This document shows, piece after piece, positions 1 through 64,000 of a DNA stretch of 64,000 nt. Under the pieces are notes generated by a model. It was not told where the DNA came from. It worked only from the letters and a program-made list of their open reading frames with translations, and made no database searches. A program made the translations under genes and the position numbers. Source of the stretch: Porpolomopsis calyptriformis (taxonomy: Eukaryota > Basidiomycota > Agaricomycetes > Agaricales > Hygrophoraceae); contig OX621170.1 in NCBI GenBank assembly GCA_951640195.1, positions 1,736,001 to 1,800,000 of the forward strand, given 5' to 3'. Position 1 is the stretch's first letter. Every line of letters begins with the position of its first letter.

Positions 1-390
1 AGGTTAAGACTGAGGAAGATGACATTCCTCCTAGTCTGCCATGGAGTCTGACCAATAACTAGTTAGGGGAGGAGGTGAGGAAGATAGCAATGAGTTTCAT
101 CAAGGGGAAGGCTGAGGAGTTGCAGGCCTCTGGTAGTGAAACCAATGGGGCAATTTATTGGGGGAACAAGTTGGCTGCCTTAGATAGTCAAGTAGTTTCT
201 AGTTTTGTTGAGTTTCTAAGGGAGAGCTTAATACAGGAGGTAGCCAAGATGGAATAGTTTCTTTGGATAGCTAATCAGACATGGACTCCCCCTTTTGTAC
301 AAATAGTCTTTGCTGCCAATAAGGACAGCCCCCTCCAAAAAGAGAAGAAAAGAGCAGAATTTTAAGAGAGTAAATGGTAATTTTATGATA
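1..390. other. Unassigned left edge
   Basis: No recognisable gene or LTR. A 60-codon open frame at 75-257 has no motif I recognise and could be a gag remnant or chance. The stretch directly precedes the last 46 bp of an LTR-B, so the rest of that LTR is missing and this DNA must have been joined to it by deletion or insertion. Confidence 0.4.
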
Positions 391-436
391 CCCTCTAATA
401 TGAGAAGTAAAACCATTCAACTACTAAATCATAACA
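391..436 (+). repeat. 3' end of a truncated LTR-B (5' LTR of Element 1)
   Basis: These 46 bases match the last bases of the complete LTR-B copies at 7351-7716 and 11084-11453 (CCCTCTAAT..GAGAAGTAAAACC..AATCATAACA) and end in the expected CA. The gag leader of Element 1 follows at once, so this is read as what is left of its 5' LTR. Confidence 0.7.
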
Positions 437-599
437 AGAATTGAACTTCCTTCTTGCACATCAATTGGTCTTCACTCTGGATCCTGCTGAACACTTATCA
501 CAGTCAATTTTCTCATCTGCAGATTTAGACACTCCTTTCCAACCTTTACACTTCCAAACCCCCACAGAATCTATTATCCCCCTTTCCCCCTCAATGTCA

Positions 600-1960
600 T
601 CAATGTCCTAATAAGAATTTGAAGCTGATCAAACTATACCTGCACCCAGACCCAGTAACATTCCCCCCACCATTCCAGAAGTAGAAGATGTCATTGAATT
701 TAACATGGCTTAAGAACTCAAAGATCTAAGAGGACAACTCGACCAATTCCAAGCCTAGTACTTCAATGAACTTGATACAAGTGAATAGCTCTGAGAAGAA
801 CTAGAGACCCTCAAGAAGAAGCAACAAGAAGAATGTGAGCCAACTACCCCTCATGACAATCAGTACTTCGAGGACCTGAGCTTTCCCCTAGCAATCCTTT
901 CATTTATACCCCAAGAAGAATGCCATCCATCCAACCCCCTTTCCAACCCCCTTTCCCCATTATGGCTCAACCTCCCACTCAGACAGCTGCTCCCCCCATG
1001 ACACCAGCCCCTTCTAAGATCAAAATCACTGATCTGACTAAGTACAATAGAACTCTAGAGAAGCTTGAAGACTTCATTCACCAATATCATCTCAACTTTG
1101 CAGTCAGAACCTTCACTGACCAACAGAAGGTTATCTATCTGCTCTCATATCTCAGTGATGGCAACCCACAGGCTTGGGGACAACTGTATACTGAAATGGT
1201 TGAAGGAATGAGGAATTATATGTGGAACTTTGCAACATTTTTGGATGAATTTCAAGAATCTTTTGGAAGGATCAATCCAGTGTCAAAGGTGAGGATCAAC
1301 CTAGAAAAGGTGAAGATAACAGGGATGGTTGAAGACTACAACCTTTGGTTCATGCAACATGCAACAAGCATTGGTTGCAATAAAGCTGCCTTATTCTAGT
1401 TGTACAAGGCTAGACTCCTCCAACTGATCTGGATATGAATTTATTCAATGGACAACATGCCAATGACTTTACTGGATTGGATAACGAAAGTGGCTCAATT
1501 TGAAGAGCAATACCAGGAACAGCAAGCTGAACAAGTGTTATATGCAAGTCGAGATCAAAAAGGAAAGAAGTCTAATGTCAAGTCAAATCCCTAAGGAAAC
1601 CCTTCCTGCTCCCCCACTACCACTACATCATCCCCAATTAAGCAAGAATCAAAAGAAGCCTCTCTCAAAACCATGAAATGAGACAACTCCTCTATTACCT
1701 GTTACAACTGTGGCAAAAAGGATATTACACTAATGAATGTCAAAGCCCATGCACTGATGACATTCCAGCATGTCAGGAAGCCACATCCTCAACTTGAGGA
1801 AGAGGAGGAAGTCATGGTTGAGGATGAGGACAAAACATCTGAACCATAATCAGATTGATACAGAAGAATCAGAAGTGTGGATTGAGGAAGTACCTGAGAA
1901 GGAAGAAAGGACAGTGAAGGACAACTTGAAAGATATGGGAATTGCAAATTAGGACAAGGA
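600..1960 (+). pseudogene. gag: Element 1 gag relic
   Basis: Decayed capsid gene of a Ty3 element. An N-terminal coiled-coil-like part (about 700-840, rich in E, K, Q and L) leads to a capsid core at 920-1399 with the usual pattern: K-I-x-I-T-D-L at the start, a YLLSYLSDGNP segment and an LDEFQESFG segment. A zinc knuckle follows at about 1700-1740, starting C-Y-N-C-G-K-K; one base is lost inside it, so the last Cys is in another frame, and its His is replaced by Asn. In-frame TAA/TAG/TGA codons and at least one indel show it is dead. The frame changes near 915, so the true start cannot be fixed. Confidence 0.7.
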
Positions 1961-2079
1961 GAGATGGGCTATACTAGCTTGAGCATTAAAAGAGCAAAAG
2001 GATTTTCAGTCTGGCCAAGTGCTAAGAACCTGAGCACTTCAGCTGTGTTTCATGTATGTATACCATCATCTTAAGAAAG

Positions 2080-3587
2080 ATTTCATTTTCTTGGTACACT
2101 TGAACAGGGCAAAGGTGCTCTTGAATTTTACCTTTGGATTACAAGTGCTGACAATCTTCAATGAGTAGCTATCATAGCACTCATTGACTCTGGGGCCTCA
2201 GGGAATTTTATTGATGAAGCTTTCATTTGTCAAATAAAGATATTGACCTATCCATTAGATGAGGTTGTACCAATATAAAATGCCAATGGTTCCAAGAACC
2301 AAGGAGGTCCTATCACACATGATACAGACCTGTTCATTGAGGCACCAGATTTATCTTTTCGAGAATGAATACAGTTGGAGATCACCAACTTAGGAAGACA
2401 ACAGCAGGTTATCCTCAGCTTCCTATGGCTCTTGTGACACAACCCCACTATCAATTGGACAAAAGGCACCTTAACCTTCACATCTGGTAATACACTGTTC
2501 AGTAGTATGTGAGTTGGATTATTGCCCCCACAGGAAGAACTCTACATCTTTGATTCAAGTCTGAAACATGACTCCTTTATCCATTTGGTCAGAGTTGACC
2601 ACTCTCAACCAGTTTCCATCAAGGAGGATATTATATCCTTTATTCCCAGTCATTATCATAATTTCTGGCCAGTCTTTCATACTGCAGAATTCAATAAACT
2701 CCCTCCTCAACATCCTTTTAATTAGGCAATCAACCTCTATCCAAACACTAAATTCCAAGTTGGAAAACTCTACCCTCTTTCCCCCTATGAACAGGTGGAA
2801 CTTAACAAGTTTATTGATGAAAACCTCTGAATAGGTCAAATACATCCATCAAAATTGCCTCAAGCTGCTTCTTTCTTCTGTGTGAAAAAGGCTGAAGAGA
2901 TTAATGCCAAAGGTATTAGTGCTGGCCTACATCCTATTCAGGACTATTATATATCAATTCAAGAACCATTCCTAATCACTACCCTGTTCCACTTTTGTTG
3001 GAAATCCTCCAAGTGCTGAAGCTTGCTACTGCTTCCCTCTTCACTGTTATTGATATTCAATAGGGATTCAACAATATACAACTCAAGGAAGGTAATGAAT
3101 GGAAAGCAGCTTTCATCACCAATCATAGACTCTTTGAACTGACTGTTATGTTCTTTAGACTACAGAACTCCCCAGTATCTTTTCAATGAATGATTAATAT
3201 TCTTTTAAACATGTTTTGGACTCTGGCTGTGTCCATATCTACATTGACAATATTCTTATCATGGGTGACACCACAGAAGGAATTTGCCACTGGACTGATG
3301 AAACCTTAAAAACTATGGAGAAAAATCAACTGTCCACTAAACTAGTCAAATGTCAAATGGAGAAGTCCTCTATTACCTATCTCAGTATAATCATCTCTAA
3401 GGGTCAACTTGCTATTAATCCAAAAAAGGTGGATACTATTATCAACTGGCCTACACCCTAAAAATTGTGAGATCTCCAGTCCTTCCTTAGCATCACCAAC
3501 TTTTGGTGTTAATATATAAAGAGCTTCTCCTTAGTTGTTTGTCCCCTCTGTGGCCTTTTATAGAAAGACCAACCTTGGGATTAGTCT
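2080..3587 (+). pseudogene. pol: Element 1 pol relic, part 1: protease and RT
   Basis: The aspartic protease is visible at about 2174-2222 as A-L-I-D-S-G-A-S-G-N-F. The linker to RT includes an NKFIDENL motif near 2800. RT shows Y-x-W/Q-G-F-N-N at about 3060, then A-A-F-I-T-N, and the catalytic box at about 3228-3257 reads Y-I-D-N-I-L-I: the second Asp of YIDD has become Asn, a G-to-A change. The thumb (KSSITYL.. INPKKVDTIINWP) follows. Several stops interrupt it. The frame runs up to 3592, where an LTR-A element is inserted, and resumes at 7229 in RNase H. Confidence 0.8.
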
Positions 3588-3592
3588 CCCTT

Positions 3593-3803
3593 TGTAACAG
3601 ATATGGCTATTACAGAGCCTACAGAGGCAGGTGATTAGTGTTGATAGGTGTTTGGCACCTCAGAGCAGTATATAGGCTGTATTTACCACTATTTACAGTA
3701 TGTTTTAACCCTTTGCCACTGCTTGTACCAGAGATACAGCACCCAATAGATATTGGTTGTATTCAGTCTAGTCTTGAGCAAGGCAAGAACCAAAACCCTT
3801 ACA
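3593..3803 (+). repeat. 5' LTR-A of the one-ORF element
   Basis: 211 bp, begins TGTAACAGATATGG and ends AACCCTTACA. The first 22 bases are nearly palindromic (TGTAACAG..CTGTTACA type). Only a few differences from its 3' partner at 7013. Solo copies occur at 9079 and 17611. Confidence 0.9.
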
Positions 3804-3947
3804 ATTTTTTGAATATCCAACATAGACTGTTGGGTTGCCAAAAACAAGCACTAATGATGTTGTAAAACATCGTCATTGATTTTTGCACAGCCACCACTAG
3901 CAAATCAATAAACACCAACACCGCTACCCCTGCACCAAACCACTGAC

Positions 3948-6813
3948 ATGCAGCAAGATAGCCAACACATTGAGGGTGGTCACAAACCACCTTTAGGTGT
4001 CACCCTGCAGACTAGCAGGGCTGAAAGTGGTGCCGACGAGGCACAACGAGTGCTACATTATCGAATGCACCCTTCACCACCGTGCTTGCATTTCATGAGC
4101 GCTCGTTCCCCCAACCCCCACAGAACTCCAGTGGGGTCCAGCAAGACCATGGAAGCCCAGAAGGAGGGAAGACGAGGCCAGCAGGAGGTAAGACAGAGGC
4201 CACATCATTGACGTCAGCCATCCCCCCATCTACCTCCAGCACCTGACCGACTCCAACAGCCACCAACCAGCCCCAGCAACATCCCAATGTTGCCCACTGT
4301 TCTTGCAACACTGACGCATGACAGAACAAAGGTCAATGAGGCCAATGACAAGCACATGAAGTGCCACATCACTACCCAATGGCAGCCCTGACCTCAAGCA
4401 CCTACATCCGCGCACCACGATCCAAGCCTAACAGCTCTTGCACCCGACCCAGAGGAAGCCCCCAGAGCCTATCAACAAGACAGCAAACTCACAGGGTGCC
4501 CCTGGAGGCACCAGACACACCAGCAATGATGCCAGCAGCCCCCCTAGCTACGTCCCACATCCACGGTGATATGACCCCTTGGTCCCCTGAGGTCCGGAGG
4601 ACATGTTCCATATATCTATGTGATCCCCCAGACGTCTACTACACTACTACGATGTCCCCGACTACGCGATTCGGCTTCCTGTCCAGCGATTTATCTCCGA
4701 ATGCTTCAGATTTCTGCAAATTTCTTCGAATTCTCCGATCCTTCGATTCGCATTCGCAGCTCATATCAAAGGATGCATCTGATAGCCAGACGTCCATTGT
4801 GTAGATCCTCATCGTTTCCATTGACCCTTTCACTGGTGGCTTCGTTCAGAAGTCTCATCCCTTTACTATATAGCATATAAAGGGATCTTTGTTTTCACAG
4901 ATATATTTACTTGTAGATATGTTTGTATCATAGAGAAGGAAGATAGATCCCATTGTCCCACGTCTAGTCCTTCATGTTTGAGCCTCTTCGATCGCCTCTA
5001 GCACTCTAGAGAGTGCTCCGAATTTCCGATTTATTCTATTTCTTCTATTTTCACGATTTCTTTGATAGCTCCTTTCTATTGTGCCTCCCATTATCTCTCG
5101 GGGCAGATCCCAGAGCTCAGATGGCTCCACATCGCATCAACGGTCCCCAGGTCGAGCCCAACAGCTCCCACCAATGCCACCGCAACACCCAACAACATTG
5201 ATGATGCAGGTCCAAGCCCAATGGCTCCAGAGGATACGACGATGACGACGCTGAAGGTGCATTTTACACACCCCCTGCTCTTGTACAACTGCACCTCGCA
5301 CATGGATCCCCCCAATGACCTTCCCAGAGATTGGGAAGGTCCCAATACATTGTCTGAATGACGACAGGTCATGCAGGATCCAGACACAGATCCTGCACCA
5401 TCTACATCCCCAATGTCTCATACGTCAGGACAAACGCCTACCTCCCAGGAGGTAGAGGACTCACAGGCGATTAGGTTGCCCACACCTGACTTTGTACCAG
5501 GGAGGTACAGTGCATTCTGCCCATTGGGGCAGAGGCATGAGAAGCTGTCATACAGATGGTGCAGTCGGCCCCTTGGCCTAGAAACAGGCTTGGGAGTGAG
5601 TGAAACTGAGACGCAATTTGCACCTCAAGGCTCCAGTATTGACAGGGTGCAGCCCATGCCCCTTAATGCAAAGCAGGAGCACATAAAGGTGCCCTTGTCA
5701 AATTATCAGCTGAGGCTAGCAAAGGCTAGAAATGCTGAAGAGGATGTCAAGCATCCTCAATACCTGTCAGACATGACAGGCGCAACCTTAAGCAAGTGTT
5801 ACCATGCTCGCGCAAATCAATCCACCTGCAGCTATGTGGGAGGAAGTAATAGACATGAGCACAAGGCTCATAATGAATACCATCAGTGAAGGACTGAAGG
5901 GTCCAGGTCTGATAGAATAGGCAGTCACAGATCCAGTAACCAAGAGACAATGTTGTCTCTAAGAAGGGGAAGGTGCAATAAAGATGCCCATCCTCATAAG
6001 AGATCTCTGTCTTGGGCAGAGGAGGAATTGATCATTGAAGCAGTGCTTCAAGCCCAGAAAATGGGTAAGACAGATAGATCAAGTGAAACCATTCTGAAAA
6101 TGTATTACAGACTCTCCCGATGGATGAGGAGACATGACTTGTACAAGTTGTACAAGGCAGGAGTTGACATTAAGTTGCTCCTCCCATCAGCTGCAGGTGA
6201 CAGCAATGAGGAAACAGAGGTGGTACAGACCAGTACTGCTAATGTATATGTCGAGCCTGTTATTAGGGCTTATGCTATGACCACAACTGAAGCGTTGCAG
6301 TATGCATCTAGACTGCCAACTGCACCAGAGCAGGCAGTAAGTCACTACTCACAAGAGACAGTGAGGGTATATGCCATGTTGGCATCATATAGTGATAACA
6401 AGGAAAACTCATTCACTGACACAGAGTCAGTTAAAAGAGATGAGTATGTCTCTATGCAACCACTGTGGGGTACCATAGGTACCTTTTTCATTGCGAAAAT
6501 ATCCTCAGACAATGAGGAGGATGGTGTTATCAACAATAACTTGTTGGATAAACAAATCACTGAGTATGGTGATGATGCACAGAGTGCTGAGGAATATAAC
6601 TCAGCATGTGCTAGTGATGCAGACAAGACACAGTCTGTGTATAGTGATAAAGCAGACAAATACATGTCTGCTAGCTATGAAGATGAAGTAGACAAATATG
6701 GGTCTGCTGAAGCCAATGATGAGGCAGATGAGAATACATCTGCTATTGATGATAATGAGGCTTATGCCTCTGACCAGCCTTCAGATGAGGAAGGTGGGTA
6801 TGAAAGCATGTAG
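3948..6813 (+). pseudogene. Single long ORF of the LTR-A element, interrupted by a solo LTR-J
   Basis: After removing LTR-J plus one target copy (577 bp), one frame runs from 3948 to 6813, about 763 codons, broken only by TGA/TAG codons (for example 4209, near 4527, near 4542, 5359 and 5887), most explicable as CGA to TGA or CAG to TAG. The N-terminal half is rich in Pro, Ser and Thr. The middle has a basic segment near 6000-6180 (KRSLSWAEEELIIEA.. YYRLSRWMRRHDLYKLYKAG). The C-terminal 120 residues are strongly acidic with repeated Y-x-S-A/D-x-x-D-E-A-D-K/E units. I recognise no domain. A Gag-like structural protein is the simplest guess, but no zinc knuckle is present. Confidence 0.6.
4567..5139 (+). 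repeat. Solo LTR-J (573 bp) inside the LTR-A element
   Basis: TGATATGACC..CGCATCA, flanked by the 4-bp duplication ACGG (4563-4566 and 5140-5143). The same 573-bp LTR recurs, inverted, at 46852-48052 around an LTR-E. It has its own TATA-type sequence near 4870 (ATATAGCATATAAAGG). The small open frames inside it are not genes. Confidence 0.88.
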
Positions 6814-7012
6814 AATCACATGTGCTGCCTTCAAAACCTCTTCTAAGAGGGGAAGGAGCAATATAATGTGGAATAGCATTTTATTTTCAGAATCATACTT
6901 GAGTCCGACTCAAGTTGCAGAATCAAAACTTGATTCTGGTGTATTTTTCGAAGCCTACATTCTAGGCTGTCATTGTTGATTGTACCCTACAGGTCAATCT
7001 GGTGAGGGTGGA

Positions 7013-7223
7013 TGTAACAGATATGGCTGTTACAGAGCCTACAGAGGCAGGTGATCAGTATTGATAGGTGTTTGGCACCTCAGAGCGGTATATAGGCTGT
7101 ATTTACCACTATTTACAGTATGTTTTAACCCTTTGCCACTGCTTGTACCAGAGATACCACACCCAATAGATATTGGTCATATTCAGTCTGGTCTTGAGCA
7201 AGGCAAGAACCAAAACCCTTACA
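7013..7223 (+). repeat. 3' LTR-A of the one-ORF element
   Basis: 211 bp, partner of 3593-3803. Followed by the target duplication CCCTT and by the resumed RNase H frame of Element 1. Confidence 0.9.
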
Positions 7224-7350
7224 CCCTTGTATTAAAAAGCCTTTGAACAGCTCAAACATCTTGTTACCACAGCCCTGTCCTTCTTACTCCCTGGCCAGAC
7301 CTTCCTTACCTCCTTGAGACTGATGCATTAGATTTCAGTATTGGTGTGGT

Positions 7351-7716
7351 TGTCATGGATACTTTTTTCCTTTCTCTTTTAGTCATACTTGATTAGTCTC
7401 ACTTCCATTTATCCTTCCATCTTACCATTTTATATATAGACTAGTCACATGTACTCCCTTTCCGACTCTTCACAAGTCACATTCCACTTCCTTTATTCTT
7501 TTTGTGACTCTTCACTAGTCACATTCCGGATTCCACTTTGTAATCATCCTTACAACTGACTTATAGCAACTCAGGTAGTTAGTATATAAAGCCTGACCTC
7601 TAGTCGGTAGGTTAAGTTCAATTCCTAGTTAACTCCCCCACTCTTTAGTCGAATCTCTATTCCTTATCAGCCCCTCTAATGTGAGAAGTAAAACCTTCAA
7701 CTACCGAATCATAACA
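7351..7716 (+). repeat. Solo LTR-B (366 bp)
   Basis: TGTCATGGATAC..CATAACA with the 5-bp duplication GTGGT (7346-7350 and 7717-7721), inside the RNase H frame of Element 1. Contains a TATA-like AGTATATAAAGCC near 7580. Confidence 0.9.
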
Positions 7717-9078
7717 GTGGTCTTATTTCAAAAACATAACAATGGTCAGCACCCTGTTGGCTTCTTCTTGAAATCTCTACTCCCTACCAAGTATAACTAT
7801 CTTACTTATGATCTGGAAATGCTTGCAATTGTCACCTCCCTCAAGTATTAGTGCTATCTTTTAGAAGGTGCAAGGGATTTTGTATTAATAAAAATGGACA
7901 ATTTAGCACTCAAGTACTTTATACAAAACAGATCCCTCTCTAGATGACAAGCATGATAGATAGAATTCTTAGGCAGATTTGACTTCAAGATTGAATACTC
8001 TCCTGGAGTCAAAAATAAAGCCAATGGACTCTCTTGCTTACCTGATCACTGTTATTTAGAAAAAGAAGAACTAGAAGGTTAAGCCCTTCTTCCTCCTGAA
8101 TGTTTCATCAATGCCATCATTTCTATGTCCAAACCCTCTTTCATGTCAAGACTTTATTTCCCTGACTTTAGTTAGATCCCAGAGGATATTTGCATCAAAT
8201 TATCTGATCCCTCTTCTGGCTACTCCTTTAGTGATGGAATTGTGAGAGATGCTGGAGATTATATTGTTGTGCCAGTGGATGTATCACTATGCACAGAAAT
8301 AATTTGATTGACCCACTCCCTACCTCATAGAGGCCATCCCAGAACCAAGAAGACATATGAGCTTGTATTGTGAAACTACACCTGGAGTAGTGCCACCCCT
8401 AATATCTATGTATTTGTATCATCCTGTCTAACCTGCCAACAAACCAAGCTTTATCCCTCAAAGCCTGCAGGTCTTCTTGAACCTATTCCCCCATTGTCTT
8501 GACCTTGGGAAGAAATTACTGCCAATCTAATCATAGAACTCCTTCAATCATCTGGTTATAATGCTGTTCTAGTTGTTGTCAACTGTTTCACCAAACATGC
8601 TCATTTTATTCCAACAACCTCAAACATCTCAGCAGAAGGAGTTGCAAAACTCTTTAGGGACAATGTATGGAAATACCACAGCTGGCCAAAAAAGATTATC
8701 ACCAATCAAGGAACTCAATTTGCTTCCAAATTTGCAAAAGATCTCAACACTTATTAGGGAATCATTTCTGGTTTATCCACTGCCTATTATCCCCAAACTG
8801 ATAGTCAAATGGAACACACTAATTAAGAACTTGAGCAATACCTTCATTTATATACAAACTTCATGCAAGACAATTGGTCTAATTGGCTATCCCCAGCTGA
8901 ATTCACATACAACAACCAATAACACTCCTCAACAAAACACACTCCTTTCTATCTCAATACTGGTCAACATCCTTTTATCCCATCTATCCCCATGACTTCT
9001 ACTTTCAATCCCACAGCAGATGCCTTCCATGATCATCTGACAGAAGCCCAAGAAGAAGCCTCAAAAGCCCTAGAAGCA

Positions 9079-9286
9079 TGTAACAGATATGGCTGTTACA
9101 GAGCCTACAGAGGCAGGTAATCAGTATTGAAGGTGTTTGGCACCTCAGAGCAGTATATAGGCTGTATTTACTATTATTTACAGTATGTTTTAACCCTTTG
9201 CCACTGCTTGTACCAGAGATACTGCACCCAATAGAGATTGGTTGTATTCAGTCTAGTCTTGAGCAAGGCAAACCAAAACCCTTACA
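9079..9286 (+). repeat. Solo LTR-A (208 bp)
   Basis: Same sequence as the LTRs at 3593 and 7013, flanked by AAGCA (9074-9078 and 9287-9291), inside the integrase frame of Element 1. Confidence 0.92.
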
Positions 9287-9901
9287 AAGCAACAGCTGAA
9301 ACTATGAAGCACTTCACAGATCACAAACAGAAAGATACCCAATTCCAAATAGGTCAATTTGTTTATCTTGATACCTGTAACTTAAAGACAGGTTATCTGA
9401 CCCTCAAACTCAATGTCTGATGCACCAGACCTTTCAAAATTCTAGAAAGAATTAGAAAAGTCTCTTATCACCTAGCCCTCCCTATTTCTTGGAAGATTTA
9501 TAACATCTTTCACATTTCACTCCTGAGACCCACTAACATTAACACCGATCTCCATCTGGAAGAAGTGGACAATAATCTCCACCTACCTCCAGATATTATT
9601 CAAGAGAAAGAAGAATACAAGGTTGAACAAATTCTCCAATATCATGGGTCCACCTGATATCATATGTATTTAGTTAAATGGGTCAGCTATCCCATTGAAG
9701 AAGCAACCTAGGAACCAAAGAAGAACCTCCTTCATGCAAGAGAACAAATTCTAGAATACAAATGATCAATTCAAACAATGACTTAGTCACTCTTTCATAG
9801 TATCAACTCCCCTTGTTTATATTTTCACTTTCATCACCCTTTTTCAACTCTGACTGGTCTTTATAACTTCCCTCATCTCCATCTTTTCCCTTCAAAAATT
9901 G

Positions 9902-11083
9902 ACATCACTATGCCTACTGAATGAACTCCTCACCAAACTGCTTGCAAATCTACTAGTGGTCATCCACCTTATAGCTGTCAGGACTGAGGTTCCAAGGGGG
10001 TTCTCTGGGCCTAACATGACACAATCTAGAGTTGACAAGTGTTCCAAAGGACAGTTGGATTCAAGGCAGAACCACAGTATGTAGATGAGTAAGTCAAAAC
10101 TAGAGAGTCTACTATGAAAAAGTGTATCTTTATATAAGAAACAATAAAAGGGGAATCTATGAAGGACTATAAGGGATGAGTGTTTTGAAGGTTATAGGGA
10201 CCTCATATGTAAGGGATAATAGTTTGTAATACAGTCTTTAAAGGGGTTTTAATAAGAGTATAGAATGAAGTGAAATAAAAGGGTAAAAAGGGACCATTAT
10301 GGATGATCCGAGTGGTACAGTAGCTTGGTTGCGCCATCCGAGGATGCTCTGATGGCGCAACCCTCAGGGGTTCTGATGAACCTATTTTAGAAAGAATCCG
10401 ACCACTGGATCTTGAGTTAGTAGCTAAGAATGAAAGTGCGCTATTCAGGTATGCTTGGATGGCGCAACTTGGTTTCTGACAATAGCCCCCGCATGTCTAC
10501 TGGAGGACAACCCCCTCAAAGCACTCCTCCTCCTCTTGCTCTCACTCCCTCTGCCTATAGTGAAGCCGAACTGGCTAGAGTTGCCTGGCAAGAAGCCTGT
10601 TGAAAGTGAAACAGTGCCCTCTCCATGTAGCCCAATGAGATAATCACACACCCCATCCCCCCTGAGCAGACCATCAAATTCATAAAGGCACATGTCAAAA
10701 CTTACATGAAGAAAATCACAAGACTGGAGGATGAACTTTATAATCAGTCAATGAGATTACAGTAGGTGAGAACAAACTGGGAGTATTAGAGAGAGAAAGC
10801 AGAGTATTGGGAAGCTAGGTATAAAAACACTATCCAGCTTCTTCCCCACCTTGGATCTCCTCTGCCCCCTATTTTCCCTAGTCCCCTTGTCATCCCTGCT
10901 GGATCATCAATGAATCCCATCATGATTCCCAATGACAATATCTCTTCCCTGGTCAACATTATTTCCCTGTCAACCAATAATCATGATAAGGACTGATCCC
11001 AGTCCTTCCCCTCCACCACACCTAACAACCCTTTCAAAAATCACCTCAAATTTTGGGATGAAAGTCCTTTTAGTGTGAGTGTA
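9902..11083 (+). pseudogene. Extra sense-strand ORF between chromodomain and 3' LTR of Element 1
   Basis: After removing the solo LTR-E (9976-10481), one frame starts at an ATG near 9918 (M-P-T-E), continues without shift through H-P-P-Y-S-P-R-M-S-T-G-G at 10482 onward, and runs to the LTR-B at 11084 with stops of the CGA/CAG/TGG type. The middle reads K-K-I-T-R-L-E-D-E-L-Y-N-Q-S-M-R-L-Q, likely coiled coil; the end is rich in Pro, Ser and Asn. It resembles the N-terminal part of a Ty3 Gag more than an envelope (no signal peptide or membrane segment seen). It may be a third ORF of this family or the start of a second, truncated element. Confidence 0.5.
9976..10481 (-). repeat. Solo LTR-E (506 bp)
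   Basis: Reads TGTCAGGACTGAGG..TTTCTGACA on +, with duplication ATAGC (9971-9975 and 10482-10486). Orientation by analogy with Element H is minus. Contains near-palindromes of the form GCGCCATCCGAG..TGATGGCGC at 10330-10361, in the presumed U3. Confidence 0.9.
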
Positions 11084-11453
11084 TGTCACAGACATATTTT
11101 TTCTTTTTCCTTTTAGTCAGACTTGATTAGTCTCTTAGCTATTTACCCTTCCACTCTACCAATTTATATATAGAGACTAATCACATGTACCTTCCTTTAA
11201 CTCTTCATGAGTCACATTCCAGTTCTATTATTCTTTTTGTGACTCTTCACTAGTCACATTCTGTTTTTCACTTTGTAATTGTCCTTACAATTGACTTATG
11301 CCAACTCAGGTAGTTAGTATATAAAGCCTGGTCTTGTAGTCAGTAAGATAAGTTCGATTCCTAGTTAGCTCCCTAATCTTTAGTTGAACATTCAATTCCT
11401 CATCAGCCCCTCCCACACAAGAAGTAAAACCATTTGACTACCAAATTATAACA
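11084..11453 (+). repeat. LTR-B, probable 3' LTR of Element 1
   Basis: 370 bp, TGTCACAGAC..ATTATAACA, about the same length as the solo copy at 7351. It lies just after the extra ORF. The flanks GAGTGTA and GAGTGTC are suggestive of a duplication but do not abut the left end exactly, so a solo insertion remains possible. Confidence 0.7.
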
Positions 11454-12442
11454 GAGTGTCTGGGTGGTTAGACCCAGATGTTCCTCTGAGCTAGCTTACA
11501 CCTGCTTAAAGAGTGCCTCAGCTAGTGTTAAGCTAACACTAGCTTGTAGAATGCCTCAGCCTCATTGTATTATCCCTGTGAGTTGTAAATGTGTGTGAGG
11601 TTGTTCACTAATACAAGCATGGATAGATGGTTAGTGCCCAGATGTTCCTCAGAGCTAACTAAAATACCCACTTGAAGAGTGCTTTAGCCTCATTATATTG
11701 TCTATGTAAGTTATAAATGTGGCAAGGTTACTCAGTAATATAAGCATGTTAGGGTAGGTAGCACTTAGATATTCCTATCAAATTTGTACTAGGAACCTGT
11801 GTTACATCCCAGTTCTGATGAACTCCAATGAATTCCAATGAGCTCCAATTACTCTGACAACTCCGAACACTCCAGACTTTTCACATGCCTCTTACTTATG
11901 ATGCACTCTATCATCATCATGTCTCAGATATAATTATCTAGCAGGTATATAAGTACTACATTTTTTCCTGTATCTGTAGACAGAATATTGACTAAGTCCC
12001 AATGTTTATCCAACTCTGATCTCCAAATTCAGCTCCGAAACTTTGGACCTAACAACCTGCACATTTAATGGCAACTCAAGACCACTAAGCCAAAATACTA
12101 TAGTACTGAGCTTACTCTGTACTGTTATTCCCAGTATATATACTATATTACATGTGATCAGCTAGAATCTGCTTGATGTCTATGAGAGATGGCCATAGCA
12201 CACTCAATCTCATGTCTCAAATTTCAGATTCATAACAATTCCTCATAGCTAGCTAACACCCTCTTGCAGATAGTCTCAGCCTCATTGTATTGTCCTTGTG
12301 AGTTGTAACCAAGTGTGAGGTTTTTCAGCAATGTAAGTGTGTGGGTAGTCAGTACTTAGATGGCAGCTAACACCTACTTGTGGAGGGTCTCAACCTTATT
12401 ATATTATCTTATAAGTTGTAAACACCTGCCAGGTTGTTTACC
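11454..12442. repeat. Degenerate ~150-bp tandem repeat with a solo LTR-D inside
   Basis: About three to five diverged copies of a unit containing GTTAG..CCAGATGTTCCTC, AGCTAGCTAACACC, GCCTCAGCCTCATTGTATTG and GAGTTGTAAATGTG (near 11470, 11630, 12240 and 12350). No gene seen. Part of 12055-12240 recurs inverted near 21980-22060. Confidence 0.55.
11800..12054 (+). repeat. Solo LTR-D (255 bp)
   Basis: TGTTACATCCC..GGACCTAACA with the duplication ACCTG (11795-11799 and 12055-12059). Same LTR as those bounding Element D (30967 and 48157), in the opposite orientation to them. Contains a TATA-type GGTATATAAGTAC near 11945. Confidence 0.92.
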
Positions 12443-12921
12443 TGTTAGAAATATTTGTGCTAAATGAGCACACTCATTTTGTGCACTCCTGGACAATGTT
12501 GTAACACCTTGAGCTAAATAAGCACACTTTTTTCATGCACTCCAGGTGATGCTGTCACAACTTGCTCCAAATGAGCATGCTCATTTAGAAGCAGCTTTTA
12601 TAGTGTTTATACTAAAAGTATCAAACATGGTATAACTCAGAAACCAGTGATCACATTTACTCCAAACTTGGTTCACTGGACTCCTTGAGATGTGCGCCAT
12701 CCAAGCATGCTTGTTTGGCACACTCTAAGCCACTATGCCACTCAGATCATCCATAACAATCCCTTTTACCCTTTTACTTCACTTCATTCTGTACTCATAT
12801 TTTAAGGAGTATATTACAGACTATTATCCCTTATATATGAGGTCCCTATAACCCTCAAATGTTTGTCCCTTTTAGTCCTTCATAATCCCCCTTTTATCAC
12901 TTCATATATAAAGATACACTT
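12443..12921 (+). repeat. Truncated LTR-E fragment
   Basis: Inverse orientation to the LTR-E copies at 9976 and 60945. Matches them from the TGTTAGAAATAT end through ATATAAAGATACACTTTT, then homology stops. The presumed U3 near 12450-12600 holds repeated GAGCACACTCATTT..GCACTCC units. Confidence 0.7.
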
Positions 12922-13370
12922 TTGATGAAGTTGGTTGGGTGAAAAAATGTTGGACTAAGGAAAATACTAGAGATTATATAATTGATATGTGCATACATTT
13001 GTATCAATGGAGTTGTGATTATACATATCCCAACACTCCCCCTCAACCACAATATAGTCCTAGCCTGTCACAGAAGTATATGTGTTGGAATAGCAAGCCT
13101 TACATGGCTATAGGATGGAAGTGGGAGCAGACTTGGCTCAGAGCCTGCTCAGATTATGTACTTATGTAGTGTTGCACTTATTCCAAGTTACTCAGGATAA
13201 TGGACCAGATTAGTACCAGCACATAGCTACATGGCTGTGCTGTATGTATAAAACCTGAGGGTGATCCCGCAATTACCCTCTGTGCTATTTTATCCCCATC
13301 TTTTAGGTTATGAGCCCTGCATAACTGCTTGCAGCCATTTTTTACTACTAGACCATACCACCATTCTACC
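12922..13370 (+). other. Leader/LTR-like sequence of a Copia element
   Basis: No gene supported; the open frame at 12939-13169 has no recognisable product. It contains AACACTCCCCCTCAACCACA, a phrase typical of fungal Copia LTRs, and GGTTATGAGCCCTGC near 13308, which fits the start of a Copia interior (primer-binding region). A second LTR was not found. Confidence 0.4.
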
Positions 13371-14150
13371 ATAGGCACTGTCGCAGCTACTACCTCTGCT
13401 ACACCAGCTTCAACCCCTCAAGCAATAACACTCTCGAGTAACACTCTACCTGTGAATATCCCAAAAATCAAAATTAATGGCTCAAACTGGGCCATCTGGT
13501 TATTCCAATTCAAAGTTGCTGTGAAGGTGAAACAAAAATGGCAGCATTTTGTAGGAGGAACAAGGCCAGTTCATACTGGAGTTGCCACCACTGACTAACA
13601 GGCTAAGCCTAACAAGTGGGATGAAGACAAGGTAACTGTGATGTACCCCCCCACACAACAGACCCCAGATTCAATCATCTTTCAGATCAAGGGACTGACA
13701 ACTGTTGCTGCTATGTGGAAACTCACTGTTGCTGACTACACAGAGAAGGGAGCATATGCAAAGATTGACCTGTAGCAAGATTTTCTGCAATTAAAGTGTG
13801 GAGAGAATGCCAATGTCTGCGAATTCCTAATGGAACTGTGCAGCAAGAAAGAGCAACTGGTGGCTGTTGACATCAAGATTGATGACAAGGACTACGCATC
13901 AACAATACTATCTGCTATCCCACATTCCCTCTCAACTTTTGCTGCAAGTATAGTAAGCACTGCAAGGCTTCTAGCCTCCCAACAACCCAATGTTACCTCT
14001 CAAGACATCAAGCTGGATGCACTTATTGCACTCATCTCCAAATAGTATAACAAGCAGGTCACTATGTGACAATGGAAGCCTGGTCAGAACCAACAAAACT
14101 ATTGCAATGGCAATGAAGCAATATCAGTTGCACCCAATGACTCTAAATGA
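13371..14150 (+). pseudogene. gag: Ty1/Copia gag relic
   Basis: The frame begins at ATAGGCACTGTC, possibly a former ATG. After a Ser/Thr/Ala-rich leader it reads I-P-K-I-K-I-N-G-S-N-W-A-I-W-L-F-Q-F-K-V-A, the Copia-type Gag signature (segment before the UBN2 domain). Then F-Q-I-K-G-L, A-A-M-W-K-L, F-L-Q-L-K-C-G..V-C-E-F-L, and a YASTILSAIPHSLSTF segment. Three or four stops (TAA, TAG, TGA) interrupt it. No pol follows; a - strand Ty3 fragment begins at about 14191, so the element is truncated. Confidence 0.72.
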
Positions 14151-14190
14151 CCTGGAAGATGAATAGGACAGTGAACAGCCAGTCCTTCAG

Positions 14191-15086
14191 TCATTGAGCA
14201 CAGTTCTGAACCCATGGGCTAGTCATGAAGTATTGGAGGGATTGGTTGTCAGTCTTGATCATAATGGGTTGTCGTGTCTCTTGTAGGAGGTATCTCCATT
14301 CATCCAAGGCAGATATTGTAGCCAAAAGCTCCTGGTCATGGGTGGGATAATTTTGTTCAGCTGGGAGGAGGGTTTTGGAGTAGAAGCCAATGGGATGCCA
14401 ATCTTCTTTGTCAGTCTCTTTCTGGGATAAGACTGCACCCAGGGCAATACCAGAGGCATCTATCTCTAGAAGGTAAGGAAGATCTGGCTTTGGAGTTCTC
14501 AAAATGGGAGTAGAGGTAAGGGTATCCTTGAGGGTATCAAAAGCACATTGTTGCCTAGGGGTCCAAATCTATTCTTGATCCTTTCATAAGACTTCATTGA
14601 GAGGATGAGCAATCACAGAGTAATCCTTGATAAACCTTCACCAAAAGTTGGTAGTGCCAAGGAAGGATTAAAGATGTCATTTCTTCTAGGGGATAGGCCA
14701 GGTTCTGATTGCCTCAACCTTCTTAGGGTTAATAGCAATGTAGCCTTTGGAGATCATCATCCCCAGATACTTCACTTCCTTGTTCTCAAACTAGAACTTA
14801 ACAGGCTTGCAGGACAGTTGATTCTCCTCCATGATCTTGAGAGTTTGCTCTGTCTAATAGGTAAGTTCAGCAGGGTCCTTTCCCATGATCAAGATGTCAT
14901 AAATATAGATATGGACCTGTTTGGAATTAATAACCTCTTTGAAGAGAATATTGATCATTTGTTGAAAGGAGGCAGGTAAGTTTCACATTCCAAAGAATAT
15001 AATAGTAGGCTCAAACAGCCCTCATTGAGTATTAAAGGCTCCTTTCCATTCATCTCCTTCTTTGATTAGGAATATTGTTTAAGGCC
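14191..15086 (-). pseudogene. pol: Ty3/Gypsy RT-RNase H fragment
   Basis: Read on -, it starts inside RT with an I-K-E-G-D-E-W-K motif near 15050. Then F-E-P-T-I-I-F-F-G-M and the catalytic box as Y-I-Y-D-I-L-I (one Asp changed) near 14900, and the thumb K-Y-L-G-M-M-I-S-K-G-Y-I-A-I-N-P-K-K-V. RNase H (14502-14191) has E-I-D-A-S-G-I-A-L-G-A-V-L-S-Q. It resembles the matching part of Element H. Its left end abuts the Copia relic and its upstream end is cut by the foldback element at 15089. Confidence 0.82.
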
Positions 15087-15088
15087 TA

Positions 15089-16535
15089 CATCAGCAAAAC
15101 CTAAGAATACTTGAGGTACTTGATGTTACTTGACACTACTAAAATCTACTTGATACACTTAGTTAACTTAATTTAAGTAATATTAAGTAAATTAAGATAT
15201 AATCAAGAATATCAAGATATTAAGAGAAAACATTTTACTTACTATACTTTTACCTTATTAACTTGAAGCTACTTAAAGCTACTTGAAGTATTTGATGAAG
15301 TACTTGATAAAGTTACTTAAATACTTAAAGTGTTAATAAAGTTACTTGAATACTTGAAGTACTTGACAAAGTTACTTAAAGTACTTAAAGCTACTTGAGG
15401 CTACTTGAAGCTACTTGAAATACTAAAAGCTACTTAAGGCTACTTAAAGCTACTTGAAGTGCTTAAAACTGCTTGAAATTACTTAAAGCTACTTAAAATT
15501 ATTTTATCTATATAGAATTCTCTAAGTTTTTCAAGCATAAATGAAGTAGTTTCAAGTGCTTCAAGTAACTTCAAGTACTTCAAGTATTTAAGTAACTTTA
15601 TTAATACTTCTGTCATGGTTGTAATTTTCTTTTCTTTCTCTTATCTTATTATATGCAAACCTGTATCTTATCTTGGGAATCCCCACATTCTTTTGTTGGG
15701 ATTCCCCATTGCCTTTCTCCGGGATTCTCCAGGGATTCCCCATTGCCTTTCTCTGGGATTCCCCACCACTCTATCCATATGCAGATACCTTTCATTTCTG
15801 TTGTGTTTCAACCCCTTATGATTTGTCATCAATCATGATGACTCATCCTGATCTCTTACACATGTTATGTTGCACTGACTCACACAGATAAGTAGTCAGT
15901 ATATAAAGGGTACCTTCATACATATCAGACCTTAAGTCTGATTCCTCATTAGCTACTCATAACAAGGACTTAGAACCATACCTCATCTCTTGGGACAGAA
16001 CACCCAAAGTAAAACACGTTCTGAACAACCAGTTTATAACAACTTCAGGTATTTAAGTAACTTTATCAAGTACTTTATCAAATACTTCAAGTAGCTTCAA
16101 GTAGCTTTAAGTACTTTAAGTATTTAAGTAACTTCATCAAGTACTTTATCAAATACTTCATGTAGCTTCAAGTAGCTTCCAGTACTTCAAGTAGTTTTAA
16201 GTAGCTTTAAGTACTTCAAGTACTCTAAGTAACTTTATCAAGTGCTTCAAGTAGCTTTAAGTACTTCAAGTACTTTAAGTAACTTCATTACATGCTTCAA
16301 GTAACTTTATTAAGTGTTTCAAGTGGCTTCAAGTGCTTCAAGTAGCTTCAAGTAGCTTCCAGTTAATAAGGTAAAAGTATAGTAAGTAAAATGTTTTCTC
16401 TTAATATCTTGATGTTCTTGATTATATCTTAATTTACTTGACATTACTTAAATTAAGTTGACTAAGTGTATCAAGTAGATTTTAGTAGTATCAAGTAATA
16501 TCAAGTACCTCAAGTATTTTTAGGTTTTGCTAATG
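15089..16535. mobile_element. Foldback (long inverted-repeat) element with a solo LTR-C inside
   Basis: The ends CATCAGCAAAACCTAA..and TTAGGTTTTGCTAATG are inverted copies, and about 190 bp at each end match with a few percent difference. The inner part is an (ACTTGAAGCT)-type satellite that is also inverted, so without the LTR-C the element is a ~1-kb hairpin. TA flanks both ends (15087-15088 and 16536-16537). No coding capacity. It cuts the RT fragment to its left. Confidence 0.75.
15611..16041 (+). repeat. Solo LTR-C (431 bp)
   Basis: TGTCATGGTTGT..TTTATAACA with duplication ACTTC (15606-15610 and 16042-16046). Internal short repeats of GGGATTCCCCATTGCCTTTC at 15690-15770. Small open frames there are not genes. 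Confidence 0.9.
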
Positions 16536-16574
16536 TAGGGTTATAACCTCACCCTAACATGATACTTTTTATTA

Positions 16575-16690
16575 TATCAGACCTTAAGTCTGATTCCTTG
16601 TTAACTATGCTAAATAATAAGGACTTAGAACTATCTCTTACCTCTGGGATAGAACATCTGAAGTTATGAAAGCCGAAACACCTGAACTCA
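16575..16690 (+). repeat. Partial LTR-C
   Basis: Matches the 3' third of LTR-C (ATATCAGACCTTAAGTCTGATTCC.. GGACTTAGAAC.. GGGA-AGAACA) without either end intact. Confidence 0.5.
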
Positions 16691-16694
16691 CCTC

Positions 16695-17024
16695 ATGATA
16701 GGGCAGTTTGTTTTCAAAGTGGACATGGCTTCTATCCACTTTGCTGATAATGTATTCCTCAAGCTCCCTAGAGACACTCTCTGCCAGTTAGGCAGATTGA
16801 GAATAGTCAAAGACTACCTGAAGGGTAGAAGCATCACCAAGGGATGCTATTGGGCCTTGAACAATTATCAGCTCTTTCCAAATAATAGTCTTTATCTTGA
16901 AATTGACAGGGATACTTTCCTGATAGATGAAATAGTAAGGGATACTTTCCCAAGCCAAATGGGTAGTTGCATATGTACAGTATGTGGAGCCATGCTAATA
17001 GTGGTGAGTGGAATAGGAGGCTAG
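16695..17024 (+). CDS. Unrecognised 109-codon ORF
   Basis: ATG-started frame ending at TAG, rich in D, R and L (K-L-P-R-D-T-L; D-R-D-T-F; V-R-D-T-F). No domain recognised, no partner frame nearby and no introns evident. It may be a relic of a gene or chance in AT-rich DNA. Confidence 0.2.
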   Translation: MIGQFVFKVDMASIHFADNVFLKLPRDTLCQLGRLRIVKDYLKGRSITKGCYWALNNYQLFPNNSLYLEIDRDTFLIDEIVRDTFPSQMGSCICTVCGAMLIVVSGIGG

Positions 17025-17610
17025 CTGACCATCAAATCATCATTCTAAAACACATTCTAGGTAACTAGTTTACAATAGCTGAGATAAGATAAGATAGTCC
17101 ACAGTAGCTATCTTCAATTTACAAAGGGTGATTCCTAAGTTAGTTCTTCATATAAGAGGGCTTAGGTAAAATTATACAAGATATAGCTTAATAGACTAGA
17201 CTAGATTGGATATATTGACTACAGACAAGTAGTATTAATAAGAGATAATACTACTAACTAAGTACTAGGTAGTGAGTTCAAGGGAAAAAGGAGGGATAAT
17301 AAACTTAGGGGAACTAACTGAGAGGGAGGGGAGTAAACTGACATAGAGAGAGGGGGGGTAAACTAACACAGAGGGAGGGGAGTAAGCTAATACATTGAAC
17401 TAGTCAAAATGGGGCCCTTTATATATGTTTGAGAATAATAGGCAATAAGAATAATGAGGAAATTGAGTTTATGAGTCAGATAATGGGAGAATAATGGGGT
17501 AGATTAATATAAGTCATAATAACTCAGAATAATGGAATAATGGGAGAACAATGAGAAAGTAGAATATGAGTTATTCTCACTTAGTAAATAATATGATATA
17601 GGAGAATAAT
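17025..17610. other. AT-rich non-coding stretch with a short tandem repeat
   Basis: No gene. At about 17315-17395 there are three copies of a ~33-bp unit containing AGAGGGAGGGGAGTAAACTGACA, purine-rich on +. The remainder is low-complexity AT-rich sequence with ATAAT and GATAAGATA runs. Confidence 0.5.
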
Positions 17611-17822
17611 TGTAACAGATATGGCTGTTACAGAGCCTACAGAGGTAGGTGATTAGTGTTGATAGGTGTTTACTACCTCAGAGCAGTACATAGGCTGTAT
17701 TTACCTTTATTTAGGTAGTTCTTTTTACATCTTGTTACCACTTGTACTAGGTCTACACAACTCCAATAGATATTAGTCATATTCAGCTGGTTTTGAGCAA
17801 GGCAAGTGCCAGAACCCTTACA
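17611..17822 (+). repeat. Solo LTR-A, diverged (212 bp)
   Basis: TGTAACAGATATGG..AACCCTTACA with duplication ATAAT (17606-17610 and 17823-17827). More differences from the other copies than they have from each other, so probably older. Confidence 0.9.
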
Positions 17823-19209
17823 ATAATAGAGTGATGGGATATAAGTCAGGATAACCTAGAGCACAATAGGGAATGTAATATAACTCATGGAACAATAGGG
17901 AGTGGACTATTATAGTCTATAATAAGATAATATAACTGAGAGATAGTAGTGTATCTTATATAAGATAAGATAATATGTGAGAGATAGTGACATCTTACTA
18001 AGATAAGATTAAGATAAGGTAAGGTAAGATAAGATAAGATAAAGGATACTAGGGGTATTAGATATTACTTGCTAAATGCATAATCTTTGGTTAGGTTTGA
18101 TACTAAATCAGTTTAGAATTATAATACTATCTAGTTATCTTGAACTCTATCAAGTTAGTGGGAATATTATAAGATATCTGAGATATTGTGGCCACTAATA
18201 TCCACATCAACCTATACCCACTGTCTGAAGTGCTATTAGCCTTTTATATAAAAATGGAAATTCCTAAGAATCTAGTATTTTTAATTTACATTCTTAACAA
18301 CATGGGTATCTTTTTCATTACTATACTAGATAGCACTTATTAACATCTAATTAGGATATCTACCATTCTTCTCCATCCCTATCTAACACGCTATTGCAAC
18401 CTAATTCTCTATCTTTGGGCTACTTATACATCTGTTTAACCTACCTAACACACACCATATCTATAGCTGTTATACAAGCTGAAGTGAAAGTCTATAGAGA
18501 GGCCTACAGATCCTGCTTTCTTTCACACCTTTACTACTTGCTATTGGATAATCTTTCCTCCAACCCAATAGTAACTGAAGATAATATAATAAAGTGGCTT
18601 AGTTTTAAGGTAGGAAAGATATTCAAGAATATACTTTTATAATTCAATAGTGCTAAGCTTGGCATAAGTTATCTTGAAGATAAGGATGCTCTAAATATAG
18701 AGGAATACTCCAATCTTGATCTCCTTCAAACCCTTGCATAAGAGGATCTTACTCTACTTCCCCTCAAATAACTTATGAATTCTAGAATAGATTATACCCT
18801 TGTAAAATCTGCTTTGGCTGTGTTACAAAGGTCCCTTGACCTTCTAATCAAAAAGATAACCAAAAACAGAAGGATTTCATTGTAGGAGAGAGTACTTCTA
18901 TTGAAGTATATATACTACAATTACTAAGAACTTAGTAATAAATATAAGCAGATATACTTTCCAATATAAGGATATCTTAGTCCCAACGTGTTCTTTATTT
19001 CACTAGTAGTATATAGGTCTTCACTGAGATCTCCACATTACTCTTACACTATTCTAGATAATCCTAGTTAATTCTACTAGGAAGTAGTTAATAACCTTCT
19101 TACTACCTTACTCTCTACTAGCTTACTCAATTTCACCTCTTTCCTTCCCTTAGATAGATCCGACTTCTCCTTAGTTAGTAATTCCACCCAAAGGATAAGT
19201 AGAAAATTC
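17823..19209. other. AT-rich stretch, no gene supported
   Basis: GATAAGATAAG-type tracts at about 17940-18055, then AT-rich sequence. The 82-codon frame at 18394-18642 and the text around it look like a decayed coding region but show no motif I can name. Confidence 0.4.
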
Positions 19210-19346
19210 AGAATCTCAGCTATTAGCCCTTGAAGCTCTTAAATTAATATAAAACAGTAGTAACCCCACTAAGAGAAAGTACTTTAGTGGGGTTACTACT
19301 GTTTTATATTAATTTAAGAGCTTCAAGGGCTAATAGCTGAGATTCT
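19210..19346. repeat. Perfect 63-bp inverted repeat with 11-nt loop
   Basis: Arm 19210-19272 (AGAATCTCAGC..CCACTAA) and arm 19284-19346 are exact reverse complements; the loop is 19273-19283 (GAGAAAGTACT). No mismatch in 63 bp although everything around is heavily mutated. Confidence 0.93.
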
Positions 19347-19467
19347 AGATTCTCTATATGTATAACAGCTCTGTTAAACCCTCTATTTACAAGTTCTACC
19401 TTTGTATTAGTAGCAGATTTAAGTTTGACCTAGCTAGCAACTATAGAAAGATAAGAAGGATTAAATG

Positions 19468-20304
19468 CATTAGAAAAACCTGAATTTACTTGAGGCTACT
19501 TGAAGTTACTTAAAACTTGCTTAATAGCTATTTCAAACAAGTTTAAGCAACATTCTTTTAAGTAAAATCTTACTTGAATTAAGTAAAATTTAACTTGAGT
19601 TAAGTAAAATTGAACTTAAAATAAGTAAAAATTGAACTTAAATTCAGTAGGTCCCTATACTTGAAACTTTCTTAATTACTTAAGTTTATTAAATGAGTAA
19701 ATTATAATTAGCTATTTAATTACTCAGTTACTTAATTACATAATTCTATATAATCACTATTTTAATATATTAATAATTAATAATATTGTACTAAACTAGA
19801 TTTGAACTCTTACACTCTTAAATAAAGTACCAAGTTTATATATATAAACTACTAGACTATTTACTTCTATACAAAAATAACATAGATTATTTATAAATAT
19901 GTATAAGTTTTAGACTTAGTAAATTAGTATAAGTTACTTAATATACTTAAAGTACTTAAAACTACTTACAGCTACTTGACACACTTGAAACTACTTCATT
20001 TATACTTGAAAAACTTAAAGAATTCTATATAGATAAAATAATTTTAAATGGCTTTAAGTAATTTCAAGTAGCTTTAAGTATTTTAACTACTTCAAGTTAC
20101 TTCAAGTTAATAAGGTATAAGTATAATAAGTCAAATGTTTTTTCTCTTAATATCTTAATATTCTTAATTATATCTTTAATTTACTTGATATTACTGAATA
20201 TAGTTTATTGAAGTTTAAATTAAGTTAACTAACTGTGTTAAGTAGATTTTAGTAGTATCAAGTAATATTAAGAACTTCAAATATTTTTAGGTTTTACTAA
20301 TATA
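19468..20304. mobile_element. Second foldback element, diverged
   Basis: The ends correspond to those of 15089-16535: CATTAGAAAAACCTGAATTTAC on the left, and ATATTTTTAGGTTTTACTAATA on the right. The right arm is recognisable over ~200 bp (TTTTAGTAGTATCAAGTAATATTAAG; TCTTAATATCTTAAT). The centre (19690-19930) differs from the first copy and carries a tRNA-like stretch on -. Confidence 0.6.
19802..19860 (-). other. Degenerate tRNA-like stretch
   Basis: On -: TAGTCTAGTAGTTTA resembles an A box, and AGAGTTCAAATCT resembles a B box, about 40 bp apart. The stems pair poorly, so this is not a working tRNA; it could be a SINE head or chance. Confidence 0.2.
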
Positions 20305-20505
20305 TTGTATTAATAGTAATAGAACTAATATATATAGGGATTAAGAAATCAACTAATTCTTAGAGGAAGCAGTATTATAGTACTATACCATTAGCCTATA
20401 AGTTTTCAAGCAACTGCCTAAGAAAATATAAATCAATAGGTGCATATAAAGGAATAACAGTTACTATATTATACTTATAGATTTGCAACTTCCAGTAGGA
20501 GGTCT

Positions 20506-20722
20506 TGTTAGGTCTGAAGTTTTGGAGTTGAATTCAGAGATCGGAGTTGGATAATCATTGGAACTTAGTTGATATTCTGTCTACAGATACAGGAAAAAAT
20601 GCAGTACTTATATACCTACTAGATAATTATATCTGAGATATAATGACAATAGAGTGCATCATGAGTAAGTAACATGTAAAAAGTATGGAGTGTTCAGAGT
20701 TCATTGGAACTGGGATGTAATA
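20506..20722 (-). repeat. LTR-D, 3' LTR of a truncated D-type element
   Basis: 217 bp, TGTTAGGTCTGAAG..GGGATGTAATA (terminal CA decayed to TA). Followed by the same PPT-like and promoter region as Element D at 31223. Its element is cut at about 21630; no pol remains. Confidence 0.82.
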
Positions 20723-20893
20723 GTATCTCCCTCTTAAGGGTGAGCCCTCAAGACTGCATACTGGACTTGACCATATTTGGTAATAACCAAGAAATTGGAG
20801 TTTCAGAATGTGGTGGAATTTTGGAGAATCGTCGGAGTTTGAAATCAGAACATATATAAAAGGGGTCCAGTTGACCACTCTTCTTTATTAACA

Positions 20894-21626
20894 ATACCTA
20901 CTCATGAAGAAATCCAAGTCCAGCTTGCACAGCTACAAGCGCAGCTCAAGGATGAAGAATGATGAGAGCATGAGGAAGAGCAGCAATTAAGAGAAGAATG
21001 ACAGGTGGCTAGAAAGGCTGCTAAGGCTGCTAAAAAGGAGGTAGCAAGGAGGGTGAAGGAAGTGGCTCGAACAATGGAGCAGGTGGAGACAGCAGTGGAG
21101 AGATCAGGGCAAGACACCTTGATTAGAAGGCTATAAGTGTTTTCTATTTTATCCATGTTATTCCAGAGTTGACCAGAGTTATTTAGGAGGGCTCCATGTG
21201 AGCCTTGCATCAGGAAAGGGAGTGTGGAGGAGTGCGTATAGCTGACTGGAGCAGGGAAAGCCTAGAGCTACACAACCTGCCAACATGTAAAGGCCAAATG
21301 CTGGGTTGGGGAGGAACCAGCAAAAAGGAAATGCACCCAGACCACCATGGAGGAACCAGAGCATAGAGGGAAGTGAAAGCAAGGGAATGCAGAATCAGTG
21401 GAGGTGGAGAATTTGAGGGAGGAGTTATAGGGAGTTTGGGAGGAGATGAGGAAAATGAGGATAGAGATGAAGAGGATGAGGGAGTCCATGGAGAGGACTA
21501 AGGAGTTGTTGGATGGAGATTACAGGGACAGCAGAGAAAGTGGAGAAAGTTCGGAGGAGTTGGAGATGTTAGAGGAGGAGGAAATGCCCATAAGGGATGT
21601 AGAATTAGTCCCTTCAATTGAACTAG
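20894..21626 (+). pseudogene. Decayed copy of the antisense coiled-coil/Cys6 gene
   Basis: Homologous throughout to the gene at 31392-32172, in the same place relative to an LTR-D. The start codon has become ATA (20894-20896), Arg codons have become TGA, the splice donor GTAAGT has become ATAAGT, and one base is lost early in exon 2. A TATA box (TATATAAAA, 20853-20861) is conserved. The Cys motif is partly lost: C-E-P-C is disrupted, while C-Q-H/T..C-W is still traceable near 21270-21300. The C-terminal coiled coil (M-R-K-M-R-I-E-M-K-R-M-R-E-S-M-E-R) survives. Confidence 0.75.
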
Positions 21627-22598
21627 GTGATGCCTATAGGACCTGCTTGCATTTTCAACTTATTGTATTTTTACTTGTCTCATATAATTCACACAGTGGT
21701 TTTTTGAAGCCAATAATTGATTTTATATTAGTATTTGTAATTCTAATATAGAGTAATGCAATAGGAAGAGAGAAATTGTAATTTAAGAGACTATTGTAAG
21801 AAAAATAGGAAATAGATTAGAAAATCTAGAAGCAATTTAAATAAGTGCTTTGTGTTGTATAATAACTCTTGCTGATTATTGATTACTATTAACATTTTTA
21901 CTCTTAACTTCTAAGAACCTTTCTATTAGTGTTATAATTCTCAGGACTGATAACTGTGGCACAGTTGTCAGCCCTTAGGAGTTAAGCTGATCATATGCAA
22001 ATTAGTATATATACTGGGAACAATAGTACTGAGTGTTGAAATATTCAATGGATAGCATGCCACATTACAGTTTCAGAGCCTGGCCAGAGCTACTTTAATA
22101 AAAATGTTATTAGAAATTGGTAAGAATACACTGAGCTTGAAAAAACTAAGTAAGCAGGGTCACATGATCAATCATGCAAGCCTGTCAAATTCTAACACTA
22201 AGTAGACTTAGTACTTCAGCATTCTAGCCTAACAGTTAGATTACATGTTGTAGTTAGTTGGACTTGCTGTATTCCCAATACAGGTTCTAATAGTCAGGGA
22301 GATATTTTTCTTTTCTTTTGCTTATCTATTGTTGTTCACATTAGATACTTTATGTTATAGTTGACACCTATATCTTTTTATCAATGTAGCTAGTACTACT
22401 TTGTGTTCTTGATTAGGTTATAGTCAGGGTATAGGGTATATGATTATGTATATAAGAGTAGTAACTGGTGACATATTACCCTAGCCTTGTTATCCACTTA
22501 GTATCTAGGGTATCAGTCTATTGGAAATATTTGAGGCCTATTTAGGTAACCTTAGATTGTGCCATATCATATCTTAATCACATATAATTACTTGTACC
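21627..22598. other. Unassigned AT-rich stretch
   Basis: No gene seen. 21960-22060 (GCTGATCATATG..GTATATATACTGGGAA) matches, inverted, sequence at about 12115-12175, so both are pieces of an unnamed repeat, perhaps an LTR with a TATA box. Confidence 0.4.
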
Positions 22599-22603
22599 AG
22601 TAG

Positions 22604-22958
22604 TGTTATGTCAGCAGAGGGACTCAGGTTACTTGACGTAAATCACAGAGAGACTAGCGCATAAACTGGTGGTAACAACGTTAAAGGACAAATCTAAGGG
22701 AGATACAAGCGTTCTGTGCTCTACTTATATCTACCCAGGCCTGGGCTGTGATTGTGATAACCACAATGATGATCCATGGAACAGCTGACTAATGCGCAGC
22801 TACTGCGGAGCACGTCTTCACCAACTAATGGCGTTATCACCTCTGATCTATGAGGAGATAAGATAAGATAAAAGATAAGATAAGATCAAGTTGAAGATAA
22901 GATTAGACAAGACGAAAAAGGAAAGTTGGTGAGACAACAAAACAAAGTGACTGTAACA
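22604..22958 (-). repeat. 3' LTR of Element F (355 bp)
   Basis: TGTTATGTCAGCAGAGG..GACTGTAACA. Contains a GATAAGATAAGATAAAAG tract. Lacks 21 bp (ACTACACAGCCTTGCGCAGC region) present in the other LTR. Confidence 0.93.
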
Positions 22959-22991
22959 TCACCCTCTCTTCAAATTCGCATCCGCGCGATG

Positions 22992-25900
22992 TCAGAACAG
23001 GCATTGGAGATGTCTTGAGCAGTCTCGTAGCAACCACCAAGGCGCATAGCAGGGAGAGGTTGGGAGGTGGTATTGGTACCGTCGACGAATCTCTAGAGCG
23101 GACAAGGGAGAGGCTAATTGGTACATTCGGAGCATATGACCTTGGCCGTCCAGTCGCAGAACAGCAGTTACAGCATTGACAGGACTAGATTCATAGATCC
23201 ACGCTCGACGAACGGATGAAGGCAAGTGGGGGAGGAAGATGGAACTGTCGAAATTGCGTTTGAGCAGACAATCGACCTCTGTGGGGTAGAGTGGGATGAG
23301 GATGTCGATGTTATTATTGATCCTTGGCGATTTGTAGTCCTCGCTAGTAGAATCCATGATTGGGTCGTAAAGACGTTTGTTGATTCCAAAGAAGTCATCC
23401 ATTCGAATTACACAGAGCTGGAGTCGAGGAGTTGGTCGTTCGGGGTGGAGAGCATGAAACTCATCGACCAGTTCCCGAGCATTCTTGACGTTCGACTCAG
23501 GTTCCCAGGTATTTTCCTCACTGGTGTAGCCTTCCCAGTGTACCAAATACTGAAGTTTTCCTTGTCGCAGACAGGAATCCAAGATTTCATTGACGACATA
23601 TTCGGAGTCGCCTTCCAGTTGGATTGGGGGAGGAGGGGCAGGTTTTTTCTGATTGGGAAATGAAGGAGATCGATAGGGAGAGAGGTAGGATTCGTTGAAG
23701 ACTGGATGAAGTCCCAACCATTTGTGGGGGAGATCTAATTTGTAGGCAGAGTGACCAATCTTCTCAATAACCTTGAAAGGGCCGAAGCATTTGTTGTCGA
23801 GCTTCTTCATTGGTTGTTTGGTCTTGATGTTGGTGGTAGCCAACCATACCTTATCTCCAGGTAGGTATTCTTGTGTGGTTCGGACATGTTTATCGTGAGC
23901 AGTCTTCATAGTCTCATTTGCTCTCTTGAGGGCGGTCTTAGCTTCTTGATGGACATTTTTCATTCAATCAGCGAACTGGGTTGCAGATTCATTTCAGACT
24001 TCTCTTGCGGTGTCATCTCCTTTCCAGGGGTTTTGGCCATAGTTGACATAGAAAGGGGTTTGTCATGTGGCTGTGTGGACCAAGTTGTTGTACGAAAACT
24101 CAGCCAGTGCAAGCCATTCCTTCCAATTGTCCTGATGATGATTGACGAAAACGGGAAGATATTGTTCAAGCGTTTGATTCATTCGTTCGGATTGGCTGTC
24201 GGTCTGGGGATGATAGGCTGTGGAGACATTCTGGGAGGTGCCCAGAAGGCAGAAGAGATCAGTCATAAATTTGGAAATGAATCGCGGATTGCAATCATGG
24301 ATGATATGTCAGGGAACACCGTGATCTCAGATGACGCGATCTGAATGATCTTTGCAAACCCTTCAGAGTTCAACTCAATATGGGTGGCTTCGAACTTGAT
24401 GGCCTTTGAGAAGTGATCAACAATCGTAAGGATTGCATTGTAGCCCTGACATTTGGGTATAGGGCCAACAAGATCAACTGTGATCGTATCCCAGGGTTGG
24501 GGAGGAGGATCGAAGGGATGGAGCGGAGTTTTCGCGGAGAGTCAGGATGCCTTGGTGCGTTGGCACGTTTCACAACCACAAACATAGGTCTCGACGTCTC
24601 TCCTGATGGTGGGCCACCAGTAGTTGTGACACATGGCTTCGGAGGTCTTAAAGGAGCCATAGTGTCCAGAGAGGGGATTATCATGGTATTGAGCGATAAT
24701 TCCACCACGGAGTGGGGTGTCCCTTGAGACATAAGTCCAGTCCAAGAAAGTCTTGATGCCGTCATCTCAGGTTCTCCAATCGGTTTTACGTTTTTCCTGA
24801 AGGAGGGTAACTTGTTTTTCTTCGTTTCGGTATGAATTTCGAATTCGGGAGTGGAAATTAATGGGTTCAATCTCGTGTTGAACCTGGCGAAGGTCTACGA
24901 TAGGGTGATCCGAGGCAGGAAAGAGATTAGATGGGAGTAAAATAACATTGTCATTGTCGTTCACCCCCCTCTCAAAACCTGGTCGTCTCGACAGGATATT
25001 GGCTTTGGAGTTGGCCCTGCCAGCGACATGGTGGAGAGTGAAGTGATAGTCCTGAAGCTCTATGAGCCACCTAGCCTGACGCCTATTCAGCTTCTGAGGC
25101 AGCTTGAAGTATTGGAGGTTGGCGTGGTCCGTCCAAACCTCAAAGACTTGCTTGGCCGATAGCAACCACTTGCGGAACTCTTAGAGCGCAGTCATTATTG
25201 CGAGTAACTCGCGGTTGTAAATCTGGTAGTTTCATTCCATGGGGGTAAAAGCTTTGGAGACATAGGCAATGGGCTTCCAAACATTGTCTTGTTTTTGTGA
25301 TAATATAGCACCCAATGCATAGTCCGAAGCATCAGTTTCCACACAGAGTAAATCATTATCATTAGTGATCGAGAGAACAGGGGAGGTCGTAATGATTGTC
25401 TTCAGGGTGTCAAAGGCATCCTGGCATTCAGTGGTCCAGTTGAAAGGAGCGTTTTTGGTTAATGTATTGAGGGGTTAAGCAATCCCAGCAAAGTGATGGA
25501 TGAATCAATAATAAAAGTTACAGAATCTAAGGAAAGCTTGAATGTCATGTTTGCATTCAGGGGTTGGCTAGTTGGTGATCCCTTGAATCTTAACAGGGTC
25601 CATTTTGATGTGGCCTTCTGACACGATGACACCGAGGTATTCCACTTGGTGTTGGTCGAAGTCGCACTTCTCTGGCTTGAGGTAGAGTTTATGTTCGCGA
25701 AGTGTGGTCATAACTTTGTAAACATGTTGGTGGTGCATTTCGAGATCCTTGTCGAAGATGAGGATATCATCTATATAGACTAGGACATGTCCTTCAACAA
25801 TTTGGATGTGGAAGATGTCGTTCATCATGTTTTGGAATGTCGCGGGCAAGTTGGTGAGACCGAAGAACATGACAAGGGGTTCGAACAAGCTGCGGTTGGT

Positions 25901-27387
25901 TTGGAATGTGGCCTTATGTTCGTCTCCTTCCTTGATCCTTACATTGTTGTATCCCCATTGAACGTCTAGTTTGGTGAAGTAGCGGGTGTTCTGCAAGGTG
26001 TCAATCAACTCATTAATCAAAGGGAGGGGGTATCTGTTCTTGACAGTCATATCGTTTAGCTTTCGGTAATCCTGAATAGGGTGTAGTCGACCATCTTTCT
26101 TCTTGATGAAGAAGAATGGAGAAGCAATGGGGGAGATTGATTTTCGAATTCATCCAGTGCGGAGGTTCTCTTCCAAGAACTCATCTAATTGAGCGCGTTC
26201 ATCCACGGAGAGTGGGTAGACCTTACAGTCGAGTTTCTCTTCGGTTCCGGGGAGAAGTTCGATTGCGTGGTCCCAAGGATGACTTGGGGGGAGTTCATCA
26301 AAGTCTTCCTTGGTGAAGACATCTTGGAATTCATGGAGATATTCGGGTACAATTTCCTTCCAGGTGCGGTCCTTCTTCTGGGCTTCCCAAGCCTTGATCG
26401 CGAGGTCCTAAGACTTTGTTCCCATCAAGCGAATCTGGATGGCGGGGTTGAAATCAACCATGAGTAGTTGATCGCCATCCTCAAGGGTGAGTTCGTCAAT
26501 ATCGACAGAATCCAGGAGAGGAGAAGGATGACAATCAGGGGGACAACGATCAAGAACAAGAGAGTTGGCCTTCCAATCAATGGAGGGATTATGGACCTTT
26601 AGCCAATCATGTCCAAGGAAAATCTGAGACTTGCCGAGGTTCGTGACACCGAAGTTGATTCGCTTGATGTGGGTTCCGACCTTAAGCTCAAGCATGACCA
26701 TTTCAGAAATGGGTCCCTCGGAAATGGGTTGTCCATCGGCATTGTGTACTGGAATAGGTTGAGTGAGCTTAGTTGTATGGAGGTCGTTCTTGCAAACATA
26801 CTTGATATCAATACACGAACCTTCACAGCTGCTGTCGACGAGAGCAGTTGCAATGTGTTCAGCACGACTATCCAAGGTAGTGATAACGGCCTTAAGGGTC
26901 AATTGATTCCTGGAGCCTGAGCCACGAATGAACACATGAGGTTCCTTGAGTTCATTGAGGGCTTGGATGGTGTTCTCCATTGAAAGGGCGTTGATCTGAT
27001 CGATTGTGGTTTGAGTCATCTCTAGTGATCGGGTGGGGTGAGACCATTTTGAAAGAATTGGGATTGCGAAATTAGCCTATTCCCTAATAGCATTAACGAT
27101 TTCTAGAGGGGAAGAAAGAGAGTCGATGTCGATTGAATCAACAGAAAGGAGAGACAATGATTCGGGAATGGGAGAGTCGGGGAGTTCGGGGCACTCAATG
27201 CTCACATCTGGCATAGACAGGGTTGGACTGATTTCATTGACGGTCTTGTTGGTATCTAGTATTGTACATGCCATCGTACTAGTACAAAGAATGGAAAGGA
27301 GAGAAGGGGTAACAAAGGGGGTGTCCGATACTGTCTGTTCACAATGCCAGAGTAGGCATGATTCTGTTGAATAGAGTGAGCACATCT
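22992..27387 (-). pseudogene. pol: Element F pol
   Basis: Protease at about 26860-26830 reads A-L-V-D-S-S-C-E-G-S (G to S in the DSG triad). RT has Y-I-D-D-I-L-I-F near 25780 and is intact there. RNase H has E-T-D-A-S-D-Y-A-L-G near 25330. The integrase zinc region H-Y-G..C-G-C-E-T-C-Q lies near 24590, then T-V-D-L-V-G-P, H-D-C-N-P-R-F and H-P-Q-T-D-S-Q-S-E. The 22992-23963 part holds the integrase C-terminus, a chromodomain (Y-V-V-N-E-I-L.. Y-L-V-H-W-E-G-Y.. E-N-T-W-E-P-E) and a ~130-residue extension ending W-L-L-R-D-C-S-R-H-L-Q-C-L-F. Stops, and a 1-base loss near 24340, disable it. Confidence 0.88.
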
Positions 27388-28317
27388 CTATCGACCGTCG
27401 CCAAAATCCTGTTCGTCATTGTCGGGGGCAGGTTCAGGTGAGTTGTGTTCCTCTACGGAAAGGAAGTTCATCAACTCGGAAATCTCGTTGATGGTTAGTT
27501 CATGCTGAAGTGCGCGAATGTTAACCTTCTTGAGCTTCTGTGGACATTCCCAACGGAAATGGCTGACTTGTCCACAATTGTAACACCTGTTGGTCTAATG
27601 CATCTTGCTCAGGTCCATGGATAGGCCCTGTCCTCCATGGATGGTGCCAGACGGCACTTGCTTGTCTTGAGGAGGTGGGGGGTGGAAGCATGGAGCAGAG
27701 GGGCAAAAGGCTGGGTGAGAAGGAGGTGCTGACGGGCGCTGACGATGTTCCTGATCATGGAAATGTTCCAGCAATTGGCCGATGGCCACGACCTTATCGT
27801 GGTAATTGGGATAGGTGGTGGGGAGCGGGGGCGACATGTACATTTGACAAATAATGCTCTGGTTAGCATTCTTCTTGAGGATCCGGATACATTCTTTATC
27901 CTGGCCGATGAGGCCAGCTTGGCAGAACAAGAGTTCCAACTTGATGAACCAATCTACGATACCTAAGCGTCCTTGCGAGAAATGTTCCACTTCCTCATGG
28001 GCACATTGTTCCATGGCATGGTCAGTAAAAACAACATCCAAAATGTCTGTGAAGTCCTTCCAGGGGCTGAGGGGGAGGAGGTTACCAGTGACGGGGTCTG
28101 TTCAGCCAAAGAAAGCATCCACATACTGTTGGGCCCACTCGGCGGTGATGCCTTCCTTCATATACAACAAGGTCACCAGTATCATCTTCTCAGGGTCGGT
28201 AACTTCGCTGCCGCGAAGGAAGATGATGACCTGGCGGAACCAATTCTTGTAAAGTTTTTTGTTACCATTGAAGACATCTGGTTGAGCAAGCTTGATGGTT
28301 TTCGATACGGAGGCCAT
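27388..28317 (-). pseudogene. gag: Element F gag
   Basis: The start is placed at the ATG at 28317 (M-A-S-V-S-K-T-I-K-L-A-Q-P), which aligns with an ATG in Element G. The core has F-N-G-N-K-K-L-Y-K-N-W-F-R-Q-V and Y-M-K-E-G-I-T-A-E-W-A-Q-Q-Y. The zinc knuckle near 27590-27545 is C-Y-N-C-G-Q-V-S-H-F-R-W-E-C, complete. Two in-frame stops (28102 and just before the knuckle). The frame ends G-D-G-R-stop at 27388, next to pol in another frame; no TTTAAAC heptamer is present here, unlike Element G. Confidence 0.82.
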
Positions 28318-28733
28318 GGGAGCTGTTGGTTGCGTGGGGGGAAGTGGGTTTGGGTTCAAAGGCGGTGGGGGAGACAAAGAAGGGGAAGGAGCTGGAGAGA
28401 AATGAGAGGAAGGATTCTGTTCAGGGGAGGGAGACCTTCTCGGTGGAGGAGAGTCTTTCGGTTTCCAGGGGGTTTCCAGAAGTGGTCGTTGCAGGGTAGC
28501 AGAGGTGATTGCCTTCGTGGGAGAGGACGACGAGCGGGAAAGAGGTCGAGGTGGGGTTCAGAGGAAATGGGGACATCTGAACACAAAGGGTGAAGGTGTT
28601 TCCGTGGGTCGCGGAGAAGGGGCAGGGAGAGTAGTGGGTCTGAGAATGGAGTAGATGGAGGGAGTCGAAGGGTCGAGAATCTGAGATGACAAGGGTGAAA
28701 ATATCTCAGCGGTGTCGACGGCATCCTGAAACT

Positions 28734-29366
28734 CTAGCTCGTTGTCTGTGAGCCCGAAGCTGGGTCAACTGGATCCTGCACGGGGAGGCATGGTGACAGG
28801 TTATCTTGGATGTGGATCTCTCGGATGTGACCGGGGGATCTGCGACAGTAGAAAACGTGAATGGAGGAGGCGAGGAAATTGGCAACGAGCACAGGGGTGC
28901 GATAAACCCTGACGTGAACGCGATTGAATGTACGCAGTTTGATTTCGACAAAGGAGTCAAGACTGTCTGAAGAATCCAAAGGAGACGGGGCAGTATAATA
29001 TGAGTCCAAGGAAAGAGAAGAACGAGACGAGGCGGGGGAACGGTTGGCGGAAACGGGAGGGGTGATATCAAAAGTGAGGTGGGAGAACTCAAGCGTAAGA
29101 GCTTCGAGTTGGGCTTGTTCGACTTCTAGAGCGTCGATGGCCTGTTGTTCCAAGTAGCTAATGAGCGTATTGGATGAGGCCTGAGGGGATTGGTGAGGTG
29201 GGGAATAGGACGGGGGTGGAGTAGAGGGAGAACGATCCAGGATGGTGGTCACTCTTGATACCATGTGAGGATGTGCTGAGGCGTCTCTCATAGTTCTCAA
29301 AGCGAAAGAGGTTGGGTTGAACGGGGGGAGCCTGGTTGGGATTCCAGAGGGCAACAGCAACAGCAT
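28734..29366 (-). CDS. ORF0 of Element F, upstream of gag
   Basis: About 210 codons from the ATG at 29366, open to the end, in a different frame from gag. Pro/Ser-rich N-terminal half (S-P-S-T-P-P-P-S-Y-S-P-P), then an L-E-V-E-Q-A-Q-L-E-A-L helix, then a conserved tail: V-A-N-F-L-A-S-S-I-H-V-F-Y-C-R-R..H-I-R-E-I-H-I-Q-D-N-L. The tail matches Element G at 59200-59400 (T-H-F-L-A-S-L-I-C-I-F-C-R..L-I-R-E-V-H-I-R-D-N-L). Conservation between two diverged elements suggests a real protein, perhaps an N-terminal Gag extension reached by frameshift or splicing. Function unknown. Confidence 0.55.
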   Translation of the reverse strand: MLLLLPSGIPTRLPPFNPTSFALRTMRDASAHPHMVSRVTTILDRSPSTPPPSYSPPHQSPQASSNTLISYLEQQAIDALEVEQAQLEALTLEFSHLTFDITPPVSANRSPASSRSSLSLDSYYTAPSPLDSSDSLDSFVEIKLRTFNRVHVRVYRTPVLVANFLASSIHVFYCRRSPGHIREIHIQDNLSPCLPVQDPVDPASGSQTTS

Positions 29367-29462
29367 TATCTGGTAACCCAAAACAATGCGGTTGGTGTCA
29401 GACGAATCTTGACCAGAGGCTCTTGCGAAGAAAAGCGAGGTGAGTGATGAGATTTGTCCTTC

Positions 29463-29852
29463 TGTTATATCGGCAGAGGGACTCAGGTCGCTTGATGTAA
29501 ATCACAGAGAGACCAGTGCATAAACTGGTGGTGACAACGTTAAAGGACAAATCTAAGGGAGATACAAGTGTTCTGTGCTCTACTTATATCTACCTGGGCC
29601 TGGGCTGTGATTGTGATAACCACAACGACGATCCATGGAACAGCTGACTAATGCGCAGCACTACACAGCCTTGCGCAGCTACTGCAGAGCACGTCTTCAC
29701 CAGCCAATGGTGTTATCACCTCTGATCTATGAGGAGATAAGATAAGATAAAAGATTAGATAAGGAGAGATAAGATAAGATCAAGTTGAAGATAAGATTAG
29801 ACAAGATGAAAAAGGAAAGTTGGTGAGACAACAAAACGAAGTGACCGTAACA
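29463..29852 (-). repeat. 5' LTR of Element F (390 bp)
   Basis: TGTTATATCGGCAGAGG..GACCGTAACA; partner of 22604-22958, followed by AGTAG. Confidence 0.93.
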
Positions 29853-29857
29853 AGTAG

Positions 29858-30961
29858 TGTAATAAGCTTAGTAGTCACATGCTAAGTAGCACTACCACTG
29901 TCTGTATGTATATATAGTATGTAGTGATAGAGTTAGAACTCTATCAGATTATACACAGGTAACCAAGTTATATCTATATTTAGCTTATTATTACTTTCCT
30001 TAACATTCCAAATCATTCTATATGACTTATTCATAGTTACTACTCCTCTGTAGTTAGTATATAAAGCAGACAGTAGATAGACTTATAATAAGTCCATTGT
30101 AAGAATTTAGAGAATCTTATGGTGGTTGGTGTTGCAGGGTACCATATAATAGCTATTGATAGGGAAGTGAGTGTGGTAAGCTTTCCTATTGATAAGTAAG
30201 TTAGACTAGTAAAACTATCTACAATTCTAATAGAGAACTATTCTACAGAATGCCAGACTATTTATACAATAGCTCATAGTCTATATAAGCTATGAGCTGT
30301 TGGATTTTTGGAAGCCTATAGTAGAAAGGCCTTATCAATTGTGCAATATGTATGTATATGATTTATAAGCATAGTCTGTACTATTGGCATAAATAGCTTA
30401 TAGTATGCACAGACCATGAGCTATTGTATAAATACTCTATATTCCATAGAGTAGTTCTCTATCAGAATTGCAAACTGTTTTACCAGATCAACTACCTTAT
30501 CAATAAGAAGCCTCACCAGCTTGACCTCCTATCTCTATCATGGTACCCTGCAATGCTAACAGAGAACTTCCCTCTCAAATTCTCACATGAGCTATTTATG
30601 CTAATAGTACAGACTATACTTATGAATTATATATGTTACAATGACTGGGTACAATTATTGGTGGTCACCACTACACTAAAAGCATCACAATACCAAGCTC
30701 ATCTTGGTATGCAGTACCCAGTATATATATGGTTGCACATTGCATGCCAGGGTTATGACTGGACCCTAACATTACCCCCACTTTAGATATAGTCTTCCAC
30801 AACTATTAGACTAAGGCCCACCCACAATGTAACCACCATGGGTTGTGTATAAGTACACTGGAACTGGCCAACCCTAGTTGCAGAATTCTGCAAGTGCATA
30901 TATATAGTATACCCAGACCTTTGAACTAGTCCTGAGCCTTCCCTAGTGTTACATTTCATAG
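29858..30961. repeat. AT-rich stretch with a ~165-bp imperfect inverted repeat (30133-30553)
   Basis: The arms start TTGCAGGGTACCA (30133) and end TGGTACCCTGCAA (30553). They match imperfectly inward to TATTTATACAATAGCTCAT / ATGAGCTATTGTATAAATA, around a centre of about 120 bp. The 120-codon frame at 30424-30786 lies in one arm and has no recognisable domain. Nothing else is seen. Element D is inserted at its right end (target CTAAC, 30962-30966). Confidence 0.55.
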
Positions 30962-30966
30962 CTAAC

Positions 30967-31222
30967 TGTTAGGTCTGAAGTTTCGGAGTTGAATTCGGAG
31001 ATCGGAGATGGATAAACGATGGGACTTAGTCGATATTCTGTCTACAGATACAGGGAAAAAACGCAGTACTTATATACCTGCTAGATAATTATATCTGAGA
31101 CATAGTGACGACAGAAGACGTCATAAGTAGGAAACATGTGAAAAGTATGGAGTGTTCGGAGTTGTTGGAGTTATCAGAGTTCATCGGAATTCATTGGAGT
31201 TTGTCGGAACTGGGATGTAACA
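30967..31222 (-). repeat. 3' LTR-D of Element D (256 bp)
   Basis: TGTTAGGTCTGAAG..GGGATGTAACA. Equal in length to the partner at 46697-48157 once LTR-J is removed. Confidence 0.93.
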
Positions 31223-31351
31223 GTATCTCCCTCTCAAGGGTGAGCCCTTGAGACTGCATATTGGACTTGACCATATTTGGTAATGACCAAGAAATCAGAG
31301 TTTCGGAATGTGGCGGATTTCGGAGAATCGTCGGAGTTTGAAATCGGAACA

Positions 31352-31358
31352 TATATAA
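31352..31358 (+). promoter_or_regulatory. TATA box of the antisense gene in Element D
   Basis: TATATAA, 34 bp before the ATG at 31392, in a spacer between the 3' LTR and the gene. The same box (TATATAAAA) lies 33 bp before the lost start of the second copy at 20894, and the spacer between LTR and gene is well conserved. Confidence 0.6.
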
Positions 31359-31391
31359 TGAGGTCTGGTGGACCACTCTTCTTCATTAACA

Positions 31392-32172
31392 ATGCCCACT
31401 CGCAAAGAGATCCAAGCCTAACTTGCACAACTGCAAGTCCTGCTCGAAAACGAAGAACAACGAGAATGCGAGGAAGCGGAGAAAGAAGCAGAGGAGGCCC
31501 GGAGGACGGAGGAAGAGCGTCAGTTGGCAGAGGAACAATGAGTGGCCAGAAAGGTGGCCAAAGCTGCAAAAAGGGAGGCAGCAAGGAGAGTGAAGGAGGC
31601 AGCTCGAACAGTGGAGCAAGCAGAGATGGCGGCAGAGGAAAGATCAGGGCAAGAGGCCTTGATCAGGAGGCCGTAAGTAATTTCTTTTTTATCCGCTTTA
31701 TTCCAGAGTTGACTGGAGTTTATTTAGGAGGGCTCCATGCGAGCCTTGTGTCAAGAAAGGGAGCGCGGAGGGGTGTGTGTGGCCGACCGGACAGGGGAAG
31801 GCCCAGAGTTGTACTGCCTGCCAACAGGTAAAGGCCAAATGCTGGGTTGGGGAAGAACTAGCAAAAAGGAAACGCATCTGGAGTGCCACGGAGGAACCGG
31901 AACACAGAGGAAAGAGGCGACGAGGAAATGTGGAGTCATCAGAGATGGTGAATTTGAGGGAGGAGTTGCAAGGAGTTCAGGGGGAGATGAGGAAGATGAA
32001 AATGGAGATGAAGAGAATGAGGGAGTCCATGGAGAGGACTGAGGAGCTGCTAGATGGGGATTATAAGGACAGTGGAGAGAGTAGAGAAAGTTTGGAGATG
32101 TCGGAGGTGTCAGAGATGTCGGAGGAGGAAGAATTACCTATAAGGGATGTAGAAATAGTCCCTTTGGAATAG
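31392..32172 (+). pseudogene. Antisense coiled-coil/Cys6 zinc-motif gene of Element D
   Basis: Exon 1 31392-31672, intron 31673-31706 (GTAAGT..TTCCAG), exon 2 31707-32172. The splice joins two frames and restores one protein of about 248 codons, with TAA and TGA (both explicable by C-to-T) the only stops. The N-terminus (M-P-T-R-K-E-I-Q-A) leads into a Glu/Ala/Arg coiled coil. Exon 2 opens with A-P-C-E-P-C-V-K-K-G..G-C-V-W, then S-C-T-A-C-Q-Q-V-K-A-K-C-W: C-x2-C..C and C-x2-C-x6-C, like a Zn(II)2Cys6-type or related zinc motif. The rest is a Met/Glu/Lys coiled coil and an acidic tail. Its stop lies 48 bp from the pol stop, tail to tail. A regulatory or nucleic-acid-binding role is inference. 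Confidence 0.75.
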
Positions 32173-32220
32173 ATAATAATTTTTTTTGAATCGAAGAAAA
32201 ATAAATAAGAGTGAAAGAAA

Positions 32221-33095
32221 TCAATAGTCAGGTCCAGGTTTCTCCGGATAAGCAGAGTGGAACTCCAAGATGAGTTCCAAAGCATGTCCTAGCTCAGTAG
32301 CGAGGATCCATGAAGTTTCTTTGTCGGTACCTTCATAGCCTTCCCAACGAACCAAATACAATAATTTGCATAAGCAACACCTATTATCAATTTTCGAGTC
32401 TAGGATTTCGGAGATCTCGAACTCCGGTTCTCTGTCTATGATTACCGGAGGAGGCGGAGGTTGTACTCGGTTTGGAATCATATTTGGTGAGGCTGGTTCC
32501 AACTGTGATACATGAAAGACAGGATGAATAGCTTTCATGGAACTAGGCAAATGGAGAGTATAGGAATGGGTTCCAACTTGGGCAATGACCTCAAAAGGAC
32601 CTAAGTTCTTCTCCGAGAGTTTCTTGGAGGGTCTGGTAGTTTGGAAAAACTTGGCCTTTATGAAGGCTTGAGTTCCTATTTCGGAATGCACTTTAAATCA
32701 GCGTAGTGCTGATAATGCTTTTGAGCTTCAGAGATGGTATTTCGGAGTTCGGAGTGGAGTTCATCCAAATCAACAGCTAATTCTCTGGCTCAAACAGAAG
32801 TAAGATCACGCTCAGGGTGTACTGAAATATTTGGATGATAACCCTTGTTGGCGAAAAAAGGGGATATCCCAGTAGTAGTGTTCAGAGCGTTGTTATATGT
32901 GAATTCCGCAATAGCCAGGAGATGGGACCAGTTGTCCTGTTGATAGTTACAATACATCCATAGATATTGCTCCAAGGTTTGATTAACTCGTTCAGTTTGT
33001 CCGTCACCTTCCGGATGATACCCGGAGGTAAAATGGAGATGCATGTCAAGGACTTTACCCAATGACCGGAAGAAGCAGGAGATGAACTCCGAGCC
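32221..33095 (-). pseudogene. pol: Element D pol, part 3: end of integrase and chromodomain
   Basis: Resumes after the solo LTR-I at R-G-S-E-F-I-S-C-F-F. The third catalytic residue is in Y-H-P-E-G-D-G-Q-T-E-R-V-N-Q (about 33010). One stop (32790) and a small shift precede the C-terminal frame 32691-32221: G-P-F-E-V-I-A-Q-V-G..H-P-V-F-H-V-S-Q-L, then the chromodomain E-F-E-I-S-E-I-L-D-S..L-Y-L-V-R-W-E-G-Y..E-T-S-W-I-L. Ends P-G-P-D-Y-stop. Confidence 0.87.
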
Positions 33096-33099
33096 TCGG

Positions 33100-33707
33100 T
33101 GATACGTCTGCTTCGTGTATGAGAACCGAACACAGAACAAGGTGCAAGGACAACTATAAAGAGTCTCGACACAGCCTATGATCGATAATTGTGGAAAGGG
33201 AGTCTTCGATCGTTCGCGAATGTGATCGATCGGGGAATCGGAAGGATCGGGAAGTCGAAAGAGGAAGTCTTAGAAGATCTAAAGAGGATCTAGACTCGAG
33301 AGCGAGAGAGAAGTGAATATCTAACTTGTTGGATCACTAGCTACAACATACAGTATATATATCTTCTAGTACAAGGATCCCTTTGAGTGTATATGATAAA
33401 AGGGGAGCCTCTCTAATGATCTAAGGGGAAAGTAGTAAATGGACATGAAGGAATCGAATGAAAAGGGAGAAATAGAAGAGAACAGATGCCTTTGAATACT
33501 GTCTTCCCTTTGATATACAAACTTTCATTCGCGTTCGGAAAGCTTCAATCGCGTTCGGAGCGTTCAATGATTCTCGAAGTCGTTCGGGACGTTCGGGAGC
33601 TATCGGGAGCATTCGGAGGGTTCAAGTTCATGTTCGAAGGACTTGATAGGCATCTAGTATTCGTATAGTTGAATATACGGTGCTCAGGGGACGGAGGGGT
33701 CGTATCA
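33100..33707 (-). repeat. Solo LTR-I (608 bp) in the integrase of Element D
   Basis: TGATACGTCTGC..GTCGTATCA with the 4-bp duplication TCGG (33096-33099 and 33708-33711). Excision joins C-D-R to G-S-E-F in the integrase core. Same length as the left LTR of Element I. Confidence 0.93.
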
Positions 33708-33711
33708 TCGG

Positions 33712-34940
33712 TCACAGGTGACATGTGAGGGAACTCCATGTTTGGAGAATACATGGACAAGGAAAAGTTGAGCGAGTTGAGGAGCAGTGATGGTGTCAAA
33801 GGTTGGTATAAAAATAGCTTGTTTGGAGAATCGATCAACAACGATAAGAATAGCAGAGAATTCATCGGAGTTAGGGAGATGCTCAATGAAATCCATGGAG
33901 ATGGAATTCCAAGGCTTCTCTGGAATTGGGAGTTGCTTGAGCAAACTATAAGGTCGATGGCGAGGAACTTTGGACCTAGTGCACATAGTACAGGAGTTAC
34001 AGTAATCTTTTACAAAGGTCTGGAGTTCAGGCCATGTGTATTCTCATCGGATCAATTCAAGCATTTTGTTTTGACCAAAATGACCAGCAATTGGATGATC
34101 ATGCTTCATACGCAAAATTTGAAGTTGTAAGTCATCTACATTGGGCACATAGATACGACCATCGTGATGAAGGAAACCAGAGGTGTCGATAGTCCATCGG
34201 AGATTGGAGTTGGCATCGGAGTTGAACTCTGCAACCTTTAGGTGCTCCATAGCCACTGGATCATCACGAAGTGAATTCCAAATTTTTGAGTGGAGGGAGT
34301 CTACATCCATAATGAATGCAGCCTTTAACACTGGATCCAATAAGGATAAAGCTCGTAGGGATGAAGCCGGTTGCTCCGAGGTAAAAACCAGTCGGAGATT
34401 CTGAGGATTGATACTGGCGTAGTCACTATCTCCCTCTTTAGGATTTATGTCATATCAACGCATTAAGAAGTCCAGTTTTGCTCCGAGTTTTCCGGGGCGA
34501 AAACGAATGACGAGATTAAAGCCCGACAAAAATTCAGACCAATGAGCCTGATGGCGTGACAGGAGTTTGGTTGTAGAAAGGTATACCAAATTCTTGTGAT
34601 CAGTGACAACATCGACTGGGTCAGAAGAGCCTTCAAGGTAATGTTGCCAGTTGCGAAAACTATCATGAATGGCTAATAGCTCCTTGTTGTGAATATCGTA
34701 ATTCAACTCCAGCGGAGTTAAAGTCCGAGAGTAGAATGCGATGGGATGTAATGATTCATCATCTGCATAAGTTGATAAGATGCCCGCTATGGCGTAATCA
34801 GAGGCATCTGTTTCTACCATCAGACGGGATCCCAGAGTGAAGTTGATGAGGACTGGAGTGGAAGTGAAGGCCTGCTTCAGAGATTCAAATGCGAATTTGC
34901 ACTGAGTATCAAAATTCCACGGAACGTTTTTCCGGGTCAG
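33712..34940 (-). pseudogene. pol: Element D pol, part 2: RNase H and integrase start
   Basis: Resumes at L-T-R-K-N-V-P-W-N-F-D. RNase H has E-T-D-A-S-D-Y-A-I-A-G-I-L-S near 34815 and the V-V-T-D-H-K-N-L motif near 34600. The integrase zinc region is H-D-H-P-I-A-G-H-F-G..C-N-S-C-T-M-C near 34080-33980, and the core starts S-M-D-F-I-E-H-L-P at about 33890, with the first Asp present. Three stops in ~400 codons. Confidence 0.87.
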
Positions 34941-34944
34941 TCAC

Positions 34945-35552
34945 TAATACGTCTGCTTCATGTATGAGAACCGAACACAGAACAAGGTGCGAGGATGACT
35001 ATAAAGAGTCTTGACACAGCCTATGATCGATAATTGTGGAAAGGGAGTCTTCGATCGTTCACGAACGAGATCGATCGGGGAATCGGAAGGATCGGAAAGT
35101 CGAAAGAGGAAGTCTTCGAAGATCTAAAGAGGATCTAGACTCGAGAGTGAGAGAGAAGCAAATATCTAACTTTTTGGATCACTAGCTACAACATACAGTA
35201 TATATATCTTCTAGTACAAGGATCCCTTTGAGTGTATATGATAAAAGGGGAGCCTCTCTAATGATCTAAGGGGAAAGTAGTCAATGGACATGAAGTAATC
35301 GAATGAAAAGGGAGAAATAGAAGAGAACAGATGCCTTTGAATGGTGTCTTCCCTTTGATATACAAACTTTCATTTGCGTTCGGAAAGCTTCGATCGCGTT
35401 CGGAGTGTTTGATGAATCTCAAAGTCGTTCGGGACGTTCGGAAGCTATCAGGAGTGTTCGGAGGGTTCGAGTTTGTGTTCAAAGGACTTGGTAGGCGTCT
35501 AGTATTCATATAGTTGAATATACGGTGCTCAGGGGACGGAGGGGTCATATCA
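34945..35552 (-). repeat. 3' LTR-I of Element I (608 bp)
   Basis: TAATACGTCTGC..GTCATATCA (TG end decayed to TA). Longer than its partner by about 20 bp, due to a small indel near 35390. Confidence 0.93.
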
Positions 35553-35553
35553 T

Positions 35554-35589
35554 CTCCTCCTCACTGAAATGTTGACTGTCTTCAGTCAA
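35554..35589 (-). promoter_or_regulatory. 3' polypurine tract and adjoining hairpin of Element I
   Basis: On - the tract is AACATTTCAGTGAGGAGGAG directly before the LTR (35573-35554 on +). On its 5' side lies the hairpin TTGACTG-TCTT-CAGTCAA (35572-35589), a 7-bp stem. The 20-mer recurs exactly at 38823-38842. Such tracts resist RNase H and prime plus-strand synthesis. Confidence 0.75.
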
Positions 35590-35718
35590 TCACGTGATTT
35601 GCTGGTAGTTGCCAAGGCGCATTTATAAGTGTGACAAGCATGTCACATTCATCTTCAGACACGACCGTCTTCAAATTGCGCACCACAACGCCAAGAAAAC
35701 CGCGTCAAGTCATTCAAG

Positions 35719-37261
35719 ATGTCGAAGAACATCATTAACATCGCGAAAGAGAAGATAAGCGACCAGATGAAGTCACTTCCGGATGGAGTTGCCGAACCTG
35801 AAGACTATAAAGTCTGGGGGCAACAATTCTGCAAGCTGCTGGTAAGTCTCGTGTTTTTAATCATTTTTCTTCGCTAATCCATTTTTTAGATCGCATATAA
35901 TCGGGTCGTGAAGGCCCTGAAGCAAACATCGATGGATGACGAGGTCATCGCATGGCAAAAGGAGGCCCGCGAGACCTTCGATGCTTTCGAAGAGCGGGAA
36001 TGGTTGGAGTGGGCGGGGGAGTTGTTAATGCCAAGGTTGGCAGAGGTGGTACGTCGGGAGGTCAAAGAGAAGGCGGAGGCGGAGAGGGAAGAGCGAGAGC
36101 AAAGGGCAGAAGAGGAACGTGAGGCGAAGGAGAGGGCGGAGGCATCTGCGCGGGAGGAATGAGAGAGGGTCGAGCGCGAGGAGCGAGAGGAGCGCGAGCG
36201 GGTCGAGAGGGCGGAGCGAGAGGTACGAGAGAAGCGGGAGCAAGAGGAATGGGAGGAACGGGAACGGGAGGAACGAGACGCGGAGGGCCGGAAGCGGGTG
36301 GAGGAAGCCTACAAGAGGCTCCTCCAGTCGCTTATAGATGGAAAAATCGATGAGGAGGAGTTCCGTTGAGAGACGGAAAAGGCGGCAGGCGAAGGCGGAA
36401 CGAAGGCGGCAGAGGTGTCGGCAGACACGCCAGACACGATGGGGGGGACGACGGAAACGACAGAGGATGGGCACCAGCCCTCGGTTGACGAAGATGAATC
36501 AGCGGCAGCAGCGCAATCGCTGACTGCAGATGAACTGGTTGAGTGGTCGAAGGCGGCGCATCGGGAGAGGATGGCGGTGAAGGGACGGTCGCTCCCTGCG
36601 ATCACGACATGGGAGTACCGCAAGAGAAAGGCGATAGAGGAGTCTTTGTGCCCGGTCGAGGGCAAAGTGAGTTTTCCTCTTTTCTCTTATTTTTGTTTTA
36701 ACTAACGGACTCTTTTTATTTCGTAGTGTGATTTCTGTGAAAAGGTCGGCGCGGAATGCGAAATCGACCCTGCCGATCCGTTATGCGCCAAGTGCGTAAC
36801 GGATAAGCGCGGGTGCTATTGGAAGGGGGAAATGCGATTGGGGAAGAAATTCAAGCCGCGGCCCAAGGGGGAGTTGAAGGGCGCGAACAAGTCGGCGACG
36901 GAAGAGGAATCGAAGAAGGGGGTTCGGAAATCGGCGAGGGCCATATCTCGTAAGTGTTTCTTTTTCTATCATTGGTTTTATTCTTTCTAACTAATTCTTT
37001 TCAGGTCCAGTTGTCTATATCGACGAGTTGCTGCCTTTCGAAGAGGAAACGGTGGGCGAAGGCTCAAAGGAAACGACACGACCGATTGCGGGTCGGAAAG
37101 GAAAGGCAAAGGTGGCGGCTGTCGATGAAGACAAGTCGCGAGAGGTGTTGGCGGCGATCGCGGAGGAGAAAGCGCGCGTAAAGGCGCGAATCGTCGTTCT
37201 CAAAGAGATATTGAGGGGTTTAGAAGAGAGGGAAGAGGAGATGGTCTTGGACCAGTTATAG
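35719..37261 (+). pseudogene. Antisense four-exon coiled-coil/Cys6 gene of Element I
   Basis: Exons 35719-35841, 35890-36666, 36727-36949 and 37005-37261; introns of 48, 60 and 55 nt with GTAAGT/GTGAGT donors, CTAAT/CTAAC branch sites and AG acceptors. Joined, they give one frame of about 460 codons with only two stops, both CGA-to-TGA (36160 and 36367). Protein: M-S-K-N-I-I-N-I-A-K-E start, E-W-L-E-W-A-G-E-L-L, a ~100-residue Glu/Arg coiled coil, an acidic Thr-rich part, then exon 3 opening C-D-F-C-E-K-V-G-A-E-C..L-C-A-K-C-V-T-D-K-R-G-C-Y-W: C-x2-C-x6-C and C-x2-C-x6-C. Basic stretch and helical tail follow. A TATA-like TTATAA (35623) and a CACGTG (35591) lie upstream. Same architecture as the Element D gene. 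Confidence 0.8.
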
Positions 37262-37372
37262 ATTTTTACTTTTTGTTTTGTATAATTGTTGTAGCCTCTA
37301 GTCTTCTCCTTTAAAAATTGTATTTTTGATTCTAAAAAAAATGAAAGAAAGACTTGAAATGAAAAAGAAGTG

Positions 37373-40300
37373 CGTAGCGATGCATTATGGCAGGTTACAA
37401 GTCCTCAATCGCAACACTATTGAGTGGTTCGCTAGCTAGCGAACGTCCCATGTCTCTAAGTCGTGAAGTCAATATATCGAGGAATCATTTGGGAATTGCG
37501 ATCGATCTTCGAGCGAAGTATGGGATGACTCTGAATGCAGCGATCGGACGATGTAAGATGGATCCGTCAAGCTCTGCAATGATATAAGCTTTCCCTAGGT
37601 TTTGGGATATCACGACTAGGGGTCCTAGGTATTGAGGATGCATCTTCCGATTGAGAGACTTCTCGATTTTCATGTTCCGAATGAGTACGAGATCACCAGT
37701 CTTGAAGTCATAGTCGTGAATGGTCTTCTCATGTTTCTTCTCGAATCGAATGGCAGATCGTAGGCGAGCAGCAAGAACCTTCGATCAAAGTTACTCTAAA
37801 TCAGCGTCTCGTTTTTGTAGGGCAATCGCGCGTTGCGATATTAGATCAGTCGTCGAGAGAACTGAATCTGGAGCCAGAAGGAGATACGTCGCTTCAGAAA
37901 TATCTAGAGGAAGCAATGGCTGAGACCCTGTGATGGCGAAGTAGGGTGAGCATCCCAGTCGCTTTTGGGTAGTGACGCACTCAGCCCAGAATACAGAGTA
38001 GGCTCCGATCGACCATTGTTTCTGATCGCCATCGACGGCTTTGAATAGCGATTATCATACGTTGAAGTGAGATCATTCGACTATTCCGTTCGCGCGAGAA
38101 TTGTATCTGCTGATGCGAATGTGGTTGATTCAATAGCACTTGGCGAGGTGATCTATGGCTCCTAAGAAGGCCATTCCATTGTCCATGACAATTTCTCGAA
38201 GGGAGCCCCATCGACAGATTATATCCTCGAAAATCCATTCGCCAATCGATTTCGCTGTTTCCGAACGAAGCATTCGAAATTTGGGATAGTGGGTGAGAGA
38301 GCATCGCCCTTGGACTATATATCGAAATGGACCGGATCGGGGCATGTGCATGGTATCAACGTAGATTTTGGCGAATAGAGGAGCTGGTGTGGAGATGGTT
38401 GGAGGAATGAGGGCTTGCATGGTTTGGCGAACCTGACAGGTATGACACGTCCGAATGAACCAGACGATGTCGGGGGCCATATGAGGCCACCAGAAGCGTT
38501 CAGAGACAATCGATTGGGTAGCGAAGATAGCCTTGTGGCCTGTTCGATCGTGAAGTTCCGTCATGATCGCTAATCAGTGATCCGGGTCGATGACTAATTT
38601 GTGAGCGCCTTGTCTATCCTTTCACCATAGTCGGTCGTTGTCGATAAAGAACTCTTCGCAGTATCGTATAAAACTCGCGTAGTCGCTGTCGGACATGTTG
38701 CGCGGTCGTTCGAGATCTGAGAGCCATTTTCGAACGAGGAGAAGTCGTCGATCGTCTTGCTGAGCTGCTTCCGATCACGGAATGATGTTGTATGAATCGG
38801 TACATTGGTGGATAGGGTCCTCCTCCTCCTCACTGAAATGTTTACTCTGCGAGTAAACTGAGGTGGGCATTCGGAGGGTTTTCGTTCGGGGCATGGGTGA
38901 ATCGTTGATATGGTGCATTAGTCCATGGACGCGATCGATCCAATCATCGAAGTCTTTATCGGTTGGCTCTTCGTCGTCTTGGTCATCAGGCTGTTGGGGG
39001 CGTCGAGAGAGACCGTCGGGACCGTGGTTCGAACCAGCGATGTGTACCAAGGTAAAATGGAACGTTAGGATCGCTACGATCCATCTGTTAATACTAGCTT
39101 GAGGCGTGATGTCTGGGTTCGCTAGCATTCCTTTGATATACCGAGCGTCGACTTCTATAATGAGGTTCTGCACGCCGATGAGGTAGAGTCAGAGCAATCA
39201 CAAAGCTCAATAGAGACCATAGATTTCGAGTTTTGGTTGAGAGAACCGTCTTTCTCAATCATTCAATGTGATCGAACTGAATCGATTATAGTACCTTTTC
39301 TTCGGGTCATCAGGATCGCATTGGCACAAGTGAAAGCCAACCACGATATAGGAAGTGTCGACGGTGAGTATGACCGGAGCGTCAGAAGTATAATCGAGAA
39401 CTCGTAGAGCGGGCGATTCTAGAAGGGCTTGCTTGAGGTCCTCTTGAGCGGCGAGTTGATCAGGACCGAATTCGAAGGGCATATCTTTCCTAGTGAGCTT
39501 GACTAGGTGGTTCGCTCAATGCGCGAAGTTGCGAATGAAAATCCGAATGACGCCAATAGTGCCAAGAAAGGCTCGAACTTCGGAGAGGTCTTTACAGGGA
39601 CCCCAGTTTCGGATCGCTGAGACACGCGATTCATCGGGTAGTCATCCTAAGTGAGTACATCGGTGTCCGAGAACGGTGGTTTCTTCTGCGCACAAGAACG
39701 ATTTATAGCCTGACATCGTTCCACCGCAGTATTTCATTCACTGAACTATTCAATTGAGATTCCTGAAGTGTTCCCATACGAATCGTCGAATTCCGTCATT
39801 TTCGGGAATCGTTTCATAGGATCTGTCGGGGAGTATGTATCGAGTCGCGGGACCCTTTACAGGGATATTGTCGATATAGGGGATCGTGAATTCAGGAATC
39901 TCCGGTTGGAGAATATAGGTGACATCGTCGTGAAAGACAGGTACAGAGTTGGTCCACCCCATGGGTAGGGTAACTAGTCAATGAGCCCCATAGGGTGTTT
40001 GGAAGGTGGTTAGATCGCGAGACAAAGGCGCGATTACTCGTTCGTCATATCCAACATAAAGATCGAACATAGTGCCACAGGATCGACCGCCGAACTGTTC
40101 GGCCAAGTGTTCGGGGATTGGCGTCACTCCCGAATGTCGAATCGTGACTTGATTGAGTGGTTCGAGACTGTGAACGATTCTAAGTTCTTTCCCTCCTTTC
40201 TTTAGAACAGTGAACCATCGCGATCAGTAGGAGGAGTTCAAGGGTTCATAGACACCAGCATTGATTTTTTGCTGGATAACTTTGCAGACTTCATAGTAGA

Positions 40301-41833
40301 TCCCTGGGGGAATCGGAATATTCTTCTGCACCCAAGGCGTATGTGGTACGACCGGAAGGTCGACGGGAGGGAAAAAGTCCGATCTGAAACATCCTCATTT
40401 GGAGTCGTTCCAGGCGAAAGCGAGATCTTGTTTTCTCATAAAATTGTGAAGGAGAGCCCTTTCTTGAGGCCAAAGGAAATCTCCGGGGTGAGCTTTATCG
40501 AAAAGCTCCATTCATTCGATCGTATATCGTTCGGTTGGAGTAAACGTCGGGGGGTTCAGGTCGAGTGTTGGCATGTCTGCAAGTGGATCGCCAAGGATTT
40601 TCCGAATGATTCGGAACTTGTCAGGGAGTTCAGCTACTACAGAGCGAACTTTCTTTGAGATGGGTTTGTATTTCTTTTTCGACGCGAGGAAGGTTGCAAT
40701 TTCCATCGATCGATCGAGATGGTCGGAATTGGAAGGTCGATCGCTAGTCGATCGAGATTTAGAGATTAGGTTGGGAAGGTCACAAGCGGATAAATAGGCA
40801 TGGGAAACTGTTGAAACTTTATTTGTTGCGCATAGAGGCGCACAGGAATTGACAGATAGCATAGATGTAGCGTGGTCGTAATCTAGAATTATCGCAATCT
40901 CTCCTTGATCAGGAATCAAATCCTTGATGAGCGAAAATCTGAACGGTGCTTTGGCAGTCCTCGTGGAACCATCGGAATCGTGACGGTCCTTCCACTGTTT
41001 GGATCGCAAATAGTGATCGTCTGGTTTTCATCAGTGAAATTCTTGATGAGGCTTTGAGCTAACACGTAGAACAGTCTTCCAAGCAGGATATCATAGGCGG
41101 GAGCGCGAATGACGTGGATCTGGAGGTAGAGGGTTATGTCACCGATCTGACATGGGACATTCCTCGCGAGACCTAACGATTGGTCTATTTCACCATTGGC
41201 CGATTGTATGTTTAGTTGGATAGTTGGGTCGTAGATGAGCCCTAGGTCGTGACAAACGGCTTCGGACATAGCGATAATTTGAGATCTGGGATCGACGATA
41301 CATTCAATCATTTCTTTATGATCGATTAACATGACGATCGATCGGAGAGCATGCGATTCTTTTGTGATGGTAACAGTGTGAGGAGTTTCATTGGACGAGA
41401 GAGTGTTTAGATACAATTTATAGGGGTCGGGAATGGTGATGGAACAATTGTCGTCGTCGCAATAAGGCAGGGCATCATTCAGAATTGTTTCTACTTTGAC
41501 GGTTTTGACCGCGATCGGGCGACTAGGAGGCTGAGTCCGTTTAGGTGTTACTGCCTCTCGAACCTTCAATCGGACTTCGGGTGAGAGGGATAGCAACTCT
41601 TCGGGGGAAAGCGTGACGCAAGGGGTTTTCATCGAACGAGTATAGACGTTAGAGGCGATCTTGGTGTCTTGGATCGGCGCTTGAGTGTGGTACGAGGGGT
41701 CTCTGTCTCTCTTCGCCATTGGAGAGCCAAAGTTTCGGATGTGGGGCAGTACGTAGTTGGACTCTTTCGCTTTTGCGAATGGATGTTCCATCGTAGTCGG
41801 TTGAGTCGGGGTGGTCGTGATCGGAGCACTCAA
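37373..41833 (-). pseudogene. pol: Element I pol
   Basis: The protease domain (41833-40916) has I-E-C-I-V-D-P-R-S-Q-I-I-A-M; the usual Gly is Arg by one G-to-A change. After a frameshift near 40960 come R-I-I-R-K-I-L-G-D-P and RT; the catalytic box is P-Y-I-D-N-I-P-V-K-G-P (YIDD to YIDN) near 39870. RNase H has T-V-D-T-S-Y near 39360. The integrase zinc region H-D-R-T-G-H-K-A..C-H-T-C-Q-V lies near 38560-38440, then I-Y-V-D-T-M-H-M-P, I-V-M-D-N-G-M-A-F. The C-terminal SH3-like part (L-G-P-L-V-V-I-S..A-Y-I-I-A-E-L-D-G) ends near 37485. No chromodomain seen. Over ten stops. Confidence 0.85.
38823..38858 (-). promoter_or_regulatory. Near-central polypurine-tract copy in Element I pol
   Basis: Exact 20-bp copy (38823-38842) of the 3' polypurine tract, lying in the pol coding frame (S-K-H-F-S-E-E-E-E-D). 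Next to it is a hairpin at the same place as in the 3' copy but of other sequence: GTTTACTC-TGC-GAGTAAAC (38840-38858), an 8-bp stem. It lies 3.3 kb from one LTR and 4.4 kb from the other. Confidence 0.65.
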
Positions 41834-42021
41834 TGGTTTGTCGGTCGCTTTCTCTTTGTCCGGATCTTGTCATCGAGGCCGAACTATCTCTACTCCATCG
41901 AAGGTCTTCTTGCTCCTTAACGCGAAAATCTCTTTTTCGAGAGCGGCAATTCGTTCATTGGCAGTCGGTTGGTACGTTTCAGTTGCTGGATCGCGTTGGA
42001 TACCTGCTGAAATTCCATACA

Positions 42022-43029
42022 TCATTCCAGCGGGTTTTGCTTATACCATTCGTCCATTCGTTCTTTCAGGGTTTTTCCTGGCATTTGCTGGGGGACGAAC
42101 CTGTCGTTCGGGAGTACGATCCTTCCTTCAAAGTTCTTCTTGCATCGACCGTTTTGAATATATTTGTGGCAGGTTGGGCAGCTTCCGATGAAGTGATCGG
42201 GACTTCCACAGAAGACGCAAGTCTTCGGCTCAAATGGGTCGGGAGCATTGGGTTGTCGTTCCGAAGATTGTGGTGATCGAGGGGGCGGGTTTCTTTTCAG
42301 GGGACCTCTATTGTCGAGGGTTTTGACCAACATAGTCATTAGTTTTTCCATGAAGACGCTGAGGTCTTCTTGTTTAGTGGCAGGGGTAGTAGTCGTTGTC
42401 GAAGTCGTCGTTTCACATGGTAGAAAGGTGTTCAGAGACGTTCCATACAGAACGAAATGGGCTGCCTCATTGATATCGTTTACCCCGTAAGGATCATCAG
42501 GGAAGTGGTCGGGGAACTTGATTTCCAGTCGTCGGACGATCCTAGACCAGAGTTCGGGTTGGAATCCTTGGATGAAGGCGCGACTTTGTTCCGCTTCGGA
42601 GATTCTATTCTTCGATCACAGGAATTTAGTAATAGCAAGAAACAATCGGAAATACGCTCCGAGTTCGTTCGTGTTCATGATCCCTAATCAAAGCTGTTCT
42701 CCGACTATTTTGTCCATGTCGGCGATGGACCACTTTTGATCATCTTCCGATCCTGGGTAGAGCTTGTAAATAGCGGCAACAAATTCATTGAACGTATGTC
42801 CAGCTTGGAACTCCGTTTGGTATTCCCAGAGTTTGGAGGTATCGATGTCAATGTACTTGCAGGCGTAAGTCTTCTTAGCATCGTCGTCGGTGATACTACA
42901 ATTAGCGAAAAGACCTCTGAGGTCTTGGAAGTATCTTCGAAGTTCATGAGGTTGTTCGGGGTTGAACTTCGGGGTGGTCGAGTGACCGCAAGCGGGCATT
43001 ACTAGGTTTGGTGGGGTCGTCATAGTCAT
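42022..43029 (-). pseudogene. gag: Element I gag
   Basis: Start at 43029 (M-T-M-T-T-P-P-N). The core has A-C-G-H-S-T-T-P-K-F-N-P-E-Q-P-H-E-L-R-R-Y-F-Q-D-L and D-I-D-T-S-K-L-W-E-Y. Zinc motif near 42230-42160: C-V-F-C-G-S-P-D-H-F-I-G-S-C-P-T-C-H. Two in-frame stops (42688 and about 42610). All pieces are in one frame, ending N-P-L-E-stop; pol is in another frame. Confidence 0.82.
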
Positions 43030-43270
43030 TGTAGAAATCGATGATAATGAGGAAAGTGATAAGGTAGAGGAGGTTTCATCGGGCGAATCGGGTTTGTTGA
43101 TCGAAGTTGAATTTCGATTTATTTGAGAGCTGGGAAGTGTTAGTTGGGTCAGATCGGTGTTCCAAGTGAATCTATCTCATAGGGTAGTACTTCGAGTGAC
43201 TCGATTGTGCGTTGGGAACGGCAGTTCGAAGGACTGAGTTGAAGGAATCTTTTAAGATTTAATAGTGGGC

Positions 43271-43290
43271 CCTCGCGGTGGGCTCCAAAA
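43271..43290 (-). promoter_or_regulatory. Primer-binding site of Element I
   Basis: On -, directly inside the 5' LTR: TTT then TGGAGCCCACCGCGAGG. The complement ends in CCA, as expected for the 3' end of a primer tRNA. Which tRNA is not identified. Confidence 0.65.
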
Positions 43291-43878
43291 TGATACATCT
43301 GCTTCGTGTATGAGAACCGAACACAGAACAAGGTGCGAGGATGACTATAAAGAGTCTTGACACAGCCTATGATCGATAATTGTGGAAAGGGAGTCTTCGA
43401 TCGTTCGCGAACGAGATCGATCAGGGAATCGGAAGGATCGGAAAGTCGAAAGAGGAAGTCTTCGAAGATCTAAAGAGGATCTAGACTCGAGAGCAAGAGA
43501 GAAGCAAATATCTAACTTTTTGGATCACTAGCTACAACATACAGTATATATATCTTCTAGTACAAGGATCCCTTTGAGTGTATATGATAAAAGAGGAGCC
43601 TCTCTAATGATCTAAGGGGAAAGTAGTGAATGGACATGAAGTAATCGAATGAAAAGGGAGAAATAGAAGAGAACAGATGCCTTTGAATAGTGTCTTCCCT
43701 TTGATATACAAACTTTCATTCGCGTTCGGAGTGTTCGATGAATCTCGAAGTCGTTCGGGACGTTCGGAAGCTATCGGGAGTATTCAGAGGGTTCGAGTTC
43801 GTGTTTGAAGGACTTGGTAGGCATCTAGTATTCGTATAGTTGAATATACGGTGCTCAGGGGATGGAGGGGTTGTATCA
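43291..43878 (-). repeat. 5' LTR-I of Element I (588 bp)
   Basis: TGATACATCTGC..GTTGTATCA, partner of 34945-35552. Contains CAGTATATATATC near 43540, a likely TATA box. Confidence 0.93.
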
Positions 43879-43882
43879 TCAC

Positions 43883-45470
43883 GTAAGCGGGGACACCAAT
43901 CCTGAATAGTTGTTGATAAAACACCTATAGAAATTTCCAAAACCTAAGAACGACTGGACATCCTTGATTCTCCATGGTTCCGGCCAATCTAGGATAATTT
44001 GAACTTTGGCAGGGTCCATGGTAATTCCACCAGGGGAAAGGATAAATCCAAGGTTTTCAATTGTATCTTGATGGAAGAAACATTTCTCTAGTTTTCTGAA
44101 AAGACTGTTAAGTTGGAGTCTTCGGAGTACCTCGTGGACATGTCTCCGGTGATCCACAATGTTATCCGAGTAGATAAGGATATTGTCAAGATATACTACA
44201 ACGGAGATATTGGAGAGGTCGGAGAAAATCTCATTCATGAAACGTTGAAATGTTGATGGGGCATTGCATAGACCTAAAGGCATAACCAAGAATTCGAAAG
44301 TACCATACCTGGTATGGAAAGTGGTTTTCCATTCATCCCCTTCCGCGATTCATACATTGAAGTATCCAATTCGCAAATCGATTTTGGTGTAGATACGACC
44401 TTTTCTAGCATGGTCCAGGAGATCAGAGATGAGCGGAAGTGGGTAATGATCTTTCTTGGTGATTTTATTGATGCCTCGATAGTCCATGCATAATCGTAAG
44501 GAACCATCTTTCTTGTGAATGAAAATGATCAGAGCACCACCCAGAGATCTGGAGGAACGTATCCAACCTTTTCTAAGGTGCTCATCCAAGAATATACAAA
44601 GAGCTTCTTGTTCCGCAACAGAAAGAGAATAGATGTGTCCCAGTGGAGGTGTCGTACCTTCCTCTAGATCAATATGGTGATCACTATAACGATGAGGAGG
44701 AAGACGTTTAGATTTCCCTTCACTGAAAACATCAGCATAGTCATGATATTCTGGAGGAACTTTTGCATAAAACGTAGGGTCCAGAGGAACATCGGAGATC
44801 TCAACGGAGCGCGCTTTTGAAATATCAGCAGCTTGAAGAATGAATGATTGAGATCCTTCTTGCTTGCTAGCATGTACAAATGCGGCTGCCGAAATAATGG
44901 ACACAGGAGGAAGTGAAGTCAGAGTCGGAGCTGGAGGGTCAAGCGGAGTTGCCTCAGAGGGCATAGGTGTCGACGACGAAGACGAATACATCGGTTTTGG
45001 TGTCCTGAATGAAATACTGCTTGTAACCCAGTCAATCAATGGATTGTAGCAGGTAAGCCAGTTGAATCCAAGAACAGCAGAACATGATGCATCTAACGGA
45101 GTGACCAAAAACTCAATATTTAGAGTTTCTCCAGACAGAAATCGGACAGGGAGGATAACTCCCGCATCAATGGTTCTCCCTTGAGATCCATCAAATAATC
45201 GGAGTTGCTTCAGAGGAAGCGGAGATGTTTGGAGCTTGTTTCGATGGACAAAGTCAAAGTCCAAGAAACAATGTGTGGATCCTGAATCGATAAGAGTTGG
45301 AATAGATAATGAATCAATAAATAAAGTGATCAAAAAGGAATCAGAGCAAGGAATGGAAGCGTTGAGCTTTACAATAGAAGACGCAGGAATGGTTTCAATG
45401 CAGTCCACATTCCGCATCTCATGCGGACTGCCTCCTATTTTTCCAGAGCAGCCGGAGGGGCGCTTGGAAT
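43883..45470 (-). pseudogene. pol: Element D pol, part 1: protease and RT
   Basis: Frame 45417-44350 starts M-R-N-V-D-C. The protease is T-L-I-D-S-G-S-T-H-C-F-L-D near 45290, intact. RT begins with L-P-P-H-R..H-I-D-L-E-E-G, then K-K-D-G-S-L-R-L-C-M-D-Y-R-G-I-N. A stop at 44350 (Q to TGA/TAG type) is followed in frame by F-E-F-L-V-M-P-L-G-L-C-N-A-P-S-T-F and the catalytic box V-V-Y-L-D-N-I-L-I-Y (second Asp to Asn) near 44190. It ends G-L-V-S-P-L-T at 43883, where Element I is inserted. Confidence 0.88.
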
Positions 45471-45479
45471 AGGAGTAGG

Positions 45480-46664
45480 GGATTCCTAAGTGGGTGGTTC
45501 AGCGACAGTAGTGGCATGTCCAGAAGCCTTCTTTGAAGCAGAGGAACCAGACTTTGGACATTCCTTTGCCATATGACCTGGGGATCCACAAAACATACAC
45601 AAGTTGTTATCTAAACGACATTTTCATTCGGCCAGAGTAAGCTTTCCATCCTTTCCGAGCTTATCGGAAAGGTCAGGACACTTCGGAGTTGAGGTAGTCA
45701 GAGTGGATTTCATAGGAGTCTTTTTGAAAGTAGGAGGTGTCATTGGAGTTGAAGGTGGTTTAGGAGTATTCGTCGGAGGTGCAGGAGCACGACCGGAGTC
45801 CCGCTTAAGCTCTCCTTTACATTCCCAATACCTAGCATCAATTGTTTGAGCTAACTCCTTCATAGCTACCAACGTGGCTGGTTTTCCAACTTGAGACATT
45901 TGATCCTTAATTCAATCTGGAAGACCATGGTAAAAGATATCCCGCAGTGCTCCGACATCCCATTGGACTTGAACCGCTAGCCTATTGAAGTGCACAATAT
46001 ATTTGGCGATCCGTTGATTATCGAACATCTTCAAAGATTCCAATTCCACTTCGGCAGTTCCTATCAGATCCAAAGGTCCAAATTGGTCCTGTAACTCAGA
46101 GCAGAACTCCGAGAAGTCTGAGAGGAACAACGGAGGATTAGGAATAGTCTCCAAAAGGTAAGGTTCGAATAAAGATAATGCCATTCCCTTCAGAAACGAC
46201 ATAGCATAATTGACCTTCGCTTCATCAGAAGTAAATGCAGAAGGCCTATCCTTGAAATTCAATTGAAGTTGAACCAGGAAAGGTCAGAGTTTCATCAGAT
46301 CAGAGCTGTCAAAAGGATCAGGCTCTTAGACTTTGGATTTTGCAGGTTTGGCTCCAGAAGAAGCTTGAGTGATAGTAGCAATGTTTTGAAAAGCCATGAT
46401 CAATCTCTCTTCAGCTGTCTCCTGTTCCGGAGCTTCCTGAGCTGGTTGGACTTGAGGTGTCTCTTCAACCGAAGTTGATGCTTGACCTTGAGTAGTCTGT
46501 GGAGTTACAGGTTGTAATGGATTTTCTCGATCATGAAAAGCAGTAGGGAGCCTTTCAGATATACATGTAGTCAGAGACATAGGACTTGTTTCGGAGTTGG
46601 TCAGAGATAATCGACTTCTAGTTGAAAATCCCATGAAACGTTCGAGAGTGCATTGTGTCATCAT
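45480..46664 (-). pseudogene. gag: Element D gag
   Basis: Start at 46664 (M-M-T-Q-C-T-L-E-R-F). Gln/Pro/Glu-rich N-terminal part, then the capsid core L-N-F-K-D-R-P-S-A-F..K-V-N-Y-A-M-S-F-L-K-G-M-A-L-S-L-F-E-P and H-F-N-R-L-A-V-Q-V-Q-W-D. Zinc knuckle near 45605-45560: C-M-F-C-G-S-P-G-H-M-A-K-E-C, complete. Stops at about 46326, 46270, 45910 and 45624 are CGA/CAG/TGG-type. Confidence 0.85.
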
Positions 46665-46851
46665 GAATAAAAACCCGAGCTAGAGACAGAATATACTGTT
46701 AGGTCTGAAGTTTCAGAGTTGAATTCGGAGATTGGAGATGGATAAACGACGGGACTTAGTCGATATTCTGTCTACAGATACAGGGAAAAAATGCAGTACT
46801 TATATACCTGCTAGATAATTATATCTGAGACATAGTGACGACAGAAGACAT

Positions 46852-48052
46852 TGATGTGATGTGGAGTCATCTGAGCTCTGGGATCTGCCCCAAGTGATGA
46901 TGGGAGGCACAATAGAAAGGAGCTATCAAAGAAATCGTGAAAATCGAAGAAATAGAAGAAATCGGAAATTCGGAGCACTCTCTAGAGTGCTAGAGGCGAT
47001 CGAAGAGGCTCAAACATGAAGGACTAGACGTGGGACGATGGGATCTATCTTCCTTCTCTATGATACAAACATATCTACAAGTAAATATATCTGTGAAAAC
47101 AAAGATCCCTTTATATGCTATTGTCAGGACTGAGGTTCCAAGGGGGTTCTCTGGGCCTAACACGACACAATCAGGGTTGACAAGTGTTCCAAAGAAGCTA
47201 TTGGATTCAAGGTGGAACCACAGTATGTAGACAAGTAAGTCAAAACTAGAGTAGTCTACTATAAAATGCGTACATTATATATGCGTAGCAAATAAAGGGA
47301 TTTTTATGAAGGACTAAGAGGAACGAACATCTAAGGGTCATAAGGACCTTGTATGTAAGGGGAAGTCATCTACAATATAGCCTTCAAAGGGGACTCTAAC
47401 AGAATGTATGGGATGAAAAGTAGAAAGGGAAGAAAGGGACCATTATGGATGGTCCGAACAGTGGAGTGGCTCAGAGTGCGCCAGTCGAGTGCGCTCGGAT
47501 GGCGCACGGCTTTTAGGGATTCCAACGAACCAATTTCGGAATGAATCCGATCAGTAGATCTTGAGTTATCTTTGGTTTAGTGCGCAGGACGAGTACACTC
47601 GGATCGCGCAAGATGATATGACATCATCCAAAGGTGCGCAGAACGAGTACGCTCGGATCGCACAAGGTGATATGACATCATCCAAAGGTGCGCGAAATGA
47701 GTGTGTTCAGATGGCGCAAGGTATTGGGTTTGAGATTTCTGACAGCTATATAGTAAAGGGATGAGACTTCTGAACGAAGCCACCAGTGAAAGGGATGATG
47801 GAAACGATGAGGATCTACACAATGGACATCTGGCTATCAGATGCATCCTTTGATATGAGCTGCGATCGCGAATCGAAGGATCGAAGAATTCGAAGAAATT
47901 CGCAGAAATCCGAAGTGTTCGGAGATAAATCGCTGGACGGGAAGCTGAATCGCGTAGTCGGGAACATCGTAGAAGTGTAGTAGACATCTTGAGGATCATG
48001 TAGATATGTGGAACACGTCCTCCGGACCTCAGGGGACAAAGGGGTCGTATCA
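46852..48052 (-). repeat. Solo LTR-J, split by a solo LTR-E
   Basis: Inverse copy of 4567-5139; exactly 573 bp after LTR-E and one GCTAT are removed. Flanks are ACAT (46848-46851) and ATGT (48053-48056). The intact site in the sister LTR at 31110-31123 reads ACGT, so both duplications have lost the CpG by a single transition, on opposite strands. Confidence 0.88.
47122..47744 (-). repeat. Solo LTR-E (623 bp) with 54-bp internal repeats
   Basis: TGTCAGGACTGAGG..TTTCTGACA with duplication GCTAT (47117-47121 and 47745-47749). Longer than other LTR-E copies (506 and 398 bp) because of tandem 54-bp units at 47581-47634, 47635-47688 and a partial third. Each has a GCGCA..GAGTACRCTCGGAT..GCGCA near-palindrome and GATATGACATCATC. 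Confidence 0.9.
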
Positions 48053-48264
48053 ATGTCATAAGTAGGAAACATGTGAAAAGTACAGAGTGTTCGGAGTTGT
48101 TAGAGTTATCAGAGTTCATCGGAATTCATCAGAGTTCATCGGAACTGGGATGTAACACTAACAAATAATCCCTTAATTAAGTGACCAGGGATAGTCACAT
48201 GTGACAGGAGGTCTACAGGTTTGTAGTAGTGCTGTAAGGGTTTTGGTTCTTACCTTGCTTGTCT

Positions 48265-50570
48265 GGTTCTTATTATGTGCTGGCACCTGCAGCGTCAGTT
48301 TACTTCCAGAACCGCTAGGTCTATTTGGCAGTGGTCTGTAAGGCTGACAGTTGTCAGTCGGTCTATATGGATGGTATGGACTGCGTTTGTTAGCATACTT
48401 ATTGTACGCTGGCTTCGAATACAACGGTGTCTCTTTATTCGTTGTCTGATTTGTAGGCGGCTGCATATTTGTGGTTGCCTTTGGCTGACTGGTTACTCCA
48501 GATGTCGCCTTGCATCACTCATCATAGCGATGCTTTATTCAAATGCTCTCTTTGATACATCGAGCAACTTTGAGGATCATCTCAAGTGACGAGGTTTCGG
48601 TGGTAATGCCTTCTGGATAACTGCGTCAGTTATCCTTGCAGGTAGACCCAATAATAATTGGGTTTTAAACATATATGAGTCAGGCTCGTGTATCATACAT
48701 CCTGCGTACCTCTCGAGGTCATAGAAAAATCCTGAGACACCACCTTCTGTGGTGTACTTTCTCAAATAGAATTTTATCATAGCATCCTGTATGGATGCTT
48801 TGTGAATGAACTGGTTGTACAGTCCGGTTATGACCTCTTTAAATGTCCATCAGCGTTTCTGCCTAGACACACTGTCAACATTGTCATTAAACCACTGTCT
48901 TGCTTTGTCCGCAAGATAAATAGCTGTTAAAGCGATATGCTCTAGCTCAGCATTAGGTCCAGCATAGTTAGACAATTTCAACCATCTCAAGAATGATTGA
49001 AGCCACCCATCGAATTTCTTGATGTCCTCCTCACCACTATACTCTTTTTGAGTAGGCAGTTTAGGTGATGAGGTTCAGAAACCAGATAGGTTTCCTTTCA
49101 GTGGTTTGCCCACTTGTTCATCAATTAATTTATGATATTTACGATGAATGTCTCTGAGGTAATCAGAGCATTGATCTTTCCCCTCATATTTATTTATTTA
49201 TGAGGTTTACAGCTATGACTTCTGTGTTGTATTGTTGTTTTTGATGTCTGTTTAGACATTCTCTTACTACTATGTCTGGTAGTGTCAGATGGTCGATTTC
49301 TCAACTGGTCACTTCCAGTGTCCATCATTTCGCTATGATTGGACTCATCATCAGAAGACGATCCTTGATCTGGGTCATCTGAATCACCATTGTCTGACTG
49401 GTGATACCACCTTCTATTTGAGGGCGGCCTGCAGTCTCATTTAGACCACTCATTTTGTCCTTCTGCCCATAAATCTATGGTTTCTCCAGAAGCGTCAAAG
49501 GCGATGCCTTGATCATCTAGGCTGGATCTTCCAGTTTCATAGATGTCACCATTTCTCAACCTTTGGATGGCCACTCTGTCCTTGAGTGTGAATGTGCCCA
49601 GTCTCAAGGCCGCTTCATTCTCTTGTTTGAATGATCTGTTCTGGTCACTCCTCTTCTTACTTCCATGTCGATGTTTATTGACTTGATCAGCTGCAGCTCG
49701 CCATCTCTGATAGATGGAACTCGTCTCGTCCTCTTGTCAAGGATGGCGAAGCTCAGCTTCTGCTTGTTGCAGAAGTTCGTCTTCTTCATCCCTATCTGGA
49801 CAAATAGTTGTATCCATCTGATTTCAACAGGTGTTGTCGCTATTCTTATGCACCATAACCTTATTAAGGTCATTGGCTAGCTTTATAAATTCCTCACGAC
49901 TAATTCCACCCATTCTCATCTGAACAAGTATATTGACCCTGTCAACTACATTGGAGAGTGTCTCACTCAATGCCTCGCAATTCTGTGGGCACTTTTCTTG
50001 TCGTCTCTTATTATGAGTGACAGTTGACATCTGACTGGGTGTGGGCGATGGGTCTCATTGCTCATATTGATTGTCTATTTCATTATGCTGTAATAGATTT
50101 AACATTTGATAAACGTATACTCGTTCATTCAGGTTTTGTGATGAGGAAGGGACTCCTGTCCTTGTTTGACCCTCAGTGAGGGTGTGCATTAACATATCAA
50201 GTGTAGGGTCGATTGTCATACTTACACGCCAACTTGTTGTCAGCAATGACTCCTCTCTTTCCATAAGTTGGGAACTGCTATCATCTAAGTTGGCACGATG
50301 TCTTCGTTCACTCTGGGGTGAATTTACGGCTGTTGCTGGCCATCATTGGGTGTTACTAAGGTTGTGACGTGGCACACCTGAATCAGTGATGGCGCTCGTC
50401 TGCGCCATTCCCAGGTTGTCATTGTCAGGTGGTTTGCCTTGCGAGTTGCGCGCTATTGAGGCCCGCATGATTCAAGTCTTCGTGTGGGTCTTCATCATTG
50501 ATGGAGGCCGTGTCATCAACAGGGAGGCTTTTTCAATCAAAGTTGATTTACACAGATATTCCACAATTTC
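48265..50570 (-). pseudogene. gag: Gag relic of the LTR-A-like element
   Basis: On -, the frame starts near 50264 with M-E-R-E-E-S-L-L-T-T-S-W-R. It has a helical Asp/Asn/Glu-rich middle (R-R-W/Y-Q-R-W-R-A-A-A-D-Q-V-N-K-H-R) and a capsid core near 49020-48580: K-K-F-D-G-W-L-Q-S-F-L-R-W-L-K-L-S-N-Y, Y-L-A-D-K-A-R-Q-W-F-N-D-N and F-F-Y-D-L-E-R-Y-A-G-C-M, the general Retrotrans_gag layout. At least eight stops. No zinc knuckle or pol remains. Confidence 0.7.
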
Positions 50571-50589
50571 TTGTGGATGTGCAAAAAAG

Positions 50590-50784
50590 TGTAAGGGTTG
50601 GGGATAAGTTATCACACTTTGCTCAATACCAGGATATGCACAGAACCAATGTATTGTGGCAATCTGGTATAAGTGGGAGTGGGATGTAAACTTATTGTTT
50701 ACCTAAGCGTAACCGGTACCCAAGGTATCCAGTACAAATACATACAAACACAGCATGGTGGCTGTATGTAACATATCTGTTACA
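50590..50784 (-). repeat. LTR-A-like LTR (195 bp)
   Basis: On -: TGTAACAGATATGTTACA..AACCCTTACA, the same palindromic start and the same end as LTR-A but with a diverged middle. The next bases (CTTTTTTG-A-ATCCA) also resemble those after LTR-A at 3804. Confidence 0.78.
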
Positions 50785-52360
50785 GTGTGGGACAGTCATA
50801 TAATGTCTGTGCACAAAGATACTTCCTCCAGCACCACTATTTGACCTTCAACATCATGTACAAGCCCATCTGCTTGGGTCCAAGTGAGAGAGGCATCCTT
50901 GAGTTTATCTTGGATCTTCTGCAGGAGTGGGATTTTGAAGCGTAACCTAGAAAGAAAATCTGGATTTGACAATTTAACAATTGAATTAATCCATTGGTTG
51001 CGCACTATTAGAACTTCGTTCTCTATATCAGCTTTGACACTGGGCAAGTAATCCAGGTGTCTGGACAGGCCGTCAGCTTTATTCTTTCTCCCAGGAATGT
51101 ACTCAATTTTAAACCCGAACCTAGAAAGATACTCAGACCAATGAGTCTGGTGATTTGATAAATGAAGATTTTTGGAGAAATATTGTAAAGCCAAACTGTC
51201 TGTTCTAATGAGGATATCATGTCTTGCTCCTTCAAGGAGGTGGCGCCATTGTTTAAAGGAGTCAATAATCACCAGGAGCTCTATATCATGGGTAGGGTAG
51301 TTCTTCTCAGCAGGGGAGGTAGATCTTGAATAATAGCTAACAGGTTTCCAGTGTCCATCATGAAGTTGGGAGAGTATTCCTGCAATCCCAATAATTGAAG
51401 CATTGGTCTCCAGATAATAGGGGAGATCCTGATCAGAGATGTGGAGGATGGGCGCATTTATTAAGAGGGATTTGATGTTGTCGAAGGCTTCTTGTCTTCT
51501 GGGGGTCTATTCCCACACAGTTTCATTGTGCAAGAGTTCATAGAGAGGGGTAGCGACTTTGGAGAAACCCTTGATGTATCTTCGCTAAAAGTTCATACTG
51601 CCTAAGAAGGACTGGAGTTGTTTCACCATTTCTGGAATAGGCCAAGATATGATAGCATCAACCTTCTTCAGGTTGGTGGTGATTTGTCCTTTGGATAGGA
51701 CTACTCTGAGATAGATGACTTCTTCCTTCTCAAACTGGCACTTGACAGGTTTACATGAGAGTCCATACTTCTTCATGATATCCAGAGTTTTGAAAGTCCA
51801 GTATTGCAGTTCCTGTAAATCGTCTCCACAGACAAGCATGTCATCAATATAGATAAAAATGTTTCCAGATTCCAGAACTTCTTTGAATCTTGTGTTGATC
51901 ATCTGTTAAAAGGTGGCTGGAGAGTTTCATAAGCCAAAGAACATTACAGTGGGTTCAAAGGCACCTGCTTCAGTGATGAATGCAGCTTTCCATTCATTGC
52001 CTTCCTTGATTCTGATGTTATTGAATCCCCATCAGATATCTATAACTGTAAACAGGGATGCTGTTAGAAGTTTTGGCTATTAGAGTATTTGGTGAAGAAG
52101 GGGAAGGGGATAATGGTTGGGAACCATGTGTTCATTGAGGTAGCAGTAATCTTTGATAGGGCATAAGCCAGCACTTTTACCTTTAGTATTCACTTCTTCA
52201 GCTTTCTTCCTGAAAAAGAATGGAGAGACTTATTTTGACTTGGAAGTTTGTATATGTCCAGTGGATAGGTTTGCATCGATGAACTTGTATAAGTGATCCA
52301 TCTCAAGAGGGGACATCACCTATTTCACACCTTTGACTGGTTTGAAGGTTTCATCCAGTT
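50785..52360 (-). pseudogene. pol: Element H pol, part 2: RT and RNase H
   Basis: Starts K-L-D-E-T-F-K-P-V-K-G at the LTR-C and continues with P-L-E-M-D-H-L-Y-K-F-I-D-A-N-L. RT has [14 protein letters not shown] and an intact box Y-I-D-D-M-L-V-C near 51850, then the thumb L-K-K-V-D-A-I-I-S-W-P-I-P. RNase H has E-T-N-A-S (D to N) near 51410 and the D/T-D-S-L-A-L-Q-Y-F motif near 51200, then the connection R-K-N-K-A-D-G-L-S-R. It stops before the integrase zinc region. Confidence 0.84.
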
Positions 52361-52770
52361 TGTTATAAACTGGTTGTTGTCAAGATGGTTTTACTTTGGA
52401 GTGCTCTGTCCCAAGATGATGATAATGTCTCAAGTCCTAGTTATTGGGTTGCTAACAAGGAATCAGACTTAAAGTCTGAGTACAACTAACTAGGGGTTTA
52501 TATACTGACTATGTTACTGCGGATGAGTCAGTGTTTACAATGAGGAACACATGCAGTAGATAAGAGATAGGTATGATAGCTATGCGGAGCATGTGAAGGG
52601 ATGAAACATAGGAGTTGGAAATGAAATGTATCCTACTTAAGGTAAATGAAAAAGATAAGGTTATAGGGAATCCCATAATGAAATTGTGGGGAATCCCTGG
52701 GGAATCCTAAGCAAGATACAAAGAGTAAATATAGAAAGAGAATGGAGAATGAAAAATTACATCTGTGACA
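52361..52770 (-). repeat. LTR-C without target duplication
   Basis: On -: TGTCACAGATGTAA..GTTTATAACA, 410 bp. The flanks CAGTT and TCATC do not match, and about 500 bp of Element H between protease and RT is absent at this point. Confidence 0.85.
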
Positions 52771-53496
52771 TCATCTAGTTCACTCGCTTTGCCCAGCTTT
52801 GGTCTATAAAATTTCCAGTGGCGCTACAGTTGAGGAGACAGGCCACAGGGTACCTCCATGCACTATCTGTTATAGTCACAATTGCTTCTACCAAGAAGCT
52901 CTGTTGCCCTTGTACAAGTTGTCTGAGAGTAAATCTATAAAAAGGGGTTTGCCGCAAGTCAAGCGTCCTCAAGTTCAGCAGAGAAAAGGTTTCATTTAAA
53001 GGGGAAGTACAGGGTTGTCTGGTGCTAATGGTTGGGCAGTCATTGCACCTTTCTAAAAATCCTTGCGCATCAGCGCCATAACAATATCTTGCTTCTCATC
53101 ATCAGAGAGAGTGGAAGCTTTGGAAGCCAGAGTTGGCTTTGGAGTTGGGGGAGACATTCTTAGTGTGTTGGTTCTAACAATCCAGACACTTTTCTCCTTG
53201 GGGGTCTTGATTGTTGTCCTCACAACTTCTCCACAAGAGGTAGGATGTGGACAATTTCGAGTCCAATATCCAGACTCTCCACAGTTGAAGCAGGGCTTTG
53301 GATCTAACCATCCTAGCTTCTGAGGAGGCAGAAATTGCCTCGTGTGATCAAGATCCATTGGGACATCTTCTCGTTGAGAGTTTTATCGAGGTGGGAAGTG
53401 AGGGGTAAAGGGTTTTGGTGCTAAGGGAGCAAACAGTGTTCTCAAGAATGGGGAGACAGGGGCTTGTCATGACCTAGGGGCCATTCCATTAATGGT
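52771..53496 (-). pseudogene. Element H zinc knuckle and protease
   Basis: The zinc knuckle at about 53290-53250 is C-F-N-C-G-E-S-G-Y-W-T-R-N-C, with the His changed to Tyr. After a linker (S-T-L-S-D-D-E-K-Q-D-I-V-M-A-L-M) the protease reads A-C-L-L-N-C-S-A-T-G-N-F-I-D: the catalytic D-S-G has become N-C-S, so it cannot work. The frame joins to the gag at 60093 across Element G. Confidence 0.78.
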
Positions 53497-53501
53497 CTTG
53501 A

Positions 53502-53875
53502 TGTTAGGTGCGAAGCAGGACTCAGGTCTTCACTCTGGGAGGTCTAATGTGGGTCTTAGCCGATGCAAACAAGAAGTTGGCAAGTCCAAGTTGTGGTTCA
53601 ACCTAGAGAAGTACAAGCAATTCCGAGCTGCCTATATTTACCCTAGCTGAGTCCGAAAATGTGATTATGTAATCAATCCATGGAACGATCGCGTAAGCAA
53701 TGATTAAGTGTAAAAGATAAGAAGGAGTGACAAATGTCACACTTGTGACCGTGACTCGACCGGTCAGGTAACAGTCACGTTGTGACAGCGTGACAATTGC
53801 AGCATCGAAAATGATAGTAAAGAGAACTGGCACACAGAAAGGAAATAATAACCAAAAAAGAGACTCATCGTAACA
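53502..53875 (-). repeat. 3' LTR of Element G (374 bp)
   Basis: TGTTAGGTGCGAAGC..CATCGTAACA, partner of 59701-60087. Confidence 0.95.
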
Positions 53876-53908
53876 CCACCCTCTCATTAGAATCGCGTCC
53901 ACGCGATG
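53876..53908 (-). promoter_or_regulatory. Hairpin and polypurine tract at the 3' end of Element G
   Basis: On -, right after the pol stop: TCGCGT-GG-ACGCGA (53895-53908), a perfect 6-bp stem, then TTCTA and ATGAGAGGGTGG up to the LTR. Element F has the same layout with TCGC-GCGGAT-GCGA at about 22981-22995. Confidence 0.7.
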
Positions 53909-53909
53909 T

Positions 53910-56900
53910 TCAGAATAGACATCGGAGATGTCTTGAGTAATCACGGAGGAGCCAACGGGGTGCATAACAGGGTTGAATTGGGGACTGATACTCGTATTGT
54001 TTATGGATCTCGATGTCAAGAAGAGGGTTCACAATTTGGTAGGCACGGAGAGTTTGGCCTTGAGCATCAAGTTGAAGTACAGCCGTGACAGCATTGACTG
54101 GGGTTGACTCATGAACCCAAACTCTACGAACTTGAGGGGGGAGGATAGGGAGAAGGGTGGAGGCATCTTGCTTGAGATCAAGGAGGCGGTCAACAATGTC
54201 AGGAGACAATGGAACAATAGCATCGAGATTGTCATTAGATTGAGGTGGATAATAATCTTTGCCAGGTGAATGAGTGACTGGGTTATAGAGCCTTGGATCA
54301 ACTCCAGGGGAGTCATCAGTCTGGATCACTCTAATATTATTGGTAGGGGCTGGGCGATTTGGATTCTCAATGTGGAATTTGCTGACTAGATCTAGGGCGT
54401 TTTTGACATTTCGTTCAGGCTCCCAGGTGTCCTCTTCACGGGTGTATCCCTTCCAATGGACTAGGTATTGGAGACGTCCTCTTCGTCGACGGGAGTCACG
54501 AATTTCTTCAACAATATACTCAGGTTCTCCTTCAATATCTAAAGGGAGCGGAGGGGGAGGTTTTCTTTGGTTCGGGAATTTGGGGGGACGATATGGAGAA
54601 AGATATGATTCATTGAACACAGGGTGAAGGCCAGGCCAAGGGAGTTCAAGGCGGTAAGAGGAGTGACCAACCCTCTCAACAATCTTGAAGGGTCCAAAAC
54701 GTTTGTCGTCAAGCTTCTTCATTGGACAATTAGTGCGAAGATTGGTTGAAGCAAGGTAAACTCGGTCTCCAGGTTGGTATTCAACAGCTTGACGGGCATG
54801 CCTATCATGGGTTTCTTTCATCTGTTCATTCGCTTGGCGAAGGGCAGATTCAGCTTCACAGTGGATGTTCTTCATACGAGTGGCAAACTCTTGAGCAGAT
54901 TCATTCCTGACTTCCTTCTTGGAGCTATCTCCTTTCCAGGGGTGCCGACCATAGTTGAGGAAGAATGGTGTTTGGTGAGTTGCAGCATGAATAGAGTTGT
55001 TGTATGAAAATTCAGCTAGCACAAGCCATTCCTTCCAGTTGTCCTGACAGTGGTTGATAAAGATATGGAGATACTGTTCAAGCATCTGATTCATCTGTTC
55101 AGTCTGACCGTCAGTTTGGGGATGGTAGGTAGTGGAGATGTTTTGGGAGGTTCCAAGAAGGCGAAAGAGGTCGGTCATATACTTTGATACAAATCTAGGG
55201 TCACGATCATGGATGATTCGTTTGGGGAGTCCATGGTCTCGGATAACACAGTCTCGAATGATTTTGGCAAAGCCTTCAGAATTGAGTTCAATATGGGTTG
55301 GTTCAAACTTGACAGCCTTTGTGAACCAGTCAACGATGGTAAGGACAGCGTTATAGCCTTGACACTCTGGTATGGGGCCTACGAGGTTGACCATAATCAT
55401 TTCCCAAGGTTGCATTGGTGGTTCAAAGGGGTGGAGTGGGGTCTTGGTAGGGAGATGAGAGGCTTTGGTCCTTTGACAGGTTTCGCATCCAGTGACATAG
55501 GTTGCAACATCTCGTTGAAGCGTGGGCCACCAGTAGTCTCGAAGGACACCTTCAGCAGTCTTGTACCAGCCATAGTGTCCAGAGAGTGGGGTGTCATGAT
55601 ACTGAGAGATGATGTCGCCACAGAGGGTTTTGTCAATGGGGACATAAATCTGATTCTTGAAGGTACGGACACCATCATTAGAGGTTTCCCAGTTTTGATC
55701 CCTTTCTGAAACAAGCATGATAGTCTTGTCCAGGTTGTTGCGAGCTCGGACAATTCGGGAATGGAAGTCGACAGGCTTAATATCATGTTGGACTTGCCGT
55801 AGATTGAGTTTGTTTTCTTCTGGGACAGGGCCTAGGGGTTCGCAAGGGAGAGTGTCGAAAGGTGAGAAGAGATTATCTGTGAGTAAAATGGCGTCATTAT
55901 TGTCATCCATCCCCCTTTCAAATCCTGGTCGTCTCGACAGGATATCAGCCTTGGAGTTTGATTTCCCCGGGATGTGGTGAAGCGTGAAGTGATAATCTTG
56001 TAGCTCTGTGAGCCAACGGGCCTGTCGTTTGTTGAGCTTTTGAGGCTTTTTGAAGTATTGGAGATTAGCATGATCTGTCCAGATCTCGAAATCTTGCTTA
56101 GCCGATATTAAATGTTGGCGGAATTCCTGGAGTGCAATCATCACAGCAAGTAATTCGCGGTCATAGATCTGATAATTTCGTTCCGTAGGGGTGAGAGATT
56201 TCGAGATGAAGCCAATTAGTTTCCAAATGTTGTCCTGTCGTTGGGAGAGAACAGCACCTATGGCATAGTCTGAAGCATCGGTCTCTACACGGAAAGGGTC
56301 CTGGTCATTGGCAATAGAGAGAATTGGAGAAGTGGTAATGAGGGTCTTGAGTTGGTCAAAAGCATTCTGGCAGTCTTGAGTCCAGTCAAAAGGAACACTT
56401 CCAGTAAGGGTGTTAAGAGGTTGGGCAATTCCAGCAAAGTGGTGGATAAAACGTCGGTAGAAGTTACAGAACCCGAGGAAGGACTGAACATCACGTTTGC
56501 ATTGGGGGATTGGCCATTCAGAGATTCCCTTGACCTTGATCGGGTCCATCTCGACTTTTCCTTCAGAAATGATGACACCAAGGTACTCCACTTGATTCTG
56601 GTCAAAGTCGCACTTCTCCAGCTTGAGGTAGAGCTTGTGTTTACGAAGAAGGGACATTACTTCATAGACATGTTTGTGATGCGTATCGAGATCTCTGTCA
56701 AAGATGAGGATGTCGTCAATGTAGATTAGGACATGACCTTGGCGGATTTGGACATGGAAGATGTCGTTCATCATATTTTGAAAGGTGGCAGGGGAATTTG
56801 TGAGACCGAAGAACATAACAAGGGGTTCGAAGTAACCACGATTGGTATGAAAGGCTGCCTTGAATTCATCCCCCTCCCTGATCCGGACATTGTTGTAGCC

Positions 56901-58286
56901 CCAGTGTATATCTAGCTTGGTGAAATAACAGGCATTCTGTAGTGTGTCGATCAATTCTGTGATTAAAGGGAGAGGATACCGGTTCTTGACAGTGATTTCA
57001 TTAAGCTTGCGGTAGTCTTGTATAGGTCAGAGTCTTCCATCTTTTTTCTTGATGAAGAAGAAGGGGGAGGCAATAGGGGAGATGGAGGGTTGGATTCGTC
57101 CAGTCCGGAGGTTTTCATCAAGGAATTCATCGAGTTGAGCTCGTTCATCCACACTAAGTGGGTAGATCTTGCAGTCAAGTACTTCTTCAGTTCCAGGTAG
57201 AAGTTCAATGGCATGATCCCAGGGACGATGAGGTGGAAGTTCATCAAACTCTTCCTTGGTGAATACATCCTCAAACTCATGAAGGTAAGAAGGGACACTC
57301 TCTCTCCAGGAGGCAGTCTTGTCCTGAGCCTCATACGCTTTGATTGCGAGTTCTTGGGACTTGGTCGTGAGGAGGTGGATATTGATTGCAGGGGTAGGGT
57401 CCACCATGAGGATGTGATCTCCCTCCTCAAGAGTGAGAGCATTCAAGCTGCAAGAATCAATATGGGGGTTACAGTCAGAAGGGCATCTGTCAAAGATGAG
57501 GGTTCCTTTCTTCCAGTCCACTGAGGGGTTGTGAATCTTGAGCCAATCATGACCGAGGAAGATCTGTCCTTTGCCAAGGTTGGTGACACCAAAGTTGATT
57601 CGCTCCCAGTGGGTACCAACCCTGAGCTCAAGAGTGACCATTTCAGAGATCGGTCCTTCAGTATTAGGCTGGCCATCTGCATTTAACACAGGGATTGGAT
57701 GTGCAAGCTTGACTGTGTGCAGGTCATGGTCATGGACATATTTCACATTGATACAAGAGCCTTCACATCCACTATCAACCAGAGCAGTTGCTTGATGTTC
57801 AGCTCGATTGTCAAGAGTGACAATGGTGGTCTTGAGAACAAGTTGGGATCCTTTGGTGCCTCGAACAAACACGTGGGGGTCCTTGAGTTCGTTAACGGCA
57901 CAGATGGCATTCTCGGGGGACAGCAGATTGATTTCATCAACAGTGTGTTGAGTCATCTCGCAGAAGCGTACAGGGTGAGACCATTGCTTGAGGATGGGGA
58001 TTGCTTGATGGGGGTTACGTCTAAGAGTAGTAGCGACAGTAGTGGGTAACAAGGGGAGAGGATAGGGTAGGGTGCGTTCCAGGGTTTCTGCTTGTTGCGA
58101 GTTTGAATTCGGACTTGTTAGAGAAGGTGAAGAGACGCTGGCATTGGCATTTACTGTACATTGCATCATAGAGGGAGTAGAGAGGAAGTCCAAATCATTC
58201 TGCAAGCAACACAAGAAAAGAGCATATTCAGTTGGATGAAGGAAACGCGTCTTCACCGACCATTGTGAAAATCCTGGTCCTGTTGG
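53910..58286 (-). pseudogene. pol: Element G pol, open except for one TGA
   Basis: Expected to be made by -1 frameshift from gag at 58292-58286. From the first in-frame GTG (58256) it is 1,449 codons with a single TGA (57027-57025, R-L-stop-P-I-Q-D-Y, from CGA). Protease A-L-V-D-S-G-C-E-G-S at residue ~161. RT box Y-I-D-D-I-L-I-F at ~512. RNase H E-T-D-A-S-D-Y-A-I-G. Integrase zinc region H-Y-G-W..C-E-T-C-Q-R. The core has M-V-N-L-V-G-P (first catalytic Asp now Asn), H-D-R-D-P-R-F, H-P-Q-T-D-G-Q-T-E. Chromodomain Y-I-V-E-E-I-R..Y-L-V-H-W-K-G-Y..E-D-T-W-E-P-E. A 140-residue tail includes R-V-W-V-H-E-S-T-P-V-N-A-V-T and Y-A-P-R-W-L-L-R-D-Y. Confidence 0.92.
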
Positions 58287-59140
58287 TTTAAAAGCCCATT
58301 CAGCTCACTAAGTTCATCATCATCCATCTCCATCATAAGTGCTCTAACATTGACCTTCACCTTCTCCTGGGGGCAGTCACGACGGAAGTGTCCAACTTCA
58401 CCACAATTGAAGCAACGATTACTCTGTCGCGTCTTGTCCAGATCCATTGGCACACCTCGACCACCATGGATAATTCCAGAGGAGGTCTTAATATCTGGAG
58501 AGGTTTGGTTCTGAGCAGGAGGGCGGGGGGTAGGACGGAAGGTGGTAGGAGCCATAGGCTTTTGCAAGCGTTCATGGGATTGGAACTGTTCAAAGAGTCG
58601 TCCAATCATCATGACCTTGTCGCGGTAAGCTGGGTACGTGGTGGGGAGGGGAGGAGATGAGTAAACCTAGCGAATAATAGCCTGGTGGGTGTTCTTTTCA
58701 AGGATGCGAATCTGCTCCTTATCAGAGTTTTCAAGACCAGCATCGTGAAAGAGAAGCTCGAGCTTGAGGATCCATTCATCAATTTGCTGGCGATCCTGTC
58801 GGCAGTGCTCAACTTCCTCACGAGCCCGCCACTCAGTTACGCGATCCGCAAAGCTCACAGCAAGGGCATCTCTAAAGGTACTCCAGGGTCCAAGGGGAAT
58901 GGGGTCTCCTTCATCATTTACCACACTGAAGTATTCATCAACATAATGCTGAGCCCAGGTTGCCGCCGTCCCTTCCTTCATGTAGGAAAGGGTAACAAGA
59001 ATACGTTCCTCATCGCTAGTAACTTGTCGGCCACGGAGGTAGATAGTCACCTGCCGCATCCAGTTTCTGAAATCCTTTGGGGCACCATCGAAGGTGGAGG
59101 GCTTGGCGAGTTTAATCTTATTGGGGGTAGTATCAGTCAT
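58253..59140 (-). pseudogene. gag: Element G gag, open except for one TAG
   Basis: The ATG at 59140 (M-T-D-T-T-P-N-K-I-K-L-A-K-P) aligns with the Element F start. 296 codons. Core F-D-G-A-P-K-D-F-R-N-W-M-R-Q-V and Y-M-K-E-G-T-A-A-T-W-A-Q-H-Y. One TAG at 58669-58667, where Element F has Gln, so CAG to TAG. Zinc knuckle near 58415-58375: C-F-N-C-G-E-V-G-H-F-R-R-D-C, intact. Ends H-N-G-R-TGA at 58253. The slippery heptamer TTTAAAC lies 11 codons before the stop. Confidence 0.92.
58286..58292 (-). promoter_or_regulatory. -1 ribosomal frameshift heptamer TTTAAAC at the gag-pol junction
   Basis: Gag-frame codons are CTT TTA AAC CAA, so the heptamer T-TTA-AAC is in the canonical X-XXY-YYZ phase. 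Slipping back one base gives CCA ACA GGA and an open run of codons straight into the pol frame (V-K-T-R-F-L-H at 58256). The gag stop is at 58253, inside the overlap. Confidence 0.8.
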
Positions 59141-59199
59141 TGGTGTAGGAAAGGTTGGGGGGGGGGTGTCTTGGGGTTCGCTGGGGGTGTCTTCAAATT

Positions 59200-59640
59200 C
59201 TATGTCGTCCAAGAGACCGTATCTAACCCTTGAGCTTGTTCCTGGTGGCGTCGTTGCAGATTGTCTCGGATGTGGACTTCCCTGATAAGGTCAGTACCAT
59301 GTCGGCAAAAGATGCAGATTAATGAAGCAAGGAAGTGGGTGACTGGTTTGGGAGTATGTAGTGGCACGTGTGGGGATTGATCTAGAGCACTTCAGACACT
59401 AGCAAATCTGGATACAAGATCAACAGTTTAGCAGTGGAAGGCTGTGTGGAAGAAGGGGGGGCAGATAGGGATAGGGGTGTAAGGTGGGGCAGGATCAGTG
59501 GAGTAGTCCAGAGTAGTGGTCAACTTGAAACTAGTGGAAATGTCTGTTAGGGTCTTCTAAGTAGTTCCAAATGAAAGAGGATAGGACGTCCAAGGTTGTC
59601 TTCAACTAGTGAATAGTCGTGGAAGATGATAAGGAGCAGT
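59200..59640 (-). pseudogene. ORF0 of Element G
   Basis: The frame ends V-S-W-T-T-TAG at 59200, 60 bp before the gag ATG and in a different frame. The conserved tail T-H-F-L-A-S-L-I-C-I-F-C-R-H-G..L-I-R-E-V-H-I-R-D-N-L matches ORF0 of Element F. One TGA (CGA type) near 59390. The true start is unclear. Confidence 0.5.
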
Positions 59641-59700
59641 TCCAAGGAAGTGCTGGAAGAAGTGAGGTTGAAGAGGTGAGTTAAGAAGGTTGAACCAGCT

Positions 59701-60087
59701 GTTAGGTGCGAAGCAGGACTCAGGTCTTCACTCTGGGAGGTCCAATGTGGGTCTTAGCCGATGCAAACAAGAAGTTGGCAAGTCCAAGTTGTGGTTCAAC
59801 CTAGAGAAGTACAAGCAATTCCGAGCTGCCTATATTTACCCTAGCTGAGTCCGAAAATGTGATTATGTAATCAATCCATGGAACGATTGTGTAAGCAATG
59901 ATTAAGTGTAAAAGATAAGATAAGAAAGATAAGAAGGAGTGACAAATGTCACACTTGTGACCGTGACTCGACCGGTCGGGTAACGGTCACGTTGTGACAG
60001 CGTGACAATCGCAGCATCGAAAATGATAGTAAAGAGAACTGGCACACAGAAAGGAAATAATAACCAAAAAAGAGACTCATCGTAACA
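59701..60087 (-). repeat. 5' LTR of Element G (387 bp)
   Basis: Identical in layout to 53502-53875 with 14 extra bases in a GATAAGATAAGAAAGATAAG tract. Followed by CTTGA. Confidence 0.95.
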
Positions 60088-60092
60088 CTTGA

Positions 60093-60876
60093 ACCTCTTT
60101 GGTAAGTCAGCATGTCGCTGGTGAAGCTGGAGCTCTCTCCATTGTTGGTCAAGTTGTTGAGCCTATTTCTTCCAGTCCAGTAAGGTTGTTGGCATCTGGG
60201 GGAGAGTATAGATTTTCTCCACAAGAGGAGCATTGAGTCCATCTTTGAATGCCTCGATCAAGGCAGTTTCATTGTAGCTGGTGAGGTACTCATGCTGTTC
60301 AAATCAGGTGATATAGTCATCAACAGTCAATCCTCCTTGCTTGACCATCTTGATTCGATGTTAGGCTGTGGCAGCAGGGCCAGAGTCTCCAAAGCTGGAC
60401 TGTAACTCTGTTTCAAAGGCTGCCCAGGTTGTTGGCTTGCCATCTCATTCATCTCAGGTTATCCTATCAACAAAATTGTTGGCCCAAGTAGCCGCAGTCC
60501 CAGTCTTCATGAAGGAAAGTGCCATAATGACATGTTCTCTTTGGGTAGCCTTTGGATAAGAGGTGACATATAGGGCTAGCTCTTGACAAAAGGTAGTAAA
60601 CTTGTCATGAGAGCCATCATAGTCATTAGGCTTGGCTACCTTGATCCTTTCAGAAGAGGAAGTGGGGGTGGTTGGCAGGAGGGAGTCTGGTCCATGGATA
60701 CAGTCTTCAATAGCTGAGACTTCAGCCATAACCTTGGCTCTATGTTCCTCAAGCTGCAGTGAGAGTTCAGTAACTCATTCATCCAGAGATAAGATAGAAG
60801 GGATATGCTGCTCAAGAGTGAGAAGCCGTTCATTGATTTGGTTAAGGAGGGTGGTGATATGGTCCAGTTGAGACAT
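60093..60876 (-). pseudogene. gag: Element H gag (N-terminal and core part)
   Basis: Start at 60876 (M-S-Q-L-D-H-I-T-T-L-L-N-Q-I), a short coiled coil, then K-V-A-K-P-N-D-Y-D-G-S-H-D-K-F-T-T-F-C-Q-E-L and S-F-M-K-T-G-T-A-A-T-W-A-N-N-F, the capsid core of chromoviral Gag. W-A-A-F-E-T-E-L-Q-S-S-F-G-D and F-E-Q-H-E-Y-L-T-S-Y follow. Five or so stops. It is cut at 60092 by Element G and continues at 53496. Confidence 0.82.
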
Positions 60877-60944
60877 GGCAGTGGAGTTAGGGGAGGGTAG
60901 TGCTGTATAGTGCTAGAGGTAGAGAGGGAGAAGTTTTGACTTTC

Positions 60945-61342
60945 TGTTAGGACCAAGGTTCCAAGGGGGTTCTCTGGGCCTAGCATGACACAATATAGAG
61001 CTGACAAGTATTCCAAAGTGACTTGTTGGATTCAGGACAGAACCACAGTATGTAGACAAGTAAGTCAAAACTAGGGAGTCTACTATGAAAAAGTGTATCT
61101 TTATATATGAAGCAATAAAAGGGAAATATATGAAGGACTATAAGGGATGAGTGTTTGAAGGTTATAGGGACCTGATATGTAAGGGATAATGGTCTGTAAT
61201 ATAGTCTTTAAAGGGGGTTCAATAAGAGTACAGAATGAAGTGAAATGAAAGGGTAAAAGGGACTATCATGGATGATCCGAGTGGCACAGTAGCTCAGAGT
61301 GCGGGAAACAAGTGTGCTCATTTGGTGCAGATATTTCTGATA
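60945..61342 (-). repeat. LTR-E, 5' LTR of Element H (398 bp)
   Basis: On +: TGTTAGGACCAAGG..ATTTCTGATA (terminal CA decayed to TA). Shorter than other LTR-E copies, lacking most of the GCGCA repeat units. It lies directly against a Helitron helicase relic. Confidence 0.82.
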
Positions 61343-61384
61343 CAAACTCTCTAGAAATATTAGTGTTGGAAAGCAGAGTTCACC

Positions 61385-62541
61385 ACACACATACCCAGAC
61401 CAGTTATTTGGCAGTCTAAATGTTATACTCTGTGGCGATCTTCACTAGTTTCCACCAGTTGCCACCAAGTCATTAGAAGCATTGTACCATCCAATAGATA
61501 TGGCGAATGACTCTATTAAATACCAACTAGGGCAAAGAATTTACAAAGAATTCACTACTGTAGTCCTTCTAAAGGAGCAGATGCAAGTGACAGATGAGGC
61601 ATGGAGAGACTTTCTTGTTCATTTATGCTATAGTCAGGTGCAAGAATATCACATACGCATATTGCGCACCCTGATCATTGGGCAGCCAGGGTCTGAACCC
61701 ACTGATTTTTCATCAAAACCCTGGTCCAATGCATCCCTCATGACACCCCAATACACTGTCCACAAGCACTGGAATAATGCAGCTGTGTGAAAATGGTGTA
61801 AAAAAACTGGCCAACAATTACTCATCTGCAATGCTGAAGATACAATCCAGGGCTGACCATTGACTTTGGCTGAGCAGTATAGCATTGCGGGGAGGAATAG
61901 GACTGAAGGCCAATGAAAATGAAAGGATCTTCCAGCTAGGATCAAGCTGGCAAAGGGGATGAAGGTTATGGTTACAGACAATATAGCAACTGACCTAGAC
62001 ATTGCTAATGGAGTGTGAGGTGAAATTGTCGATATCTTAATGCATCCATATGAGCCGCCACTAGGAATCGACCCAGAGGTGAAACTACAATATCTCCCAG
62101 CATTCATCTTAGTGAGACTCTCAGACCAGGGCTACCCAGTTAAATGGGTTAGATGAAGCTGTTATTCCCATTGAGGTAGTATTGACAATGATGCAAATCA
62201 GCCTGACTATTGGAAACAAGATGGTAACCTGGACAGTCACTTGACAATAGTGCATATGGATTCACAGATTACTAGTCCCAAGGACAAACAATACCATATG
62301 TAATCATGGATATCGCTACACCACCAAGCAGTACATTATCATTGTTCAACCTATACATAGCACTCTCAAGAAGCTCCAGAAGATCAACAATCAGACTTTT
62401 GCAAGATTTTGATGATAAATTATTCAAGACAAAACATCACTCAGACTTAGTGGACAAGGACAAAAGGTTGGAAGAGCACAATGAAATAACAAAAACTTGG
62501 TGGAAAGGAATGGGTAGGGATACAAGAAACATGCCATAGTA
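61385..62541 (+). pseudogene. PIF1-like helicase relic, Helitron type
   Basis: C-terminal part of a PIF1/RecD-like helicase as found in fungal Helitrons. Near 61410 it reads F-G-S-L-N-V-I-L-C-G-D-L-H-stop-F-P-P-V-A (Walker B/Q-F-P-P-V region with one Gln lost). 61482-61790 is open: R-I-Y-K-E-F-T-T-V-V-L-L, Q-V-Q-E-Y-H-I-R-I-L-R. Then G-M-K-V-M-V-T-D-N-I-A-T-D-L-D-I-A-N-G near 61960. 62306-62539 has the last motif, L-F-N-L-Y-I-A-L-S-R-S. Stops and a shift near 62150-62290. N-terminal helicase and Rep parts are absent. Confidence 0.78.
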
Positions 62542-64000
62542 TGAAATATCAAAATCTAACTACTTGTCTATCCAAATGATTGATTAGCAATAGTTGGGAC
62601 TCAACATACAATTCACATATCCTGGTAATCAAAATGTTTGTTTGGATCTATGTACTAGATTTTTCATAACCAGTTTCATTGTGGGGGTGCGAAGAAACCT
62701 TGCAAGCAAGGTAATATAGGCATGTACACTTAAAGATACTGGTAATCACACTTGACAAATCAACTGGTCACATGACTACCTTCCTAATTCATATTTAATC
62801 CATATATATCCACTTTCCCACAGAGCTCTCTTATAGATTTGCTTATGATCCACTATGATACAATGACCACATTTTCTCTACTGAATCATTGATTTAGGTA
62901 TGGGTGAAACCCAATCGCAAGCTTTAGGGTCTTGTGGTCAAGCAAACCCAGACACCTCGCAGTTCCGGGGACAAATTCCGTCGCCGAAAGAACTGCTCGA
63001 ACGTGCTGGAGAATCAGTAACGGTTGCTGGCATCTACTCCAAAGGTCTTGAGTAGCCTGGCCGGGAGACAGGTAAAACGAGGCATCCGTACATTATTTGG
63101 ATTTCAAATAATATAACCAGAAACCGATGATCGAAGGTTTTCTTGTGGGAGTTTGCGCTGGCAAGAACACGAGCAAAACACGTTCCAGTGCGTTGATTTG
63201 TCACCAGATCTCGGAAGGCAAGTGCGCCACGAAAAACACAAATACGAAACAGAGGCAAGATCAACAGATTGATCCGCCTGGACCAATTCAGGCGGACGAT
63301 TATCCAAAAAAGCCAGAGCGAAGATGTGAAAGATCGCTTTGACCACCTAATTCGGTTGGCTTGGCGCGTGAGGTGCAGGTAGGAGCCTACTTTGGATGTC
63401 GCTGCCGGGATGTTCCGTTCACCTAATTCACGGATTCAGCAGTCGGATGAGGCTGTATTTTAACACAAATTCCATGAGGCAACACGGGGTGAGATCTCGT
63501 AAAGCAAATGATATACTCAATATGGGACGCACCCTGCGCTAAGAGTTGGCGATGCTGATGAGCTTGGGGCCATGAAGTCATTCCGCGGGGCTTCCGAGGA
63601 CTTCGTGCACCATCCCTAAGTGAACGATACTAGGACGGTTGAGACGGGATGTGGAGCTAAATGATTGTGCCATTGGGTCGGCGTGCACGGTCCGTAGATA
63701 GCGGGACCGTGGAGGACCTGCGCAACGTGTAATCGGCCGACGACGCCCCTGTTGATCTGCAAAGCGCCAGGTGATGAACCGTTTGCTCCGAGAATTGAGT
63801 CGGTTCCTCCTAGCGGATTTGATTTACTAAAAGCAGTCGTTGGCAATCGAGATAGTCGAGCCAAATTTCCCCGCACCGCAGTTATTGGACCTTGCCATCA
63901 AACAGCCGGATCGGAAGAGCACGACGATCAGCCTCTCACACCCCTATGAATGACCAGTTGGAATCCGTCAGTGACAAAAATATTCGGAATTGTTGAGGAG
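62542..64000. other. Unassigned right edge
   Basis: 62542-62899 is AT-rich with nothing recognised; no Helitron 3' end (CTAG with hairpin) was found. From about 62900 the composition becomes more balanced. An ATG frame at 62900-63055 (51 codons, M-G-E-T-Q-S-Q-A-L-G) ends at TAG and reads on with few stops, ending K-E-L-L-E-R-A-G-E-S-V-T-V-A-G-I-Y. A 65-codon frame lies at 63752-63949. Neither is recognised. This may be host DNA or a decayed gene. Confidence 0.3.

Follow-up and report, generated by a model that had tools for sequence, protein, structure and literature searches.

Background

The accessible portion of PMC7264820 describes antisense accessory genes of LTR retrotransposons as having no known function. 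The plant Ty3 genes grouped as aORF-3R (Grande gene23, RIRE2 and Retand TRP28) lie antisense in the gap between pol and the 3' LTR of most copies, a promoter of its own and a nuclear protein having been reported for Grande and DNA binding having been suggested for TRP28 (PMC7264820, PMC11963269, both as available in part); the Retand paper does not use the word 'intron' in its main text. Among fungi, the Ty3 element Boty of Botrytis cinerea has an antisense gene, brtn (available parts of PMC8365987, PMC7264820 and PMC4227169), and a CHROMO domain (PMC4227169). An 'add. ORF' of unknown function appears in a figure legend of fungal LTR elements, the available portion of the text stating neither the orientation nor the element nor the sequence of this fungal Gypsy ORF (PMC2864245), and the available portion of PMC10787394 mentions no antisense or additional ORFs.

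Two Ty3 elements with antisense genes

The window, the whole stretch of DNA analysed here, is the 64,000 nt segment 1,736,001-1,800,000 of Porpolomopsis calyptriformis contig OX621170.1, and all coordinates below are window positions. It contains two elements, which we call D and I, each with a gene between the end of pol and the 3' LTR on the strand opposite pol (Table 1). Because their reverse transcriptases are only ~24% identical over 214 residues, D and I are assigned to different Ty3 lineages, in line with the original prediction, and target duplications of both predicted lengths (5 bp, CTAAC, in D; 4 bp, TCAC, in I) were found. As to the accompanying claim that one lineage has a chromodomain and the other lacks it, the match at the D pol end is below threshold, and an I pol tail of 325 residues, examined in one copy, had none.

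Table 1. Positions of the two elements, their antisense genes and associated features in the window
Feature	Position	Strand	Remarks
Third copy of D gene, dead	21176..21613	+	exon 2 part; 72% identity, 4 stops
D target duplication	30962-30966 and 48158-48162		CTAAC, 5 bp
D 3' LTR	30967..31222	-
D 3' LTR repeat array	31148..31207	+	CGGA direct repeats, 9-10 bp spacing, partly decayed
Further CGG sites	31296..31347	+	between LTR and D TATA box
D antisense-gene TATA box	31352..31359	+	TATATAAT in 41/43 copies; 40 bp 5' of ATG
D exon 1	31392..31672	+	helical, E/R/A-rich; two in-frame stops in window copy
D intron	31673..31727	+	GTAAGT..TAG, phase 2
D exon 2	31728..32172	+	six-Cys cluster, basic patch, heptad coiled coil, acidic tail
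D pol end	32221..32697	-	SH3_Tf2-1 and sub-threshold Chromo
D 5' LTR	46697-48157		interrupted
I target duplication	34941-34944 and 43879-43882		TCAC, 4 bp
I 3' LTR	34945..35552	-	96% identical to 5' LTR
I 3' LTR repeat array	35381..35462	+	TTCGG(A/G) direct repeats
I antisense-gene TATA box	35623..35629	+	TTATAAG, exact in 25/27 copies; 96 bp 5' of ATG
I exon 1	35719..35841	+	123 nt in 28/28 parsed copies
I intron 1	35842..35889	+
I exon 2	35890..36666	+	long charged E/R helix, variable length
I intron 2	36667..36726	+	phase 0, directly 5' of first Cys
I exon 3	36727..36949	+	six-Cys cluster and basic stretch
I intron 3	36950..37004	+	phase 1
I exon 4	37005..37261	+	C-terminal heptad coiled coil, stop
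I 5' LTR	43291-43878

The D gene has 87 matches in the genome and the I gene 86, some copies being represented by two matches. Copies were picked by match quality, the 30 best per family plus 20 weaker D copies, so that intact copies are favoured in the sample. Across the 50 D copies the intron donor is GTAAGT in 35 and ATAAGT, a CpG-type change, in 15, and the acceptor is TAG in 49 and CAG in one. This intron lies a few codons 5' of the first Cys. In 46 of the 50 copies examined the reading frame continues across it and ends at the normal stop, with an ATG in 44 of those 46. Exon 1 gap runs shorter than 60 bases are codon-sized in 14 of 23 distinct runs over all 50 copies and in 14 of 14 among the 30 best-matching ones; we provisionally attribute the remainder to truncated copies. 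The I frame is kept across its three introns in 26 of 30 copies. Exon 2 of I has a length that is a multiple of three in 27 of 28 parsed copies, the measure by which we judged it, because its sequence is repetitive and aligns poorly (gaps in the nucleotide alignment are codon-sized in 28 of 59 runs). TATA box and repeat counts for D refer to 43 of the 50 copies, those in which both landmarks were found.

The boundaries of both genes and all four introns agree with those first proposed. The genes had also been described as seen directly, which is right for the gene models but not for working copies, the window copies of D and I having two in-frame stops each. The third, dead copy, placed at 20894-21626, belongs to the D family, and its best-matching part is given in Table 1.

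Purifying selection on the antisense genes

Non-CpG dN/dS was 0.27 (0.21-0.35) for the D gene, beside 0.31 for D pol, and 0.20 (0.15-0.27) for the I gene, which is less constrained than I pol (0.10); exon 3 of I, encoding the Cys cluster, gave 0.13 (0.04-0.30). Changes common to at least two copies had dN/dS-like ratios of 0.35 in D and 0.25 in I, and singletons 1.28 and 0.48, respectively, so that selection acts while the elements replicate. Taken with the genomic matches and the frames kept across introns, this selection places the genes well beyond chance. The D and I proteins are under purifying selection during replication of their elements, and the core of the original prediction, real antisense genes of spliced type maintained by selection in two distinct Ty3 lineages, is upheld.

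The coding strand is that of the antisense gene in both elements. Coding on the sense (pol) strand was rejected, since there is enrichment of changes that are silent for the antisense gene yet alter the opposite strand, and none of the converse class. Low dN/dS (0.32 in D, 0.35 in I) is also seen in the antisense frame with coinciding third positions, as expected because the frames overlap. A non-coding or incidental frame was rejected on the dN/dS and shared-change ratios.

Protein features and domain searches

The Cys spacing is C-x2-C-x8-C-x11-C-x2-C-x6-C-W in D and C-x2-C-x6-C-x8-C-x2-C-x6-C-YW in I, all six Cys being present in 41 of 45 D copies and 24 of 26 I copies. Zn2Cys6 clusters, with the pattern C-x2-C-x6-C-xn-C-x2-C-x6+-C, bind two zinc ions and have CGG-containing DNA as their target, and in those of Gal4 type (PF00172) the second and third Cys usually have basic residues between them. 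The I spacing fits this pattern, and in its order (cluster, then basic patch and coiled coil) and a weak match to GAL4 there is further likeness to the Gal4 type; on the other side, both domains fall below the Pfam cut-off, the D cysteines stand further apart (x8 within the first half, which breaks the pattern, and x11), and the I cluster is without basic residues between Cys 2 and 3.

Zn_clus was the sole Pfam match of the isolated Cys domains, with PF00172 scores of 14.9 bits for D and 10.1 bits for I, short of the curated cut-off of 21 bits, and none of the 38 genomic rows for PF00172 falls at any D or I match. Against the PDB, a single-sequence query with the I Cys exon matched GAL4 only (1d66, E 0.15, six Cys aligned), the I domain profile matched ZIC3 (E 0.14 and 0.49) and not GAL4, and the D domain matched nothing. 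Neither whole protein had a Pfam match over cut-off, the best for D being DASH_Duo1 (E 0.0075) on the coiled coil. In a protein database whose fungal content may be low, D matched nothing among the best 7,998 candidates by shared words, and neither the I Cys region nor its relative outside transposons (below) matched anything; viral contigs contained no relative, and NCBIfam gave nothing useful. Alignment-free structure models were poor (pLDDT 56 and 61) and unfit for a fold search.

The coiled coil originally placed in the Glu/Arg stretch belongs elsewhere. That stretch forms a charged helix; in I, its 2-4 hydrophobic and 24-31 charged residues per 35 led us to reject a heptad coiled coil there. 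The heptad coiled coil is C-terminal, 3' of the Cys cluster, with hydrophobic residues at 8-9 of 10 a/d positions.

Relationship and origin of the two genes

D and I had been presented as sharing one architecture, failure of their Cys motifs to align in a profile comparison being counted as evidence against it. The architecture is loosely common to both, with differences in intron phase (2 for the intron before the first Cys in D, 0 in I), intron number (one and three) and N-termini. The motifs failed to align: hhalign placed 15 columns at a probability of 3.9% with shallow profiles (Neff 1.3), for which reason homology of these Cys domains cannot be claimed, and shuffle tests gave p 0.10, or p 0.46 with the Cys fixed.

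Gene I does have a relative, a single-copy gene at C3:1063078 outside recognisable transposons (E 1.7e-7), with a phase-0 intron at the first Cys in the same place and phase. Common to both are the Cys exon, the phase-0 intron before it and the C-terminal coil, probably also the phase-1 intron after the Cys exon. Significant similarity, together with the matching position and phase of the intron, supports common ancestry. Gene I therefore probably passed between host and element as unspliced DNA, whether by capture from the host or by donation to it.

Repeats in the LTRs

TTCGG or TCGGA repeats occur in the LTRs of both D and I. At the seven sites of the D array, CGG is present in 10 to 30 of 43 copies per site, the others having mostly TGG or CAG. 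Four LTR copies of two other families, the only controls, had no significant excess of TTCGG/TCGGA, one family having 2 TCGGA per LTR (p 0.08 and 0.12). Bare CGG is in marginal excess in the D LTR (p 0.046) and not in excess in three I LTRs (p 0.56-0.86). The D sites are weakly more conserved than their spacers (circular-shift p 0.051); those of I are not (p 0.61).

Proposed role and alternatives

The original prediction did not settle on a role. Starting from the observed gene structure, protein-level selection, conserved Cys and TATA boxes, and LTR repeats, we propose that each gene encodes a nuclear DNA-binding regulator acting on its element's own LTR, a reading that we consider about evenly poised between right and wrong. 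A TATA promoter of its own, next to the 3' LTR, would drive the antisense gene in the direction opposite to gag-pol, and the spliced mRNA would yield a protein with a charged helix, a zinc-cluster-like six-Cys domain, presumably zinc-binding, a basic patch and, at the C-terminus, a coiled coil. This protein would most likely dimerise, move into the nucleus and bind DNA, probably at the CGG-containing repeats in U3 of the element's own LTRs, and so tune the element's transcription in both directions, sense and antisense, in the manner of retroviral regulators. Retrotransposition would leave the introns in place, since the genomic RNA carries them in the reverse orientation and should be unspliceable there.

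Two alternatives are unlikely, to a similar degree. A helper of integration or nuclear import would bind chromatin or DNA to guide the pre-integration complex, with no task in regulation; cluster, basic patches and coiled coil would suit such tethering too, as would the chromodomain results (no match in the I pol tail examined, from one copy, and a sub-threshold one in D), but the gene lies apart from integrase on the opposite strand, and D still has an SH3/chromo-like tail. An anti-silencing factor, like the VANC anti-silencing proteins of plants, would counter host DNA methylation or RNAi. Heavy CpG-type decay speaks for it: CGA codons account for 56 of 72 stops in the I sample (26 copies) and for 59 of 91 in the D sample (45 copies), the majority of stops being CGA-to-TGA decay, a pattern that host methylation of the elements would produce. 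Decay of old copies is, however, uninformative about what the protein does, and the lack of any Pfam match over cut-off means that no known anti-silencing domain is present.

We give still less credence to self-restriction, in which the protein would cap its element's own copy number or block relatives. Both families have many copies, and the available portion of PMC7264820 discusses inhibition through dsRNA by antisense transcripts, not by a protein; selection within an element for an inhibitor is harder to explain. It is scarcely credible that antisense RNA alone matters, through dsRNA or interference, with the reading frame incidental: antisense transcription is widespread in retroelements (available part of PMC7264820), but coding-frame dN/dS of 0.20-0.27, codon-sized indels and conserved splice sites and Cys stand against it. 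No more credible is captured host sequence carried as neutral cargo, which the relative of gene I and its common intron placement would suit and the low shared-change ratios of both genes contradict.

Antisense placement also offers a simple reason why a retroelement can keep introns. A more specific statement strikes us as doubtful: that two Ty3 lineages in one fungus independently gained intron-bearing genes for dimeric DNA-binding proteins of Gal4-like kind, whose antisense position lets the introns outlast retrotransposition and whose products read CGG arrays in the elements' own U3, and that at least one gene was exchanged with the host as unspliced DNA. Were this so, fungal retrotransposons would have a retrovirus-style self-regulatory circuit.

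Comparison with known systems

Like plant aORF-3R, the D and I genes lie antisense between pol and the 3' LTR in most copies, and they are kept with selection like that on pol (50 D and 30 I copies; weaker in I). They differ from aORF-3R as spliced-type models with a six-Cys cluster, and PF04195, the Pfam domain of TRP28, had no match in D or I at E up to 10. With Boty brtn, compared by description only, they have in common an antisense position in a fungal Ty3 element; brtn was reportedly treated by Zhao et al. in 2011, and Botrytis belongs to a different fungal phylum. In HTLV-1, HBZ is an antisense regulator expressed from the 3' LTR side and Tax a regulator acting on U3 repeats; the parallel would be one of function only, as the folds differ.

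Among the openly licensed papers listed by the literature searches, no title or opening abstract describes a basidiomycete LTR element with a zinc-cluster gene that is both antisense and spliced. Antisense accessory genes are already known from Grande, Retand and Boty (brtn); what is new is the spliced, zinc-cluster-like form, in a fungal case where selection on the protein is measured against pol in the same loci, and which also offers a domain that suggests a function, candidate sites in the LTR and, outside transposons, a relative informative about the gene's origin.

Antisense genes in two Ty3 elements

Elements D and I, two Ty3 elements of the window, each carry a plus-strand gene, antisense to pol, between the pol end and the 3' LTR (gene D and gene I), as the original prediction held. 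It also placed the two elements in different Ty3 lineages, and this stands because their reverse transcriptases are ~24% identical across 214 residues; the target duplications differ in length as described. The D pol ends C-terminally in an SH3_Tf2-1 domain and a Chromo domain below threshold, and the I pol tail, searched in one copy, gave sub-threshold rve and SH3_Tf2-1 matches and no Chromo match. A further Ty3 element has no room for an antisense gene, since its pol stop lies ~35 bases from the LTR. A third I-family LTR (33102-33709), apparently solo, sits in the D pol beside the full element I.

Coordinates of elements and loci (window positions unless a contig, C1, C3 or C9, of the window's own genome, G000, is named)
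Feature	Position	Strand	Target duplication	Remarks
Element D	3' LTR 30967-31222 to interrupted 5' LTR 46697-48157	minus	5 bp, CTAAC	
Element I	LTRs 34945-35552 and 43291-43878		4 bp, TCAC	inserted in D pol
Further Ty3 element	53502-60088			long open pol
Relative of the I Cys exon	C3:1063078-1063281; wider gene G000:C3:1061900-1064500 (L081)			most divergent match; single-copy
L085	G000:C9:1585800-1588400			near a D match
L086	C1:3254600-3257100			near a D match

Reading frames and decay

Six-frame searches of the window's own genome gave at least 87 matches to exon 2 of gene D and at least 86 to exon 3 of gene I (the I Cys exon), the exons that hold the six-Cys clusters; these are lower bounds on matches, and some copies match twice. 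For D we sampled the 30 best matches plus 20 weaker ones, 50 copies in all, and for I the 30 best. Gene D stays in frame across the splice as far as the normal stop in 46 of 50 copies, 44 of which also keep the ATG, with exon 1 varying from 167 to 293 bases. Gene I could be parsed in 28 of 30 copies, and a single frame spans its four exons in 26 of the 28; exon 2, at 720 to 1017 bases, has a length divisible by three in 27 parsed copies, and the introns vary freely in length (48-51, 58-85 and 53-60 bases). The claim that splicing would restore one frame in both genes is thus borne out.

Internal stops are absent from 7 of 50 D copies and 2 of 28 parsed I copies, and the window copies of both genes contain two stops each. 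Many stops are TGA where other copies read CGA (59 of 91 in 45 D copies, 56 of 72 in 26 I copies), which is the signature of methylation-type decay once an element has inserted, and the donor G of the D intron is lost through a CpG-type change in 15 of 50 copies. CpG-type decay is heavy in the sampled D and I copies (CGA to TGA, CG to TG or CA, splice donor G to A after C), which suggests that mutation of repeats in this genome is linked to methylation.

Selection and coding strand

We estimated dN/dS without CpG-type transitions and against a spectrum-matched expectation. Gene D gives 0.27 (0.21-0.35) across 45 copies, after removal of 5 of the 50 that were truncated or out of register, and gene I gives 0.20 (0.15-0.27) across 26; the remaining two forward frames give 1.6-2.5, and pol ends in the same loci 0.31 (D, 43 copies) and 0.10 (I, 30 copies). 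Purifying selection between copies, proposed as a check with the original prediction, is therefore present. Changes confined to a single copy have ratios of 1.28 (D) and 0.48 (I), and those common to at least two copies 0.35 and 0.25, the pattern of a protein under selection during element replication and then left to decay.

On the strand opposite the gene, the frame whose third positions coincide with those of the gene also has a low ratio (0.32 in D, 0.35 in I). Changes silent on the gene strand but altering the other are over-represented (1.91-fold in D, 2.60-fold in I), and the reverse class, silent on the other strand and altering the gene strand, is not (0.83 and 0.28). Because only gene-strand-silent changes are in excess, the gene strand, antisense to pol, is the coding one.

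The encoded proteins

The proteins of ~240 (D) and ~450 (I) residues have a common layout of charged helix, six-Cys cluster, basic patch and C-terminal heptad segment. A coiled coil had been predicted in the Glu/Arg stretch; in I this stretch has just 2-4 hydrophobic residues in 35, so a single charged helix is more likely. It is in the C-terminal segment of both proteins that a real coiled coil is predicted, with 8-9 of 10 heptad core positions hydrophobic. Structure models made without alignment were poor.

The full set of six Cys is present in 41 of 45 copies of D and in 24 of 26 of I, and the Cys codons are less variable than those around them (minority fraction 0.022 vs 0.125 in D, 0.019 vs 0.072 in I). 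The sole Pfam match of the isolated Cys domains is Zn_clus, at 14.9 (D) and 10.1 (I) bits, below the cut-off of 21, and membership of that family is not supported. The whole D protein matches DASH_Duo1 first, over the coiled coil and below cut-off (E 0.0075). Against the PDB, the I Cys exon matched GAL4 (1d66) only, with six of six Cys aligned (E 0.15), the I domain profile matched ZIC3 chains instead, and the D Cys domain had no match. It would be a reasonable inference from these sequences that the proteins work like a Gal4-type dimer.

At loci L085 and L086, a DDE-type transposase-like frame is closely followed, on the same strand, by a protein whose true Zn_clus domain scores over the Pfam cut-off; in L086, the one locus tested, the frame has a sub-threshold DDE_3 match. 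These loci are perhaps a DNA transposon carrying its own zinc-cluster gene.

Relationships of genes D and I

The original prediction expected the two Cys motifs to align. Profile comparison did not bear this out, aligning 15 columns at a probability of 3.9%; both profiles are shallow, so the result is an absence of evidence. Shuffling tests gave p 0.10, and p 0.46 with Cys held fixed. It is layout alone that points to one shared gene type.

Gene I has a relative outside transposons, on contig C3. A search with its sequence found itself, places in the I family that are 28-43% identical, and a single weak match besides (E 0.4), and the surrounding 11,001-base stretch showed nothing similar to two pol queries or to the whole window (best E 2.6). 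The flanking open frames resemble ordinary host genes, and by eye the neighbours would be a dihydrouridine synthase, a ubiquitin-domain protein and a peptidase. The relative and gene I share the Cys exon, a phase-0 intron immediately ahead of the first Cys, an intron after the Cys exon that is phase 1 in gene I and probably so in the relative, and the C-terminal coil. It is possibly the source or a domesticated descendant of gene I. Gene D resembles it more weakly (Cys part p 0.012, or 0.23 with Cys fixed; coil p 0.0025).

TATA boxes and CGG repeats

A TATA box lies 40 bp upstream of the gene D start and is exact in 41 of the 43 copies that had both landmarks (7 of 50 did not); in gene I it lies 96 bp upstream and is exact in 25 of 27. 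Zinc clusters read CGG triplets. The end of the D 3' LTR holds seven CGGA direct repeats in one orientation at 9-10 bp spacing, with more of the same orientation between LTR and TATA box; each site is CGG in 10-30 of 43 copies and otherwise mostly TGG or CAG. Same-strand TCGGA density is 18.3 per kb in this region, vs 2.5 in the gene and 3.4 in the pol end. TTCGG occurs 6 times in one I LTR vs 1.3 expected (0 of 500 shuffles as high) and 4 and 6 times in others (p 0.028 and 0.004); bare CGG shows no excess in I LTRs, nor do TTCGG and TCGGA show a significant one in four LTR copies of two other families (lowest p 0.078). The window holds five chains of at least three CGG(A/G) at 8-12 bp spacing, of which four lie in I LTRs, vs 0.82 expected; at least 1 of 100 shuffles also reached five. 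Conservation of the repeat sites slightly exceeds that of the spacers in D (p 0.051) but does not in I (p 0.61). We treat the CGG-containing LTR repeats as a lead rather than a result.

Comparison with known systems

Antisense genes between pol and the 3' LTR are described, in the portions consulted, for plant Ty3 elements (PMC7264820, PMC11963269) and for Boty of Botrytis (PMC7264820, PMC8365987, PMC4227169), with no settled function in the same portions of these four papers; a figure legend on fungal Gypsy elements names an additional ORF (PMC2864245). The consulted portions of these five sources contain no description of an antisense gene that is spliced and encodes a six-Cys cluster. Genes D and I occupy the same place as the plant and Boty genes, are predicted to be spliced and encode a six-Cys cluster; relative to that literature, the antisense placement is already known, and the spliced six-Cys form would be new.
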